NCBI RefSeq assembly: GCF_003003285.1
Contig: NZ_PVTP01000004.1
Span: forward strand, 310,001 to 374,000
Length of the DNA: 64,000 nt
Source of the DNA: Yoonia maritima
Lineage (GTDB): Bacteria > Pseudomonadota > Alphaproteobacteria > Rhodobacterales > Rhodobacteraceae
Direction of reading: 5' to 3'
The notes under the pieces are model-generated. The model did no database searches. It saw nothing but the letters and a program-made list of their open reading frames with translations, and had not been told where the DNA came from. Positions within the stretch are counted from its first letter, which is position 1. Each line of letters opens with the position of its first letter. Below are positions 1 through 64,000 of this stretch, one piece after another. Position numbers and translations under genes: made by a program.

Positions 1-391
1 AGCTAAGGGCGACGACTAGATATGTTTCATGTGCATCAGAGGAATACATCGCAAGCGCGACACCAAGCAGCAAAAGGATTAACGCCTCCGCGATAATGAC
101 CATAGCGTAAATCGAGCGGACCTGCTTTCGTTCGCCTGTTTGTACAGCGACGGCGGCTAGACTAGCGCCACAGACGAAGGCGACCACCAGACCAAAAAAA
201 GAAAACGAGGCAAGGATTGCGCCATTCGCTAAGTTATCAGCAAATGCAGAGATGTTTCCCGTCATGTTCGCAGTAAACGACCCAGCAATTAGGAAGCCAA
301 CGGCATTCAGGGCCCCCGCAATCGACGACAATAGTCCTGCCAATACCAGATCGATATTCGCAGTACGTGCCTCACCAACTCTGATTAGCAT
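1..391 (-). CDS. YoaK/DUF1275 family membrane protein (3' end outside window)
   Basis: The reading frame starts at an ATG at 391 with an AAGG motif about nine bases upstream and runs off the left edge, so only about 130 N-terminal residues are visible. They contain several hydrophobic segments with the small-residue pattern of DUF1275 (YoaK) inner-membrane proteins: a first segment around LAGLLSSIAGALNAVGF, the conserved TANMTGN turn, and further helices. The function of the family is not established; it is predicted to be a small-molecule permease. The gene is divergent from murD, where mraY would usually lie in a dcw cluster, so the cluster is broken here or continues elsewhere. Confidence 0.75.
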   Translation of the reverse strand, partial: MLIRVGEARTANIDLVLAGLLSSIAGALNAVGFLIAGSFTANMTGNISAFADNLANGAILASFSFFGLVVAFVCGASLAAVAVQTGERKQVRSIYAMVIIAEALILLLLGVALAMYSSDAHETYLVVALS

Positions 392-847
392 TGTATGGCC
401 TTACCATTTGTATTTTTTGAATGATATGACGGTGTGCGGTCGTTCGCAAAGAGGTTAGGTTTGCCCCCACAACCAACAACATAATGTCGGATGCCGTGTT
501 GAAGAAATGCTGTTCGTCCGAAAGTTTGATAAAGGTTTTTTTAAGATTGAGCGGTTGCTTTCCTTAAATGTTCTCTCGCCTTATTAGGCTTGCCTTCACA
601 TCATCAATATGGGACACAAAACATACCCGTTATGGGACACTGAGGGGTAATCTCTTTCTGTAAAATTGTTTGAAAACAATTACTTGATTGGTGCTTCGTG
701 GAGCTGGTAAGGCACCCCGACCGCACCATTTGAATGTGTCTTGGCTTTTCTAAACTTTGAAGTGTTGATGGTAGTCTTGCGAGACGGTCTCTTGCGCCTG
801 TGGTGCTGATCGGGGCAATGTCTGCGCAAATACGCAGTGAGGCAAAG
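392..847. other. Intergenic region upstream of murD with a 10-bp direct repeat
   Basis: About 456 bp separate the divergent DUF1275 gene and murD. No convincing gene is visible. It contains a 10-bp direct repeat TATGGGACAC at 608-617 and 631-640 (23-bp period), AT-rich stretches around 500-600, and must carry the promoters of both neighbours. No clear operator can be assigned. Confidence 0.6.
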
Positions 848-2245
848 ATGATTCCAGTTCAGGGCTATGTAGGTCAGACAGTCGCCGTTTTGGGGCTTGG
901 CCGTTCGGGCCGTGCTACGGCTGCAGCGCTTATTGAAGGTGGTGCTGAGGTTGTTGTTTGGGACGATAGTGTACCCGCGCGCGAGGCGGCAGAGGCGGAT
1001 GGTTTGATTATCCGTGATCTGACCAAGCAGGGTGCATTTGAAGGTATATCAAAACTGATCGTCAGCCCCGGGATTCCGCATCTTTACCCGAACCCCAACC
1101 CAGTCATTTCCGCGGCTTGGGATGCCACGGTGCCCGTGGACAACGATATAGGGCTGTTTTTCCAATCTTTCGCAACTGATGCTTGGAACAGTTTTGACGT
1201 GGCGCCACGTGTCGTTGCGGTCACTGGATCAAACGGGAAATCCACAACCTCGGCTCTTATCCATCATATTCTGATCGAGAATGGCCGCCCGTCGCAATTG
1301 GCTGGGAATATTGGGCGTGGTGTCTTGGATATTGAACCGGCACATGATGGTGAGGTTATCGTTCTTGAACTGTCCTCCTACCAAACTGATCTGGCACGTG
1401 CGCTGACGCCGGATATTGCTGTCTTTACTAATCTTTCTCCTGACCACTTGGACCGCCACGCAGGGCTTGGCGGATATTTCGCAGCTAAGCGCCGGCTGTT
1501 CGCTGAGGGTGGACCTGATCGGGCGATCATTGGTGTTGATGAGGTCGAAGGCCGCTATCTTGCCAATCAGCTAATTGAGGGGGCAGGGGATGATCGCGTG
1601 ATCCAGATATCAACGGGTCGCAAGCTGACCGACGGCTGGGCTGTGTCTGCCCGCAAGGGGTTCTTGTCTGAGATGCGCAAGGGACGTCAGGTTGCGTCGA
1701 TAGATCTGCGCAATGTTCCGGGATTGCCCGGTGCGCATAACCACCAAAACGCCTGTGCCGCCTATGCGGTTTGCCGTAGCCTTGGGCTTGGCCCCAAGGG
1801 GATTGAGGCCGCGATGCATAGCTACCCCGGCCTGCCGCATCGGTCGCAACTGGTTACCGAACATAACGGCGTGCGCTATGTGAATGACAGTAAGGCGACC
1901 AACGTCGATAGCGCCGCTAAGGCATTGCAAGCGTTCACAAAGATCCGTTGGATTTGTGGCGGGCTGCAAAAAGAAGGTGGTTTGGATACGCTGCTGCCGC
2001 ATCTGCAAAACGTGGCCAAAGCCTATGTGATTGGTCGGGAAGCTGAAGAATTTGCACGCCAGTTAAGCGGAGCGGAGGCCGAGGTATGTGGTACTATGGC
2101 AGTCGCAGTATCCCGTGCAGCTGCTGAAGCGCAGTCGGGTGATGTCGTGTTGCTGGCCCCAGCCGCTGCATCGTTTGATCAGTATGATAGCTTTGAGAAA
2201 CGGGGTGAGGATTTCATCGCCTGCGTACAAGAGGCGACATCCTAA
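848..2245 (+). CDS. murD: UDP-N-acetylmuramoyl-L-alanine--D-glutamate ligase
   Basis: MurD adds D-glutamate to UDP-MurNAc-L-Ala in the cytoplasm, the second amino-acid step of peptidoglycan precursor synthesis. The 465-residue protein shows the N-terminal Rossmann glycine motif ([12 protein letters not shown]), the Mur-ligase ATP loop GSNGKST at about 127-133, the LELSSYQ and [10 protein letters not shown] motifs of the central domain, and C-terminal [17 protein letters not shown] and [17 protein letters not shown] motifs. An in-frame start exists at 800, but the ATG at 848 has a GAGG Shine-Dalgarno five bases upstream and gives the usual family N-terminus. It is separated from ftsW by two opposite-strand genes, which is unusual for a dcw cluster. 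Confidence 0.97.
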
Positions 2246-2380
2246 GGCTCACCTGAAACGCGACCTCTCGCAACGTTTGGTGATGTTGCTTGGAGTGCGT
2301 GGCTCTCTGGTTGGCCATTGATCACGAATCATGTGTTAATGCTCGTGTTTATTCATCTTTTGGCAGTCGGCGATGCGTCG

Positions 2381-2405
2381 GCCCGACGTCGGCTTTGCGT
2401 CGGGC
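2381..2405 (+). terminator. Hairpin downstream of murD, possible terminator
   Basis: GCCCGACG at 2381-2388 pairs perfectly with CGTCGGGC at 2398-2405 around a 9-nt loop, in the gap between murD and the convergent immunity-like gene. No U-run follows, so this is only a candidate terminator or 3'-end stabiliser. The rest of 2246-2483 shows nothing recognisable. Confidence 0.4.
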
Positions 2406-2483
2406 ATCTGGTTGGTTCGTCGCGGGGTTAATGATGCGCGCGATTGTAGGATGAATGGCTTTTCCTATCATACAGGTGCAGAG

Positions 2484-3101
2484 CTAGACTTGGTCGAATT
2501 TCTGGTACCCCATACCCAGAAAATTCTGTTCGGCCAACGCAGCAGCTAATTCATCTGAAATAAAGCTCCCGAGCGTGTATTTGTCGTGCCACGCATGGCA
2601 ACTGCCAATTTTGTGTGTGTCGAATATCTTTTTATCATTGCCGTCGCGGATTGGCATATAGTGTTCATCTTCGCCGACAGGCGGAATACAGGCATCCTTC
2701 GCCAACGTGTCAAGGCGATTGCAAATATAGAAAAAATATCGCTTTGCGATCACTTTGCCCCGCTGCTCTATGTCAACAGGAAGAAATTGATGCACATCAG
2801 GTTCGAAGCGTTCTACGATTTGTTTAAACTTCTCTGTGACAAGTAATCCCTTGCCCTGGGTCCTTGCCACCTCATAAAATGGAAACTCTTCATTACCTTT
2901 GCGTCGCAAGCGCGTAGGCATATGCGTCGTGTCGATAGGCCGACCGCTCCCACCCGTGCGAAAACTAACGCCCCATCGGCCATCTTGGCTTGGGTCGATC
3001 AATTCGACTTTATCAAAGTCACCATCAACTGGAATAAGCACCTGGGTCAGGATGCCCGCCAGTTTAGGATCAGGCGCACCTCCGGAAATATGATATACCA
3101 T
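2484..3101 (-). CDS. DUF1629/Imm-type putative immunity protein
   Basis: This 205-residue soluble protein has no signal peptide. Its layout resembles the DUF1629 family (PF07791), members of which are predicted or shown immunity proteins of polymorphic toxin systems: an N-terminal half with a short aromatic motif (RWGVSF), a middle region rich in Phe and Val, and a C-terminal ISDELAAALAEQNFLGMGYQKF, matching the family ending in which an ISD...L helix is followed by G-x-x-F. No toxin, Rhs, or secretion gene lies nearby, so it would be an orphan immunity gene. It reads opposite to the dcw genes between murD and ftsW and looks more AT-rich than its neighbours, suggesting acquisition. Family assignment is from memory of the motif pattern. 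Confidence 0.6.
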   Translation of the reverse strand: MVYHISGGAPDPKLAGILTQVLIPVDGDFDKVELIDPSQDGRWGVSFRTGGSGRPIDTTHMPTRLRRKGNEEFPFYEVARTQGKGLLVTEKFKQIVERFEPDVHQFLPVDIEQRGKVIAKRYFFYICNRLDTLAKDACIPPVGEDEHYMPIRDGNDKKIFDTHKIGSCHAWHDKYTLGSFISDELAAALAEQNFLGMGYQKFDQV

Positions 3102-3134
3102 TTCTAAACTCCGTCTTCTTTTTTCTAGACTGAT

Positions 3135-4322
3135 TTACCCATTCGCGGTTGACTTGATCTCTTGCCCTGCCGCCCAGCCGGATGACCACGCCCATTGAAA
3201 ATTGTACCCGCCAAGCCAGCCTGTGACGTCGACTGCTTCGCCGATGAAATACAGGCCGGGGACGGATTTTGCGCCCATCGTTTTTGACGACAGCGCGTCG
3301 GTGTCGATCCCGCCGAGTGTGACTTCGGCGGTGCGGTAGCCTTCGGTGCCGGATGGCGTCAGTTCCCAGTGTGACAGTTGATCTGCGATTTCTTGTAGTC
3401 GTGCGTCGCTTTGGTCGGCGATGTTTCCTGCTAGCTGTAGGTCGCCCGAAAGGACTTCGACCAAACGCGCTGGCAGGTATTGGGACATGACGGTGGTCAG
3501 GGCTTTGCGGCCTTGGGTTTGGCGCGCGGATTTTAATGTGTTGAAGAGGCCCGCTGCGGGATCGACGTTGACGGTGATTTGCTCGCCCTCGTGCCAATAT
3601 GACGAGGCTTGTAGTACGGCGGGGCCCGACAGGCCGCGGTGCGTGAACAGGATTGCTTCGTCAAAGCTCGTGTTATTTGCGCTGACACGAGCGGGCAGGG
3701 CGACCCCTGCGAGCGGTTTGAAGCGATCTTCGCCAAAGGTGAAGGGAACCAGCCCGGGTCGTGTCTCAATAACTGGCACATCAAACTGTCCAGCGATTTG
3801 ATAAGCAAGGCCCGTTGCGCCCATTTTGGGAATGGATTTACCGCCAGAGGCAACGACAAGATTCTTCGCGAGAATCTGCGTGATGCGACCGTCGCGCGTT
3901 AGCTGTGCATGAAAATGGGTGCCATCGTGGCCAATGTTGTCGACAGATGTTTGCAGCCAAAGCTGTGCACCTGATTTATCCATCTCTGCACGCAGCATTG
4001 CGACAATGTCTTTAGCAGTTTCATCGCAGAACAGTTGCCCGAGCGTCTTTTCGTGCCATGCGATCCGATACTGATCGACCAGCGCGATGAAGTCCCATTG
4101 CGTATAGCGTTTGAGTGCAGATTTGCAAAAGTGTTTGTTCTGGCTAATGAAATTGGCCGGGCTTGCGTGCATGTTGGTGAAATTGCAGCGTCCGCCACCC
4201 GAGATCCGGATCTTCTCGCCTGCTGCTTTGGCGTGATCCACGACAAGCGTATTTGGCCCGGCATGCGCCGCACACATCATGCCAGCAGCGCCGGCGCCAA
4301 TGATCAAAGTATCAATATTCAT
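3135..4322 (-). CDS. HI0933/BaiN-family FAD-dependent flavoprotein
   Basis: The protein begins with an FAD-binding Rossmann motif (DTLIIGAGAAGMMCAAHAG), then shows the family signature EKIRISGGGRCNFTN near residues 51-65, a second nucleotide motif (VVASGGKSIPKMGATG), and a C-terminal GLYFIGEAVDVTGWLGGYNFQWAWSSG that closes the FAD site. This matches the HI0933/BaiN/YhiN group of NAD(P)/FAD-dependent oxidoreductases, whose physiological substrate is generally unknown. The ATG at 4322 is preferred to an upstream in-frame start at 4367 because the FAD motif then falls at the usual distance; the Shine-Dalgarno is weak. A 24-bp perfect palindrome lies about 40 bp upstream. The gene interrupts the dcw cluster on the opposite strand. 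Confidence 0.9.
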   Translation of the reverse strand: MNIDTLIIGAGAAGMMCAAHAGPNTLVVDHAKAAGEKIRISGGGRCNFTNMHASPANFISQNKHFCKSALKRYTQWDFIALVDQYRIAWHEKTLGQLFCDETAKDIVAMLRAEMDKSGAQLWLQTSVDNIGHDGTHFHAQLTRDGRITQILAKNLVVASGGKSIPKMGATGLAYQIAGQFDVPVIETRPGLVPFTFGEDRFKPLAGVALPARVSANNTSFDEAILFTHRGLSGPAVLQASSYWHEGEQITVNVDPAAGLFNTLKSARQTQGRKALTTVMSQYLPARLVEVLSGDLQLAGNIADQSDARLQEIADQLSHWELTPSGTEGYRTAEVTLGGIDTDALSSKTMGAKSVPGLYFIGEAVDVTGWLGGYNFQWAWSSGWAAGQEIKSTANG

Positions 4323-4361
4323 TGGGTTGATGTGCCGTGGAACGACGCCGCATGCAAGCGC

Positions 4362-4385
4362 GATCAAATTTAGCTAAATTTGATC
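4362..4385. repeat. 24-bp perfect palindrome, copy 1
   Basis: GATCAAATTTAG followed by its exact reverse complement CTAAATTTGATC. The same palindrome occurs once more at 22215-22238; on the minus strand reading of the second copy the identity extends to about 29 bp. Here it lies upstream of the minus-strand flavoprotein gene and about 115 bp upstream of ftsW. It could be a dimeric-regulator site or a dispersed palindromic repeat. Confidence 0.9.
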
Positions 4386-4499
4386 TTATATCTGTCGCGT
4401 ATTTGGCAGTGTGAATTTTCAGTAGAATCAGTTGCAAATGCTGGCTATGCTGCAGTCAGACCCGGAAAACGGGCGGTTGAGGCAGTAAGGTGGTGATCC

Positions 4500-5669
4500 A
4501 TGACAGAGATGGTCTATGGCGCGGTCCCGGTGCAATCCGGTGACCCGGTTCTTCCCCGGTGGTGGCGGACAATCGACAAATGGACTTTGTCCAGCATTCT
4601 GATCCTATTCGGGATTGGTCTGTTGTTGGGCTTGGCTTCTTCTCCGCCATTGGCGGCGAAAAACGGGCTTGAGCCGTTTCACTATGTGACCCGGCAGGCC
4701 ATTTTTGGCGGCATGGCCATTTTGGTTATGTTTACCGTATCGATGATGTCTCCAACTCTTGTGCGCCGTTTGGCGGTTCTTGGATTTCTTGGGGCATTTG
4801 CTGCGCTCGTTATGCTTCCTGTATTCGGTACGGATTTCGGCAAAGGTGCGACCCGCTGGTATTCGCTGGGCTTTGCATCTGTTCAGCCGTCAGAGTTCTT
4901 GAAGCCAGGATTTATCGTGATGGCCGCATGGATGCTGTCCGCATCGCAGCAGTTGGGTGGCCCGCCGGGCAAGGCGTATTCATTCATTATGACCGTGACG
5001 ATCGTGCTGATCCTTGCGATGCAGCCTGATTTTGGTCAGGCGTGTTTGATCCTGTTTTCATGGGGTGTGATGTATTTCGTCGCTGGCGCGCCGATGATGT
5101 TGCTCATGGTGCTTGCCGGTCTTGTCGTTTTGGGTGGGACCGTTGCTTATAGTAATTCCGAACACTTCGCGCGCCGCATTGATGGGTTTTTGTCGCCTGA
5201 TTTGGACCCGACAACACAGCTTGGCTATGCGACGAATGCCATCCGCGAGGGCGGGTTTTTTGGCGTTGGTGTGGGTGAGGGCCAAGTGAAGTGGTCGCTG
5301 CCTGATGCGCATACCGACTTTATTATCGCCGTTGCCGCCGAAGAATATGGGCTGATCTGCGTATTGGTTATTATCGCACTTTATAGCGTAATCGTCGTGC
5401 GGTCATTACTGCGTTTGATGAAGGAGCGTGACCCGTTCATTCGCCTTGCCGGGACAGGGCTTGCTTGCGTGTTTGGTGTGCAGGCGATGATCAACATGGG
5501 TGTTGCTGTGCGTTTGCTGCCAGCTAAGGGGATGACATTACCGTTCGTATCATACGGCGGATCGTCGCTGATTGCGGGGGGCATTACCGTTGGAATGCTA
5601 CTTGCATTTACGCGCTCGCGCCCGCAGGGCAAGATGGAAGATATTTTGCTACGTAGGGCCAATAGATGA
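4500..5669 (+). CDS. ftsW: Septal peptidoglycan glycosyltransferase FtsW (SEDS family)
   Basis: FtsW polymerises lipid II at the division septum together with FtsI (PBP3) in the inner membrane. The 389-residue protein has a short cytoplasmic N-terminus and about ten hydrophobic helices. It shows typical SEDS motifs: [21 protein letters not shown] near 118-138, the QPDFGQACL segment, PDAHTDFI near 267, and the C-terminal [18 protein letters not shown]. The ATG at 4500 follows a TAAGGTGG Shine-Dalgarno (4486-4493). It is the first gene of a tight co-oriented run and overlaps murG by four bases (ATGA), indicating translational coupling. Confidence 0.97.
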
Positions 5670-6763
5670 CCACACCACTTTTGATTATTGCCGCTGGCGG
5701 AACAGGGGGACACATGTTCCCTGCGCAGGCTTTGGCCGAGGCAATGTTGGCCAAAGGCTGGCGTGTGCGTCTTTCGACAGATGCGCGTGGTGCGCGATAT
5801 ACCAGTGGGTTCCCTGACGCGGTCGAAATAAGCGTTGTGGGTAGCGCGACTTTTGCGCGTGGTGGTATCCTGCAGAAGTTAGCGGTTCCATTTCGTATTA
5901 TCGGTGGTATTGCTGCCGCCAAATGGAAGATGCTGTTTGATCGTCCTGCTGTTGTTGTTGGTTTCGGTGGCTATCCGGCCATTCCTGCGATGACTGCCGC
6001 ATGGGCCTTGCGTATTCCGCGCATGATTCATGAACAAAACGGGGTTCTCGGGCGCGTAAACCAATTGTTTGCTAAACGTGTCGACAAGGTCGCTTGTGGG
6101 ACTTGGCCGACGGCTTTGCCGAGCGCGGTTGAGGGTGTCCATACAGGCAACCCAGTGCGGTCGGCGGTTCTTGAGCGTGCGGCCGCGCCATATATTCCGC
6201 CGGGCGATTATCCGATGTCGATTGTCGTTTTGGGGGGCAGTCAGGGTGCGCGCATTATGTCGGATATTGCACCGCCTGCGATTTCTGCTTTGCCAGAACA
6301 TATTCGCCGAAATGTCCGCGTTAGCCATCAGGCGCGTGCAGAAGATCTTGAACGCGTGACAAATTATTACGACGCAGAGCTGATTAATGCAGAGGTGCAA
6401 ACATTCTTTGCGGATGTTCCTGATCGCATGGCCGAAGCACAGCTGGTGATCTCACGCTCTGGTGCGTCCACTGTTGCAGACGTAAGCATCATTGGCCGCC
6501 CAGCGATCTGGGTTCCGCTAGCAAGCGCGATCCGTGATGAGCAGACTGCGAATGCACGCCAATTGGTGGAAAATGATGCTGCGGTGATCATGACTGAAAC
6601 CGAATTCGAAGTCGCCCCGCTGACTGCGATGCTTGAAAAGCTGCTGTCAGATGAAACAGGCATGATGAAAATGTCCCAAGCTGCCGTACGTTGCAGCGTG
6701 CCAGACGCGACCGAGCGTCTTGTCGGACTTGTCGAAGAACTGGCCACACCGGCCCAAAAATAA
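5666..6763 (+). CDS. murG: UDP-GlcNAc:undecaprenyl-PP-MurNAc-pentapeptide GlcNAc transferase
   Basis: MurG converts lipid I to lipid II on the cytoplasmic face of the membrane. The 365-residue protein shows the N-terminal [14 protein letters not shown] loop that contacts the lipid substrate, [15 protein letters not shown] and [11 protein letters not shown] motifs, a second Rossmann domain beginning [14 protein letters not shown], and the UDP-binding [33 protein letters not shown] region written here only as its parts [10 protein letters not shown] and RDEQTANAR. The start ATG lies inside the ftsW stop region. Length is normal for the family. Confidence 0.97.
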
Positions 6764-6778
6764 GATGGAAATCAAGCG

Positions 6779-8179
6779 ATGAACGCTGCTGCAACAAAAC
6801 TGCCTTTGGACGTTGGCCCGATTCACTTTGTCGGGATTGGCGGCATTGGGATGTCAGGCATTGCCGAGGTGTTGATTAACCACGGATACACCGTACAAGG
6901 ATCAGACCTTAAGGAATCTAAAATCACCGACCGGCTCAAATCGCTTGGTGCTACGGTTTTTGAAGGTCAGCGTGCCGAGAACCTTGAGGGCGCTGAGGTC
7001 ATCGTGATCTCCTCCGCCATCAAGCCGGGTAACCCTGAACTGGACGCCGCCCGCGCCAAAGGTTTGCCCGTTGTGCGCCGTGCGGAGATGTTGGCCGAAC
7101 TGATGCGGTTGAAGTCCAATATCGCTGTGGCTGGGACACACGGCAAAACGACTACAACCACTATGGTTGCTGCCCTGTTGGACGAAGGCGGTATTGATCC
7201 GACTGTTATCAACGGTGGGATCATCCACGCCTATGGTTCGAATGCCCGCATGGGGCAGGGCGAATGGATGGTGGTCGAAGCTGATGAAAGCGACGGCACA
7301 TTCAACCGTTTGCCCGCGACCATCGCGATCGTGACAAACATTGACCCAGAGCACATGGAGCACTGGGGGACCGAAGAAGCCTTGCACAAAGGGTTCTATG
7401 ATTTCGTGTCGAATATCCCGTTTTACGGGCTGGCTGTTTGCTGCACGGACGATCCTGACGTGCAGGCGCTTGTTGGTAAAATTTCTGATCGCCGGGTCAC
7501 AACGTTTGGGTTTAACGCCCAAGCTGATGTGCGTGCGATTAACCTGACCTATAAAGCTGGTGTCGCGCATTTCGATATCGCGTTGCAGGACGAGGATTCC
7601 GTCATTGAGGGATGCGAACTACCGATGCCCGGTGATCACAACGTGTCAAACGCGCTGTCAGCTGTGGCTGTTGCCCGCCATTTGGGCATGAAGAAAGATG
7701 AAATTCGCGCTGCGCTGAAAGGGTTCAAAGGTGTCAATCGCCGCTTTACCCGCGTTGGCGAAGTGAACGGTGTCACCATCATTGACGACTACGGGCACCA
7801 CCCAGTTGAGATCACCGCCGTGCTCAAGGCTGCGCGCCAAGCAACGCAAGGGCGGGTGATTGCGGTTCACCAGCCGCATCGCTTTAGCCGTTTGTCGCAT
7901 CACTTTGATGAATTTTGCGCGTGTTTTAACGACGCTGATGTTGTTGGTATTTCTGATGTGTTTGCGGCTGGCGAAGATCCAATTCCCGGCGCAGGCCGGG
8001 ATGATTTAGTGGCTGGTCTTGTGCGGCACGGGCATCGTGATGCTCGCAGCGTCGTATCAGAGGATGACCTTGAATGTCTGGTCCGTGAGCAAAGTAAGCC
8101 GGGCGACATGGTTGTTTGCCTTGGCGCAGGTACCATTAGTGCGTGGGCGAACCGTTTGCCTGAAAGGCTGGCTAAGTAA
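6779..8179 (+). CDS. murC: UDP-N-acetylmuramate--L-alanine ligase
   Basis: MurC adds L-alanine to UDP-MurNAc, the first ligase step of the peptide stem. The 466-residue protein has the N-terminal [16 protein letters not shown] dinucleotide-like motif, the ATP loop [11 protein letters not shown] near 118-128, the [10 protein letters not shown] motif, [10 protein letters not shown], and C-terminal DYGHHPVEI and HQPHRFSR motifs. It begins 15 bp after murG with a moderate purine-rich ribosome-binding region, and its TAA stop overlaps the next ATG by one base. Confidence 0.97.
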
Positions 8180-8418
8180 TGGCGATGGCAGGGGTTGGTC
8201 TATGGTGGTTATTGGCGATTGTTATGCAGTTGCTGCCATCGCGGGACAACCACTGGACACGTGCGTACATCCTGATTGCTGTGGGCGTTCCGCTAGTGGT
8301 TTGGGTATGGATTTCTTACAATTGGTTGGCCGCTGCCCTAGTTTTGATCTCTGGCGCGTCGGTCGTGCGTTGGCCCATATATTACTGCTACAAATGGTTG
8401 CGTCGTCAGTTTGGCTAG
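8179..8418 (+). CDS. DUF2484-family small membrane protein
   Basis: A 79-residue protein with three hydrophobic segments separated by short charged turns (SRDNHW, YNW) and a basic C-terminus (YKWLRRQFG). A small membrane protein of this type between murC and murB is characteristic of Rhodobacterales and matches DUF2484, whose function is unknown. The gene overlaps the murC stop by one base (TAATG) and precedes murB by 57 bp, so it is probably translated as part of the envelope operon. A role in cell-wall synthesis is inferred from position only. Confidence 0.75.
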   Translation: MAMAGVGLWWLLAIVMQLLPSRDNHWTRAYILIAVGVPLVVWVWISYNWLAAALVLISGASVVRWPIYYCYKWLRRQFG

Positions 8419-8475
8419 GGCAGTTGATCTCTAAATTTGACGATTGCTAGTTTGACTGGCTATGAAAGGAACTGG

Positions 8476-9414
8476 ATGGTCGATTTCCCTGACGTGCGCG
8501 GCACATTAACGAAACAACGTTCGATGGCGGAATTGACCTGGATGCGCGTTGGTGGCCCGGCTGATATGTTGTTTCAGCCCGCCGATGTAGATGATCTGCG
8601 GGACTTTTTAGCAGCATTGCCTGCCGATGTGCCGGTTTTCCCGATGGGAGTGGGAAGTAATCTTATTGTGCGGGATGGCGGTATTGGCGGCGTGGTTGTC
8701 CGGCTAGGACGCGGGTTTAACGCCATTGATCCTTTGGGTGAATATGTTGTCGCTGGGGCCGCTGCCTTGGACGCGCATGTAGCGCGTAAATCTGCGGATG
8801 CCGGGCGTGACCTTACGTTTCTGCGGACTATTCCGGGAACGATTGGCGGCGCTGTTTGCATGAACGCTGGGTGTTATGGGGATTACGTTGCCGATGTTCT
8901 CGTGTCGGTTACGGTGGTTACACGAGCCGGAGAATTGGTTGAAATTGCGGCGAATGAGCTGCAATTCGCCTATCGCCAAAGTAGGCTTCCTAAAGGTGCG
9001 ATTGTTGTCAGCGCTTGTTTTGATGCGCCGCAGGCTGATCCTGCCGCACTGGTCCAGCGCATGACGGATCAACTGGCAAAACGAGATGAAACGCAACCGA
9101 CCAAAGACCGCACAGCGGGGTCAACATTTCGTAATCCTGCTGGTTTCTCGTCTACGGGACGTGCCGATGATGTGCATGATTTAAAGGCGTGGAAGGTTAT
9201 TGATAATGCTGGAATGCGTGGCGCTACCCTTGGTGGGGCTGTGATGAATGAGAAACACTCGAACTTTTTGACCAATGCGGGCGGGGCCACTGCGGCCGAT
9301 CTAGAAGATTTGGGAGAACTGGTGCGGAAAAAGGTTTACGATTCGCAAGGTATTACGCTAGAATGGGAAATTATGCGGGTTGGCGAACGGTTGGTCGACA
9401 GCGACGCAGAATAA
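8476..9414 (+). CDS. murB: UDP-N-acetylenolpyruvoylglucosamine reductase (type I)
   Basis: MurB reduces UDP-GlcNAc-enolpyruvate to UDP-MurNAc with NADPH and bound FAD. The 312-residue protein shows the FAD-binding segments [16 protein letters not shown] and [18 protein letters not shown], the substrate motif AGSTFRNP containing the general-acid serine, and the late glutamate in LEWEIMRVG. The ATG at 8476 has an AAAGGA Shine-Dalgarno five bases upstream; a start at 8437 would add 13 atypical residues. Next in the cluster should be ddl, but only a short remnant-like ORF follows. Confidence 0.96.
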
Positions 9415-9493
9415 TAGGCCAAATAATGGCTTGATCCGCAAATGGATCACATAATTGACGGGTCGCAAAGATCCGCAAAAGAGGCGGTTGGGT

Positions 9494-9703
9494 ATGTCGA
9501 GCAGGGCAAACCCGGAAGTTGTTAAAGTTTTGGATCGGCCGATGGCAGCGCGGGCAGGCGCATCATCGTTTGTTATGGATTCTAGAGCAGCTTTACGGGG
9601 CAAAACATGTGAAGTGATTGTGACCGATATTGGTCAGGCGAATGCATCGGCGGAATCGTCATCGGGTGTTTGGGTGCTGGAGGCTGCGCTATGCGAAGTC
9701 TGA
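9494..9703 (+). pseudogene. Probable ddl (D-Ala-D-Ala ligase) remnant, N-terminal part only
   Basis: This 69-codon ORF sits exactly where ddl normally lies, between murB and ftsQ, and overlaps the ftsQ start by 13 bases. Its protein aligns without gaps to my recollection of alphaproteobacterial Ddl N-termini (a P-K-V-A-V-L-M-G-G-P-S-A-E-R-E-V-S pattern, then an A-A-L-R helix and a Y-E-V-x-x-x-D-x-G strand): here MSSRANPEVVKVLDRPMAAR, then SRAALRG, then CEVIVTDIGQ. About a third of positions agree, but the glycine-rich GGPSAERE loop is destroyed and the ATP-grasp body (over 200 residues) is absent. A GAGG at 9481-9484 could still drive translation. It might instead be an unrelated small gene; the remnant reading is inference. 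Confidence 0.45.
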
Positions 9704-10587
9704 TTCGGCGTCCCGCTGCGACTGGTCCGCATGATCCGGCACCTTCGCGTTTAGGCTATCGATATCAACGGTTGCTGTTAACACCAGGTTTTCGGGCGGC
9801 GACGCGTATTGGCGTTCCTATTCTTTTAATCGCGGCGATCGCGGGATCACATTTTTCGAAAGCGGAAAACCGTGCCGCTTTGGTCGCGCAGATCGAAAAT
9901 ACCAAGCAACGTTTTCAAGAGCGCCCGCAGTTCATGGTTAAGGCTATGACTATTACAGGTGCTGATCAGTCGACGATGACCGCTGTGATTGCGCTCTTGC
10001 CGACTGACTATCCTGTTTCTTCTTTCGATCTGGATCTTGAACACACGCGCCGCACCATCGAAGCGCTTGATCCGGTGAAAAGCGCAAGCGTACGTGTCGG
10101 CGCAGCTGGCACGCTTGAGGTGCGGTTAACACCGCGCGTGCCTTCGGCGCTTTGGCGTGATGGTGCGACGTTGCGGTTGATCGATGAAACAGGGGTTGTG
10201 TCAGGGGTGGTGACGTCCCGGTCTGAGCGGCTTGACCTGCCTTTGATCGCTGGAGACGGCGCAGAACAGCACATCGAAGAGGCGCTGGCGCTTTATGCTG
10301 GGGCGGGGCCGTTAAGCACCCGTGTGCGTGGTCTTGTTCGTATGGGCGAGCGCCGCTGGGATATCGTGCTGGACCGCGATCAACGCATTTTGTTGCCAGG
10401 TGAAGGCGCCGTTGCTGCGCTGGACCGTGTGATTGCGTTGAATGCAGCCCAAGACATGTTGGAGCGTGACGTGGCCGTTGTGGATATGCGCAATGCAAAC
10501 CGTCCGACTTTGCGAATGAACGAAGAAGCGGTCGCCGCGTTGCGCCGCGTAACTGAAACAGTTTCTACAAACGGGGCGAACAACTGA
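9691..10587 (+). CDS. ftsQ: Cell division protein FtsQ
   Basis: FtsQ is a bitopic inner-membrane divisome protein linking early cytoplasmic and late periplasmic division proteins. The 298-residue protein has a basic cytoplasmic N-terminus (about 35 residues), one transmembrane helix around 37-58, a POTRA-like domain beginning FMVKAMTITGAD, and a FtsQ/DivIB beta-domain with the typical VRVGAAGTLEVRLTPRVPSALWR segment. The ATG at 9691 follows a GGAGG Shine-Dalgarno (9679-9683); a TTG upstream is less likely. Its TGA stop overlaps the ftsA ATG by one base. Confidence 0.93.
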   Translation: MRSLIRRPAATGPHDPAPSRLGYRYQRLLLTPGFRAATRIGVPILLIAAIAGSHFSKAENRAALVAQIENTKQRFQERPQFMVKAMTITGADQSTMTAVIALLPTDYPVSSFDLDLEHTRRTIEALDPVKSASVRVGAAGTLEVRLTPRVPSALWRDGATLRLIDETGVVSGVVTSRSERLDLPLIAGDGAEQHIEEALALYAGAGPLSTRVRGLVRMGERRWDIVLDRDQRILLPGEGAVAALDRVIALNAAQDMLERDVAVVDMRNANRPTLRMNEEAVAALRRVTETVSTNGANN

Positions 10588-11921
10588 TGGGCGATGTATA
10601 CGACAACCAGCGGGCAATGCGCCAAATGCGCAAAGCAGCGATGCAGCGCGGTGTTGTGGCTATTCTGGATGTAGGCACATCCAAGATCGCCTGCCTTGTT
10701 TTGCGTTTCGACGGACCAGAGCAGTTCCGCAATGTTGATGGTGTCGGCTCAATGGCTGGCCAGTCGCAATTCCGTGTCATTGGTGCTGCAACGACGCGCT
10801 CACGCGGTGTTCGCTTTGGCGAAATCGAAGCGATGCAAGAAACCGAACGTGCGATCCGTACGGTGGTTCAAGCTGCGCAAAAGATGGCGAAGGTCCGTGT
10901 CGATCACGTGATTGCGTCGCTTTCAGGTGCGCGCCCGCGTTCTTACGGGTTGGATGGCGCATTGGATGTGTCGGGCGGCATGGTGACTGAACAAGATATC
11001 AGCCAAGTCATGGCCAACTGTGATGTGCCTGACTACGGGGCGGATCGCGAAGTTCTACACGCCCAGCCTGTTAACTTTGCTTTGGATCACCGATCTGGTC
11101 TTGCCGATCCGCGTGGTCAAATAGGTCATAAGTTGACGACTGACATGCATATGCTGACGGTTGATTCAACGGCGCTACAAAACTTGTTCTACTGTATCAA
11201 GCGCTGTGATCTTGAGCTGGCTGGGCTGGCATCGTCTGCTTACGTGTCCGGTATGTCGTCTCTTGTTGAGGACGAACAGGAGCTTGGCGCGGCTTGTATT
11301 GATCTGGGTGGCGGATCGACTGGTATTTCCGTGTTTATGAAAAAACACATGATCTATGCGGACTCTGTTCGTATGGGCGGGGACCATGTGACCTCTGACA
11401 TCTCAATGGGTCTTCAAATTCCGACAGCAACGGCTGAACGGATCAAGACATTCTACGGTGGCGTTGTTGCGACCGGCATGGATGATCGTGAAATGATCGA
11501 AACTGGTGGCGATACGGGCGATTGGGAACATGATCGCCGCACCGTGAGCCGTGCCGAATTGATCGGCATCATGCGTCCACGTGTCGAAGAAATCTTGGAA
11601 GAGGTCCGCGCACGTTTGGATGCGGCTGGTTTTGAACACCTGCCGAGCCAACAGATTGTTCTGACCGGTGGCGGCAGCCAAATTCCGGGTCTTGATGGTT
11701 TGGCCAGTAAAATTCTTGGCCAGCAAGTACGTCTTGGTCGCCCGCTGCGTGTGCAGGGGCTTCCTCAGGCGGCGATTGGTCCGGCGTTTTCTAGCTCGGT
11801 CGGTCTGTCGTTGTTCGCGGCGAACCCCCAAGATGAATGGTGGGACTTTGAAATTCCGGCGGATCGCTACCCGGCGAGATCGCTTAAACGTGCTGTAAAA
11901 TGGTTTAAAGACAACTGGTGA
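10587..11921 (+). CDS. ftsA: Cell division protein FtsA, actin-like membrane anchor of the Z-ring
   Basis: FtsA tethers FtsZ filaments to the inner membrane. The 444-residue protein shows the actin-fold phosphate-1 motif (AILDVGTSKIACLVL near 24-38), the SHS2-like 1C insertion (VIASLSGARPRSYG), phosphate-2 CIDLGGGSTGISVF, and the adenosine motif LTGGGSQIPGLDG. The extreme C-terminus (RSLKRAVKWFKDNW) is a good amphipathic membrane-targeting helix with alternating basic and aromatic residues. The start overlaps the ftsQ stop (TGATG), so the pair is translationally coupled. Confidence 0.96.
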   Translation: MGDVYDNQRAMRQMRKAAMQRGVVAILDVGTSKIACLVLRFDGPEQFRNVDGVGSMAGQSQFRVIGAATTRSRGVRFGEIEAMQETERAIRTVVQAAQKMAKVRVDHVIASLSGARPRSYGLDGALDVSGGMVTEQDISQVMANCDVPDYGADREVLHAQPVNFALDHRSGLADPRGQIGHKLTTDMHMLTVDSTALQNLFYCIKRCDLELAGLASSAYVSGMSSLVEDEQELGAACIDLGGGSTGISVFMKKHMIYADSVRMGGDHVTSDISMGLQIPTATAERIKTFYGGVVATGMDDREMIETGGDTGDWEHDRRTVSRAELIGIMRPRVEEILEEVRARLDAAGFEHLPSQQIVLTGGGSQIPGLDGLASKILGQQVRLGRPLRVQGLPQAAIGPAFSSSVGLSLFAANPQDEWWDFEIPADRYPARSLKRAVKWFKDNW

Positions 11922-12096
11922 TGCGCAACATTTTGCCGATTGGTCGAAATCAAGCGGGCCTTTGATAAAATATGTCCAGATTTGGTGGCTATTTTGTGTT
12001 TTTCCCGTGACCTTTCGGCATCACCCGGTTAAGATGAGCCTAATAAGCAGTCAGGCGCCCGGTGGGACGGGCTCATAAAAACAGGCGGATCGAGCA
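11922..12096 (+). promoter_or_regulatory. ftsA-ftsZ intergenic region with a CtrA-like half-match
   Basis: The 175-bp gap is the largest inside the division cluster and probably holds a dedicated ftsZ promoter. It contains TTAA-N7-CTAA at 12029-12043, one base off the TTAA-N7-TTAA consensus recognised by CtrA in Caulobacter. This match is short and may be chance. The ribosome-binding region before ftsZ (GGCGG, about ten bases upstream) is weak. Confidence 0.3.
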
Positions 12097-13716
12097 ATGA
12101 CATTGAATCTCTCCCTCCCGGGGCATGACGAACTGAAGCCACGCATCACTGTATTTGGTGTGGGTGGTGCTGGCGGTAACGCTGTGAACAACATGATTGA
12201 ACAGGCGCTGGAAGGCGTTGAGTTCGTCGTAGCGAACACAGATGCGCAGGCACTGCAGCAATCGCGTTCAGAGCAAAAAATCCAGATGGGTCTAAAAGTG
12301 ACCGAAGGTCTGGGTGCTGGTGCGCGGGCAACTGTTGGCGCTGCAGCTGCTGAAGAAAGCATTGAACAAATCGTTGATCACCTTGCTGGGGCGCACATGT
12401 GCTTTATCACGGCGGGTATGGGTGGCGGCACCGGTACTGGTGCAGCCCCGATCATCGCACAAGCAGCCCGTGAACTGGGCGTCCTGACTGTTGGTGTTGT
12501 CACCAAACCTTTCCAGTTCGAAGGCGGCAAACGCATGAAGCAAGCGGATGCAGGCATCGAAGCCCTGCAAAAGGTTGTTGATACGCTGATCATCATTCCA
12601 AACCAGAACCTGTTCCGGTTGGCGAATGAAAACACAACATTTACCGAAGCTTTCGCACTTGCAGACGACGTTCTGTATCAAGGTGTGAAGGGTGTGACTG
12701 ACCTTATGGTTCGTCCGGGTCTTATTAACCTCGACTTTGCCGACGTTCGCGCCGTAATGGACGAAATGGGCAAGGCGATGATGGGTACTGGCGAAGCCGA
12801 AGGCGAAAACCGCGCGGTACAAGCTGCGGAAAAAGCAATCGCGAACCCACTGCTGGACGAAATCAGCCTCGAAGGCGCGAAGGGTGTTCTTATCAACATC
12901 ACTGGTTCGCACGATCTGACATTGTTCGAACTGGACGAAGCTGCGAACAAGATCCGCGAAAAAGTCGACCCAGAAGCAAACATCATCGTTGGTTCGACAC
13001 TGGACACAAGCATGGAAGGCAAGATGCGCGTTTCCGTGGTTGCCACAGGTATCGACGCTGCAATGAGCAACGCAGACACGCCGCTACCACGTCGCAGCAT
13101 GGCCGCTCCTTTGGCGCAGCCTCTTGCGGTTGAAGCACCTGCGCCTGCGCCAGTTCAAGAAGCGCCTGCTCAGGTCGCGGCGGCTGCACCACAGCAAGAA
13201 GAACGCACATTGTTCCAAGATTTGGACATGCCAACTGCGGCTGCTCCGCAGCCAGCGCCAGTGCAGCAATCGGCGCCGCAACCCGTCGCCACACAGCCTG
13301 TCCAAACACAGCAACCTGTGCAGCAACAGCCAGTCGCGTCACACGATTTGCCGCCGCCCGCCTACACGCCGCGTCCTGAACCAACACTGAGCGAAGCTGA
13401 TAGTTTTGTTGCGCCACGCGCGCCGGGAACGCCGTCTCCTGAAGCTCTGGCGCGTTTGCAAGCTGCTGTGAGCCGCGCGCCGAAGCAAAACGAACAGCAG
13501 CCACAAGCCGCTGCGCCAGCAGTTGAAGATGCCGAAAAGCCGCGTTTTGGGATCAACTCGCTGATCAACCGCATGACGGGTGCTCAGGCAGAGGCGGCTG
13601 CTCAGCAACCTGCGCGGGCTCAGCCTCAGGTGACACCATTGCACCAAGAGCCAGAAGCGAATGAAGACCAAGATCGCATCGAAATTCCTGCGTTCTTGCG
13701 CCGTCAGGCGAACTAA
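12097..13716 (+). CDS. ftsZ: Cell division GTPase FtsZ with long C-terminal linker
   Basis: FtsZ is the tubulin homologue that polymerises at mid-cell. The 539-residue protein has the GTP-binding N-domain with [14 protein letters not shown] near 14-27, ANTDAQAL, and the tubulin signature [12 protein letters not shown] near 108-119, followed by the T7/C-domain through about residue 320. From about 325 to 520 is a Pro/Ala/Gln-rich unstructured linker with repeated AAPQ/VQ/QQP motifs, and the protein ends with a conserved FtsA/ZipA-binding peptide ([14 protein letters not shown]). At 539 residues it is longer than enterobacterial FtsZ (about 380) but typical of alphaproteobacteria with extended linkers. 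Confidence 0.97.
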
Positions 13717-13722
13717 TATCCG

Positions 13723-13740
13723 CGTCACAGAATTGTGACG
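13723..13740 (+). other. Perfect 7-bp hairpin just after ftsZ
   Basis: CGTCACA at 13723-13729 pairs with TGTGACG at 13734-13740 around GAAT, seven bases after the ftsZ stop. No U-run follows; it probably stabilises the mRNA end ahead of the stronger terminator downstream. Confidence 0.5.
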
Positions 13741-13757
13741 TCAGGTAAGAATGACAC

Positions 13758-13786
13758 AAAAGGTCGCCTAAGGGCGGCCTTTTTTC
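13758..13786 (+). terminator. Rho-independent terminator of the ftsZ transcript
   Basis: An 11-bp stem (AAAAGGTCGCC with GGCGGCCTTTT, one G-U pair) closes a TAAG tetraloop and is followed by a run of T residues. This is a convincing intrinsic terminator that separates the dcw transcript from lpxC. Confidence 0.85.
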
Positions 13787-13936
13787 TTTAACTTACAGTG
13801 GGTTGTGATAGTTGCCGCATTGCGGACATGAAAACGCCCATGCATGTTTCATACCGTTGTAAAGAGTGAGTTGAGCCGACGGCCACTGCGTTTTATCTGT
13901 AATACCAGTAATTAACCCTGAAAGGCGCGTTACGCC

Positions 13937-14854
13937 GTGCAAACTACGCTTAAATCTCGCGTCTCTTTTGACGGTATCGGCCTTCACTCTGGTGCGCCGG
14001 TCACGATTGTATTGCATCCGGCTGCCGCGAATACCGGGGTTGTGTTTCGTCGTGTCGATTTGACCGGAACACCGCAATTGGCTGCGAAATGGGATAGCGT
14101 CATTGTTTCGCCGTTGAATACACGTCTGACCAACGCGGGCGGTGTGACGGTTTCCACTATCGAACATTTGATGGCGGCCTTGTCTGGTTGTGGTGTGCAC
14201 AACGTTTTGGTCGATATCGACGGTCCCGAAGTGCCAATCTTAGACGGTAGTGCAGCCACATTCGTGCGCGGTATTGTGAATGTTGGAGTGACGCGCTTGT
14301 CCGCGCCCCTGCGTGCCATTGAGATTTTGAAAGATGTATCGGTGTCCGAAGGCGAAGCCTTTGCACAGTTGTCACCAGCGACATCACTGCAGATCGACTT
14401 TGCAATTGATTTCGCGGATGCTGCGATTGGTAAGCAACATAAGACCCTGAACATGGCCAATGGTACATTCGTACGCGAACTTTGTGATAGCCGCACATTC
14501 TGCCGTTCTGCTGATGTTGACGCAATGCGTGCAAATGGTCTGGCGCTTGGCGGTACGATGGAAAACGCTGTCGTCGTTGATGGCGCGACAGTGTTGACGC
14601 CCGGTGGTTTGCGCCATGCTGATGAGGCTGTGCGTCACAAAATGCTTGATGCATTGGGTGATTTGTATACTGCAGGCGCGCCTATTCTAGGTCGCTACAC
14701 GGGTACGCGGTCTGGTCATGCGATGACAAACCGTTTGCTACGCGCCTTGTTTGATGATTCCTCGGCTTGGCGTTGGGTGAATTGCGATGCGAAAATCGCG
14801 GCACGGTTGCCGGGCGTGGGGGTCAGCGTTGCTGATCTTCATGCTGTTGCTTGA
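13937..14854 (+). CDS. lpxC: UDP-3-O-acyl-N-acetylglucosamine deacetylase
   Basis: LpxC is the zinc-dependent committed step of lipid A synthesis in the cytoplasm. The 305-residue protein contains the family landmarks: GIGLHSG, the zinc histidine in TIEHLMAAL, DGSAATFV, and the C-terminal RHKMLDALGDLYTAG (zinc histidine and aspartate) and GHAMTNRLLRAL (catalytic histidine). The start is a GTG at 13937 preceded by GAAAGG at a slightly long 11-base spacing. It follows ftsZ after a terminator and overlaps no essential part of bamD, whose true start is downstream. Confidence 0.95.
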   Translation: MQTTLKSRVSFDGIGLHSGAPVTIVLHPAAANTGVVFRRVDLTGTPQLAAKWDSVIVSPLNTRLTNAGGVTVSTIEHLMAALSGCGVHNVLVDIDGPEVPILDGSAATFVRGIVNVGVTRLSAPLRAIEILKDVSVSEGEAFAQLSPATSLQIDFAIDFADAAIGKQHKTLNMANGTFVRELCDSRTFCRSADVDAMRANGLALGGTMENAVVVDGATVLTPGGLRHADEAVRHKMLDALGDLYTAGAPILGRYTGTRSGHAMTNRLLRALFDDSSAWRWVNCDAKIAARLPGVGVSVADLHAVA

Positions 14855-14979
14855 CCCAACCGCGAACAGTTGATCACAGCGTGTTCAAAAGGCATTTTGC
14901 CCTTCATTTTTCTATGCTAGACCCATCCGTAATAAATGGTACGCGTAAAGCGTTCACAGTCATTGATGAGGTCGCAGTC

Positions 14980-15828
14980 ATGTCAGCCAGCTTGGGTATT
15001 ATCCGAAGCCGTACAAGAAAGTACGGTGCTGTTATGGCGCTTGTGGTTCTTTCAGGTTGCGGCGGCGGTTTGGCCGAAGAACCACTGGATAGCATGACCG
15101 CGCAGCAGATCTTTGAGCGCGGTGAAGCGCAGGTTGAACGGGGCAATCCAGATGACGCCGCTTTCACTTTCGGCGAGATCGAGCGTCTTTACCCGTATTC
15201 TGAATTTGCCCAGCGTGCGCTGATCATGCAGGCATATTCATATCATCGTGACGGCGACTATGAAAACAGTCGCGCATCTGCGCAGCGGTTTCTAGATTTC
15301 TACCCTGCCGAAGATGATGCACCCTATGCCGCCTATCTGTTGGCATTGTCGTATTATGATCAGATTGATGATGTAGGCCGTGACCAAGGCTTAACGTTTC
15401 AAGCATTGCAGGCCTTGCGGGCCGTGATCGAACGTTATCCTGACAGTGATTACGCACGCAGTTCTATTCTTAAATTCGATCTGGCGTTTGATCATCTTGC
15501 CGCGAAAGAAATGGAAATTGGTCGTTACTATCTTAAGCGGGGACATTACGCGGCGGCTGCAAACCGGTTCCGTACCGTTGTCGAAGATTTTCAGACCACT
15601 GTTCACACGCCTGAAGCCTTGCACCGCCTTGTCGAATCTTACCTGTCGATTGGCTTGGTTGACGAAGCACAAAGCGCGGGCGCAATTTTGGGGCACAACT
15701 ATCGTTCGACTGAATGGTATGAATCGAGTTACGCGTTGCTGAACGGGCAGGGGCTTCCGGCCGAGGTATCAGGGGATAACTGGCTGGCTTCAATCTATCG
15801 GCAGGTGCTGCGCGGTGAATGGCTGTAA
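14980..15828 (+). CDS. bamD: Outer-membrane assembly lipoprotein BamD
   Basis: BamD is the essential lipoprotein subunit of the BAM complex that inserts outer-membrane beta-barrels. The protein starts with a signal ending in a lipobox (VVLSGC, cysteine at residue 27), followed by TPR-like repeats with the family phrases IFERGEAQVERGNPDDAAFTF, EIERLYPYSEFAQRA, and RYYLKRGHYAAAANRF (given in pieces). The ATG at 14980 has a GAGG motif eight bases upstream; an upstream in-frame start at 14851 would add 43 residues before the signal and is unlikely. 282 residues is normal. Confidence 0.93.
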   Translation: MSASLGIIRSRTRKYGAVMALVVLSGCGGGLAEEPLDSMTAQQIFERGEAQVERGNPDDAAFTFGEIERLYPYSEFAQRALIMQAYSYHRDGDYENSRASAQRFLDFYPAEDDAPYAAYLLALSYYDQIDDVGRDQGLTFQALQALRAVIERYPDSDYARSSILKFDLAFDHLAAKEMEIGRYYLKRGHYAAAANRFRTVVEDFQTTVHTPEALHRLVESYLSIGLVDEAQSAGAILGHNYRSTEWYESSYALLNGQGLPAEVSGDNWLASIYRQVLRGEWL

Positions 15829-15852
15829 TCATAATATGGATCGGGGGCTAGG

Positions 15853-17502
15853 ATGCTACGCGGTCTAGATATTCGCGACATGCTGATCATTGATCGGCTT
15901 GAGCTTGCTTTTCAGCCGGGTCTAAATGTTCTTACGGGTGAAACTGGTGCTGGTAAGTCAATTTTACTAGATTCATTGGGCTTTGTGCTTGGTTGGCGTG
16001 GCCGTGCGGAATTGGTGCGCCAAGGTGCGGATCAGGGCGAGGTAACGGCTTGGTTTGATCTACCCGCCGGGCACCCTGGCTTTGCTGTGCTTGAAGATGC
16101 TGGGATTGCGATCGAGGATGAATTAATCTTGCGTCGCGTGAATACCCGTGATGGCCGCAAGACGGCATGGATCAACGATCGCCGCGTGAGTGGCGAAGTG
16201 CTGCGTAATCTATCTGAAACGTTGGTCGAGCTGCATGGTCAGCATGACGACCGCGGTTTGTTGAACCCGCGCGGGCACCGGCAGATGCTGGACACCTATG
16301 CCGGGTTGCAAGGTAATCTTGATAAGGTGCGTTCCGCGTGGCGTCAGTTGGCTGAATCGCGTAAGGCGCTAACCGCTGCGGAGGCACGGATTGCCGAGGC
16401 CCAAGCCGAAGAAGAGTATTTACGCCATTCTGTCGCTGAGTTGGACGCTTTATCACCAGAGGCTGGCGAAGAGGCGACGCTGGATACGCAGCGCAGGCTA
16501 ATGCAAGCGGCCGAAAAGATTCGCACTGATATCGGCAAGGCGGGCGAGGCGTTGGGAATGAACGGTGCAGAGGGGCTGGTCAGTGATGCGTCACGCTGGC
16601 TTGTTGGTGTTGCCGATAAAGCCGAGGGGCAGCTTGATGATCCGTTAGGCGCGATTGAAAGGGTGATGCTTGCCTTGGATGAGGCGCAAAGTGGTATCGC
16701 AAGTTGCCTTGATGCACTGTCGTTTAATACATCAGAGCTAGAAGACATCGAGGAGCGTCTATTTGCGATCCGCGGATTGGCACGTAAACACGGTGTTCTT
16801 GCCGATGATCTACGTGATTTTGCTGACGGATTACGTGGCCGTTTGGCCGTTCTAGACGACGGTGCGCGTGATCTCAAAACGTTGAGCGGTAATTTGCAAA
16901 CTGCGCAGGCGATCTTTGATGCTGCCGCGGCGCAGCTGACAGAAAAGCGGACCAAAGCTGCGAAGTCACTGGATAAAGCAATGGCTGCAGAACTTGCGCC
17001 ACTTAAGATGGAGCGCGCGGTCTTTGTGACACATATCACGCCATCAGATGCTGGCCCTGAAGGCGCTGACACCGTTGCATTTACCGTGGCAACAAATCCG
17101 GGAGCGCCAGCAGGACCACTGAACAAGATCGCATCTGGCGGCGAACTTAGCCGGTTTTTATTGGCGCTAAAGGTATGCCTGACAGAGACGGACGCAGGCC
17201 TGACGATGATCTTTGATGAAATTGATCGTGGGGTCGGTGGTGCAACCGCTGATGCTGTCGGGCGGCGTCTGGCCGATCTTGCCGCTGGTGGACAGGTTCT
17301 GGTCGTCACCCATTCACCGCAAGTTGCGGCGTTGGGTGGTCATCATTGGCGCGTTGAAAAGCGGCAGAACGACGATGCGACAACATCGACTGTCGTGCCG
17401 CTGGATAACGAAGCACGGATTGATGAAATTGCGCGAATGATTTCGGGTGATCGGATCACCGATGCGGCACGTGAGGCTGCCAAGGCGCTAATCACACCGT
17501 AA
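15853..17502 (+). CDS. recN: DNA repair ATPase RecN
   Basis: RecN is an SMC-like protein that acts at double-strand breaks. The 549-residue protein has an N-terminal Walker A (LTGETGAGKSILLDSLGF near 27-44), the RISGEVLRNLSETLVELHGQHD-type motif shown here as VELHGQHDDRGLLN, a long alpha-helical coiled region around 150-380, an ABC signature IASGGELSRFLLALK, Walker B LTMIFDEIDRGVGG, and a late VTHSPQVAALG switch motif. The start follows a GGGGCTAGG ribosome-binding region. It follows bamD by 24 bp, a conserved Rhodobacterales order, and probably shares its transcript. Confidence 0.96.
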   Translation: MLRGLDIRDMLIIDRLELAFQPGLNVLTGETGAGKSILLDSLGFVLGWRGRAELVRQGADQGEVTAWFDLPAGHPGFAVLEDAGIAIEDELILRRVNTRDGRKTAWINDRRVSGEVLRNLSETLVELHGQHDDRGLLNPRGHRQMLDTYAGLQGNLDKVRSAWRQLAESRKALTAAEARIAEAQAEEEYLRHSVAELDALSPEAGEEATLDTQRRLMQAAEKIRTDIGKAGEALGMNGAEGLVSDASRWLVGVADKAEGQLDDPLGAIERVMLALDEAQSGIASCLDALSFNTSELEDIEERLFAIRGLARKHGVLADDLRDFADGLRGRLAVLDDGARDLKTLSGNLQTAQAIFDAAAAQLTEKRTKAAKSLDKAMAAELAPLKMERAVFVTHITPSDAGPEGADTVAFTVATNPGAPAGPLNKIASGGELSRFLLALKVCLTETDAGLTMIFDEIDRGVGGATADAVGRRLADLAAGGQVLVVTHSPQVAALGGHHWRVEKRQNDDATTSTVVPLDNEARIDEIARMISGDRITDAAREAAKALITP

Positions 17503-17509
17503 AATGAAT

Positions 17510-17560
17510 TAGGGGTGGGGTACACCATCGCAGCGCGACAACACGTATACTCCACCCCTA
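17510..17560 (+). ncRNA. Long stem-loop after recN, candidate terminator or small RNA
   Basis: A 16-bp stem (17510-17525 with 17545-17560, one G-U pair and one C-A mismatch) encloses a second stem TCGC/GCGA at 528-531 and 535-538 of the same kilobase. It begins eight bases after the recN stop. No U-run follows, so it may be a structural RNA element instead of a simple terminator. Together with the terminator at 17642-17668 it could define an RNA of about 160 nt. Confidence 0.4.
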
Positions 17561-17641
17561 GAACTGTAGTACCCGACCCACTCATAACGCGCGTATCTCG
17601 GCCACTCACCTCCGCGACACGCCTTGTACAATTTGTCCTGA

Positions 17642-17668
17642 GAAAGGTCCGCAAACGACCCTTTCTTT
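17642..17668 (+). terminator. Terminator-like hairpin in the recN-clcA gap
   Basis: GAAAGGTC pairs with GACCCTTTC (one bulged C at 17659) around a 7-nt loop, followed by TTTAA. The T-run is short. It would end transcription coming from recN or from an RNA starting near 17510. Confidence 0.5.
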
Positions 17669-18127
17669 AACGTTGAAATGACTTAGCTAAACACCGCGTC
17701 GATCTCAAAATTACTCGTTAAAACACAAGGGCAAAAAACCCCTTAACTAAATCTACCAGAGCGGGAAGTTGTTGATCAACCTGTCCCAAAGTATGTCACT
17801 CATGCTGACCTATTTGCTTTGTTGTGCGCTTGCAATCATGTGGTGAGCTGTGTGGCCTAAAAATTAAGCGCGCTCACGTCGGCAAAGATGACTTTTAAAG
17901 CGGTATTATAACCAAATCCCGCATAATATGGTCGTTTCTGCCGGAATTCTTAACTTTTGATGATTTTCGAAAATTGACGGCCGGCCGGTGTTCAACTTTT
18001 AGGGGATTTGTGGAAACTAATATTTTTTTGATATGGTTGCTGTTACCCAAAAAAGACGTAGCGTAAACCACGATGGATCCGCACGAATGACGGGAAAACA
18101 CATGCGAATCTATGCGCGAAGTGCGTG

Positions 18128-18152
18128 CGATTCGCTCAACTATAGCGAATCG
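18128..18152. repeat. Perfect 9-bp inverted repeat upstream of the ClC gene
   Basis: CGATTCGCT at 18128-18136 and AGCGAATCG at 18144-18152 flank CAACTAT. It lies about 130 bp upstream of the ClC start, which fits an operator for a dimeric regulator, but no regulator is known here and it could also fold as an RNA hairpin. Confidence 0.55.
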
Positions 18153-18280
18153 TTTCCGAGTTGTGCAAATCACACTTGATCACGCCGCCTTATGTTCGCC
18201 CCTTGGACTGCCGCTGTGGATCGCATACACAAATTCCAAGCGCATGTGGCGCGAAGTATTGATGTAGGGCACTGACCGGC

Positions 18281-19969
18281 ATGGGCGAGCCGATTAAAAT
18301 ATTACTGCGGCAAGGTGTCAATGATGCAAAGTCGGCCTGCTATGATGCAGCTCGTGTTGTAAAAACACGGGGTCCAACACAGATACAGTTCTGGTTTATC
18401 GCGCTTGTCATTGGCATTGGCGCCGGGTTGGCCGCGTTGTTTTTCAGGCTTGGTATCGAATATATTCAGTCGACGCTTTATGGCACAGACGATATTACCC
18501 GACTTCATAGTTTTATCGCGGGCCTAAAGTGGTACCAGATCGTTGCAATTCCAGTGGCAGGCGGGCTGGTCGTTGGTGTCATTCTCGATAGGTTTACCGA
18601 TGACGGGCGTGTCCGGTCTGTTGGTGACGTTATTGAAGGGGCGGCATTGTCTGAAGGTCGCGTCGAAGTGCGGCGCGGGCTCGCCTCGGCTGTAGCATCG
18701 TTGCTAACCCTTTCATCCGGCGGATCAACGGGCCGTGAGGGGCCGGTCGTTCACCTTGCTGCTGTGTTGTCGACTATCGTCTGTCGATGGTTGAATGCGA
18801 ACGGGATCACAGGCCGGGACTTGCTTGGTTGTGCTGTTGCTGCTGCAGTTTCAGCCAGCTTTAACGCGCCGATTGCTGGCGCGTTATTTGCTCTTGAGGT
18901 CGTGTTGCGCCACTTTGCAGTTCATGCATTTGCGCCGATTGTTATCGCGTCAGTGGCCGGCACTGTCATTAACCGTCTGGCATTTGGCGATGTCACTGAA
19001 TTTGTCCTGCCGGTGCAGAATGCATTGGCATTTTACGTCGAGCTACCAGCATTTCTGATCCTTGGTCTTGTGTGCGGCCTCGTGGCTGTCATCTTGATGA
19101 AAGCCATCTTTTGGGCGGACGACTTTGGTACCTATATTCAAAACGAGACCGGTTTGCCGCGGTTTTTGCGTCCTGCCATTGCGGGCGGATTGCTTGGGGC
19201 TATCGCGATCTGGTGGCCGCATATCATTGGCGTCGGCTATGAAACAACGTCTGCCGCGCTTCAGGGGAACCTTGTTTTACACGAAGCCATCACGTTTGGT
19301 ATCTTAAAGGTGGTCGCCGTTGCGATCACCATGGGGGGACGTATGGGCGGCGGCGTTTTTTCTCCGTCATTGATGGTCGGTGCGCTGACAGGTTTGGCAT
19401 TTGGTCTGATTGCAACCGCGATTTTCCCCACCGTATCGGGTGAAGGAACATTGTATGCGCTGGCCGGTATGGGCGCGGTCGCGGCAGCTGTATTGGGGGC
19501 TCCGATTTCGACAACTTTGATCGTGTTCGAACTAACAGGTGATTGGCAGACCGGATTAGCGGTCATGGTCGCTGTGTCACTTTCGACGGCACTGTCATCG
19601 CGTCTGGTTGATCGGTCGTTTTTTCTTACGCAACTTGAACGGCGCAATGTGCATTTGGCGGCCGGCCCACAGGCCTATCTCTTGGCGACTTTCAAGGTCT
19701 CGAGCGTGATGCGGCCTGCGGACACACCGCGCGCGGCGCCAGAAGACATCTGTTGGGATTTGATCCGCGATGGTGTGTATGTCGATGGGAATGCTACACT
19801 CGAACAGGCCATGCCCCTGTTCGAGCAGGCCAGTCACACGTTTATTCCGGTGGTGACGTTGGGTGGCGAAGACAGCCCACCGCAATTATGGGGCGCGCTG
19901 TTTCAGGTGGATGCGTTGAAGGCGATGAACCGGGCGTTGTCAGAGACAGCCGCCGAGGAACATTCTTAA
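18281..19969 (+). CDS. ClC-family chloride channel/transporter
   Basis: The 562-residue protein has the ClC membrane fold (about residues 35-440) and a C-terminal CBS-like tail. The selectivity/gating motif GREGP is intact with the gating glutamate at 153, SFNAPIAGALF follows near 193-203, and the helix-N motif GGGVFSPSL is present. At the position of the internal proton glutamate of the ClC-ec1 exchanger (its E203) this protein has valine (LFALEVVL, E206-V207), as in ClC channels, so it may conduct chloride without proton exchange; this is inference from alignment by eye. The start lacks a strong Shine-Dalgarno, so a downstream start is possible. Its end overlaps the convergent DUF427 gene by four bases. 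Confidence 0.9.
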   Translation: MGEPIKILLRQGVNDAKSACYDAARVVKTRGPTQIQFWFIALVIGIGAGLAALFFRLGIEYIQSTLYGTDDITRLHSFIAGLKWYQIVAIPVAGGLVVGVILDRFTDDGRVRSVGDVIEGAALSEGRVEVRRGLASAVASLLTLSSGGSTGREGPVVHLAAVLSTIVCRWLNANGITGRDLLGCAVAAAVSASFNAPIAGALFALEVVLRHFAVHAFAPIVIASVAGTVINRLAFGDVTEFVLPVQNALAFYVELPAFLILGLVCGLVAVILMKAIFWADDFGTYIQNETGLPRFLRPAIAGGLLGAIAIWWPHIIGVGYETTSAALQGNLVLHEAITFGILKVVAVAITMGGRMGGGVFSPSLMVGALTGLAFGLIATAIFPTVSGEGTLYALAGMGAVAAAVLGAPISTTLIVFELTGDWQTGLAVMVAVSLSTALSSRLVDRSFFLTQLERRNVHLAAGPQAYLLATFKVSSVMRPADTPRAAPEDICWDLIRDGVYVDGNATLEQAMPLFEQASHTFIPVVTLGGEDSPPQLWGALFQVDALKAMNRALSETAAEEHS

Positions 19970-20307
19970 ATCTGTTCGACGGCTACCTTGTTTGTATAAA
20001 ATGCGAGGTGGTCTTTGATTTCGGCGACGTCTGCGTTTGGATCAGTATAGGACCATACTGCATCTGCGATCGGGCCGCTTTTGGCAACGATTGAAAAATA
20101 GCTTGCTTCGCCTTTGAATGGGCACGACGATTTTGTCTCGGACGGTTCAAGAAAGGCCATCGCAATATCGCTACGCGGGAAATAGATTACTGCAGGATAG
20201 TCACCTTCTGTCAGTTCAAGCGCGTTCTGACTTTCGCCAAGGACAGCACCACCTGCACGTACAACCCAAGTGCCAGTTGCCGGACGAATTTTGATGTGAT
20301 CAGCCAT
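19966..20307 (-). CDS. DUF427-family protein
   Basis: A 113-residue soluble protein matching DUF427 (PF04248): an N-terminal TWVVRAGGAVLGES strand pair, VIYFPRSDIAMAFLE near the middle, the CPFKGEASYFSI motif, and the IADAVWSYTDPNADVAEIKDHLAFY end. The fold is a small beta-barrel of unknown function, common in alphaproteobacteria and actinobacteria. It converges on and overlaps the ClC gene by four bases, so the two transcripts may interfere. Confidence 0.88.
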   Translation of the reverse strand: MADHIKIRPATGTWVVRAGGAVLGESQNALELTEGDYPAVIYFPRSDIAMAFLEPSETKSSCPFKGEASYFSIVAKSGPIADAVWSYTDPNADVAEIKDHLAFYTNKVAVEQI

Positions 20308-20385
20308 GAGCGAATTCCTTTTGGTGAAGGCCGCAACAAATGTTACCGCCGTAGCGTGTTATGGGCGCAGTATGACAGTTTCATG

Positions 20386-22170
20386 TCAAAGCGGTGCGCA
20401 GGCATTAGTCAGCCAAGCGCGGGTCGCATCGTCAAGACGCGGCGCAAGAAGCGTGACTGTATCCGCATGATAGCGATCAATCCAGTCCCGTTCTGCCTTT
20501 GTCAGCAAGTCAGTATCAATCAAGCGTCGATCTAGGGGGACGAAGGTCAAGGTGTCAAATGACAACATATCTCGCCTGTCAGCGCCGGGCAATTTTGGGG
20601 CAGGGACCACCGTGATCAGGTTCTCAATCCGAATGCCAAATTCCCCTTCGCGGTAGTAACCGGGTTCGTTTGACAGGATCATACCGGGTTCGAGTGCAAT
20701 GTCCGACCGGCGTGAGATGCCTTGCGGTCCTTCGTGGACGCTAAGGTAGCTACCAACACCATGGCCTGTACCATGATCATAATCCTGACCAGCCAGCCAC
20801 AGTGGTGCACGTGCCAAGGCGTCCAAATGCTGACCCGCGACCCCTTTAGGAAACCGAATGCGGCTGACCGCGATCATGCCCTGCAGTACGCGTGTGTAGA
20901 AATTTCGGTGCTCGGCTGTTGGATCGCCAACAATGATGGTGCGTGTGATGTCGGTTGTACCATCCACATATTGGCCACCGCTATCAACCAAAAGCAATTC
21001 GCCCTTGTTGACTGCACGGTTGGTCTTTTCGTTGACGCGATAATGCACAATCGCGCCATGCGGTCCCGCGCCGCTGATGGTTTCAAAGCTGATGTCACGC
21101 AGGGCATTTGTCTGAACGCGAAATACCTCGAGAGCTTTGACCACATCGATTTCGGTTAGCTGACCTTTTGGTGCTTCGTCGTCTAACCATGCCAAGAATT
21201 TGACCATCGCAACAGCGTCGCGGGCATGCGCAGCTTTTGCGCCCGAAATTTCTGTAGGATTCTTAACGGCTTTTGGTAACAAACAAGGATCTGGCCGTTT
21301 TACGGTCGCGATCTTTGCGTTTTCCAACGTGGCTGCAACGATGTTTGGGCAGGATCCAACGTCAATTTGTACAGGTCCAGATAGCTGTGCGACCGCTTCC
21401 AAGAAATGCGTGATATTGCGCATGATTACATCATGGCCCAAGTGTTCGGCGACGCTGTCCGCCTTGCCGGGGCCTGCGAACAGGTCAACCTGTCCAGTGG
21501 CATGAAGAATAGCAAAGGCCTGAGGAACAGGATTTCGTTCGATATCTGTCCCACGTATGTTCAAAAGCCATGCGATACTATCAGGCAGTGTGATAATGGC
21601 AGACTGCGCGGACAGGCCTTTGGCAATGCGCACGCGTTTGTCGGTGTGTGTCTCACCTGCGTGCTCAATCGCATGGGCGGTGAACGGCGCGGATGGTGCC
21701 GTTGGTTGATCTTCCCATATTGTATCAATCAAATTGTCGACGGGGCGAAGCACATAGTCTTGCAAGTCTTTAGTCAGATTGTTGATTTCCTGTGCCGTAT
21801 GAAGCCACGGGTCAAATCCGATCGTCGCACTAGGTGGCAAGTGTTTCGCTATCCAGTCAGCGAGCAAGGTTTCAGGCCAATCCACAGGTGTAAACACGCT
21901 GTCAACTTCGGTGCGAACTTGCACGCGGTATCGGCCATCAACGAACACACCGGCGATATCAGGCAGTACCGCGCAAAATCCTGCGGACCCCGAGAACCCT
22001 GTCAGCCAAGCCAACCGCGCATCGCGAGGTGCCACGTATTCACCTTGGTGCGCATCGGCACGTGGGACAATAAAGGCATCGAGACCTTGTGCTTTCATTT
22101 GCGCACGTAGATCAGTAAGCCGGGGTGGGCCTTGTTCCGGGTGCGTTTGCGCCGCAAAATTTTGAAACAT
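20386..22170 (-). CDS. Xaa-Pro aminopeptidase (M24B family)
   Basis: This 594-residue enzyme removes N-terminal residues preceding proline. It has two creatinase-type N-terminal domains (the first with VPRADAHQGEYV near 35-46) and a C-terminal M24 pita-bread domain in which the five metal ligands are visible: aspartates in LVDSGGQYVDGTTDITR, histidine in GTGHGVGSYLSVHEGP, and glutamates in LSNEPGYY and GIRIEN. This three-domain length (about 600) is typical of the longer aminopeptidase P group. A 24-bp palindrome lies 45 bp upstream, between this gene and cobT, and an AGGGC motif sits seven bases before the ATG. Confidence 0.93.
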   Translation of the reverse strand: MFQNFAAQTHPEQGPPRLTDLRAQMKAQGLDAFIVPRADAHQGEYVAPRDARLAWLTGFSGSAGFCAVLPDIAGVFVDGRYRVQVRTEVDSVFTPVDWPETLLADWIAKHLPPSATIGFDPWLHTAQEINNLTKDLQDYVLRPVDNLIDTIWEDQPTAPSAPFTAHAIEHAGETHTDKRVRIAKGLSAQSAIITLPDSIAWLLNIRGTDIERNPVPQAFAILHATGQVDLFAGPGKADSVAEHLGHDVIMRNITHFLEAVAQLSGPVQIDVGSCPNIVAATLENAKIATVKRPDPCLLPKAVKNPTEISGAKAAHARDAVAMVKFLAWLDDEAPKGQLTEIDVVKALEVFRVQTNALRDISFETISGAGPHGAIVHYRVNEKTNRAVNKGELLLVDSGGQYVDGTTDITRTIIVGDPTAEHRNFYTRVLQGMIAVSRIRFPKGVAGQHLDALARAPLWLAGQDYDHGTGHGVGSYLSVHEGPQGISRRSDIALEPGMILSNEPGYYREGEFGIRIENLITVVPAPKLPGADRRDMLSFDTLTFVPLDRRLIDTDLLTKAERDWIDRYHADTVTLLAPRLDDATRAWLTNACAPL

Positions 22171-22214
22171 ATCGATGCCCTAAAAGTAAGGTTTCTAAAT
22201 ACACGACGCCGGTA

Positions 22215-22238
22215 GATCAAATTTAGCTAAATTTGATC
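22215..22238. repeat. 24-bp perfect palindrome, copy 2
   Basis: This is the same sequence as at 4362-4385. It lies in the short gap between the cobT stop and the aminopeptidase start on the minus strand. Both copies sit upstream of a minus-strand gene and both are flanked by GCGC on one side, so their shared extent is about 29 bp when one is inverted. Confidence 0.9.
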
Positions 22239-22242
22239 GCGC

Positions 22243-24123
22243 CTAGCCCGCTTTACGCATACCCAACACACGTGCACGTTTGCGCGGATCTGTGTCAAAT
22301 AAACTGGCGAGCTGTTCGGTCATCGCACCGGCCAATTGTTCAACATCAGTGATCGTCACTGCGCGTTCGTAATAGCGCGTCACGTCGTGTCCGATGCCAA
22401 TAGCAACCAACTCTACGGCTTTGCGCTTTTCGACCATGGCGATCACGTCACGCAGGTGTTTTTCCAGATAGTTGGCAGGGTTCACTGACAATGTGGAATC
22501 GTCAACCGGCGCACCGTCTGAGATTACCATCAACACTTTGCGTTGCTCTGGGCGGTTCACCACACGGCGGTGCGCCCATTCGAGCGCCTCTCCGTCGATG
22601 TTTTCCTTCAGCAAGCCTTCTTTCATCATCAGCCCAAGGTTAGGGCGAGTCCGGCGCCAAGGCGCGTCAGCAGATTTATAGATGATGTGGCGCAGATCGT
22701 TCAGGCGACCGGGTTTTGCGCTACGGCCTTCGCCTAACCATTTCTCGCGGGACTGGCCGCCTTTCCATGCTTTCGTGGTAAAGCCCAAAATCTCGACCTT
22801 TACGTCGCAGCGTTCGAGCGTCCGTGCCATAACATCCGCACAGATTGCAGCGATCGAGATGGGGCGTCCGCGCATTGAACCAGAGTTGTCGAGCAATAGC
22901 GTCACAACGGTATCGCGGAATTCGGTGTCTTTTTCGACTTTGAAAGAGAGCGGGGTTGTCGGCGATGCAACGACACGTGCCAAACGGCCTGCGTCCAAAA
23001 TGCCCTCTTCTCGGTCAAATTCCCATGACCGGTTCTGCTGGGCCTGAAGACGACGTTGCAGTTTATTCGCCAACCGGCTTACCGCGCCTTTTAGCGGTTC
23101 AAGCTGCTGGTCCAGATATGCGCGAAGGCGTTCAAGCTCGGCTGCTTCTGCCAAATCTTCGGCACCGATTTCTTCGTCGAACTCGGTCGTGAATACCGTG
23201 TAGTCTGGATCAGCATCCGAAACAGGTTGCGGGGCAGGCGGGTCAAGCGGGGCCTCGCCCTCGGGCATTTCGGCTTCTTCGCCCATCTCTTGATCAGCTT
23301 GATCATCCATGCTGACCTGCGCCTGACTGGCGTCTTGTTGTTCGTCTTGCGATTGTTCGGGGGCTGCGTCGGCTTCTTCGCCTTCGTCATCATCGTCGCC
23401 GGTGCTATCCGGTTCTTGCTGATCTTCGTCGCTACCTTCTTCGGCTTGGTCTTCTTGATCGTCATCAAGACTGTCAGGATCATCGCCAAGCTGATCGCCA
23501 TAGCCCATGTCACTGATCAACTGGCGGGCCAGCTTTGCAAAGGCTTGTTGGTCGTTCAGTGTGTTTTCAAGGTTATCGAGCGTGCCATCGCAGTGGTCCT
23601 CGATAAAGCCACGCCACAGTTCCATGACGTTGTCTGCACCTTTAGGTAGATCGCGGCCTGTTGCCATGTGGCGAATTAAGTAGCCAGCGGCAACCGACAA
23701 AGGTGCGTCAGCAGCCTGCGTGATCTGGTCATAGCCCTTACGCATTGCTTCGTTTTCGATTTTGGCGTCGATGTTGCCAGCGGTGCCGGGCATGTGTTGC
23801 GCGCCAACGGCTTCGATCCGGGCGGTTTCCATCGCGTCATACAGATCGCGCGCCATTTGCCCTTGGGGCATGTAGCGTGCGGATACTTTTGGATCGTGGA
23901 ACTTGTGGCGGAGTGCAAAAGCGTCTGCCGTGCCGCGCGCCAAAAGCACCTCGTCACGGGTCATGCGCCGCGTCACTTGGGGCAGGCGTATGCTGTCGGC
24001 TGTCTGGCCTGCAGGATCCACCGAATAAGTGACCGACAATTCAGAATCGTCGGCCAAAACTTTGGTCGCCTCGGCAAGTGCCTTTTTGAACGGGTCGGCG
24101 GGGTTATCGGTAGGTTTGTTCAT
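22243..24123 (-). CDS. cobT: Cobaltochelatase subunit CobT
   Basis: CobT works with CobS (AAA+ ATPase) and CobN to insert cobalt into hydrogenobyrinate a,c-diamide in aerobic cobalamin synthesis. The 626-residue protein has a conserved N-terminal region ([21 protein letters not shown]-type, shown partly), a highly acidic Asp/Glu/Gln-rich stretch around 210-300, and a C-terminal von Willebrand A domain with a complete MIDAS motif [12 protein letters not shown] near 415, plus [13 protein letters not shown] near 540. AAAGGACG precedes the ATG. cobS lies 1.8 kb further on the same strand, separated by three genes; in many relatives the two are closer. Confidence 0.95.
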
Positions 24124-24199
24124 CGGCTACGTCCTTTGTTGCTTTGCAAACTAGAACCCGATGCACGCAATGACCAGAGGGCAGACGCGGAAACCTAGG

Positions 24200-24565
24200 C
24201 TATTCTTCCTCGAGGTGATCGTCTTCAAATGTAATCATAGCCTCTGGCGCGATTTCAAATACATTTTCAACCATTTCATGCATGTTATTTAGGCGCGCAA
24301 CACCGCGAATGACGGTGCCGTCTTCGTCAACAAAAGCAAGGCGTGGTTGATAGGTTTTACCGCCGACTTCGATCGAACCTTCGTCAAATAGATAGGCTAA
24401 CTCGGTCACGATTCCTTCGACGTTGGCCTTTGCGATGTCTTCACTCATGTTTTCTGCAAATAAAGGAAGTAGCGTGTGTGCAACAAGCGTTGTCGCGGCT
24501 TCGACCAAATCTTCGTGACCAATAACATAGCCATCTGGAAGTTCGGTCCCAATTTTCATCTTCAT
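24200..24565 (-). CDS. Conserved hypothetical acidic protein
   Basis: I do not recognise this 121-residue protein. It is acidic, without a signal peptide or membrane helix, and has alternating helix and strand character: LPDGYVIGHEDLVEAATTLVAH, then FAENMSEDIAKANVEGIV, a beta-rich GKTYQPRLAFVDEDGTV segment, and a Glu/Asp-rich tail (DDHLEEE). The start at 24565 has an AGGAAA motif six bases upstream. It reads towards cobT with a 76-bp gap, so it may be cotranscribed with the cobaltochelatase gene, but no function can be inferred from that. Confidence 0.6.
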   Translation of the reverse strand: MKMKIGTELPDGYVIGHEDLVEAATTLVAHTLLPLFAENMSEDIAKANVEGIVTELAYLFDEGSIEVGGKTYQPRLAFVDEDGTVIRGVARLNNMHEMVENVFEIAPEAMITFEDDHLEEE

Positions 24566-24657
24566 ATTAATTTCCTACTCTTAAACTTTTCGTAATAATA
24601 CGGTGAAAACCGACGGGATTGTGACATTCTCGGGGCGTTTCAAGTACAGCTTTAAGT

Positions 24658-25053
24658 TTAGCTTAATAAAAGTCCAGTACACTCTCGGATTAGGCGTGCT
24701 GCATGATGTTGCGCCCAGTCGGCATCGCCAGGGTCATCGTTGAATGTCGCACGGGTCAGAAGGGCGGCATGGGCTGACTTTGACGCGATACGCCAATTCA
24801 AAACTTCACGTGCATGGTCTGCTGGCATAATCGCATTGATTAACTGTACCATGTTGTCGCGCTGGGTTTTCGTAGCTTCGGAGCCTTCTCCATCAAACAT
24901 CCACTGAAATTCCATCGTTGCAGAAAGTCTTCCAGCGCAGGTCGCGAACACGCGAAGTTGTTCGTCTTTGAGACGTAAATCGGCGTGGGCTGCCTGCATA
25001 GTCATCATGACACAGAAAGCCATACGGATAAGGTGCTGCGCGAAATTTTCCAT
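24658..25053 (-). CDS. Small exported protein of unknown function
   Basis: A 131-residue protein with an apparent N-terminal signal peptide (MENFAQHLIRMAFCVMMTMQ) and a likely cut after AAHA near residue 24. The mature part is helical, with two cysteines (TCAGRLS and RECTG) that could form a disulfide in the periplasm. No family is recognised. It lies between the cobT neighbour and the divergent FMN reductase gene. The start has no strong ribosome-binding site, so the exact N-terminus is uncertain. Confidence 0.55.
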   Translation of the reverse strand: MENFAQHLIRMAFCVMMTMQAAHADLRLKDEQLRVFATCAGRLSATMEFQWMFDGEGSEATKTQRDNMVQLINAIMPADHAREVLNWRIASKSAHAALLTRATFNDDPGDADWAQHHAARLIRECTGLLLS

Positions 25054-25252
25054 AATTTCATGCTATCTGGGCGCTGTAAGCGATCAACGGGCCAAGAGTA
25101 TTGTCGATGGTCTATTCGCATAGGTGTTTGTGCGGAAGAAGTGTTGGTATTGTCTTCATTTGCGCACAGACGCTGCGCTCGTGTGTGGATTGTCGATGAC
25201 GTGCTTAGCCTTAAGTTGAGGGTAGAAACAAAATCAAACCTAGGAGATGACG

Positions 25253-25834
25253 ATGTCCACCCTCCCTAAAATTGCTGTAATCATCGGTTCGACCCGTGAA
25301 ACTCGCTTTGCTGATAAACCAGCTGCTTGGCTTATGAAGCAGGCCGAGGCACGTGATGATTTTACCGCAGAGCTTGTCGATCTGCGTGATTATGATCTGC
25401 CCCTGTTTAACGAGGCGGCATCAAATAAATGGATGCCAAGCAGCGATCCCAAAGCTATCGCTTGGCAGGAAAAGCTGGCCGAGTTTGACGGCTATATTTT
25501 CGTTGTGGCCGAATATAACCACTCGATCACTGGCGCGCTTAAAAATGCACTGGATCAGGCGTATAACGAATGGAACCGTAAACCGATGGGTTATCTGGGT
25601 TATGGCGGTGTAGGTGCTGCGCGCGCTGTCGAACATTTACGTCAGATCGGTGTCGAGCTTGCCATGGTGCCGGTCCACGGTGCCGTTCACATCGGCGGTG
25701 GGGACTTTATGGCTGTGCATCCAATGGGTTCTGATGATCCGATTGAGACAATCGAAGACCACATCTTGCCAGCCGCGAACGATATGTTCGATGATATGGT
25801 TTGGTGGGGGAACGCCACCAAAGCCGCGCGTTAA
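25253..25834 (+). CDS. NADPH-dependent FMN reductase family protein
   Basis: A 193-residue flavodoxin-fold protein. The N-terminal VIIGSTRETRF loop binds the FMN phosphate, FVVAEYNHSITGALKNALD carries the conserved YNHSIxGALK motif, and GYLGYGGVGAARAVEHLRQ follows the flavin-edge loop. Such enzymes reduce FMN, quinones or azo compounds with NAD(P)H. The ATG at 25253 is chosen because an AGGAG motif at 25242-25246 lies six bases upstream; the ATG at 25247 is too close to it. It reads away from the minus-strand cobalamin genes on both sides and is separated from cobS by a shared terminator. Confidence 0.9.
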   Translation: MSTLPKIAVIIGSTRETRFADKPAAWLMKQAEARDDFTAELVDLRDYDLPLFNEAASNKWMPSSDPKAIAWQEKLAEFDGYIFVVAEYNHSITGALKNALDQAYNEWNRKPMGYLGYGGVGAARAVEHLRQIGVELAMVPVHGAVHIGGGDFMAVHPMGSDDPIETIEDHILPAANDMFDDMVWWGNATKAAR

Positions 25835-25841
25835 ATACAAG

Positions 25842-25866
25842 AAAGGCGGGGAATTCCCCGCCTTTT
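25842..25866. terminator. Bidirectional terminator between the FMN reductase gene and cobS
   Basis: A perfect 10-bp stem AAAGGCGGGG/CCCCGCCTTT around AATT, with A-runs and T-runs on both sides. It can end both convergent transcripts. Confidence 0.85.
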
Positions 25867-25881
25867 ATACTGTCGTGTTGC

Positions 25882-26868
25882 TTACCCGAGGCTCAGGCTA
25901 GCCGCGCTTTCAGGCAGCTCTTCGTCAAAGCAGCGTTGATAGAATTCAGCAACTGTCTGACGTTCGAGTTCATCGCATTTGTTCAAGAACGACAGGCGGA
26001 ACGCGTATCCGACGTCTTGGAAGATGCGTGTGTTTTCTGCCCATGCCAATACGGTACGTGGTGACATCACTGTGGATAGGTCACCGTTCATAAACGCGGT
26101 GCGGGTCAGATCAGCGACGGTAACCATCTGGCTGATCATTTTGCGGCCTTTTTCGGTGTTGAAATGCGGTGATTTCGACACCACGATAGCTGCTTCTGCA
26201 TCGTGTGACAGGTAGTTCAGCGTCGCCACAAGTGACCAACGGTCCATTTGGGCTTGGTTAATTTGCTGTGTCCCGTGGTACAGTCCAGTTGTATCGCCCA
26301 GGCCAACAGTGTTCGCCGTTGCAAACAGGCGGAAGTATTTGTTGGGGGTGATGATCTCGTTCTGATCCATCAGGGTCAGTTTACCATCTGCTTCGAGAAC
26401 ACGTTGAATGACAAACATAACGTCAGCGCGGCCAGCGTCATATTCATCAAATACGATTGCAACAGGGTTACGAAGCGCCCAAGGCAGAATGCCTTCGTGA
26501 AATTCGGTAACCTGTACGCCATCACGTAGTTTAATCGCGTCTTTCCCGATAAGGTCGATACGAGAAATGTGACTATCAAGGTTTACACGCACCGCTGGCC
26601 AGTTCAGTCGCGCCGCGACTTGTTCGATGTGCGAAGATTTACCTGTCCCGTGGTACCCTTGGATCATAACGCGGCGATTGTAACCGAATCCCGCAAGGAT
26701 CGCTAAAGTCGTATCTGGGTCGAACTTATATGTGCTGTCGATGTCAGGAACGCGATCTGTGCGATCGGCAAAGCCCTTGATTTTCATATCACTGTCGATG
26801 CCAAACACTTCGCGGACCGAAATATCTTCGGTCGGTTTTGCGTTCATATCCAGTGTACCGTCAGCCAT
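25882..26868 (-). CDS. cobS: Cobaltochelatase subunit CobS
   Basis: CobS is the AAA+ ATPase of the cobaltochelatase complex. The 328-residue protein shows the Walker [11 protein letters not shown] near 72-81, Walker [11 protein letters not shown] near 137, the sensor [19 protein letters not shown], and an arginine-finger-type MDRWSLV segment. The length matches known CobS (about 325-332). AAGGCGG precedes the ATG. It is on the same strand as cobT but is split from it by an inverted FMN reductase gene and two unknown genes. Confidence 0.95.
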
Positions 26869-27021
26869 GTGCGCCGCCTTTGCGTTAGTCGTCTAATGTT
26901 GCGTTATCGGATGCACCATATCGCGTGCCACGGCAAGTACCAGAGGGCGCAGCAAAGTTTGCAAAACCAATTTGGCCTTTGCCGTTTTCTGTGCTTAGGT
27001 TTTGGGCAGCAAGGAGTGACC

Positions 27022-27564
27022 ATGACAACGCTTGAAGACATTGAACATTACATTAATCGTATCGCTTTAGGGGATCGTGATGCATTCGCGTCGCTATATA
27101 ATTCGACCTCGGCGAAACTTTTTGGCGTCACCTTGCGTGTGTTGAATAACCGCGCTGAAGCGGACGACGCATTGCAGGAGGTTTACATCAAGGTTTGGCG
27201 TGCCGCAGGCCGCTATCAGTCAAACGGTCTAAGCCCGATGACGTGGCTGATCACGATAGCACGGAATCATGCTATTGATCGGTTGCGAACCCGTAAAAAG
27301 GGGCAGACGGGGTTGGACGAAGTGGCTGAACTTGCTGATCCAGCGGCTGGACCTGAGGCGCAAGCGATTGCGTCTTCGCAACGGGCGCAGATCAACGACT
27401 GTCTTGATGAACTGCCCGCTGATCGGGCCAAAGCCGTGCGACGCGCCTATCTTGATGGCGACACTTATCAAGATTTGGCGGACCTGATGCAGGTGCCGTT
27501 GAATACGATCCGTACTTGGCTGCGCCGTAGCCTGATCAAATTAAAGGACTGTCTGTCACAATGA
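27022..27564 (+). CDS. ECF-type RNA polymerase sigma factor (SigK-like)
   Basis: A 180-residue group-4 sigma factor with region 2 (FASLYNSTSAKLFGVTLRVL, then EADDALQEVYIKVWRAAGRY, then MTWLITIARNHAIDRLR) and region 4 (LPADRAKAVRRAYLDGDTY, LADLMQVPLNTIRTWLRRS). The ATG at 27022 follows AAGGAG (27011-27016); an in-frame start at 26869 is rejected. It overlaps the downstream anti-sigma gene by four bases (ATGA). Such factors are held inactive by their membrane partner until an envelope signal releases them. Confidence 0.92.
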   Translation: MTTLEDIEHYINRIALGDRDAFASLYNSTSAKLFGVTLRVLNNRAEADDALQEVYIKVWRAAGRYQSNGLSPMTWLITIARNHAIDRLRTRKKGQTGLDEVAELADPAAGPEAQAIASSQRAQINDCLDELPADRAKAVRRAYLDGDTYQDLADLMQVPLNTIRTWLRRSLIKLKDCLSQ

Positions 27565-28235
27565 CTGATGACGTCACAGATGATGCCCCCCTTTCGGCTG
27601 CAGCCGAATATGCGTTGGGCCTGTTAACCCCTTCAGAGGCGCGTGCCTTTGAAGAGCAGATGAATCGCGACATAAATTTGCGGGCAGAGCTTGTGTTGTG
27701 GCAGGAACATCTTGTCACGCTGACTGATGATATCGCTCCGGTGGCTCCACCTGAACATACGTTTCAAGAGATTGCGGATAGACTGTTTGGTGTTCAGCAG
27801 AAACGTTGGAGTCTGACATCGCTTCTTGCTGGCGCTGCGAGCGCGATTGCTTTGGCTGCAGCGGTTGCATTCGTTATTCTTCCTGCGCCGAACCCTAGCC
27901 ATAACGATCTTATCGCTGGGTTGGTTGGAGATGAGATCGGCCTGCAAGTGGATGCTGTCTTTGATCCAGATACGAATACACTTACCGTTGACCGTCTGGC
28001 GGGTGGCCCTGCAGAAGGTCGCGTGTTTGAGATTTGGTTGATCGCAGGCGATGATGCGCCCGTATCGCTGGGCTTACTACCCGATGCGCCAAGTGGTCAG
28101 GTGAAAATTGCGACTGAGCTAGCAGCATTATTCGCGGGCGGTGTTCTTGCGCTGAGTGACGAGCCACCCGGTGGTTCGCCAACGGGTGCGCCAACAGGCG
28201 ATGTTGTGGCAGTTGCACCATTAAATAGCGTCTGA
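27561..28235 (+). CDS. RskA-family anti-sigma factor
   Basis: A 224-residue protein with an N-terminal anti-sigma segment (AAAEYALGLLTPSEARAFEEQ), one transmembrane helix near residues 88-113 (LLAGAASAIALAAAVAFVIL), and a periplasmic RskA domain (NTLTVDRLAGGPAEGRVFEIW, then GVLALSDEPPGGSPTGAPTG near the C-terminus). The gene overlaps its sigma factor, a standard sign of a cognate pair. In relatives this module usually sits next to fasciclin-domain proteins, as here. The signal it senses is not known. Confidence 0.9.
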   Translation: MTDDVTDDAPLSAAAEYALGLLTPSEARAFEEQMNRDINLRAELVLWQEHLVTLTDDIAPVAPPEHTFQEIADRLFGVQQKRWSLTSLLAGAASAIALAAAVAFVILPAPNPSHNDLIAGLVGDEIGLQVDAVFDPDTNTLTVDRLAGGPAEGRVFEIWLIAGDDAPVSLGLLPDAPSGQVKIATELAALFAGGVLALSDEPPGGSPTGAPTGDVVAVAPLNSV

Positions 28236-28256
28236 TCCTTTCTAGCCTTATGGCTA

Positions 28257-28290
28257 AAATGGTCGCTCTGTGAATTCAGGGCGGCCATTT
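28257..28290 (+). terminator. Hairpin after the anti-sigma gene
   Basis: AAATGGTCGC pairs with GCGGCCATTT (one G-U) around a 14-nt loop that can itself close with CTG/CAG. It begins 22 bp after the stop. The U-run is weak (GTGTAAAT), so it may be a terminator or a processing signal before the fasciclin gene. Confidence 0.45.
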
Positions 28291-28406
28291 GTGTAAATAA
28301 AAACAGATATTTGAATTATTTTGACAAATACTGAAACTCTTTGAAACGTCACTGCGTGGCTTCTCTCGACCGCGGCAAACACGCCCCGGAAACTTTGGAG
28401 AGAACT

Positions 28407-28979
28407 ATGATGAAATTTGGAAAGCGCTTCACAACAACGATCGCTCTGACATTCGCTGCGGGTACAGCATTTGCTGCAAGCCATGCGATGAACCCCACTG
28501 TTGGTGGCGCTGAGATGCTAGAAACTAAAAACATCGTCGAAAATGCGGTGAATAGTCCGATCCACAAAACTTTGGTCGCGGCTGTTGTTCAAGCAGAGCT
28601 TGCAGAAACGCTGTCTGGCGAAGGCCCATTCACAGTATTCGCACCGACAGATGACGCATTTGCAAAATTGCCTGCGGGTTCAGTCGAAGAATTGCTAAAG
28701 CCAGAAAACGCGGATCGTTTGACGCAAATTCTTACCTGCCACGTGGTCGGAGCAGAGGCGATGTCCAATGCAATTCTTGGTATGATCGAAGATGACAGCG
28801 GTCGTCATCCCGTGCCGACATTGGGTGGCTGCACATTGCAAGCGACATACGACAACGGAACAATCATGCTCGAAGACGAACAGGGGCAGGTCGCTACAGT
28901 GACTGTGGCTGATGTGAAGCAATCAAACGGTGTTATCCACGTGATCGATACTGTGATGCTGCCCGCCGTTCAGGGCTAA
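28407..28979 (+). CDS. Secreted fasciclin-domain (FAS1) protein
   Basis: A 190-residue exported protein with a signal peptide (MMKFGKRFTTTIALTFAAGT, cleavage near AFAAS) and one FAS1 domain containing the H1 motif GPFTVFAPTDDAFAKLP, a central LTCHVVGAEAMS segment, and the H2-like GVIHVIDTVMLP end. FAS1 domains mediate adhesion or matrix contact. The ATG at 28407 follows GGAG six bases upstream. The leader contains two TGAAAC hexamers (28332-28337 and 28342-28347), the first with a CGT 17 bp downstream; they might be an ECF promoter for the adjacent sigma factor, which is inference only. Confidence 0.9.
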   Translation: MMKFGKRFTTTIALTFAAGTAFAASHAMNPTVGGAEMLETKNIVENAVNSPIHKTLVAAVVQAELAETLSGEGPFTVFAPTDDAFAKLPAGSVEELLKPENADRLTQILTCHVVGAEAMSNAILGMIEDDSGRHPVPTLGGCTLQATYDNGTIMLEDEQGQVATVTVADVKQSNGVIHVIDTVMLPAVQG

Positions 28980-29047
28980 CGAGGTTGTGCAGGGCGGCAG
29001 GTGGTTGGTTTCCCCGTGCTTTGTAATGCCGCTACTCACAACAAGGT

Positions 29048-29071
29048 GCATCGCCTGAAATATGGCGATGC
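29048..29071 (+). other. Perfect 8-bp hairpin between the fasciclin gene and msrB
   Basis: GCATCGCC at 29048-29055 pairs with GGCGATGC at 29064-29071 around an 8-nt loop. It has no U-run; it could be a weak terminator or part of the msrB leader. Confidence 0.45.
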
Positions 29072-29104
29072 GCTACAATAACCCACAGTTGATAGGAGAA
29101 TATC

Positions 29105-29566
29105 ATGCAACGCCGAAATTTTATAGCTCTGTCCCTTGCCGCTATTGCGTCTGGGCGTGGTGTGTTTGCGCAGGAAAGCTTCGAGGTAACGCGTTCTGAT
29201 AGTGAATGGCGTGCCATGCTGACAGATATTCAATATCAAGTGATGCGAGAAGAAGCGACGGAACGTTCTGGCTCTTCACCCTTGGATAAAAACTACGCAG
29301 ACGGAACTTACGTCTGTCGCGGATGCGATTTGCCATTGTATCCGTCTGAAACGAAGTATGACAGCGGTACAGGCTGGCCAAGCTTTTATGAAAGCCTGCC
29401 CAACGCGATCGGTACAAAAGAAGATCGAAAGCTGTTTTCAGTTAGAACTGAATGCCATTGCCGTCGATGCGGTAGCCATCTAGGCCATATCTTTGATGAT
29501 GGTCCGCAACCGACAGGAAAGCGGCACTGTCTAAATGGTGTCAGCCTGGTATTCCGTGCTGCGTAA
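29105..29566 (+). CDS. msrB: Exported peptide-methionine (R)-S-oxide reductase
   Basis: MsrB reduces R-methionine sulfoxide in oxidised proteins. The 153-residue protein begins with a probable Tat signal (QRRNFIALSLAAI, ending near VFAQ), so it should act in the periplasm. The zinc-binding CRGC and CRRC pairs, the substrate motif SGTGWPSFY, and the active-site GKRHCLNGVSL (R-x-C-x-N) are all present. It follows the fasciclin gene by 125 bp and an AGGAGA site lies near its ATG. Periplasmic repair of methionine fits with a neighbouring envelope-stress sigma module, but coregulation is not shown. Confidence 0.93.
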   Translation: MQRRNFIALSLAAIASGRGVFAQESFEVTRSDSEWRAMLTDIQYQVMREEATERSGSSPLDKNYADGTYVCRGCDLPLYPSETKYDSGTGWPSFYESLPNAIGTKEDRKLFSVRTECHCRRCGSHLGHIFDDGPQPTGKRHCLNGVSLVFRAA

Positions 29567-29573
29567 ATAACAT

Positions 29574-29595
29574 GGCAAAATATGGGCGTTTTGCC
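29574..29595 (+). terminator. Terminator-like hairpin after msrB
   Basis: GGCAAAA pairs with TTTTGCC around an 8-nt loop, eight bases after the msrB stop and followed by TATTT. A plausible weak intrinsic terminator. Confidence 0.55.
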
Positions 29596-29625
29596 TATTT
29601 GTGCGGCCATCGGTTCGTGTTTTGG

Positions 29626-29656
29626 CGACAGTGTTGGACATATTGTCACACTGTCG
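29626..29656 (+). other. Bulged 13-bp hairpin in the msrB-membrane protein gap
   Basis: CGACAGTGT (29626-29634) pairs with ACACTGTCG (29648-29656); inside, GACA and TGTC form four more pairs around TAT with a two-base bulge. It is followed by TGTTTTCATTT. It may be a second terminator or an operator. The rest of 29657-29887 is AT-rich with no recognised element. Confidence 0.5.
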
Positions 29657-29887
29657 TGTTTTCATTTCATGGATCTAACGTCTCTAAATTTCGCTAATTA
29701 ATTGATAAAAAATGCTAATGTGGGACGATAACACATCAGCAGTAAGTTGCCATTTTTCTTGTTTGAAACGGCGGAATGTGGCACAAAAATGTCAATTGGG
29801 GGTGTTGTGAGTGTGTCGAGAGGCACAGTCCAATGACAATGGTTCCCATAGTTAGTGATTGACGATGTGAGTTTGGGGATAGTTAAG

Positions 29888-30433
29888 ATGTTAAGTCGGT
29901 TTTTACATATGCTGCATTTGACAAAGGGGGAAAGAGCACTTGCTACTGCTTATGCCGGAGTAAGCGCCACCTCTGCTGGAATTATGATGTTTGTTATGGC
30001 TGGCGTAAAAGGTGGGCAGCTTCAGTCCGTTTACCCAGTTGGATACGAAATTTGGATTATTATGGCTGGCGGGATAAGTGGCGCGATTGCGCTTTACCTT
30101 ACGCGAGGCTGGATGGGGCTGTCGGGTGGTCTGGGGATTGCGCGGGCGTTATTTGGCGGCTGTGCGACTGCGTTGATCGCGTCATTGATTGGTGGCACTT
30201 TGATCGTTCCCGTATATGGCACATTTTTCGCACCAATCATGGTGGTCGCAGCCTTTGGGTTAAAGCCTTGGCTGGCAGTCGCATGGTTCGCGGTGATTTT
30301 AGCAGCGCATGGGTTGCTGATGCGCCGTATCTCAGAGCTACGCGAAGCGGCTCTTGCAGCTGATGATTCAGCGATCGGGCAGCTTAGTCCGATGTCACAG
30401 GCCAACCTATATCCAAAGCATAAACACTTATAA
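29888..30433 (+). CDS. Small multi-pass membrane protein of unknown function
   Basis: A 181-residue protein with four or five hydrophobic helices (around residues 20-45, 55-75, 85-105, 110-130 and 133-150) and a soluble, mildly acidic C-terminus. I do not recognise a family with confidence. The ATG at 29888 follows a GGGGAT motif; a GTG at 29855 is also in frame. It is bounded by hairpins on both sides and appears monocistronic. Confidence 0.6.
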   Translation: MLSRFLHMLHLTKGERALATAYAGVSATSAGIMMFVMAGVKGGQLQSVYPVGYEIWIIMAGGISGAIALYLTRGWMGLSGGLGIARALFGGCATALIASLIGGTLIVPVYGTFFAPIMVVAAFGLKPWLAVAWFAVILAAHGLLMRRISELREAALAADDSAIGQLSPMSQANLYPKHKHL

Positions 30434-30460
30434 AAATGATGAGCGAATTGAGACGCGTAA

Positions 30461-30484
30461 AAAAGGGGCCATTTGGCCCCTTTT
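30461..30484. terminator. Bidirectional terminator
   Basis: A perfect 10-bp stem AAAAGGGGCC/GGCCCCTTTT around ATTT, with A-rich and T-rich flanks. It ends both the membrane-protein gene (+) and the J-domain gene (-). Confidence 0.88.
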
Positions 30485-30492
30485 CTATTTGA

Positions 30493-31128
30493 TTAGTCCT
30501 TGTCGCGAAAGTGCTTACTGACTTTGATCTGTTCCCAAGCCCAGACAACTTCGGACAGTTGTTCTTCTTGGCTGCGGTCCCCGCCGTTCATATCGGGGTG
30601 AAGTACCTTGATCAGCGATTTGTATACTTTACGGATCTGCGGTTTTGACCAGTTGTCATCCGCTTCCAAAATATCGACAGCGCGGCGTTCGGTTGGCGGC
30701 AGTTTGCGGCCCTTCTTCGCACCTTTGCCAGGATTGCGTGTCGCGTTTGCGCCAAGCACCTGATGCGGGTCCTCGATCCCTAGACGAGCCCAGGCGCGTT
30801 CTTCGACGCTCCGCTTCATCGGCTTTGTGGGGCGTTCCCAGACGCGGTCTTGGGTCATTTGTGCCGCTAGTTCAGCCTCTGTGGTTGTTTCAAAAAAGTT
30901 CCACTTGAGGTTATATTCACGGACGTGCTGTTGGCAGAACCACAGATAATCGTCCAGAATATCGGGCGATTTCGGCGCACGGAACTTGGCTGGTTCTTCG
31001 CATCCTTCATGTTGGCAAACACGCTGGGATGTCTCGGACGCGCCAGACAAACCGCGTCGTCCGCGGGGGTTCTTTTTCTTAGAGCTCGACACTGACATGT
31101 CGAAACCAAAGGGATCATCTTTTTTCAT
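30493..31128 (-). CDS. J-domain (DnaJ-like) molecular chaperone protein
   Basis: A 211-residue cytoplasmic protein with a C-terminal J-domain: KPQIRKVYKSLIKVLHPDMNGGDRSQEEQL contains the HPD motif (quoted here as LIKVLHPDMNGGDRS). The N-terminal half is basic (SKKKNPRGRRGLSG) and has paired Cys motifs (CQHEGCEEPA, then FCQQH) that could bind a metal. This layout, an N-terminal Cys-rich part followed by a J-domain, is a recognised Rhodobacterales J-domain protein; its Hsp70 partner is not visible. The start at 31128 is preferred to 31140. Confidence 0.85.
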   Translation of the reverse strand: MKKDDPFGFDMSVSSSKKKNPRGRRGLSGASETSQRVCQHEGCEEPAKFRAPKSPDILDDYLWFCQQHVREYNLKWNFFETTTEAELAAQMTQDRVWERPTKPMKRSVEERAWARLGIEDPHQVLGANATRNPGKGAKKGRKLPPTERRAVDILEADDNWSKPQIRKVYKSLIKVLHPDMNGGDRSQEEQLSEVVWAWEQIKVSKHFRDKD

Positions 31129-31206
31129 GGTGCGTCTCACCTTTCCGACTCGGACAACAGACTTTAAACCCCACAGCGTGAGATTGAAGAGGGTAGAGGA
31201 AAAATA

Positions 31207-31458
31207 ATGGCCATAGAGGCAGAAATTCGCACAGCATTGGCTACACTTTCACCAACAATGCTCGAAGTGATTAACGAAAGTGCCATGCATAGTGGGCATG
31301 CTGGTGACGATGGGTCAGGCGAAAGCCATTGGCGGATTGTGATTAAGGCGTCGCAATTGGATGACATGTCACGCATAGCGCGGCATCGGGCCATTCACAG
31401 CGCCTTGGGGAAAGATATCATCGGACGCATTCATGCGTTGGCGATTGATATCCAGTGA
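31207..31458 (+). CDS. BolA-family protein
   Basis: An 83-residue BolA-like protein. BolA proteins pair with monothiol glutaredoxins in iron-sulfur handling and can act as transcription regulators. The conserved LEVINESAMHSGH segment and the late helix RHRAIHSALGKDI carrying histidines are present. The ATG has a GAGGAAAA region upstream. Its stop abuts that of the convergent DUF4177 gene with no gap. Confidence 0.88.
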   Translation: MAIEAEIRTALATLSPTMLEVINESAMHSGHAGDDGSGESHWRIVIKASQLDDMSRIARHRAIHSALGKDIIGRIHALAIDIQ

Positions 31459-31866
31459 TTACTCAGCAGCGACATCCGGAGAAGGCTTTGCCGGAGGTGT
31501 GACCTTTTTGGGTTCTACCTTTGGCTCGCTTGCGGTTACGGGCTCGTCAACTTTCGGCGCTTCAACCTTTGGTGCAGGTTTGGGCGCCGGGGCCGCAACA
31601 ACCGGTGCTGGCGCAGGTGCCGCAGGACGCTGAGCCTGTTTTTCGCGGCGGAACACCAACATGTTTTGATAAACTGTTGTTTTGCCCATCAAACCTTCGC
31701 GCTGCTCGGAAGGCAGGGTATCCGCACGCAGATAGTCCCAACCATCACCAGCCATTTTGTTCATCACTGTTTCCAGCGCGATCGCAAAACGATCTTCGGC
31801 TGTTTTTGCGCCTTTGGCTTTTACACCGCGCGTAGGTGCCGGCACGACCATATATTCGTATGACAT
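31459..31866 (-). CDS. DUF4177-type protein with Pro/Ala-rich tail
   Basis: A 135-residue protein. The first 75 residues (MSYEYMVVPAPTRGVKAKGA, then FAIALETVMNKMAGDGWDYLR) match the DUF4177 pattern of a short beta-alpha unit. The rest is a Pro/Ala/Lys-rich low-complexity tail (APKPAPKVEAPKV type). Function is unknown. The ATG at 31866 follows AGGGGTGA and is preferred to 31890. It lies downstream of gatB on the same strand beyond a hairpin. Confidence 0.7.
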   Translation of the reverse strand: MSYEYMVVPAPTRGVKAKGAKTAEDRFAIALETVMNKMAGDGWDYLRADTLPSEQREGLMGKTTVYQNMLVFRREKQAQRPAAPAPAPVVAAPAPKPAPKVEAPKVDEPVTASEPKVEPKKVTPPAKPSPDVAAE

Positions 31867-31903
31867 TCCGTCACCCCTAATTTCCATCAACCGTATGTAG
31901 CAA

Positions 31904-31935
31904 TAACGGTGCGCGATTCCAAGGACGCACCGTTA
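31904..31935 (-). terminator. Hairpin between gatB and the DUF4177 gene
   Basis: TAACGGTGCG and CGCACCGTTA form a perfect 10-bp stem around a 12-nt loop, in the gap after the gatB stop on the minus strand. The following sequence TTGCT is only weakly U-rich. Confidence 0.55.
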
Positions 31936-31948
31936 CCCATAAGTTGCC

Positions 31949-33460
31949 TTATAGCCCGAGCTTAGCCGATACCAACTGGTTGACGACAGCAGGGTTTGCC
32001 TTGCCACCAGTCGCTTTCATCACCTGACCAACGAACCAGCCCGCCAATTTGGGGTTGGCTTGCGCCTTTTCAACCTGTGCTGGGTTGGCGGCGATGATTT
32101 CATCCACTGCAGCCTCAATCGCGCCGGTGTCAGTGACCTGCTTCATGCCTTCAGTTTCGACAATCTCGGCTGGGTCGCGACCTGTCGTATAGCAAATCTC
32201 AAAGACCTCTTTGGCGATTTTGCCAGAGATATCGCCGGATTTGATGAGGCCAATCAGTTCGCCCAGCTGCGTCGCAGAGACAGGGCTGTCTTCGATGCCA
32301 TGGTCTTCTTTCTTTAGCCGACCAAACAATTCGTTGATGACCCAGTTCGCGGCCAACTTGCCGTCGCGACCTTCGGCTACTTTTTCAAAGTACTGAGCAT
32401 TCGCAACTTCGGCCGTCAGAACAGATGCGTCGTAATCGGACAGGCCGAACGCACTGATAAAGCGCGCTTTCTTGGCGTCGGGCAATTCCGGCAGGGATGC
32501 CGCGATATCATCGACCCATGACTGTTCGATCTCAAGCGGAAGCAAATCTGGATCTGGGAAGTAGCGATAATCATGTGCTTCTTCCTTGGACCGCATTGAA
32601 CGGGTTTCGTTCTTGTCCGGATCATAAAGGCGCGTTTCTTGCACGACTTCTTTGCCGTCTTCCAGCAGCGCAATCTGGCGACGTGCCTCAACATCAATCG
32701 CGGCTTGGATAAACCGAGTCGAGTTCATGTTTTTGATTTCGCAACGTGTGCCAAGATGGCTGAAATCTTGAGTCGCTTGATATTTTTCGTAATCGCCGGG
32801 GCGGCAGATCGACACGTTTACGTCGGCACGCATGTTGCCGTTTTGCATGTTGCCGTCGCAGGTGCCCAAATAGCGCAGGATTTGGCGAAGCTTAAGTACG
32901 TAAGCAGCGGCTTCTTCTGGGCCGCGGATGTCGGGGCGGCTGACGATTTCCATCAGCGCAACGCCTGTACGGTTCAGGTCCACGAAGGACATGTTTGGAT
33001 CCATGTCGTGGATGGATTTACCGGCGTCTTGTTCAAGGTGGATGCGTTCGATGCGCACGGTGCGTGCTGTACCGTCGCCCATTTCGACCAGCACTTCGCC
33101 TTCGCCCACAATCGGGTGGTAAAGCTGTGAAATCTGATAGCCCTGCGGCAAGTCAGGGTAGAAATAGTTTTTGCGATCAAACGCAGACATCAGGTTGATT
33201 TCTGCCTTTAGCCCCAGGCCGGTGCGTACGGCTTGTGCAACACATGCTTCGTTGATGACTGGCAACATGCCGGGCATGCCTGCATCAACGAAAGCCACAT
33301 TGCTGTTTGGCTCTGCACCGAATTGGGTGGATGCACCCGAGAACAGTTTCGCCTTGGTGGCGACCTGTGCGTGCACCTCTAGGCCGATTACAAGTTCCCA
33401 GTCGTGCTTGGCGCCCGCGATTACCTTTGGGGTCGGGGCATCATAAGTCAGGTCGAGCAT
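31949..33460 (-). CDS. gatB: Aspartyl/glutamyl-tRNA amidotransferase subunit B
   Basis: GatB is the kinase/transferase subunit of GatCAB, which converts Glu-tRNA(Gln) or Asp-tRNA(Asn) to the amidated form. The 503-residue protein starts [12 protein letters not shown], contains [12 protein letters not shown], the cofactor loop [14 protein letters not shown], the motif [11 protein letters not shown], and [17 protein letters not shown], and ends with the YqeY-like helical domain. AAAGGAT precedes its ATG by seven bases. gatC and gatA are not in the window, which is common. Confidence 0.96.
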
Positions 33461-33535
33461 CTGCGCATCCTTTGGTCAAGTTTGACTGGTGTCTAAAAGA
33501 ACCCGCTGCCAGCTTCAAGACAACAAGCTGCGCGA

Positions 33536-34405
33536 TCAGTCCGCCTGAGGCCACTTTAACCAAGGTCGCGATGCTTCGACCAGATTTACAGCGGGTGCAT
33601 CCTTGCCACCAAGGGCAAGCGTCGCCTTGCGCAACATCGCAATTCCATCATCAGCGTTCTTCGGCAGCGCCGCAGCAGAGATGGGTTCGCCGACGGTTAC
33701 CCTGAACGGCTGTTTGGATTTATTCATGGTTTCGTGGAACAGTGTGATGTCCCGTAATGTCGGGTGAAGCGCGTCAAACAGATAGAAAAGCGCGGAATTG
33801 CGGGCCTGTATGTTGATTGGGATCACCGGTAGATCGAATTTCCGCGCAAGCATTGCGGCGGACGCCATCCACGGCCGTTCAAACAAACGCAAGCCGCGCC
33901 GCTTTGCAAGGCGTCCCGATGGAAAGATAACGCCCATCCGGCCCTCGTTCGTGGCTTGTCGGACATAGGCCATCGTTTCGCGTGTCTTTGCATGGCACCG
34001 TTTTTCGATGCGCCATTCGACGGGCGCGATCATGGATGACATCTGCGGCAGGATCCGCAGGATGTCGCTATTTGCAAAGAAATAGGCATCTGGGCGGGCT
34101 TGCGACAGCAGGTGGTTCAATATGATTCCATCAGCGATGCCGGTTGGGTGGTTCGCCACGACAAGGGCAGCGCCATGGGCCGGGATGTGCCCAAGCCCCT
34201 TCACCGTTACGGATTTCGCCAGTCGTTCACCCATCGTGCGCATGATTTCTGATGGAGGCGCATGTTCGAATGATTTCGCGATCGCGACGGTGGTTTTATA
34301 GCCCAGCATCGTATGTAGCCCGCTCCGGATGGTCCGGGTGCCCGGTCGGCTGCGATACAGCCAAGGTGCGCGCTCTGCTATCAACGGTTCAATACGATGT
34401 TCCAT
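33536..34405 (-). CDS. PlsC-like glycerolipid acyltransferase
   Basis: A 289-residue protein with the acyltransferase motif VVANHPTGIADGIILNHLL near 84-102: the HX(4-5)D catalytic pair is present but with an extra residue, as in the hemolysin-like or OlsA-like subgroup. FANSDILRILPQ, GVIFPSGRLAKRRG (the phosphate-binding loop) and DLPVIPINIQARNS follow. It probably acylates a lyso-lipid in the membrane; the exact substrate (lysophosphatidate or lyso-ornithine lipid) cannot be told. It lies upstream of gatB on the same strand. No strong Shine-Dalgarno is visible. Confidence 0.8.
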   Translation of the reverse strand: MEHRIEPLIAERAPWLYRSRPGTRTIRSGLHTMLGYKTTVAIAKSFEHAPPSEIMRTMGERLAKSVTVKGLGHIPAHGAALVVANHPTGIADGIILNHLLSQARPDAYFFANSDILRILPQMSSMIAPVEWRIEKRCHAKTRETMAYVRQATNEGRMGVIFPSGRLAKRRGLRLFERPWMASAAMLARKFDLPVIPINIQARNSALFYLFDALHPTLRDITLFHETMNKSKQPFRVTVGEPISAAALPKNADDGIAMLRKATLALGGKDAPAVNLVEASRPWLKWPQAD

Positions 34406-34454
34406 TTGGAAAAACTATAATCGCCGCGTAACGGTTCCACGACATATTTTTTCG

Positions 34455-34478
34455 GGCGTGGCAAAATACTGCCACGCC
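34455..34478 (-). other. Perfect 9-bp hairpin after pepN
   Basis: GGCGTGGCA and TGCCACGCC pair around a 6-nt loop 18 bases after the pepN stop (minus strand). The sequence following it on the minus strand is A-rich, so it is not a canonical terminator and may protect the mRNA end. Confidence 0.5.
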
Positions 34479-34496
34479 AGCTAACAGCTTGATTTA

Positions 34497-37049
34497 CTAG
34501 CCCAAGATACGCGTCACCATTTCGGTGGTGTCACGCGACAGGTTCGGTGTTTTGTCGATCCGCTGTAGGGCTGCCTTCATCTTGGTCTGACGATCCGCGT
34601 CATAGCGTTTCCATGTGTCAAATGATGTGCTCATCCGTGCTGTTGTTTGTGGGTTCAGCGCATCAAGCTTGATAAGCCAGTCTGCCAGCAGATCATAAGA
34701 GGCGCCTGATGGATCATGGAAACCCGCTGTGTTGCCTTTGAGCGCACCAAACACAGCACGGAACCGGTTGGGGTTCTTCATGGTGAATGCTGAGTGCTCG
34801 GTCAGTTTGGCTGCGACTTTCGCTGCATCTTCGGGCGCGGCGCAGCTGACCTGCAGGCCAAACCACTTGTCCATAACCAGACGATCATGATGCCACCGTT
34901 GTTCAAACGCCGCCAGTTCATCCGCGCCTTTCCCGATTTTCAACAATGATGCCAGCGCCGCGAGTTGCTGTGTCATGTTGTCGGCAGTTGCATATTGTTG
35001 CGAGGCTTGTTTGCCACCGTCCAGTTTCGACATGAGCGAAAGCATACGGTTTCCAAGTGACCGTTTGCCGGCGGAAACAGCGTCGGGCGCGTAAGGGCCA
35101 GTGACCGTCATATCCGCATAGATGCGGGGCAGGGTGTCTTGCAGGTGTTGTGCGATGTGCAACGTCAGCGCCTCATGGGCGCGATAGATCGCCGTTGGGT
35201 CCGGTGTTTCTCCTGCATCGACAAGCGCCTGTGCTGTGTCGTCTTGGCTTGGCAGTGACAGTGCCAATGCACGGAAGGCCGGATCAAGGTTGTCGTCACG
35301 CAGCAGCGCCAGTAACCCGTCTAAGTAGGCCGTATCGGGTGTCGCGTCTTCGCGAACCATTTGAAGCAGAACGTCTTGGGCCAGTGTCCGGCCTGCGTCC
35401 CATCGGTTAAATGGGTCTGTATCATGTGCCAACAAGAACGCGCGTTCGGCGTTGGTTTGGTCGTGTTCTAGGATGACAGGGGCGGAAAACCCGCGCAAGA
35501 TCGACGGAACTGGTTTGCTGGCCAATCCATCGAAAGTGAAGGTTTGCGTTGCTTCGGTCAGTTCCAAGATGCGTGTCGGAACGATTTCGTCACCGTTATC
35601 GTTCAAAAGGCCCACGGCGACAGGGATGACCATCGGCGTCTTTTTATCTTGGTCCGGTGTGGCTGGCGTTTGCTGTGATAGCGTCAACGAATACGTGCCA
35701 TCTGCATAGCTGTCAGTGACAGAAACACGCGGTGTCCCGGCTTGCGAATACCACTTCGCAAACTGACTCAGGTCGCGGCCTGTTGCGTCTTCAAACACCT
35801 GTAGCCAATCTTCGATCGTGGCGGCATCGCCATCGTGACGGTCAAAGTAAAGATCGAGGGCGTTCTTGTACCCTTCATCACCAACTAGCCGTTTGAGCAT
35901 GCCGATAATCTCGGCGCCTTTTTCATAGACAGTCACGGTGTAGAAGTTGTTGATCTCGACAAAGCTTTCTGGCCGCACTGGGTGGGCAAGCGGGCCGTTA
36001 TCTTCGCGGAACTGATGCGCACGCAGAACAACGACATCGTCGATCCGTTTCACTGCGTGGCTACGCATATCACCGGTGAATTGCTGATCGCGGAAAACTG
36101 TTAGCCCTTCTTTTAGGCAGAGCTGGAACCAATCGCGGCAGGTAATCCGGTTGCCGGTCCAGTTGTGGAAATACTCATGCGCGATGATTGCCTCGATCCG
36201 TTCAAAGTTCGCATCGGTTGATGTTTCCGGGCTGGCCAAAACTGCGGAAGAGTTGAAAATATTCAAGCCCTTGTTTTCCATCGCCCCCATGTTGAAGTCA
36301 TCAACGGCAACGATGTTGAAGATATCCAAGTCGTATTCGCGACCGTAAACGTCTTCATCCCATTTCATCGACTTTTTTAGCGCCTCCATCCCGAAGGCAC
36401 ATTTTTGTTCGTCGTCACCGGGGCGAACCCAGATGTTCAGCTCCACGTCTTTGCCGGACATGGTTGTGAAACGGTCGGGGTGGTTCACAAGATCGCCACC
36501 GACAAGTGCAAACAGATAGGCCGGTTTGGGCCATGGATCATGCCATTCGGCCCAACCGTCGCCCTTGGCCGCCGGGTTGCCGTTGGACAGTAGCACGGGC
36601 AGGTCGCTTTCGATGCGGACGGTAAAGACCGACATGACGTCAGGGCGGTCTGGGTAATACGTGATCTTACGGAACCCTTCGGCCTCGCACTGGGTGCAGT
36701 ACATGCCGTTTGACATATAAAGGCCTTCGAGCGCGGTGTTGGTTGCTGGGCTGATTTCGACCTCCGCCTCGAACACAAATGGCGCATTGGGCACAGTGTG
36801 CGTCAGCCCGGTCGCGGTGACCTCTGGGGTGATCGACACGCCGTCGATGGACGCTGAGATTAGCTTGAGCTGTTCACCGTGCAAAAAGAAGTCGCGCGAC
36901 TGCGCATCTGGGTTTGGGCGAAACGCGATGCGGGACAAGACGCGTGTCGTCGTTGGCGCGAGCTTGAAGGTCAATTCGACGCTGTCCACCAGATAGGCAG
37001 GCGGGGTGTAGTCTTTGAGGTATATCTTTTGCGGTGCAGCGGTTTGCAT
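34497..37049 (-). CDS. pepN: Aminopeptidase N (M1 family)
   Basis: PepN is a zinc metallo-aminopeptidase of broad specificity. The 850-residue protein shows the exopeptidase motif [12 protein letters not shown], the HEYFH zinc motif with the downstream ligand ECxxGLTVF (here [13 protein letters not shown]), and a long C-terminal helical domain. The start at 37049 has an AAGGAA motif six bases upstream; an upstream frame start at 37178 would add 43 residues without family match. It is divergent from glcB with a 224-bp gap. Confidence 0.95.
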
Positions 37050-37192
37050 GGGGATTTCCTTGTTCTTTGTGCAAACGTTATGCCTGTGTCCGACCCGCTG
37101 CAACCGGCGTTGGATCGCGATTGCCTTGTGTTTGGAATAGGTGCTGCTGGTATGTGCGAAGAATTGGTAAAAAAACATTACCGCGTTTGTTG

Positions 37193-37226
37193 CCTATCGG
37201 AAACTTCTGTTCTAACCCTATCGGAA
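37193..37226. repeat. Direct repeat CCTATCGGAA upstream of glcB
   Basis: CCTATCGGAA occurs at 37193-37202 and again at 37217-37226 (24-bp period) in the pepN-glcB divergent region, 48 bp before the glcB start. This could be a tandem operator for a glyoxylate or acetate regulator. No regulator gene lies nearby. Confidence 0.5.
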
Positions 37227-37273
37227 TATGCAACGTTGTCGCCACTGGCTGGCTGAGCAAAAGGGGAGATGTC

Positions 37274-39400
37274 ATGACAGAACGGGTCGAGAAGCACGGA
37301 TTGCAGGTCGCAACTGAACTTGCGCAATTTATTGATGAAAAGGCGCTTGTCGGAGCAGGCGTAAGTGCTGATGCGTTTTGGAAAGGCTTTGCTGATCTTG
37401 TCACCGAAATGGGCCCACGTGGCCGTGACCTGCTGCAAAAGCGGGAAAACATCCAAGCCGCCGTCGATGACTGGCACGTTGCGAACCGCGGCAAGCCGCA
37501 CGACGCGGTCGCCTATCAAGCATTTTTGCAAGAACTAGGGTATCTGGTTCCCGAAGGCCCAGAATTCGCCATTGAAACTGCCAGTGTTGATCCCGAAATC
37601 GCGACAGTGCCAGGCCCGCAGCTGGTTGTGCCCATCACAAATGCACGTTTTGCATTGAACGCGGCCAATGCGCGTTGGGGCAGCCTTTATGATGCGCTTT
37701 ATGGCACAGATGCGCTGGGCGACTTGCCAGCAGGTAAGGGCTATGATGCTGAACGCGGGGCACGGGTCATCGCGTGGGGACGGGCGCATTTGGATAAGGT
37801 AGCGCCGCTCGCGGAGGGTTCATGGGCCAATATTGCAGGCGTGAGTGTTTCCGGTGGTGTCCTAACGCCAACGTTGAAAGACCCAAGCCAGTTCGCAGGT
37901 CATAACGCCGATGCAGAGGTTTTCCTGCGCGCGAACGGATTGCTGATCAAGATCGTAGTTGACGCATCTAGCACGATTGGCGCGACAGATGTCGCTGGCA
38001 TTTCTGATATTGTCTTGGAATCAGCATTGTCGACGATCATGGATTGCGAAGACTCGGTCGCCGCAGTGGATGCAGAAGATAAGGTCGTCGCCTATACCAA
38101 CTGGCTTGGCCTGATGCGCGGCGACCTAGAAGAAGAGGTCAGCAAGGGCGGCAAAACCTTTACCCGCAAACTGAACCCAGATGTGACCTACACTGCGCCA
38201 GATGGTTCAGCACGGGTACATAAAGGCCGGTCGCTGATGCTGGTTCGTAACGTGGGTCACCTGATGACTAACCCCGCGATTTTGGATGCGGATGGCGAAG
38301 AAGTCGGCGAAGGCCTAATGGACGCGATGTGCACCACATTGATCGCGATGCATGATTTGCAGCGTGACGGTGGCAACTCACTTCATGGCTCTGTCTATGT
38401 TGTGAAGCCCAAGATGCACGGCCCCGAAGAAGTCAGCTTTGCTTGCGAAATCTTTGATCGCGTCGAAGCTGCGCTGGGCCTGCCTGCGAACACAGTAAAG
38501 CTGGGTATCATGGACGAAGAACGCCGCACGTCGGTGAACCTTAAGGAATGTATCCGCGTGGCGAAATCGCGTGTGGCCTTTATCAATACAGGTTTCCTTG
38601 ATCGCACGGGCGATGAAATTCACACCAGCATGGAAGCTGGTCCGATGATCCCAAAGGGCGAAATGAAAGACAGCGCTTGGATCAAATCCTACGAGGATCG
38701 GAACGTCGATATCGGTTTGGCTTGCGGTTTGCAGGGCAAGGCGCAGATCGGCAAAGGGATGTGGGCGATGCCCGACAAGATGGCCGATATGTTGGTCGCT
38801 AAGGTTGGGCACCCGATGTCTGGTGCGAACTGCGCCTGGGTGCCGTCACCAACAGCTGCGACACTGCACGCGACGCATTACCATGCCATCGACGTGATTG
38901 CCCGTCAGGATGAGATTAAGGCCGGCGGTGCGCGCGGCACGCTTGACGACCTGCTAAGCATCCCGGTCGCAACAAACCCGAATTGGTCCGATGACGTGAT
39001 CACGCTCGAGGTCGAAAACAACGCACAGGGTATTCTTGGATATGTTGTGCGCTGGATCGATCAGGGGGTCGGCTGTTCCAAAGTGCCTGACATCCACGAT
39101 GTTGGTCTGATGGAAGACCGCGCGACCTGTCGGATCTCTAGCCAAGCGCTTGCCAACTGGCTGCACCATGAAGTTGTGTCTGAGGCGCAAGTCATGGATG
39201 CGATGCGCAAGATGGCCGCTGTTGTGGATGGCCAGAACGCGAATGACCCGGCTTATCGCCCGATGGCACCAAATTTCGATGGTATCGCCTTTCAGGCGGC
39301 CTGCGATCTGGTATTCAAAGGCCGTATCCAGCCATCAGGCTATACCGAACCCGTGCTGCACCAGCGTCGTCTGGAACTCAAAGCGCAGCGCAACCATTAA
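37274..39400 (+). CDS. glcB: Malate synthase G
   Basis: Malate synthase condenses glyoxylate with acetyl-CoA in the glyoxylate pathway. The 708-residue protein is the G form (single polypeptide over 700 residues): the catalytic [16 protein letters not shown] region, [13 protein letters not shown], and [23 protein letters not shown] (parts quoted) are all conserved, as is [28 protein letters not shown] lies five bases before the ATG at 37274. No isocitrate lyase gene is visible here. A GlcG-like gene follows 39 bp downstream. Confidence 0.96.
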
Positions 39401-39403
39401 TGC

Positions 39404-39423
39404 GGGTGGATTAAAATCCACCC
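39404..39423 (+). other. Perfect hairpin between glcB and the glcG-like gene
   Basis: GGGTGGAT and ATCCACCC pair perfectly around TAAA just after the glcB stop. It lies in the 39-bp gap and could be an mRNA processing or partial-termination element that sets the ratio of the two products. A CAGGAGACGACAG ribosome-binding region follows. Confidence 0.55.
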
Positions 39424-39439
39424 TACCAGGAGACGACAG

Positions 39440-39868
39440 ATGGCAGAGATTTCAGCGAGCAAAGCACGTACGATTATTCGGAAGGCAATGGCCAAGGGCG
39501 ACGAAATGGGTTTCAAACCACTTTCTGTTGTTGTCCTAGATGCAGGCGGGCATGTGAAAGCGTTTGAACGCGCTGATGGCGCAGCACCGGGCCGTTTCGG
39601 TATCGCCCATGGTAAAGCCTATGGTGCAATCATGCTAGGCATGGCGGGCACCGCGCAGATGGCACGTGCAGAGCAGCAGGCCTATTTCATGGCTGCCGTG
39701 AACGGCGTTTACGGTGGGCAGGTTGTTCCTGTTCCCGGCGGCGTTCTGGTGCATGACAAGCGTGGCGCAGTTATTGGCGCTGTTGGCGTGACAGGTGACA
39801 CATCCGACAACGATGTGATTGCTGCGATGGCAGGCCTTGAGGGTGCAGGGCTAACCGGCGAAGCATAA
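39440..39868 (+). CDS. GlcG/HbpS (DUF336) family protein
   Basis: A 142-residue protein of the GlcG/HbpS family, whose members bind heme or cobalamin-type cofactors or are of unknown function. The characteristic ADGAAPGRFGIAHGKAYGA run and VVPVPGGVLVHDKRGAVIGAVGVTG end are present. In E. coli glcG lies in the glycolate operon next to glcB; here too it directly follows malate synthase G. That shared position suggests a link with glyoxylate metabolism, which is inference. Confidence 0.88.
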   Translation: MAEISASKARTIIRKAMAKGDEMGFKPLSVVVLDAGGHVKAFERADGAAPGRFGIAHGKAYGAIMLGMAGTAQMARAEQQAYFMAAVNGVYGGQVVPVPGGVLVHDKRGAVIGAVGVTGDTSDNDVIAAMAGLEGAGLTGEA

Positions 39869-40050
39869 CTAAGCGACACTGCTAAGTATTGAGGCCGCGC
39901 TTTTATATAAAGGCGCGGCTTTCATCGTTTTTGGGGCCTGCTGCCCTTTGGATGTGCTGTGCGTTTGGGACCAGCTGCCTGTGCGGTTGCGACATCTTTT
40001 GTTTGGTCTCGTTAGGCGGTAACAAGGGGCATACAAAAGGACAAAATGGT

Positions 40051-40815
40051 ATGAAGCCAGTCATTGGTATCATTGGTAATAGTCATCTTATTAACGACGA
40101 ATATCCGGCTTTTGCTGCTGGGGCGATGAACGTCCATGCGGTTGCCGAAGTTTCAAATGGGTTGCCGTTGATTGTGCCCACGGGGGCAGGGACGATTTGT
40201 GTTCAGTCGCTCATGGATCGTTGTGATGGCTTTTTGTTTACGGGCGGCCGTCCAAACGTGCATCCCGAAGAATACGGCGAACCAGCAACCGATGCGCATG
40301 GCGCGTTTGATCGCGAGCGTGATGGGATTGCTTTGCCATTGATCCGGGCTTGTGTGATGCGCGGCCAGCCGATTTTAGGAATTTGCCGTGGCTTTCAAGA
40401 GGTGAACGTCGCCATGGGCGGAACGCTATACCCTGAAATCCGCGATCTGCCGGGGCGCGATAACCACCGCATGCCCCCTGATGGCACACTCGAAGAGAAA
40501 TTCGCACTGCGCCACAAAGTGACGTTCACGAAGGACGGGCCGTTTCATGCGTTGATGGGCGCGCAGGAGGTCATGACCAACACGCTACACGGTCAGGGTA
40601 TCAAAACGGCTGGTCAGCGCGTCGTCATTGACGGTCACGCACCCGATGGCACGCCAGAAGCGATCTATATCGCTGACGCCCCCGGCTTTACGATGTCGGT
40701 GCAGTGGCATCCGGAATGGAACGCGAGCGACGATCCCGTATCGCGCCCCTTGTTCGAAGCGTTCGGCAACGCTTGTCGCGATTGGGCTACGCGTGGAATG
40801 CGCAAAAGCGCTTAA
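40051..40815 (+). CDS. Gamma-glutamyl-gamma-aminobutyrate hydrolase family protein (class I GATase)
   Basis: A 254-residue class I glutamine amidotransferase-fold hydrolase. The nucleophile elbow GICRGFQEVNVAMGG and the late VQWHPEW (His/Glu of the triad) are intact, with TGGRPNVHPEEYG before. This resembles PuuD-type gamma-glutamyl-GABA hydrolases. The ATG at 40051 has AAAAGGAC upstream; a further upstream start would add 54 residues with no match. A role in putrescine or glutamylated-amine catabolism is likely but not proven, since other puu genes are not nearby. Confidence 0.87.
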   Translation: MKPVIGIIGNSHLINDEYPAFAAGAMNVHAVAEVSNGLPLIVPTGAGTICVQSLMDRCDGFLFTGGRPNVHPEEYGEPATDAHGAFDRERDGIALPLIRACVMRGQPILGICRGFQEVNVAMGGTLYPEIRDLPGRDNHRMPPDGTLEEKFALRHKVTFTKDGPFHALMGAQEVMTNTLHGQGIKTAGQRVVIDGHAPDGTPEAIYIADAPGFTMSVQWHPEWNASDDPVSRPLFEAFGNACRDWATRGMRKSA

Positions 40816-40876
40816 GCGGTCTTGTGCCGCAAGACGATTTTCGGCATCAATTCCGTAAACGTTTTAGGGGGTGAGC

Positions 40877-41563
40877 ATGAAACGGTCTCGTATCAACGAT
40901 ATTATGGCGGAAGCGGATGATATGATCCGTTCGTATGGGTTCACTTTGCCGCCTTGGGCCTATTGGACACCCGAAGAATTTAAAGCACGCGCAGGTGACG
41001 CCAAAGCTGTAATCGAGGCGCGCAATGGCTGGGACATCACGGACTACGGCGCTGGCCGCTATGACGAAATGGGATTGTTCCTATTCACCTTGCGCAACGG
41101 ACGTTTGGCTGATCTGCAGCGTGGCGGCGGCATGTGTTATGCGGAGAAGCTATTGATTTCTAAGCAGGATCAGCTGTCACCAATGCACACACACGTCATC
41201 AAAGCCGAAGACATCATTAACCGTGGCGGTGCAACGCTGGTGATCGAACTGTTTGGTTCTGATGCTGACGGAAACTTTGACGAAACAAAAGGTGGGACAG
41301 TGTTCTGTGACGGTATTCGCCGCGACTATGCACCGGGTGAAAAAATCAGCTTTGCCCCCGGTGAAAGCGTCACGTTGATGCCCGGCGATTGGCATGCATT
41401 TTGGGGCGAGGGTGGCGATGTGTTGATTGGCGAAGTTTCGACCGTTAACGACGACGAGACTGACAATATCTTTCGTGAACCAATAGGTCGCTTTGCAGAA
41501 ATCGAAGAAGATGTTGCGCCAACCCATCTATTGGTCAGCGACTATAAGGCTTGGCTGTCGTAA
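40877..41563 (+). CDS. D-lyxose/D-mannose ketol-isomerase family protein
   Basis: A 228-residue cupin-fold sugar isomerase. The metal-binding histidines and glutamate are seen in SPMHTHVIKAEDI and in PGDWHAFWGEGG, with YAEKLLISKQDQ before. This matches the D-lyxose isomerase (YdaE) family, which interconverts lyxose and xylulose. A GTG at 40871 is in frame, but the ATG at 40877 lies at proper distance from AGGGGG. No sugar operon surrounds it; it follows the GATase gene by 61 bp and may share its transcript. Confidence 0.85.
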   Translation: MKRSRINDIMAEADDMIRSYGFTLPPWAYWTPEEFKARAGDAKAVIEARNGWDITDYGAGRYDEMGLFLFTLRNGRLADLQRGGGMCYAEKLLISKQDQLSPMHTHVIKAEDIINRGGATLVIELFGSDADGNFDETKGGTVFCDGIRRDYAPGEKISFAPGESVTLMPGDWHAFWGEGGDVLIGEVSTVNDDETDNIFREPIGRFAEIEEDVAPTHLLVSDYKAWLS

Positions 41564-41612
41564 ATGATCGCGCATTCTTGACACCAGTGCGCAGTCGGTT
41601 CAACGCTGCCAC

Positions 41613-43061
41613 ATGCTTGATTTACGCCCTGTTGGATATGTAGTTGGTCTTCTTGTTGCCGCGCTTGGCGCGACAATGCTGGTTTCATTGTTCGCCGATG
41701 TCTTGGCGCAAAACGGACACTGGCCGGTCTTTTTCGAAAGCGCAGTTATCACCATTCTAACGGGTGGATTGATGGCGATGGCCTGCTCGAATGGGGTTGG
41801 TCAGGGGCTATCGTTGCGCCAGACCTTTCTATTGACGTCGCTCGTATGGCTGACTTTGCCTGTGTTTGGTGCGTTGCCGTTGATGCTGGGCGCCCCAAAC
41901 GCCAGCTTTACCGATGCTTTTTTCGAGGCAATGTCTGGGCTGACAACCACAGGATCGACCACATTCGAAGGTTTGGATGCGCTGCCCGAGGGTATCAAGC
42001 TTTGGCGTGCGACTTTGCAGTGGTTGGGTGGCGTTGGGATCATTGTGGTTGCGATGGTGTTCTTGCCTGAACTTCGCGTTGGTGGGATGCAGATTTTTCG
42101 ATCTGAAGCATTTGACACAATGGGGAAAATTCTGCCGCGTGCGGGGCAAATCGCCAGCAGCATTTCAGTGATTTATATCGGTCTAACAGTGGCTTGTACG
42201 CTGGCCTATAGCGCGGCGGGAATGAACGCGTTTGATGCGTTGGTGCATGCGATGACGACTGTATCTACCGGCGGAATGGCGAACTATGACAGCTCTTTCG
42301 GCAGTTTCGGCGCGGCGGCGCACTATATCGGGACCGTGTTCATGGTCCTTGCTGCCCTTCCATTTGTGCGGTTTGTGCAGCTTGTCAGCGGAACCGCAAA
42401 GCCGATTTTACACGACAGCCAAATTCGCGTCTTTTTGTCAGTCATCAGTATATGTGTTCTGCTGATCACATCATGGGTGTGGGGGCGGGAAGGCGAGTTT
42501 ACTGAACTCGCCTTTCGTGAAGCGCTATTCAACGTCGTGTCCGTCATGTCTGGAACAGGTTATTCAAGCGCGGACTATATGACTTGGGGGACGTTCCCTG
42601 TGGTGATTTTCTTTTTTGTTGGATTGGTGGGGGGCTGTGCCGGATCCACGGCTTGTTCGGTTAAGATATTCCGCTATCAAATTCTATTCGCATCGATCAA
42701 AGCGCAGGTGCGTCAGATCCATTCACCACATGGTATTTTCACGCCACACTTTGAAGGGCGTACGATTAGCGAAGATGTTATGAGTTCTGTTATGGCGTTC
42801 TTTGTCGCATTCGTGCTGTTGCTTGGGGTGACGGCTGTCCTGTTAGGGATGACCGGTCTTGATTTCATCACATCGGTGTCTGGAGCGGCAACTGCCATTG
42901 CAAACATCGGTCCCGGTCTTGGGCCTGAAATTGGCCCAGCCGGAAACTTTGCGCATATCAACGATAGTGCAAAATGGATTTTATCCATGGCGATGTTTAT
43001 TGGTCGTCTTGAGATTATGGTCGTGCTGACCATTCTTACCGTGAAGTTCTGGAAGACCTAG
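41613..43061 (+). CDS. TrkH/KtrB-family potassium uptake protein
   Basis: A 482-residue integral membrane K+ transporter with about ten helices in four repeats. The selectivity-filter loops are recognisable: LTTTGSTT near residue 110, TVSTGGM near 217, MSGTGYS near 311, and AIANIGPG near 430. It needs a TrkA-type regulator, which is not in this window. The start lacks a strong Shine-Dalgarno. It converges on the pseudo-protease gene with no gap. Confidence 0.92.
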   Translation: MLDLRPVGYVVGLLVAALGATMLVSLFADVLAQNGHWPVFFESAVITILTGGLMAMACSNGVGQGLSLRQTFLLTSLVWLTLPVFGALPLMLGAPNASFTDAFFEAMSGLTTTGSTTFEGLDALPEGIKLWRATLQWLGGVGIIVVAMVFLPELRVGGMQIFRSEAFDTMGKILPRAGQIASSISVIYIGLTVACTLAYSAAGMNAFDALVHAMTTVSTGGMANYDSSFGSFGAAAHYIGTVFMVLAALPFVRFVQLVSGTAKPILHDSQIRVFLSVISICVLLITSWVWGREGEFTELAFREALFNVVSVMSGTGYSSADYMTWGTFPVVIFFFVGLVGGCAGSTACSVKIFRYQILFASIKAQVRQIHSPHGIFTPHFEGRTISEDVMSSVMAFFVAFVLLLGVTAVLLGMTGLDFITSVSGAATAIANIGPGLGPEIGPAGNFAHINDSAKWILSMAMFIGRLEIMVVLTILTVKFWKT

Positions 43062-44792
43062 TTACCAGCAGCTAACCAGCACAGTGATATCAGCCGCGCG
43101 GCGTGTCATTGCCACAGGCGACATTTCCTGCGCATCTTCGCTACGTGTCGCGGTGATCCCGTTGCTTTCCAGCGTGGCAGTGATCTGTCCCGCGTCCAAA
43201 GAAAAGTTAACTTCTGGTGGTAGGACCTGCGCTTTGTCATCAATTCGCGGCAATAGCATGCCTATCACGGCACCGAATTTGTCAAAGACTGGGCCGCCTG
43301 CATCGCTTGGCTGGGGAAGGATCGAAAGCCGTCCTATCCGATCATCACCGGACAGATTGCGGATATCAACAACCTGCCCATATGTCAGTGTCGGGGCGCT
43401 TAGCACGCCGTTATAGGGATAGCCGCCTACGACGATCTGGTCTTGAAGGCGTGGCGTACGGGTTTCAAACGCTGCGACATTCAAGGGTGAAATGCTTTCT
43501 ACGGGGCGTAACAAAGCGATACCAAGGTTTGTATTTGTCATGATTGGCTCTGCTTCATATTCACGGTCCAGCGTGATGCGTTCACAGCTCTCGATTGCCT
43601 CGGGGGTGGTTGCGACAATGCCGTTATTTGAAACAAAAAACCCTGATCTCGACATACGGGGCTGACGTACGGCAAGGCCCGCGACCATGTCGATGGCCTG
43701 ATCTTCATTCGGGGGGGCAATTGCAGGGTCCAGGACACCATCAAGCCGAGAAAAGCTTGATTTCATAATGTCGAGCACCCGTTCCCGGCGCGCTTCGTCT
43801 CCGGCCGGCCAAACAAGGGTAAACCCTTTGATGTCAGTGCCTTCCAGCGAAACACTTGTGTAAGAATGGAGATCGTCACTTATCCCTTCGATCTCGAAGC
43901 TCGAATTTGTCAGGTTGCGTGATCCAGTCGTGGGGACAATGTCCAGAATTTGCATGATTTCATATAGGCCCTTTAGGCGTCCGGCATCACCTTGTTGGGA
44001 AATGAACAGCACTTGGGCTTCTGGTACGTCGGCACTTGGGTCGAACCGTACGAATGGCGGCTTATATTCGGTGAAGGCAACAAGACCGGTGGGGATTTGC
44101 ATCTGAATGCCAGACGCATCGTCACGAACCAGCCGCATACGTGTGCCTTCTAGGACGCTATTATACTGGTCAAACAGCATCTCGCGCTGACGGGTGGTTA
44201 AAATGCCAGAGGGGTCTTGGTTGTTGGCCACTTGCCATGCTTGCATCGCGCTCCGCGTGCCGCGACCAAAAGATCCGTCAATTGCAGCGCTGTAAAACCC
44301 CGCCCACTTCAATGCCGTTTGTAAATTTTCGCGTGCAGGGCGGTCTAATTCGGATTCTGATGCGCGTGCCTGCGCTGGGGTTTCATCTGATAATGGGGCT
44401 GCGTCCGATATGTTTGCTGAAACAGGGGTTTCTGATGTGGCCTGCGGCAGTTGCACAGAGGATGCCGCGCGTCCCCCAATGGGCCAAAATTGCTGTTGGA
44501 AAAAACGGCCGTTTTTAACAAAGCTGTCGCTTGGGATCACACCTAGCCCAAGCAAAGTACCTAGTGCTGTCTCGGCACTGGCTTCTGAATATGGGCCGAT
44601 AAAGATGCCGTAGAAACCGTCACCCAAATAATACCCGTGGACTGAATCAATTGTCCCTGCGTATTCGCGTGCGCGGTCTTGCGCCCCGGTCAGAGTTTTT
44701 CGTGCCTCAATTTGAACCCAGAAAGTGTCTTGTGCTGTTGCCGAAACAGCTGAAACGCCCAAAAATAAAAACGCCGCAAGTACCTTGATCAT
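43062..44792 (-). CDS. Secreted peptidoglycan-binding protein with degenerate trypsin-like domain
   Basis: A 576-residue exported protein. It has a signal peptide (first 20 residues, cut near ATAQD), an N-terminal SPOR-like region (FWVQIEARKTLTGAQDRARE), a peptidoglycan-binding repeat near 155-205 (LQTALKWAGFYSAAIDGSFG, then RGTRSAMQAWQ), and a C-terminal chymotrypsin-fold domain from about 380. Comparing with HtrA-type proteases, the His position (TNxH) reads TTPEA, the Asp site reads TNLGIALL, and the Ser motif GNSGGP reads SDAGGP, so all three catalytic residues appear lost. ATG at 44792 follows GGGGTGG. It probably has a structural or sensing role at the wall. Confidence 0.85.
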   Translation of the reverse strand: MIKVLAAFLFLGVSAVSATAQDTFWVQIEARKTLTGAQDRAREYAGTIDSVHGYYLGDGFYGIFIGPYSEASAETALGTLLGLGVIPSDSFVKNGRFFQQQFWPIGGRAASSVQLPQATSETPVSANISDAAPLSDETPAQARASESELDRPARENLQTALKWAGFYSAAIDGSFGRGTRSAMQAWQVANNQDPSGILTTRQREMLFDQYNSVLEGTRMRLVRDDASGIQMQIPTGLVAFTEYKPPFVRFDPSADVPEAQVLFISQQGDAGRLKGLYEIMQILDIVPTTGSRNLTNSSFEIEGISDDLHSYTSVSLEGTDIKGFTLVWPAGDEARRERVLDIMKSSFSRLDGVLDPAIAPPNEDQAIDMVAGLAVRQPRMSRSGFFVSNNGIVATTPEAIESCERITLDREYEAEPIMTNTNLGIALLRPVESISPLNVAAFETRTPRLQDQIVVGGYPYNGVLSAPTLTYGQVVDIRNLSGDDRIGRLSILPQPSDAGGPVFDKFGAVIGMLLPRIDDKAQVLPPEVNFSLDAGQITATLESNGITATRSEDAQEMSPVAMTRRAADITVLVSCW

Positions 44793-44969
44793 TTCCACCC
44801 CAAAGATCTTCGTATTATCGTAGGGGTATGACTGACCCTTGCATTGATGGGACGCAAGGGCCGCATGGACAATTCACGCAAAATTCAAACATTATATCGC
44901 AACCCGTTGCCCAATTGACCCTTTGGGCGCAGCAGCCTATTGAACGCTTAATCGTAGACGAGGGTCATC

Positions 44970-45890
44970 ATGGCAGACAAACCACGCAGTTTTCAGGAAA
45001 TTATCCTGCGGCTTCAGAACTATTGGGCCAGCAAGGGCTGTGCCATTTTGCAACCCTATGACATGGAGGTCGGGGCAGGTACGTTCCACCCGGCCACAAC
45101 CCTGCGTGCGCTGGGTTCGAAATCATGGGCTGCTGCCTATGTGCAGCCGTCGCGTCGCCCAACAGATGGCCGCTATGGTGAGAACCCGAACCGCCTTCAG
45201 CATTATTATCAATATCAGGTTTTGATCAAACCAAGCCCGCCGGATTTGCAGGAACTCTATCTTGGTTCATTGAAAGCCATCGGCATTGATGCATCCCTGC
45301 ACGACATCCGCTTTGTCGAGGACGACTGGGAAAGCCCAACATTGGGTGCTTGGGGCCTTGGTTGGGAAGTTTGGTGCGATGGGATGGAAGTATCCCAGTT
45401 TACCTATTTCCAGCAGGTTGGTGGCCATGACTGTAAACCCGTCTCGGGTGAGCTGACATATGGCCTGGAGCGTCTGGCGATGTATGTTCTGGGCGTGGAT
45501 CACGTGATGGATATGCCATTCAACGACCCACAATCCCCCAGCCCGCTGACTTACCGCGATGTATTCAAACAAACCGAAGAAGAATACGCGCGCTGGAACT
45601 TTGACATCGCCGACACGGACATCTTGCTGCAGCACTTCAAAGACGCCGAGGCCGAATGCCAGCGCATTTTGGAACAACCAGCCGAGGATCCAAAAACCGG
45701 TAAGCGCATCATCATGGCGCACCCCGCCTATGATCAATGCATCAAAGCATCACACCTGTTTAACCTGCTCGACGCGCGCGGCGTGATTTCGGTCACCGAA
45801 CGCCAAGCCTATATCGGACGTGTGCGGGCGCTGGCAAAGCAATGTGCTGATGCGTTCGTCCAAACCGAAGCAGGCGGGGCAGCGGCATAA
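44970..45890 (+). CDS. glyQ: Glycyl-tRNA synthetase alpha subunit
   Basis: GlyQ carries the catalytic core of the tetrameric bacterial glycyl-tRNA synthetase. The 306-residue protein shows class II motifs: [50 protein letters not shown], and [21 protein letters not shown] lies before the ATG. It overlaps the next gene by one base (TAATG) and forms a glyQ-x-glyS unit. Confidence 0.97.
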
Positions 45891-46420
45891 TGCCTTGGAA
45901 CCGTATCGCAATTGTGGGGATCGTTGTGTCAGCTTTGATCGCAGGTATCGCGCTTTATTACCTTCAGGTTTACGCCTACTACACACCAGTGGCGGGCGAT
46001 AATGCGCGTGTTGAATTGACGTCTGTTGTTACGGGCGAGGCCGAGCCGATCATCTTTGACAGCTTTGATGGCATCGATTCCGACAGCAGCCCAATCCGCT
46101 ATCGGGCGTGTTTCACGACTGTTCTTAGCCAAGCAATGCTAACAGAAACCTACGTGATCAAGGACGATGCCGAACCACGCGTCGCACCAAGTTGGTTTGA
46201 CTGCTTCGACGCAGAACAGATCGGTGCTGACCTTGAACACGGCGATGCGATTGCGTTTCTTGGCACCGAAAACATCCACTATGGGATCGACCGCATTGTT
46301 GCGGTTTACCCCGATGGCCGCGCCTATGCGTGGCACCAAATCAACGCCTGTGGCGAGGTCGTCTTTGATGGCAATCCGGCCCCTGACACCTGCCCACCTG
46401 TACCCGAAAGCCAGAACTGA
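45890..46420 (+). CDS. Small single-pass membrane protein between glyQ and glyS
   Basis: A 176-residue protein with an N-terminal membrane anchor (residues 5-28, RIAIVGIVVSALIAGIALYY) and a periplasmic domain containing conserved cysteines (YRACFTTV, SWFDCFDAEQI, INACGEVV, PDTCPPVP). It matches the membrane-anchored proteins (DUF6446-like) seen at this site in Rhodobacterales; the name is from memory. Function unknown. It overlaps both glyQ and glyS by one base, so it is translated from the synthetase mRNA, which is odd for an envelope protein. Confidence 0.7.
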   Translation: MPWNRIAIVGIVVSALIAGIALYYLQVYAYYTPVAGDNARVELTSVVTGEAEPIIFDSFDGIDSDSSPIRYRACFTTVLSQAMLTETYVIKDDAEPRVAPSWFDCFDAEQIGADLEHGDAIAFLGTENIHYGIDRIVAVYPDGRAYAWHQINACGEVVFDGNPAPDTCPPVPESQN

Positions 46421-48687
46421 TGCCTGATCTTCTGATTGAACTTTTCTCCGAAGAAATCCCTGCGCGGATGCAAAAACGCGCCAGCGATGATCTGAAAAAA
46501 CTGGTGACGGATGGTCTGGTCGAGGCTGGATTGACCTATTCGGGCGCAGCTGCGTTTTCGACGCCACGCCGTCTGGCGCTGTCCGTCGAAGGGCTGACAG
46601 CGGAAAGCCAAGCCACCCGCGAAGAACGCAAAGGCCCCAAAGTAGGTGCGCCTGACAAAGCCATCGAAGGGTTCTTGCGTGGTGCTGGTGTCACCCGCGA
46701 TGACCTAGAGGTCCGCGACGACAAGAAGGGCCAAGTTTACTTTGCCGTGATTGAAAAGCCGGGCCGCTTGGCTGCGGACATCATTGCAGAAGTGCTTGAA
46801 GGTGCGATCCGTAACTTCCCATGGCCGAAATCCATGCGCTGGGGTGACGGCCCGTTGAAATGGGTGCGTCCGCTGCATTCTATTCTGTGCATCACATCAG
46901 ACGAGGCTGGCGCGCAGGTCGTGCCGCTGGACGTTGATGGGATCACATCTAGTAACACCACACGCGGGCACCGTTTCCTTGCACCTGATACAATTACAGT
47001 CACAGGTTTCGATGATTACGAGGCAAAGCTGAAACGCGCCCACGTCATCCTACGCGCCGATGAACGCGCCGAGATGATCTGGCATGAAGCCACCAATCAA
47101 GCCTTTGCATTGGGTCTAGAGGTCGTCGAAGATCGCGGTCTACTGGCCGAGGTCGCAGGGCTGGTCGAATGGCCCGTCGTGTTGCTGGGCAAGATCGATG
47201 ATGATTTCCTTGGCCTGCCGCCAGAGGTGCTGCAAACATCCATGAAAGAACACCAAAAGTTCTTTTCCGTCCGTAACCCCAAATCCAACCGGATTGAGCG
47301 TTTCGTGACCGTCGCCAACATGGAAACCGCCGACAACGGCGCAACCATTCTGGCGGGGAACCAAAAGGTGCTGTCGGCGCGTTTGGCCGATGCAAAGTTC
47401 TTTTGGGAAAACGATCTGCGCACGGTTAAGACCGTTGGTCTAGAAGGGATGGGTGCAAGCCTTGCCGATGTGACATTCCACAACAAATTGGGGTCGCAGG
47501 CTGACCGGATCAAACGGATCGAGGCATTAGCACGCGAGATTGCACCTGCCGTTGGTGCAAAGCCTGATCTGGCTGCCGAGGCCGCGCGGATTTGTAAGGC
47601 CGACCTATCGTCTGAAATGGTCTATGAGTTCCCTGAATTACAGGGGCTTATGGGGCGCTATTACGCCGAAGCAGCAGGTCACGACGACGGCGTGCCAGCA
47701 GCCTGCCAAGAACACTACTCACCACTGGGGCCATCAGACGATGTGCCAACTGCGCCTGTGTCTGTCGCCGTGGCTCTGGCCGATAAGATCGACACGCTGA
47801 CCGGGTTCTGGGCGATTGACGAAAAGCCGACAGGTTCGAAAGACCCGTTTGCGCTGCGCCGTGCTGCGTTGGGGGTAATTCGCTTGGTGCTAGAGAACTC
47901 AGTAACACTTAGCGCCGTCGACCACCTCTCAGAGCAGCTCGTTCGTCACGCGCGCTGGATGGGCGGTTCATGGAAATTGTTTGAATTGCAGGACGCTGGC
48001 GAAGGAATGACACGCTGGCATCCCGCTATGACTGTAATTTCGGGGGATGAAGTCGTTGAAGAGCCATTTTCAATGGTTGAAGTTCGTCGGCTTTTCGAAA
48101 ACGGAGAGCTAGCCTTTGACGACGAAGGTAAGTTGCGTTTGCCTGAATTGGGCGAACTAACCAACGACCTCCTCTCGTTCCTCCACGACCGCCTGAAAGT
48201 CTTCCTCAAAGACAAGGGTATCCGTCACGATATCATCGACGCGTGCATTGCGATGCCGGGGAATGATGATCTGACGCTTTTGGTCAAACGGGCAGAGGCA
48301 CTGGCTGCGACATTGGCCACGGATGACGGTGAAAACCTGATTCAGGGGTTCAAGCGCGCCAATAACATTCTGACCCAAGCCGAAGAAAAAGACGGCGTTG
48401 AATATTCATACGGTGCGGACATTAAATTTGCCGAAGATGACGCTGAAAAAGCGCTGTTTTCTGCCCTTGATGCTGCAGATGCAAAGATCGCTCCAGCGAT
48501 GAAAAACGAGGATTTCAGCACCGCGATGACCGCTATGGCAGCACTTCGTGGGCCGATTGATGCATTTTTCACCGATGTGCAAGTTAACGCCGATAGCGAG
48601 ATTCTACGTCGTAATCGGCTTAACCTATTGTCACGCATCCGGAATATCTGTCTGTCTGTTGCCGATTTGACCAAAATCGAAGGCTAG
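46420..48687 (+). CDS. glyS: Glycyl-tRNA synthetase beta subunit
   Basis: GlyS is the tRNA-recognising subunit that pairs with GlyQ. The 755-residue protein begins LLIELFSEEIPARMQ, contains TPRRLALSVEGL, RWGDGPLKWVRPLHS, the VLQTSMKEHQKFFSV motif, and the HD-like segment with MGRYYAEAAGHDDGVPAA and ALADKIDTL, and ends with an anticodon-binding helical domain (LLSRIRNICLSVADLTKIEG). A family-typical length. It is the last gene of the glyQ unit. Confidence 0.97.
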   Translation: MPDLLIELFSEEIPARMQKRASDDLKKLVTDGLVEAGLTYSGAAAFSTPRRLALSVEGLTAESQATREERKGPKVGAPDKAIEGFLRGAGVTRDDLEVRDDKKGQVYFAVIEKPGRLAADIIAEVLEGAIRNFPWPKSMRWGDGPLKWVRPLHSILCITSDEAGAQVVPLDVDGITSSNTTRGHRFLAPDTITVTGFDDYEAKLKRAHVILRADERAEMIWHEATNQAFALGLEVVEDRGLLAEVAGLVEWPVVLLGKIDDDFLGLPPEVLQTSMKEHQKFFSVRNPKSNRIERFVTVANMETADNGATILAGNQKVLSARLADAKFFWENDLRTVKTVGLEGMGASLADVTFHNKLGSQADRIKRIEALAREIAPAVGAKPDLAAEAARICKADLSSEMVYEFPELQGLMGRYYAEAAGHDDGVPAACQEHYSPLGPSDDVPTAPVSVAVALADKIDTLTGFWAIDEKPTGSKDPFALRRAALGVIRLVLENSVTLSAVDHLSEQLVRHARWMGGSWKLFELQDAGEGMTRWHPAMTVISGDEVVEEPFSMVEVRRLFENGELAFDDEGKLRLPELGELTNDLLSFLHDRLKVFLKDKGIRHDIIDACIAMPGNDDLTLLVKRAEALAATLATDDGENLIQGFKRANNILTQAEEKDGVEYSYGADIKFAEDDAEKALFSALDAADAKIAPAMKNEDFSTAMTAMAALRGPIDAFFTDVQVNADSEILRRNRLNLLSRIRNICLSVADLTKIEG

Positions 48688-48716
48688 TTGCAAAAGCTTC
48701 AAGTTTTCTTTGCTAA

Positions 48717-48736
48717 ATAGGGGGGTAACCCCCTAT
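48717..48736 (+). promoter_or_regulatory. GNRA-type hairpin in the PPDK-like leader
   Basis: ATAGGGGG at 48717-48724 pairs with CCCCCTAT at 48729-48736 around a GTAA tetraloop, which is of the stable GNRA class. It lies 29 bases after glyS. The following sequence is not T-rich, so it may act as leader structure instead of a terminator. Confidence 0.6.
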
Positions 48737-48775
48737 GCTGCACTCACAGAATAAGGTGACGCCGCAGTGCAGCAT
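48735..48775 (+). promoter_or_regulatory. Stem-loop holding the PPDK-like translation start
   Basis: ATGCTGCACT at 48735-48744 is the exact reverse complement of AGTGCAGCAT at 48766-48775. The 21-nt loop holds the AAGGTGA Shine-Dalgarno (48753-48759), the GTG start at 48767 is inside the 3' arm, and an ATG at 48776 follows immediately. Such a fold could control translation initiation. Confidence 0.6.
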
Positions 48776-51316
48776 ATGACCGATATACAGCCTTTGACCT
48801 TGATTACACCGACCGCAGCAATGTCGGCCGGTGTCCATGGTGGCCGGGCGAAATGCTTACAGCGTTTGGTGCGGTTGGATATGCCGGTCCCGATGACTGT
48901 TGCGCTGTCGTTTGACACGGTACGTAGTATTGCGCAGGGGTACATGCCTGACATGAATGCGCTGCTGGCCCCGTTTGGCGAACAGCCGTTTTTATCTGTC
49001 CGTCCGTCCAGCCTTGACCCCGATTGGGGCGGGCCTAGCGCGGTGTTGAATGTTGGTATGAACGATGCCCGCCATGCGCGTTTAAGTGCGGATATTGGTG
49101 TTGAAGCTGCGACCGCGATCTATCTGCGGTTTGTTCAGTCTTATGCGGTTCATGTTGCCCGGCTTGATCCTGATGAGTTCTTTTTGCCAGATGTCGCAGA
49201 TGCCGACAGCCTGAAGGCAATGCTGGACACTTACGAATTCGAAACAGACGAACCGTTTCCACAAGATGCCAGCGTGCAGTTGGCCGAGGTATTGCGCTCG
49301 ATGGCCCGCGCATGGGACGGCACGACCGCCCGTTTGCTGCGGCAAGCCAAAGGTGCGCCTGTTGATGCTGGCCTTGGCCTTGTCGTTCAGGCGATGGCGA
49401 TGGGCGTGGGGCAGGGTGAATGCGGTTCTGGCGTGATTGAATTTGTCGATGCGACTTCGGGGCTGCCGAAAATCGTCGGGCGTTACCTCAGTCAAAGCCA
49501 AGGTCGCGAAACTATTCGTGATGCCGAAGGTGCGATGTATTTGAACCGGGACGACCGTGGTCCGTCGCTTGAAGAACGATGCCCTGATGTGTTTGCGCAA
49601 CTGCTTGTCTTCGGTGACCTGGCACGTAAAAAATTGCGCGAAGAAATGCAGATCAAGTTCACGATTGAACATGGTGTGTTGCGTATTTTGGATGCTATAC
49701 GCGTACAACGTTCATCGCGTGCGACTGTGCGTATTGCCGTGGCGCTTGCCAACGATGGTATCATTCCGCGTGAAGAAGCCGTGATGCGGGTTGAACCTGC
49801 TGCGTTGTCTGAATTGTTGCACCGTCAGGTCGATCCGCGCGCAAAGCGTGATCTGATTGTACGTGGTATTGCTGCAAGCCCGGGGGCGTCTGCTGGTCGT
49901 ATCGTATTGACCGCTGCCGAGGCCCAAGCAAGTGCAGCCAGAGGCGAGCCATGCGTATTGGTGCGCCGCGAAACGACTCCGGAAGACATTCGCGGTATGC
50001 ACGCAGCCCAAGCCGTTTTAACCATGCGTGGCGGTGTCACGAGCCATGCTGCTGTGATTGGCCGCGGATTGGGATTGCCGTGCGTTGTTGGTGCCTCTGA
50101 TCTGTCGATTGATCGCAAAAAAGGCGTGATTAGCGGCCCTGACGGTCGCAAATTCACTGCGGGCGATGTGATTACGGTTGACGGCACTACGGGGCAGATC
50201 CTGGCGGGCGAAGCCCCAATGCATGAGGCCGCGCTTGATGGGGCGTTTCAGACTCTTCTGGAGTGGGCCGATGATTATCGTGATATTGGTGTACGCGCGA
50301 ATGCGGACACTCCTGCTGACGCCCAAGCCGCTCGTAATTTTGCAGCCGAAGGTATTGGTCTATGCCGGACGGAGCATATGTTCTTTGAGGGTGACCGGCT
50401 GGGCGTCATGCGCGAAATGATCTTTGCCGAAGGGTCAGATGATCGCCGTGCCGTCTTGGATCGGTTGCTGCCCATGCAACGCGACGATTTCGAGGCGCTC
50501 TTTACCATTATGGCGGGCAAGAACGTTTGCGTCCGTCTGTTTGACCCGCCGCTGCATGAATTCCTACCCTCCGATAAGGCGGGCTTGCGCGATTTGGCCG
50601 AACAACTGGCCCTGCCGGTGCCAGAGGTGACAGAACGCGTGAATGCGTTGACCGAATACAACCCCATGCTTGGCATGCGCGGTGTTAGGCTCGGGATCGC
50701 GATCCCAGAAATCTACGATATGCAGGCACGCGCAATTTTTGACGCGATGGTCGCTGTCGGTAAGGCTGGCGTTGATATCTCGGTCGAGATTATGATCCCG
50801 CTGGTCAGCGCGATGCGCGAAGTCGAGCTGGTGAAAACCCGGGTCGATGGTGTCGCGAATGCTGTGCGTGCGAAAAGCAAAACAGCGTTGAATTACCGTT
50901 TGGGCGTGATGGTTGAAACGCCGCGTGCTGCGTTGCGTGCACAAGACATCGCCGGACATGCAGAGTTTCTGTCATTCGGCACGAACGACCTTACACAGAT
51001 GACCTACGGGCTGTCGCGTGATGACGCGGGGCGCTTTATGTCGGCCTACGTGCAGCAGGGCGTCTATGCCGAAGATCCGTTCCACACCTTGGATGTTGAG
51101 GGCGTTGGTGAACTTGTCGCGCTAGGTGCAGAGCGCGGGCGGATGGGACGAAAAGATGTGATTCTTTCGATCTGTGGCGAACACGCTGGCAGTCGAACCG
51201 CGATTGCATTTTGCCGTGAACATAAATTTGATTACGTTTCTTGTTCGCCGTTTCGCGTGCCTGTTGCGCGACTCACTGCGGCGCAGCTTGCAATTGCAAG
51301 TAAGATAAAATCGTAG
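48767..51316 (+). CDS. PPDK-like PEP-utilising protein with degenerate ATP-binding domain
   Basis: An 849-residue homologue of pyruvate phosphate dikinase. The mobile phosphohistidine domain is intact (RGGVTSHAAVIGRG), as are the PEP/pyruvate-binding motifs GIGLCRTEHMFF, RLFDPPLHEFLP, EYNPMLGMRG, FGTNDLTQMTYG and SICGEHAG. The N-terminal ATP-grasp domain is altered: GGKGANL reads GGRAKCL, the SGA...MPGMMDT loop reads PSSLDPDWGGPSA, and GEYLxNAQGED reads GRYLSQSQGRE. ATP turnover may therefore be lost or changed. GTG at 48767 has AAGGTGA seven bases upstream; ATG at 48776 is an alternative. It follows glyS by 79 bp. Confidence 0.85.
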   Translation: MQHMTDIQPLTLITPTAAMSAGVHGGRAKCLQRLVRLDMPVPMTVALSFDTVRSIAQGYMPDMNALLAPFGEQPFLSVRPSSLDPDWGGPSAVLNVGMNDARHARLSADIGVEAATAIYLRFVQSYAVHVARLDPDEFFLPDVADADSLKAMLDTYEFETDEPFPQDASVQLAEVLRSMARAWDGTTARLLRQAKGAPVDAGLGLVVQAMAMGVGQGECGSGVIEFVDATSGLPKIVGRYLSQSQGRETIRDAEGAMYLNRDDRGPSLEERCPDVFAQLLVFGDLARKKLREEMQIKFTIEHGVLRILDAIRVQRSSRATVRIAVALANDGIIPREEAVMRVEPAALSELLHRQVDPRAKRDLIVRGIAASPGASAGRIVLTAAEAQASAARGEPCVLVRRETTPEDIRGMHAAQAVLTMRGGVTSHAAVIGRGLGLPCVVGASDLSIDRKKGVISGPDGRKFTAGDVITVDGTTGQILAGEAPMHEAALDGAFQTLLEWADDYRDIGVRANADTPADAQAARNFAAEGIGLCRTEHMFFEGDRLGVMREMIFAEGSDDRRAVLDRLLPMQRDDFEALFTIMAGKNVCVRLFDPPLHEFLPSDKAGLRDLAEQLALPVPEVTERVNALTEYNPMLGMRGVRLGIAIPEIYDMQARAIFDAMVAVGKAGVDISVEIMIPLVSAMREVELVKTRVDGVANAVRAKSKTALNYRLGVMVETPRAALRAQDIAGHAEFLSFGTNDLTQMTYGLSRDDAGRFMSAYVQQGVYAEDPFHTLDVEGVGELVALGAERGRMGRKDVILSICGEHAGSRTAIAFCREHKFDYVSCSPFRVPVARLTAAQLAIASKIKS

Positions 51317-51319
51317 TTA

Positions 51320-51337
51320 GCAACATATTATTGTTGC
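51320..51337 (+). terminator. Short hairpin after the PPDK-like gene
   Basis: GCAACA and TGTTGC pair around TATTAT just after the stop. The stem is only six base pairs without a clear U-run, so it is a weak terminator candidate. Confidence 0.35.
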
Positions 51338-51505
51338 ATTCCCTGTCCAAATGTCCTGATATTACCTTGTAATGCGCAGACTATCGCTGTGCCGTGGCGT
51401 CTTTTGGGCGCTCGGTGACGTTAGGGTAGACGGATGCGTTTCTTTCCCCTAAAGACACCAGCGCCTGCGTGGGGCTGTTCCGCGTAGTTTCCTGGGTGGG
51501 AAAAG

Positions 51506-52174
51506 ATGACGTTTTTTAAATCAGTTTTGGCCGCAGTTATCGCGGCATCCGTTTCGTTTGGCGCATCGACCGCAGTCGCTGACGAATTGATGGCAAGTCG
51601 CCTCGGTGCGATTTTAGGGCAAGAGCGTGAAGCGCTCGCGGTGGTCCCTGATAGCCGCTTAAACCTTTTGACTAGCTTACCCCCTGCTGATGAACGTGGC
51701 GTCGACACGCAAACCGGCGAAATCTACAATCGCGAATACCTTGCGACACAGCCTGCTGCCACGGGTGGTGATCAATGGGAATGCCTATCAGAAGCTTTGT
51801 ATTTTGAGGCGCGCGGCGAAAGCGTTGAAGGCTTGTTTGCTGTTGGCGAAGTGATCCTGAACCGCGTTGACAGTAATTCCTACCCTGACAGCCTGTGCGC
51901 TGTGATCAATCAAGGGACTGGTCGTCGTTTTGCTTGCCAGTTCACATACACCTGTGATGGCCGTGCCGAAGTTATCGCGGAACCACGCGCATGGGCGCGC
52001 GTTGGCAAAGTGGCACGCATCTTGATTGATGGTGCGCCGCGTGTGCTGACAGGTGGCGCTACGCACTACCATACCAAAGCTGTGAACCCATCATGGGCAC
52101 AACGCTTTCCGCGTACGGCCTCTATTGGGTCGCACTACTTTTACCGCCAGCCGGTTCGCACCGCTTCTAAATAA
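51506..52174 (+). CDS. SleB-like cell wall hydrolase
   Basis: A 222-residue exported protein with a signal peptide (MTFFKSVLAAVIAASVSFGA, cut near TAVAD) and a C-terminal Hydrolase_2/SleB domain from about residue 95. The catalytic glutamate lies in LSEALYFEARGES, followed by GEVILNRVDS, FACQFTYTCDG and TGGATHYHTKAVNPSWAQ. It probably cleaves peptidoglycan glycan strands in the periplasm. GGGAAAAG precedes the ATG. It stands alone between the PPDK-like gene and folB; the 189-bp upstream gap shows nothing else clear. Confidence 0.9.
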   Translation: MTFFKSVLAAVIAASVSFGASTAVADELMASRLGAILGQEREALAVVPDSRLNLLTSLPPADERGVDTQTGEIYNREYLATQPAATGGDQWECLSEALYFEARGESVEGLFAVGEVILNRVDSNSYPDSLCAVINQGTGRRFACQFTYTCDGRAEVIAEPRAWARVGKVARILIDGAPRVLTGGATHYHTKAVNPSWAQRFPRTASIGSHYFYRQPVRTASK

Positions 52175-52272
52175 AGTCGCATGTGTGACTGAGGGCGTCG
52201 TGGGTGGCGCTTGTCGGAATGGTCGTGGCCCTGTATCTGGGCCGGGATTTACCTCGATTGAGTGGACGGCCC

Positions 52273-53190
52273 ATGACCGATGATATTCGCCTTGCCTTTG
52301 CGCACCCAAGTGAACGGGCAGAGGCAAGCAGTCAAACCCCGTGTGACAGAATTTCCTTGCGCGACTATGTTGTCGAAGTGGAAATAGGTGCGTTTCAGCA
52401 AGAGCGTGGGCATTTGCAACGGGTCCGTTTCAACGTCGTTGTCGAAGTTTCGCCGCTTGGCGTGATAGACGACGATGTCGACCGCATCCTTTCATATGAT
52501 AAAGTGACCGAAGCGATCGGTACGGAGCTAGAGGCAGAGCGGATCAACTTGCTTGAGACCCTCGCTGCGCGCGTTGCAGAACGTATTTTGCTAGAACCCC
52601 AAGCGGAACGCGTGTTTGTACGTATCGAAAAGCTGGACCGGGGCCCGTTTTCATTGGGTGTTGAAATTGTACGCGCGCGTGATGGCGTTTCGGGTGCAGG
52701 ACAAACCCATGTCGAAGCGCCGCATCCGCGCGTTGTATACTTATCTAACGAAGCAATGGCATCGCCGCATTTTGGCGGGTGGGTTGATCAGCTTGCTGAT
52801 CGTGATGAGCCGCTGATTATCTGTGTTGGGCAAGCAGATGTTGCGGCACCACAGTCTAGCAATGCGCTTGCGCAGCGCCGCATCGATTTGCTTGCGATTG
52901 AACAGAACGCTTGGCTGCTTGCCAGTCGCGACCGCCGATGCATGGTCGTTGGGACCCGAACAGAGCTAGACTGGGCGATGAAGAACGAGCAAATTTGTGT
53001 CTGGGCACCATCAAAAATTGTTTTGGATGCGGTCGATGGTCCATCTGCAAGCCCACGCGCTGCCGTTGAACTGGCCGCTTGGTTCGCGCAAGAAATGACC
53101 GCGACCGAGCTGTTAGTAATCGGTGCTGAAGCGCCGGCATCATCGGTGCCCGTATGTGTAATGGATGGCACGCAACAGGCACTGTCATGA
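52273..53190 (+). CDS. folB: Dihydroneopterin aldolase (FolB) with C-terminal extension
   Basis: FolB cleaves dihydroneopterin in folate synthesis. Residues about 25-135 form the FolB domain (ISLRDYVVEVEIGAFQQERG, SYDKVTEAI, ERINLLETLAARVAERIL, RVFVRIEKLDRGPFSLGVEI). A further 165 residues of no family I recognise follow; FolB alone is about 120 residues. I use ATG 52273 for the family-like N-terminus MTDDIRLAFAHP, although a GTG at 52204 has a good GAGGG motif and would add a hydrophobic leader. The stop overlaps folP by four bases. Confidence 0.85.
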   Translation: MTDDIRLAFAHPSERAEASSQTPCDRISLRDYVVEVEIGAFQQERGHLQRVRFNVVVEVSPLGVIDDDVDRILSYDKVTEAIGTELEAERINLLETLAARVAERILLEPQAERVFVRIEKLDRGPFSLGVEIVRARDGVSGAGQTHVEAPHPRVVYLSNEAMASPHFGGWVDQLADRDEPLIICVGQADVAAPQSSNALAQRRIDLLAIEQNAWLLASRDRRCMVVGTRTELDWAMKNEQICVWAPSKIVLDAVDGPSASPRAAVELAAWFAQEMTATELLVIGAEAPASSVPVCVMDGTQQALS

Positions 53191-54194
53191 CTGTATATTA
53201 TCAGCCGATAGCGCGTATGGGCGGACATAGAAGCGCTGCGGCACATTTCATCGCGGGTGGGGCATGTTGGTTCGACCGGGCAATTGTTCGGCAACGTGGA
53301 TGCGAAGACCGGCTCGTTAGTGTGGATACTTTACCCGCAGATGTTGTTGATCGGATTTCTGCGCCGCGTGCCGTGATTGCGGGTATGGCCATGGACGCCC
53401 CGCGGGTTATGGGGATCTTAAATGTAACGCCTGATAGTTTTTCTGACGGTGGCATGTTCATTGGGCAAGATGACGCTGTGCGTCACGCGCTGGCGATGGC
53501 TGATGCCGGTGCTGCGATCATTGATATTGGCGGTGAAAGCACACGACCGGGTGCGGAGACCGTGAGTGTCGACGATGAAATTGCACGTACCGCACCTGTT
53601 ATCGCCGCGATCCGTGCAGTCAGTACAATTCCTATATCGATTGATACACGCAAAGCAGCCGTCGCAAAGGCAGCTATTGAAGCAGGGGCGAACCTCGTAA
53701 ACGATGTGGCCGCACTTAGCTACGATGCCGATCTTGCTGATGTCACCGCGCGTTCTGGTCTTCCTGTGTGCCTCATGCATGCGCAGGGTGATCCGGCGAC
53801 AATGCAAGACGATCCGCAATATGACGATGTATTGCTTGATGTGTACGATTATCTAGAACAGCGGGTTTGCACTGCCGAAGCGGCTGGTATTGCTAGGCAT
53901 AGTATCGTTGTTGATCCCGGTATCGGTTTTGGTAAGTCGCTAGACCATAATCTAGCACTGTTGCGTGGACTTTCGCTGTTTCACGCATTGGGCTGTCCGA
54001 TTTTGCTGGGTGCGTCTCGGAAAAAGTTCATCGGCACGTTAGGCGGTGGTGTATCAGCCACTGATCGTGTGGCAGGTTCGGTTGCCGTTGCGTTGCATGG
54101 CGCACGACAGGGGGTGCAACTTTTGCGGGTCCACGATACATTCGAAACCAAACAGGCGCTCGACCTGGAATGGGCAATAAATAAGGCAGTATAA
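53187..54194 (+). CDS. folP: Dihydropteroate synthase with N-terminal extension
   Basis: FolP condenses 6-hydroxymethyl-dihydropterin pyrophosphate with p-aminobenzoate and is the sulfonamide target. Signature motifs [50 protein letters not shown] and [10 protein letters not shown] are intact. The protein is 335 residues, with about 80 residues before the first motif, compared with about 280 in E. coli. The ATGA overlap with folB indicates coupled translation, and glmM follows after two bases. Confidence 0.95.
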
Positions 54195-54196
54195 TC

Positions 54197-55540
54197 ATGG
54201 CACGTAAGTTCTTTGGCACAGATGGTGTGCGCGGCAAGGCTAACATATATCCGATGACCGCTGACATGGCTTTGAAAATTGGGGCAGCGGCAGGCCGGTA
54301 TTTCCGCAATGATGGATCGAACGGACACCGCGTTGTGATTGGGAAAGATACGCGGCTATCTGGCTATATGTTTGAAAACGCATTGACTGCGGGTTTGACA
54401 AGCACTGGAATGAACGTGCTGTTGCTTGGTCCTGTGCCAACACCCGCTGTTGGCTTGCTGACGACATCTATGCGTGCTGACGTTGGGATTATGATTTCGG
54501 CCAGCCATAATCCGCACCATGATAATGGCATTAAGTTTTTCGGTCCCGATGGGTTCAAGCTTTCAGACGACGCGGAAACCGACATAGAAACGCTGATCGA
54601 AAGTGAAATCGAACCGGCACAGTCGCAAAACATCGGTCGGGCAAAGCGCGTTGATGATGGGCGGTTCCGCTATGCTGAGCGTATTAAATCTACATTCCCA
54701 CATGGTATGCGCTTAGATGGTTTGAAGGTGGTGATCGATTGCGCCAATGGCGCCGCCCATCGTGTCGCCCCAGAGGTACTTTGGGAACTTGGTGCTGAAG
54801 TTATTCCAGTGGGCGTTAGCCCGAATGGGCTGAACATCAACGAAAACTGCGGGTCGACCAGCACAGGGACGGCTGCGGCCAAGATACTTGAGACTGGTGC
54901 CGACGTCGGCATTTGCCTTGACGGTGACGCTGACCGCGTGATGATCATTGACGAAAATGGGCAGGTTGCAGATGGCGATCAGCTTATGGCGCTTATGGCG
55001 GCGCGTTGGGCGGATCAAGATCGCTTAAACGGCGGGACGCTTGTCGCGACAGTAATGTCAAACCTAGGCTTAGAGCGCTATCTTGACGGACGGGGACTGC
55101 GGCTGGAACGTACAGCCGTCGGTGACCGGTATGTGGTCGAGGCGATGCGCGCGAATGGTTGGAACCTTGGTGGGGAACAGTCCGGGCATATTGTCATGAC
55201 GGACTATGCCACGACGGGTGATGGCCTGCTTGCGGGACTTCAGTTTTTGTCAGCGATGATTGAAACGGGGCAAAACGCCAGCGCATTGACCACGTCATTT
55301 GAAACGGTTCCTCAGCTCTTAAAAAACGTCCGCTATGCCGCAGGCCAAGATCCTTTGGCGGCAGCGTCTGTCCAAAAGGTAATCGCAGATGCCGAGGACA
55401 AACTGATTGGTAAAGGTCGGCTGCTCATCCGTAAGTCCGGGACAGAGCCGTTGATCCGGGTCATGGCGGAATGCGAAGATGATACGCTGCTGGCACAGGT
55501 TGTCGATGGTATCGTCGCTGAGGTTGAGACAGCCGTTTAA
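54197..55540 (+). CDS. glmM: Phosphoglucosamine mutase
   Basis: GlmM interconverts glucosamine-6-P and glucosamine-1-P for UDP-GlcNAc, feeding peptidoglycan and lipid A. The 447-residue protein shows the start [16 protein letters not shown], the active serine in [17 protein letters not shown], the metal loop [14 protein letters not shown], the sugar-binding [19 protein letters not shown], and phosphate-binding [14 protein letters not shown]. It directly follows folP, an order seen widely in bacteria. The 193 bp after it contains nothing recognised. Confidence 0.97.
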
Positions 55541-55733
55541 GCGCTATATCGATTACTCATGGGGAGCTTGTTGACAGGCGAGTGCGGATGGCGGGCTGCC
55601 CAATTGGCATTTGCGTCTCATATGGGTGTTTTGCGGCTATAAGCCTTTGTTTCCTTCATCAAGGCGGCTTCAAATGGGCTGGTAGGTTGCGCTTTGGTGT
55701 CTGGTTCCAGTGTAACGCTCTGGCGCAATGTGA

Positions 55734-56645
55734 TTATGGCGATGCATTTGAACGCAAAAGTTTCCTGAAAGCATTCCACTGGCTTATCAGCAGTCCGCTC
55801 AGGATAAGTGCAAGTGCTGTGAAGAAACGGAGTGGTAAATCTTCACTGAGAATGACAGCCCCGAAAATCATTGACCAGACAGGCACCTGATAATTCACCA
55901 ATGTCATGAAAATCGCGCCCGCAGATCGGATGATCAAAACCCGGATCAGCGCAGCAAGCGCGGTGGGGACAAAGCCAAGTAATACAATAGCGATGACCGT
56001 TCGATGATCGGTGGCTTGTGGGACACCTTCGAAGATTAGCATCGCAGGAATCAACGCGCAGGCGCCCACAACCAGAAACAATGCGGCCATTGTGATCGGA
56101 TCTATGGGTGGGCAGCGTTGCGTCATAATAGCGGATATCGCGTAAGATAGCGCCGCAAGGATGCAGGCGATTTGTCCCAAAGGTTCCATCCCGGTGCCGA
56201 TCCGTAAAACGCCGGGGCCGATCAGGACGAGCGCGCCAATGAATCCCAGCGTCACACCCAGTCCGTTGCGCAGGTTCATTTTCTCATCCGTGAACACATG
56301 GGCCAACGGCAGAACGAACAACGGCAGTACCGCCATCGAAATTCCGGCAAAGGCCGAGGGCACATATTGCTGCCCCCAGCTAAGCAGCGCAAAAGGCACC
56401 GCAGTATTCAACAGCCCGATAACCAGCAGGTATTTCACCATAGTACGTGTAAAGACGGGCAGCGGCCGACGCATCACGCGCATCAGCCCCAGCAGTGCCA
56501 CAGCGCCCAAGCTGGTCCGCGCGCAGGCAACGGTTAGCGGTCCGTATCCTTCGAGCGCGATGGCAACGACCATAAACGTCCCGCCCCAGATTAATCCAAG
56601 CGCGAGGATCGATAGCCAATTAGACAGGCTTGGTTGGGTTGTCAT
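55734..56645 (-). CDS. EamA/DMT-family membrane transporter
   Basis: A 303-residue membrane protein with ten hydrophobic helices in two EamA repeats. The first repeat begins LALGLIWGGTFMVV, the family W-G-x-x-F motif, and the second has AALSYAISAIMTQR and VNYQVPVWSMIFGAVILSE, the family P-V motif. These proteins export amino acids, metabolites or drugs; the substrate cannot be told. No strong Shine-Dalgarno is visible at 56645. It lies 12 bp downstream of the ABM gene on the same strand, so it may be the third gene of that transcript. Confidence 0.9.
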   Translation of the reverse strand: MTTQPSLSNWLSILALGLIWGGTFMVVAIALEGYGPLTVACARTSLGAVALLGLMRVMRRPLPVFTRTMVKYLLVIGLLNTAVPFALLSWGQQYVPSAFAGISMAVLPLFVLPLAHVFTDEKMNLRNGLGVTLGFIGALVLIGPGVLRIGTGMEPLGQIACILAALSYAISAIMTQRCPPIDPITMAALFLVVGACALIPAMLIFEGVPQATDHRTVIAIVLLGFVPTALAALIRVLIIRSAGAIFMTLVNYQVPVWSMIFGAVILSEDLPLRFFTALALILSGLLISQWNAFRKLLRSNASP

Positions 56646-56657
56646 CGCGCGCGTCCG

Positions 56658-57002
56658 CTATTCGTGAATTTCTCTGCTATCAGTGGGCGCCTGCGCACGA
56701 TCATGCAACCCGTAGTCACGAGAAACTTCTGCAATACGAATACGATAATCGCTAAACACACCGTCACGGCCCACTGCTTGCGACCCGCGGTGTTCCATCG
56801 TGTTACGCCACTGCTTAACGGCGTCTTCGTCGGTAAAGAAAGATAGGGACAGCAGCTTGCTCGGGTCAGTTAGGCTTTGAAAGCGCTCAACGGAGATGAA
56901 GCCGGGAACCTGTGCTAGGATCGGCCGAAGCTGCGCTGCATGATCAAGATATGTATCGTGTTGGCCTTTGGCGGGGGTTACCTCAAATATAACGGCAATC
57001 AT
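56658..57002 (-). CDS. Antibiotic biosynthesis monooxygenase (ABM) domain protein
   Basis: A 114-residue dimeric ferredoxin-like protein: IAVIFEVTPAKGQHDTYLDH, GFISVERFQSLTDPSKLLSL, and WRNTMEHRGSQAVG with the conserved W and H of ABM folds. Such proteins oxidise quinols or are of unknown function. It overlaps the upstream NIPSNAP gene by four bases (ATGA), so the two dimeric alpha-beta barrel proteins are made together. Confidence 0.85.
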   Translation of the reverse strand: MIAVIFEVTPAKGQHDTYLDHAAQLRPILAQVPGFISVERFQSLTDPSKLLSLSFFTDEDAVKQWRNTMEHRGSQAVGRDGVFSDYRIRIAEVSRDYGLHDRAQAPTDSREIHE

Positions 57003-57322
57003 TGCGCGGCCCCATGCGGTGACGAAGCAATCCTTAGAACGGTGCGATCTTCGCGAAGGATAAACTTTTCCTTTTGCGCGAATTCATAGTTTTCGCGTCC
57101 CAGCGGATCTGCACTTAGGTGCTCGCGATAGGTTTCGTAGGCGGCAAGCGATGGGATGTTGTAGATGCCATATGCCAAGGTGGTCGATCCCTCGTGCGGG
57201 GCGTAATAACCAATAAGGTCAGCGCCGTTGCGCGGGATGGCTTGGCCCCAGTTGCGGGCATATGTTTCGAATTGCGATTTCTTGGTTGGGTCCATTTGGT
57301 ATCGAATGATGCAGGTCAGCAT
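56999..57322 (-). CDS. NIPSNAP family protein
   Basis: A 107-residue NIPSNAP-type protein with a ferredoxin-like fold: LTCIIRYQMDPTKKSQFETY, LIGYYAPHEGSTTLAYGIYN, AYETYREHLSADP. The biochemical role of bacterial NIPSNAPs is unknown. It is the first gene of a probable operon with the ABM gene and perhaps the EamA exporter, divergent from an ArsR-type regulator 70 bp away. Confidence 0.88.
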   Translation of the reverse strand: MLTCIIRYQMDPTKKSQFETYARNWGQAIPRNGADLIGYYAPHEGSTTLAYGIYNIPSLAAYETYREHLSADPLGRENYEFAQKEKFILREDRTVLRIASSPHGAAQ

Positions 57323-57373
57323 TTGGGCTCCTTTGTTGTACGGGTTAGCATAGCAGGTAGATTTGCGCGAATG

Positions 57374-57391
57374 CTTCGGCTAATATCGAAG
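57374..57391. promoter_or_regulatory. Inverted repeat at the ArsR-type regulator start, candidate operator
   Basis: CTTCG (57374-57378) and CGAAG (57387-57391) flank an AT-rich 8-bp centre, immediately before the regulator's ATG at 57393 in the 70-bp divergent region. ArsR-type repressors bind short AT-centred inverted repeats near their own start, so this is a plausible autoregulatory operator that could also cover the NIPSNAP promoter. Confidence 0.5.
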
Positions 57392-57392
57392 T

Positions 57393-58073
57393 ATGAAGGA
57401 AGGTCCCGACATATCCCGTGTTGCCGCATTGATCGGTGATCCAGCCCGCGCGAACATGCTGACGGCGCTGATGACCGGTAAGGCGCTGACTGCAACGGAA
57501 CTCGCCGCCGAGGCAGGGGTCACCGCGCAAACAGCAAGCGGGCATTTGGCGAAACTATTCGACGGTGGGTTGGTGCAATCGCGCAAGCAAGGCAGGCACA
57601 AATATTTTGCGCTCGCTCATGGAGATGTTGCTGTCGCCCTCGAAGGGCTGATGGGACTGGCAGGCGGAGAGCTGCGTACGCGTACGGGACCAAAGGATGC
57701 CGCGCTGCGACAGGTACGTGTGTGCTATAATCACCTAGCAGGCCAAATGGGCGTTCAAATGTTTTCTAGTTTGATTTTGCGTGGCTACATGCGTGATGAT
57801 CCCGATGCGCCGATTTTGACGGCTAGTGGCCAAGAATTTATCGCACAGTTTGGCGTTGACCTTGATGCGTTATCCCAACAGCGCGCGCCATTGTGCCGCA
57901 GTTGTTTGGACTGGAGCGAACGTCGCACGCATCTTGCCGGGTCGCTTGGCCGGGCGATCTTAACCAAAATGGAACAATCCGGTTGGGTGAAACGCGACGA
58001 TAAAAGCCGTGCGCTATTGTTTAGTCAGGCAGGCGCTTCTGCATTTCAGGTGGCGTTCCCGGAAACTGGCTGA
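57393..58073 (+). CDS. ArsR-type winged-helix transcriptional regulator
   Basis: A 226-residue protein with an N-terminal ArsR-type winged helix: RVAALIGDPARANMLTALMT, LTATELAAEAGVTAQTASGH (recognition helix), GLVQSRKQGRHKYFAL (wing). The C-terminal 120 residues carry a CYNHLAGQMG segment and a CRSCLDWSERRTHLAGSLG motif with several cysteines and histidines, which could bind a metal or an inducer. It is longer than classic ArsR (about 100 residues). It is divergent from the NIPSNAP/ABM genes, which it probably controls. Confidence 0.87.
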   Translation: MKEGPDISRVAALIGDPARANMLTALMTGKALTATELAAEAGVTAQTASGHLAKLFDGGLVQSRKQGRHKYFALAHGDVAVALEGLMGLAGGELRTRTGPKDAALRQVRVCYNHLAGQMGVQMFSSLILRGYMRDDPDAPILTASGQEFIAQFGVDLDALSQQRAPLCRSCLDWSERRTHLAGSLGRAILTKMEQSGWVKRDDKSRALLFSQAGASAFQVAFPETG

Positions 58074-58120
58074 CGCTGCGTTTATCTTGAATAGGGGCGA
58101 TCTATCGCGAAGCTATCAAC

Positions 58121-59527
58121 ATGACAGAACAACCCACAGACCCCGCAGAGATTTTTGACGCGCAGGCAGCACTTGTGCCGGACCGTCGCGTTAGTTTTGA
58201 TTTCAGCGCACGCCGCGATGCGCTGTTGCGTTTGAAGCAGGCGATCATTGCGCGTGAAGGTGCGATCATTGAGGCGATTGGTGCTGACTTCGGGAAACAT
58301 CCGGTTGAGGTGCGCCTGACCGAAATCGTACCGATCTACCAAGAGATCGGGGATGCGCTGCGCCATCTTCGGCGCTGGATGCGCCCCAAGCGCGTGATGC
58401 CAGGCCTTACGATGTTCGGAACATCGGGTCGGATACAGCCGACACCCAAAGGTACTTCCTTGATTATCGCGCCTTGGAACTTTCCGTTCATGTTGGCGCT
58501 TGGGCCGCTTGTTTCGGCGCTTGCCGCCGGTTGTTCCGCCGTTATCAAACCGTCGGAAATGACGCCTGCGACCTCGGCTGTGATTGCTGATGTTATCGCT
58601 GAAGCTTTTGAACCTGATTTGGTTGCGGTGGTGCAGGGCGGTCCTGACGTTGCGAACGCGCTATTAGAACAGCCGTTCGACCATATCTTCTTTACCGGCA
58701 GTCCGGCGGTCGGCAAAATCGTGATGGCAGCAGCGGCCAAGACACTTGCCAGTGTTACGCTTGAGTTGGGTGGCAAATCCCCTGTCGTCGTCGGGCCAGA
58801 AGCCAACGTTCACAAGGCTGCCAAGTGGATCGCATGGGGGCGTTTCATCAATGCGGGCCAAACCTGTGTCGCGCCAGACCACGTTTACGTTCACGAAAGC
58901 ATCCATGACGCGCTTGCCGATGCTTTGCGTGCACGGATTACAAAGATGTACGGCACTGATCCCACGCAATCCCCTGCGCTGGCCAAGATAATAAACCCGC
59001 GTCATTGGGCGCGACTGACTGGCCTGATCGCTGACGCCGAAGGCAAAGGTGCAACGCGTGCCATCGGGACCTCCGACGAAGCCAGTCGAAAAATTTCGCC
59101 CACGATCTTGCTAGACACTCAGCCTGATATGGAAATCTCACGAGAAGAGATTTTCGGACCGGTGCTTCCGCTCATCAAATATAGCGATCTGTCGGATGTT
59201 ATCGGGCAGATCAATGACGCACCGCACCCGCTCGCGCTTTATGTTTTTGGAGATGCCGAAACGGCGGATCGTGTGACCAATGGTACAACATCGGGTAGCG
59301 TTGGTGTGAATCTTACGATTCTACCGGTCATTCATCCGAACCTTCCTTTTGGTGGAGTCGGGAATTCTGGGATGGGCGCCGCGCATGGCAAGGCTGGGTT
59401 CGATGCGTTTAGCCACCTTCGGCCCGTACTGCAAAACAGATTTATTGCCTTGCCTATGATCTTTCCGCCCTACACGTCACGCGTTGAGAAACTGTCTAAG
59501 TTTCTGCTTCGCTTTGTGGGGCGCTAA
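58121..59527 (+). CDS. Aldehyde dehydrogenase (class 3-like)
   Basis: A 468-residue NAD(P)-dependent aldehyde dehydrogenase. It has the oxyanion asparagine in APWNFPFMLALGP, the FTGSPAVGKIVM nucleotide loop, the general-base LELGGKSPVVVG, the catalytic cysteine in NAGQTCVAPDHV, and a C-terminal PFGGVGNSGMG. The length and hydrophobic C-terminus (MIFPPYTSRVEKLSKFLLRF) resemble the class 3 or coniferyl-aldehyde-type group, often membrane-associated. The start has no strong Shine-Dalgarno. It follows the ArsR-type gene by 47 bp. Confidence 0.92.
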   Translation: MTEQPTDPAEIFDAQAALVPDRRVSFDFSARRDALLRLKQAIIAREGAIIEAIGADFGKHPVEVRLTEIVPIYQEIGDALRHLRRWMRPKRVMPGLTMFGTSGRIQPTPKGTSLIIAPWNFPFMLALGPLVSALAAGCSAVIKPSEMTPATSAVIADVIAEAFEPDLVAVVQGGPDVANALLEQPFDHIFFTGSPAVGKIVMAAAAKTLASVTLELGGKSPVVVGPEANVHKAAKWIAWGRFINAGQTCVAPDHVYVHESIHDALADALRARITKMYGTDPTQSPALAKIINPRHWARLTGLIADAEGKGATRAIGTSDEASRKISPTILLDTQPDMEISREEIFGPVLPLIKYSDLSDVIGQINDAPHPLALYVFGDAETADRVTNGTTSGSVGVNLTILPVIHPNLPFGGVGNSGMGAAHGKAGFDAFSHLRPVLQNRFIALPMIFPPYTSRVEKLSKFLLRFVGR

Positions 59528-59529
59528 CG

Positions 59530-59560
59530 AAAAAGGGCTGGCGTTTCCGCCAGCCCCAAT
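59530..59560 (-). terminator. Terminator of ilvC
   Basis: A perfect 9-bp stem GGGCTGGCG/CGCCAGCCC around TTTC. On the minus strand it is followed by a T-run, so it terminates ilvC; it may also slow transcripts from the aldehyde dehydrogenase gene. Confidence 0.88.
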
Positions 59561-59578
59561 CACGTGAACTAAGCAGGC

Positions 59579-60673
<1,095 letters not shown>

Positions 60674-60675
60674 TT

Positions 60676-60701
60676 ATGTAATTTTCAGTTTGGATGTAAT
60701 T
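60676..60701. promoter_or_regulatory. ATGTAATT direct repeat in the ilvC-Lrp divergent region
   Basis: ATGTAATT occurs at 60676-60683 and 60694-60701, 18 bp apart, in a strongly AT-rich 134-bp divergent region. Lrp/AsnC proteins bind degenerate AT-rich, phased sites, so this is a plausible operator controlling ilvC and the regulator pair. Confidence 0.4.
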
Positions 60702-60735
60702 GTTATTCGTCAAGTTGTAAAATATATGGAATATT

Positions 60736-61191
60736 ATGCTTGATGATGTTGATCGCCGAATTCTACGCCTGCTTCAGGCGGACCCAGCACAACCCGTGCC
60801 GGAGCTTGCCTCTGCGACGGGCATGACCGCAGCCCGCGTAACGCGCCGTTTGGACCGATTGCGCGCGGACGGGGTTTTGATGCCAAGCCAAGCTGTGATT
60901 GATTGGCGTGCGCTTGGTTTCACCGTCGAGGTCAGTTTGCGCGTGACGCTGGATAAAACTGTTCCGCGCGCCTTTGACGATTTTCTATCGGCTGCCCGTC
61001 AGGTGCGGGCGGTTATCGAAATTCAGACCTTCTTGGGCCGTGTTGATGTGCGTCTATCGCTGATCGCGCGTGATTTGCCTGATTATCAACGTATCTACCG
61101 CGAAGAAATTCTGACCCTTCCGCACATCGCAGACATCGAGGCGCTGATGACAGTTGCCCGTTTGAAATACGACGAAAGCCTGCCGCTATGA
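60736..61191 (+). CDS. Lrp/AsnC family transcriptional regulator 1
   Basis: A 151-residue Lrp-type protein with an N-terminal helix-turn-helix (LDDVDRRILRLLQADPAQPV, MTAARVTRRLDRLRADGVLM) and a C-terminal RAM/effector domain (AVIEIQTFLGRVDVRLSLIA, LPHIADIEALMTVARLKYD). It overlaps the second regulator by four bases (ATGA) and is divergent from ilvC. Confidence 0.92.
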   Translation: MLDDVDRRILRLLQADPAQPVPELASATGMTAARVTRRLDRLRADGVLMPSQAVIDWRALGFTVEVSLRVTLDKTVPRAFDDFLSAARQVRAVIEIQTFLGRVDVRLSLIARDLPDYQRIYREEILTLPHIADIEALMTVARLKYDESLPL

Positions 61192-61640
61192 CCTTGGATG
61201 ACATTGATCGGGAATTACTGAGGTCAGTTGCGCTAAATGCGGATCAGTCAACAACCCAGCTGGGACAAAAACTGGGGTTAAGCCAGCCTGCAACTTGGCG
61301 TCGGTTGCGGCGTTTGCAAGATGCAGGCGTGATTTCAGGGCGGCGTTTGGTATTGGACGCCGAGAAGGTCGGCTTTGGTGTGACTGTATTCTTGGGGGTA
61401 AAGCTCGCCACCAAAGGCCGGATCAGCCTAGAGGATTTTGAACGCGCCGTGTCGGCGATCCCCGAAGTTCAATCAGTCGAACACGTCTTGGGGCTTTACG
61501 ATTATCGTTTGCGGGTTGTCGCGCGTGATTTGGCAGATTTTGAGCGCGTATTGCGACGGCGGGTCATGACCTTGCCGGGCGTGGGCAATGTCGAAGCAAA
61601 TGTTTTGCTGTCCGAGGAACGTAGACCCGGGCCGCTTTAG
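61188..61640 (+). CDS. Lrp/AsnC family transcriptional regulator 2
   Basis: A 150-residue Lrp-type protein (LDDIDRELLRSVALNADQST, LGLSQPATWRRLRRLQDAG, VQSVEHVLGLYDYRLRVVAR, LPGVGNVEANVLLSEERRPG). It is a diverged paralogue of the preceding gene, sharing the two-domain layout and translated from the same mRNA by an ATGA overlap. The pair may form hetero-oligomers that sense branched-chain amino acids and control ilvC; this is inferred from position. Its stop overlaps the convergent UbiH-type gene by four bases. Confidence 0.92.
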   Translation: MTLDDIDRELLRSVALNADQSTTQLGQKLGLSQPATWRRLRRLQDAGVISGRRLVLDAEKVGFGVTVFLGVKLATKGRISLEDFERAVSAIPEVQSVEHVLGLYDYRLRVVARDLADFERVLRRRVMTLPGVGNVEANVLLSEERRPGPL

Positions 61641-62830
61641 CGCCCGGCACCTAGTCCCAATTCCATCAGCTTGCGGCGTACTGGGGTTAACCCATAAAGC
61701 ATCTGAATGCCTTTGGCGCGCAGTTCCTGTGCCAATGCACCGCCCGAAATGGATGCCCGGTTCAGCGCATCAATACCTGCGATACGTAGCTTAATATCTG
61801 GATGGCGCGCGCGGGCGTAGGCATCAAGCATCTGACGATCACCCAACGCCGTTGGATTAGCCTGCGCCAGTTCCAAAAGGCTGGCCAGATCGCGCAGTGA
61901 CATATTCAAACCCTGCGCTCCAATTGGGGGCGTGACATGGGCCGCTTCGGCGACAAGCGCCACGCGCGGTCCAGTGATCTTGTCCGCGATCTGACTAATG
62001 ATCGGCCATACGCTGCGCTTGGATACAAGCGTTAGAGGGCCGTAAACACCGGCGGAACGATCATTCGCTGCGGCTTCGAATGCAGCTTGGTCCAGTTTAC
62101 TTAGGAGAACTGCTTCGGGGCCGTGATCCATCCAGACCACAGCAGAACAAGGCTTGCCATCGTGATCGGGTAAGGGCACCAGCGTGAAGGGGCCACCGTC
62201 ACGATGTATCTCGGTCGATACATTGTTATGCGGCGCATTATGGGTCACGGCAAAGGTAATCGCCTTTTGCCCATAGCGTTTTGTTTTTACGTCAATCTCA
62301 GCGGCATTACGTACGGCTGAACCGCGCCCGTCAGCACCAATTACCAGTTTTGCATCTAGCTGCGTGCCATCAGATAGGGTCACAATCGCGGATCGGTCGC
62401 GGGCCAACATGCTTTTGAAACCTGTGCCCGGGCGAAAATCGACATTTGGTAAGTCTTTTAACCGCGCAACCATTTCGCGGCGTAACAGCCAGTTGGGTAG
62501 GTTCCACCCAAATGGCTTGTCAGAGATATCTGCAGCGTCAAAATCGCGGATCACATGTGGATCAGCAGCTGCATCAACAATGCGCATGATCTGAAGTGGC
62601 GCCGCGAATGGGGCAAGGCACTGCCATAGACCCGCAGCCTCTAGGAATTGTTGTGCTGGCTGCAAAAATGCCGTGGTGCGCAAATCCGCGCCAGTCGCTT
62701 CGCTGCTTGTCACCGGGGGGGTCGGATCAACGATTGTAACATCAAAGCCTGCGGTGCCAAATGCAGCTGCAGCCGTGAGGCCAGCGACACCGCCACCTGC
62801 GATCAAAATATCGGTCGATTTGCGTTCCAT
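61637..62830 (-). CDS. UbiH/UbiF/COQ6-family FAD-dependent hydroxylase
   Basis: A 397-residue flavin monooxygenase of the ubiquinone-hydroxylase family. It has the N-terminal FAD Rossmann motif ILIAGGGVAGLTAAAAFGTA, the mid-domain DGRGSAVRNAAEI (the DG motif), and the FAD-binding RVALVAEAAHVTPPIGAQGLNM, with glutamate where GD is usual. It probably hydroxylates the ubiquinone ring at the membrane; the exact position (C1, C5 or C6) cannot be assigned. Confidence 0.88.
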   Translation of the reverse strand: MERKSTDILIAGGGVAGLTAAAAFGTAGFDVTIVDPTPPVTSSEATGADLRTTAFLQPAQQFLEAAGLWQCLAPFAAPLQIMRIVDAAADPHVIRDFDAADISDKPFGWNLPNWLLRREMVARLKDLPNVDFRPGTGFKSMLARDRSAIVTLSDGTQLDAKLVIGADGRGSAVRNAAEIDVKTKRYGQKAITFAVTHNAPHNNVSTEIHRDGGPFTLVPLPDHDGKPCSAVVWMDHGPEAVLLSKLDQAAFEAAANDRSAGVYGPLTLVSKRSVWPIISQIADKITGPRVALVAEAAHVTPPIGAQGLNMSLRDLASLLELAQANPTALGDRQMLDAYARARHPDIKLRIAGIDALNRASISGGALAQELRAKGIQMLYGLTPVRRKLMELGLGAGR

Positions 62831-62868
62831 AGGTCTGACATAGGGCGTTGATCGCGGCGCGGAAAGGG

Positions 62869-63516
62869 TTACCGCGTCACCTGCGACAAGAAATCTGTCA
62901 GGTCATCGGTGCTATGGTGAACATGCGGCGCATCCAGTGGCGTTTCATTCACGTGCACCGTCCGCATCCCAAGCGCGTGGGGAACCGCAAGATTGCGTGC
63001 CTCGTCTTCGAACATCGCGGCAGACGTAGGGGTCACTTCTGCGCGAGCAAAGACGGTGGCAAAGCTTTGTGCATGGGGTTTAGGCGTAAGTTCGGCATGT
63101 TCAATCGCGTAAACGGCGTCAAACGCATGTGACAAACCGCGCGCCTTTAGTACCCGCGTTGCATGGTAGTTCGATCCGTTCGTATAAACGATCTTGCGCC
63201 CGGGCAACACCCCAATAGCCTCGGCTAAATCAGGGGCTTTGGTCAGGTGCGAAATGTCGATATCGTGCACCTCGGCCAGAAAGTGATGCGGATCAACGTT
63301 ATGTTCTTTCATCAGTCCTGCCAGCGTCGAACCATGCGTTTCCCAATAGGCGTTCGCTTGCTCAGCAGCGCGGTCTTTGTCAAAGCCCGTGACACGCATG
63401 ACATAGGCGGCAAATTTCGGATCCATCAGCCCAAATAAATCAGCCGATGGATGATACAGCGTATTGTCGAGATCAAAGACCCAAGTGTCGACATGTTCAA
63501 AGTGTTCAGCAACCAT
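62869..63516 (-). CDS. HAD-type pyrimidine 5'-nucleotidase family protein
   Basis: A 215-residue HAD hydrolase. Motif I WVFDLDNTLYHPS is complete, motif II is IVYTNGSNYHA, and motif III-IV are KPHAQSFATV and MFEDEARNL. The YHP-type cap loop resembles the SDT1/pyrimidine 5'-nucleotidase subgroup, which dephosphorylates nucleotides. It lies 38 bp upstream of the UbiH-type gene on the same strand and may share its transcript. Confidence 0.87.
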   Translation of the reverse strand: MVAEHFEHVDTWVFDLDNTLYHPSADLFGLMDPKFAAYVMRVTGFDKDRAAEQANAYWETHGSTLAGLMKEHNVDPHHFLAEVHDIDISHLTKAPDLAEAIGVLPGRKIVYTNGSNYHATRVLKARGLSHAFDAVYAIEHAELTPKPHAQSFATVFARAEVTPTSAAMFEDEARNLAVPHALGMRTVHVNETPLDAPHVHHSTDDLTDFLSQVTR

Positions 63517-63617
63517 GCGCGGAACCTATGCGACTGTTTCGCGCTGTACAATCAGTTTGGGTTGATTGCGGGGGGCTGGCAAGGGTAGGGTCGGCGGATC
63601 AAGAAAGGCCTAACGCC

Positions 63618-64000
63618 ATGCACGATCCGCGCGGAACCCAAAAAGACGCTTACGCCCTTATTCTAGAGGCAATCGATAGCCACACCTACAAGCCGGGTGA
63701 TCGATTGGTAGAAAGCGAGTTGGCTGAACGATTTGGCGTGTCGCGCACCCCGATTCGAGAGGCATTGCAACGACTTGAGACGCAATCCTTGCTAACGCGT
63801 GATGGTCGGTCGTTGATCGTGGCATCGCTAGATCATACCCAACTGTCCGAACTTTATGTGGTCCGTGGTGAACTTGAAGGGCTCGCGGCCCGGCTTGCAG
63901 CACGTCACGCGGCACCCGAAGAAATCAAAGTACTGCGGGACATGCTTGAAGATGACCGGAAGCTGGTCGGTGATCCTATGGCGCTTAGCCGTGCCAATCG
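63618..64000 (+). CDS. GntR-family (FCD-type) regulator, 3' end outside window
   Basis: The frame starts at an ATG at 63618 with AGAAAGG nine bases upstream and runs off the right edge; about 127 residues are visible. They include a GntR winged helix (DAYALILEAIDSHTYKPGDR, ESELAERFGVSRTPIREALQ, RDGRSLIVASLDHT) and the start of an FCD effector domain (LYVVRGELEGLAARLAARHA). Such regulators repress catabolic genes until an organic-acid inducer binds. Its target is not visible. Confidence 0.92.
   Translation, partial: MHDPRGTQKDAYALILEAIDSHTYKPGDRLVESELAERFGVSRTPIREALQRLETQSLLTRDGRSLIVASLDHTQLSELYVVRGELEGLAARLAARHAAPEEIKVLRDMLEDDRKLVGDPMALSRAN

Follow-up and report, generated by a model that had tools for sequence, protein, structure and literature searches.

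The window, by which we mean the whole stretch of 64,000 nucleotides analysed (G000 contig C4:310001-374000, from a genome of 3.68 Mb), contains a division cluster in which murD, ftsW, murG, murC, a DUF2484 gene, murB, an ORF of only 69 codons, ftsQ, ftsA, ftsZ and lpxC follow one another, the gene names having been assigned from motifs and gene order. The short ORF (Table 1) matches no Pfam or NCBIfam model. A functional Ddl would have complete N- and C-terminal domains and the nucleotide-binding loop, and with its 69 codons the ORF does not meet this definition; a ddl pseudogene would show DNA homology to the ddl of relatives at the same site, and this it does. Upstream of murD we also noticed an integrase-like frame (L283 9078-10052), an identity that is our own reading.

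Table 1. Features around the murB-ftsQ junction (positions in the window) and in the Ddl2 neighbourhood (positions in locus L098)
Feature	Position	Strand	Remark
murB	8437..9414	+	
Leader, murB stop to remnant	9415..9493	+	Inverted repeats GATCC..GGATC and GGGTC..GATCC
Near-invariant element at the ddl start	9490..9513	+	GGGT-ATG-TCGAGCAGGGCAAACCC
ddl remnant ORF, 69 codons	9494..9703	+	Start ATG 9494, stop TGA 9701-9703, GAGG upstream at 9481-9484; present as 65-69 codon ORF in 7 genus genomes
Stretch homologous to Ddl N-terminus	9494..9628	+	Codons 1-45; nucleotide-binding loop lost
Stretch homologous to Ddl C-terminus	9668..9703	+	Last 12 codons including stop
GGAGG, likely ftsQ ribosome-binding site	9679..9683	+	Within remnant; GAGG kept in 7/7 clade remnants
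Overlap of remnant stop and ftsQ start	9691..9703	+	13 nt
ftsQ	9691..10587	+	ATG at 9691
MurF2, MurF-like ligase	L098 437-2017	-	Contig C15
Ddl2	L098 about 2885-4048	+	Contig C15
M15-type peptidase beside Ddl2	L098 4034-4534		PF08291 match

Comparison of the short ORF with native ddl

Native ddl could be read in 46 of the 49 other genomes of the genus (G006 was not included, and G016 and G035 are cut by contig ends), where it begins MSSR(A/T)NPKVVVLMGGPSAERE with small variants. The seven remnants of the clade were compared with these 46 genes at the DNA level, with in-frame sliding over the native genes providing the controls. Nucleotides 1-24 of the remnants are 94% identical to native ddl; nucleotides 25-144 align without gaps at 43-53% identity, compared with sliding control maxima of 39-42%, and each remnant lies above its own control maximum, the identity falling to 0.29 past nucleotide ~135 in the G011 remnant. 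The last 36 nucleotides are again 56-66% identical (control means 0.26-0.28, maxima 0.50-0.58), the ends comparing as W-V-L-E-A-A-L-C-E-V-stop against W-M-V-E-D-A-S-C-D-R-stop. Between the matching ends (the first ~45 and last ~12 codons) ~250 of the ~308 ddl codons are missing, and ~10 intervening remnant codons have no assignment. Because the C-terminal end of Ddl is also kept, the gene has lost its middle in frame.

The sequence-only reading had proposed that the ddl of this cluster is reduced to a decayed remnant, and had called for a DNA-level alignment with the ddl of relatives; that alignment, with detectable similarity above the sliding controls at the murB-ftsQ site, bears the proposal out, and the comparison with native ddl confirms the loss of the GGPSAERE loop. 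Its description of the surviving part was incomplete: the N-terminal Ddl pattern does remain, but the C-terminal end is kept as well as the start. The remnant shares with the native DdlB-type ddl of the dcw cluster its place between murB and ftsQ, its start region and its 13-nt overlap with ftsQ, and unlike it lacks most of the codons and the binding loop, so that it cannot be an enzyme. From these alignments we regard the assignment of the 9494-9703 ORF as a true ddl remnant as near certain. An assembly or sequencing error as its source is excluded, since the ORF is common to seven genomes, one of them near-identical.

FtsQ was found in 55 of the 56 genus genomes. The remnant is present in seven of the 56, namely G000, Yoonia maritima YPC211 (G004), Loktanella sp. 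S4079 (G011), Loktanella sp. D2R18 (G015), Yoonia sp. I 8.24 (G024), a MAG (G039) and Yoonia tamlensis DSM 26879 (G052); native Ddl is present in the other 49. In the seven, murE-murF-mraY lies far from murD-ftsZ or on another contig (G000 contigs C3 and C4; G052:C7). All 56 genomes have a PF01820 match over the cut-off. The remnant genomes have one such match each, at 92-96 bits, and it lies in a divergent protein, Ddl2, which the same seven genomes carry and none of the other 49 does. No native-type Ddl was found by the PF01820 search in the seven remnant genomes, which excludes a relocated native ddl. The other PF07478 matches in the query's own genome are frames of 456-1160 aa, taken as other ATP-grasp enzymes without further inspection. 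Elsewhere in the genus, a second native-type Ddl occurs in G032 outside the cluster (C2:836602-836844).

Ddl2 and its neighbour MurF2

Ddl2 has 387 aa, and its counterparts in the six relatives show 92-98% identity to the query; in the other 49 genomes it finds only short matches of 37-44% (best E 4.9e-13), besides weaker matches in other large proteins. The contig C15 protein scores over the gathering cut-offs of both Pfam Ddl domains (PF01820 90.6 bits, PF07478 106.5 bits), and its AlphaFold2 model (pLDDT 84.0; residues 244-282 form a disordered insert) has the Ddl fold, with 3i12 as the best Foldseek match (E 4.6e-27). The two domains and the fold are shared with Ddl A-type, VanG and other D-Ala-D-X ligases; unlike the known D-Ala-D-X ligases, Ddl2 misses the NCBIfam TIGR01205 cut-off (215.2 vs 245.65 bits). 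The loop after NxxPG, which has a role in binding the second D-Ala (Ser281-Leu282 in E. coli DdlB), has 4 residues fewer than its counterpart in three aligned S. aureus Ddl chains. A short loop after PG(S/G) leading into L(W/F) is seen in 27/27 Ddl2 pattern types (30 sequences, alignment A1) and in 20/22 loci of the class sample described below; native genus Ddl has PGMTPTSLxPE.

In the Ddl2 tree the clade groups together (100/99), with other roseobacters as the nearest group. The expectation of the earlier reading that a functional ddl must exist elsewhere in the genome, to be sought and placed in a tree, is thus borne out with a correction: a Ddl does exist, not as a moved copy but as the divergent Ddl2 beside a second MurF. 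We infer that Ddl2 was probably acquired horizontally, and consider it very likely that it displaced Ddl, its enzyme activity being inferred.

The gene order on G000 contig C15 is MurF-like ligase (MurF2), alpha/beta hydrolase, Ddl2, M15-type peptidase, and then oxyR-like and katG-like genes, the identities of these last two being our reading; the peptidase is possibly a DD-peptidase. MurF2 is over the cut-offs of PF08245 and PF02875 (Mur ligase middle and C-terminal domains) and below that of TIGR01143 (196.2 vs 288.6 bits), aligning only to model positions 65-402. MurF structures match its middle and C-terminal parts (Foldseek best 4qf5 MurF, E 5.7e-19); unlike in MurF, the first ~167 residues form helices with hydrophobic stretches and replace Mur domain 1. 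The AlphaFold2 model (pLDDT 88.9) has residues 1-167 almost all in helix, and hydropathy places 2-5 hydrophobic segments ahead of the P-loop of the MurF2 proteins examined, from which we infer a probable membrane location of MurF2 via its helical N-terminus. MurT, the Mur ligase of the lipid II-amidating MurT-GatD complex, likewise lacks the UDP-binding domain 1, and its chains 7q8e and 6gs2 are weak matches to MurF2 in the profile search; of the two, MurF2 is nearer to MurF. Action of MurF2 on a lipid-linked substrate is no more than a conjecture.

The module is under strong constraint in the clade, with pooled pN/pS of 0.076 for Ddl2, 0.111 for MurF2 (P-loop onward) and 0.133 for the neighbouring hydrolase. 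The seven modules sit 2.6-5.2 kb from contig ends, a position that repeated sequences like rRNA operons could account for. A plasmid location of Ddl2 is not supported, in view of the Yoonia tamlensis MurF2-Ddl2 module (L104 117-1968, G052:C5), which adjoins 16S rRNA and two tRNA genes.

The native MurF of the remnant clade

The native murF frames are open in all seven remnant genomes, at 468-490 codons. Their TIGR01143 scores are 145.7-295.5 bits, compared with 313-366 in the other 49 genomes (G037 partial). In an alignment with nine reference MurFs, GSVGKTS(T/V)K of the P-loop is replaced by GSVGKASTI in G000, G004, G011 and G052 and by GSAGKTATV in the remaining three; the IEIG Glu, conserved in all nine references, is Lys in 7/7; SYNNHWGVP is altered in 7/7; and the HL..F...EK stretch is also lost in three. 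We take the altered residues to belong to the catalytic motifs of Mur ligases, and on these alignments the native MurF of the seven genomes looks dead. Pooled pN/pS for native murF in the clade is 0.351; the reference murF, from nine other genes of the genus, gives 0.284, not far under this value and at a wider divergence, and the comparison is uninformative alone. Displacement of MurF by MurF2 is likely, the enzyme activity again being an inference. The full-length native MurF between murE and mraY may possibly be a pseudoenzyme or a second coupling frame.

Ddl2 and MurF2 beyond the genus

We found 52 loci of Ddl2 relatives, including those of Pacificibacter, Pelagimonas, Lentibacter, Antarcticimicrobium and Rhabdonatronobacter, of Croceicoccus, Henriciella, Hyphomonas and Granulosicoccaceae, and of Clostridia at 32-35%. 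Canonical MurF over the cut-off was found in 0/29 further proteobacterial Ddl2 genomes, whose completeness is not given. PF01820 has matches in 28 of these 29, and each one over the cut-off is Ddl2 (42-67% identical); the Antarcticimicrobium match below the cut-off is the native remnant, 56% identical to native Ddl. Judging from their coordinates, MurF2 and Ddl2 lie on the same contig in 25/29. Between murE and mraY only murF ghosts of 76-271 nt are left in ten of the 14 regions read from these genomes, some with recognisable MurF ends; the gap is 429 nt in Henriciella, Croceicoccus has a degenerate MurF-like frame, and G084 and G064 were unreadable. Taken together with the dead-looking MurF of the remnant clade, the absence of canonical MurF over the cut-off in the 29 Ddl2 genomes suggests that the imported pair replaced both enzymes.

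Among genomes of the family drawn from the order, 387/390 have MurF over the cut-off, the exceptions being G052, G015 and G334 (best E 5.1e-59, equal to the value of G059 and probably that genome). This count misses decayed cases, as G000 passes the cut-off despite its lost motifs. In a class sample, 23/385 Alphaproteobacteria, G000 included, have MurF2. Three of the other 22 carriers (G565, G831 and G647) have MurF over the cut-off, and the MurF motifs of G565 and G647 look intact. Ddl is present in 21/22 carriers, 21/22 Ddl loci are nearer Ddl2 than native Ddl with one undecided, and MurF2 and Ddl2 lie on one contig within a few kb in 15/22. In Clostridia MAGs (L160, L162-L164, L166, L168, L169, L177) a MurF with a hydrophobic N-terminus stands directly upstream of a Ddl2-like Ddl (32-35% identity); its presence there indicates that the pair is old and wide. 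No clear ddl ghost was seen among 12 loci outside roseobacters. In two alphaproteobacterial MAGs (L259 in G082, L261 in G080) Ddl2 itself occupies the former ddl site immediately before ftsQ. No paper on a replacement of the MurF/Ddl pair was found in our searches of the PMC literature, subscription papers being outside their scope.

Frames running from the old ddl start into ftsQ

FtsQ was sought in 25/29 Ddl2 genomes (four Granulosicoccaceae excluded) and found in 24; ten of 11 roseobacter loci were usable (G056-G060, G066, G067, G076, G077, G081), G084 being cut by its contig. In all 17 roseobacter Ddl2 genomes, these ten and the seven of the clade, a frame stays open from the former ddl start as far as a stop that overlaps an ftsQ start codon, as would be required of a coupled leader ORF. 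The stubs are 47-106 codons long, and the overlap is 13 nt in 12 and 4 nt in five. Of the two remaining forward frames in these stretches, one is open in 2/17 and the other in 1/17; the reverse frames are open in 8, 7 and 5. For G056, G057, G066, G067 and G081 one of several candidate ftsQ starts was selected. The 4-nt overlap seen in five genomes hinges on which ftsQ start codon is taken, and in G059 the start is a GTG two codons upstream. Since G066, G067, G076 and G081 have 71-75% GC, with other frames also open in G066, G067 and G081, these loci and those with ambiguous ftsQ starts carry less weight. For the clade itself, with 121 inferred changes placed at random, all seven frames stay open in 1.25% of 4000 simulations. 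The 13-nt overlap is also present in 46/46 native ddl of the genus and in 16/16 of other genera of the family (19 of 20 regions obtained, 16 of them giving ddl, with the start placed in seven).

That the frames are open in 17/17 despite separate decay favours translational coupling to ftsQ. Translational coupling through overlapping ORFs, and leader ORFs, are of a generally known kind, and the stub resembles them in being short, in having its own ribosome-binding site, and in a stop that overlaps the next start with the next ribosome-binding site inside; it differs from known coupled leader ORFs in deriving from an essential enzyme gene, and in that its coupling is inferred. The suggestion made from the sequence alone, that the remnant may be kept for coupling of ftsQ translation, therefore finds support by comparison only. 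Coupling is the reason for stub retention that we favour, as a putative function without expression data. Work on Rhodobacter sphaeroides regards ddlA-ftsQ-ftsA as a single operon targeted by NtrX, which binds upstream of ddlA (PMC7240162).

Constraint at the ddl start and other explanations

The first 20 nt of the ORF are identical in the seven clade remnants. Synonymous heterozygosity at codons 2-8 of native ddl is 0.008, against 0.39-0.52 elsewhere in the gene (46 genomes); the start element is retained with few changes in 9/10 other roseobacter remnants, and its TCGAGCAGG core in 5/7 placeable ddl starts of other genera. The upstream leader differs by 3-24% between clade subgroups, against 48-68% at fourfold sites of the flanking genes. 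In R. sphaeroides, NtrX and CenR are reported to bind upstream of ddlA, and ddlA-ftsA is treated as a transcription unit (PMC7240162, PMC9275681), so the start element may lie close to where the ftsQ transcript begins. The main rival, or perhaps partner, of coupling is accordingly a cis-element acting at the nucleotide level (promoter, leader or initiation) over the ddl start of a ddl-ftsQ-ftsA transcript, the open frame being incidental. The near-invariant 24 nt without synonymous variation in native ddl, their presence in remnants whose coding part is unrecognisable, the conserved leader and the R. sphaeroides data all speak for it. It leaves unexplained, however, why frames of 47-106 codons stay open and end on the ftsQ start, and why the 3' end is kept; the NtrX pattern GCA-N9-TGC was not found near the remnant start, and Rfam gave no match for the leader and start region. 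As the whole explanation it seems to us rather doubtful.

We find it less probable still that the ORF has become a new small protein gene under purifying selection, which would have counted against the remnant as first described. Such selection is partly seen, and the remnant does not drift freely: pairwise dN/dS is 0.20-0.54 among the seven genomes and the first ~24 nt are near-invariant, motifs such as CEVIVTD and SSGVW are kept in many, and the sole indel in the clade alignment is of 12 nt. Yet the pooled pN/pS of the remnant, 0.478, is about three times that of ftsQ (0.156) and murB (0.166), and the other roseobacter remnants share little past the first codons; no family match was obtained. 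A plain functionless pseudogene on its way out would fit the deletion and the loss of the nucleotide-binding loop, but hardly survives the constraint on the 5' end, the frames open in every roseobacter case after separate decay, and the stop simulation.

Discussion

We propose, with fair though not full confidence, that the short ORF is the ghost of ddl, displaced by an imported Ddl2/MurF2 pair and persisting through its coupling to ftsQ. An ancestor of the Yoonia/Loktanella clade would have acquired the mobile Ddl2 and MurF2 pair, a horizontal origin that we infer, and the pair would have taken over making and attaching the terminal dipeptide, whereby native ddl and murF would become dispensable. 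Native ddl might then have lost its middle in frame, and native murF its catalytic motifs, remaining full length. Ribosomes would initiate at the former ddl start, read through the stub and terminate 13 nt into ftsQ, beside the ftsQ ribosome-binding site, so that stub translation might support FtsQ synthesis; on this proposal the ghost owes its survival to being the first frame before ftsQ. Homology at both ends of the stub, its sharing by seven genomes, the association with Ddl2 and MurF2, the loss or inactivation of the native pair and the open frames overlapping ftsQ are what we observe; the enzyme activities, the membrane location and the coupling are inferred.

A bolder extension, which we hold only tentatively and think unlikely as it stands, is that a mobile MurF2-Ddl2 module scattered over Proteobacteria alters the way in which the terminal dipeptide is added to the peptidoglycan stem, and possibly its identity, with MurF2 at the membrane, perhaps acting on lipid-linked tripeptide, and with Ddl2, whose substrate loop is shortened, maybe making something other than D-Ala-D-Ala. 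On this view the division cluster retains frame-open ghosts of both genes, ddl and, in the remnant clade, the dead full-length murF, solely for carrying ribosomes to ftsQ and mraY. The occurrence of intact MurF alongside only Ddl2 in the class sample speaks for a product usable by canonical MurF, and so against the boldest chemistry.

Nearly all bacteria require Ddl and MurF, and both enzymes are antibiotic targets. Under the displacement and coupling model that we favour, the Yoonia/Loktanella remnant clade seems to be an intermediate in enzyme replacement; standing between the old and the new pair, it offers a natural experiment, and it suggests that two consecutive core steps of cell-wall synthesis may be displaced together. 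The alternative MurF raises the question of the cellular site of the last precursor step. The stub, for its part, allows two roles of ddl within the division cluster to be told apart, that of an enzyme and that of a frame ahead of ftsQ, and with its 69 codons makes the idea that dcw gene order is kept by translation coupling directly testable.
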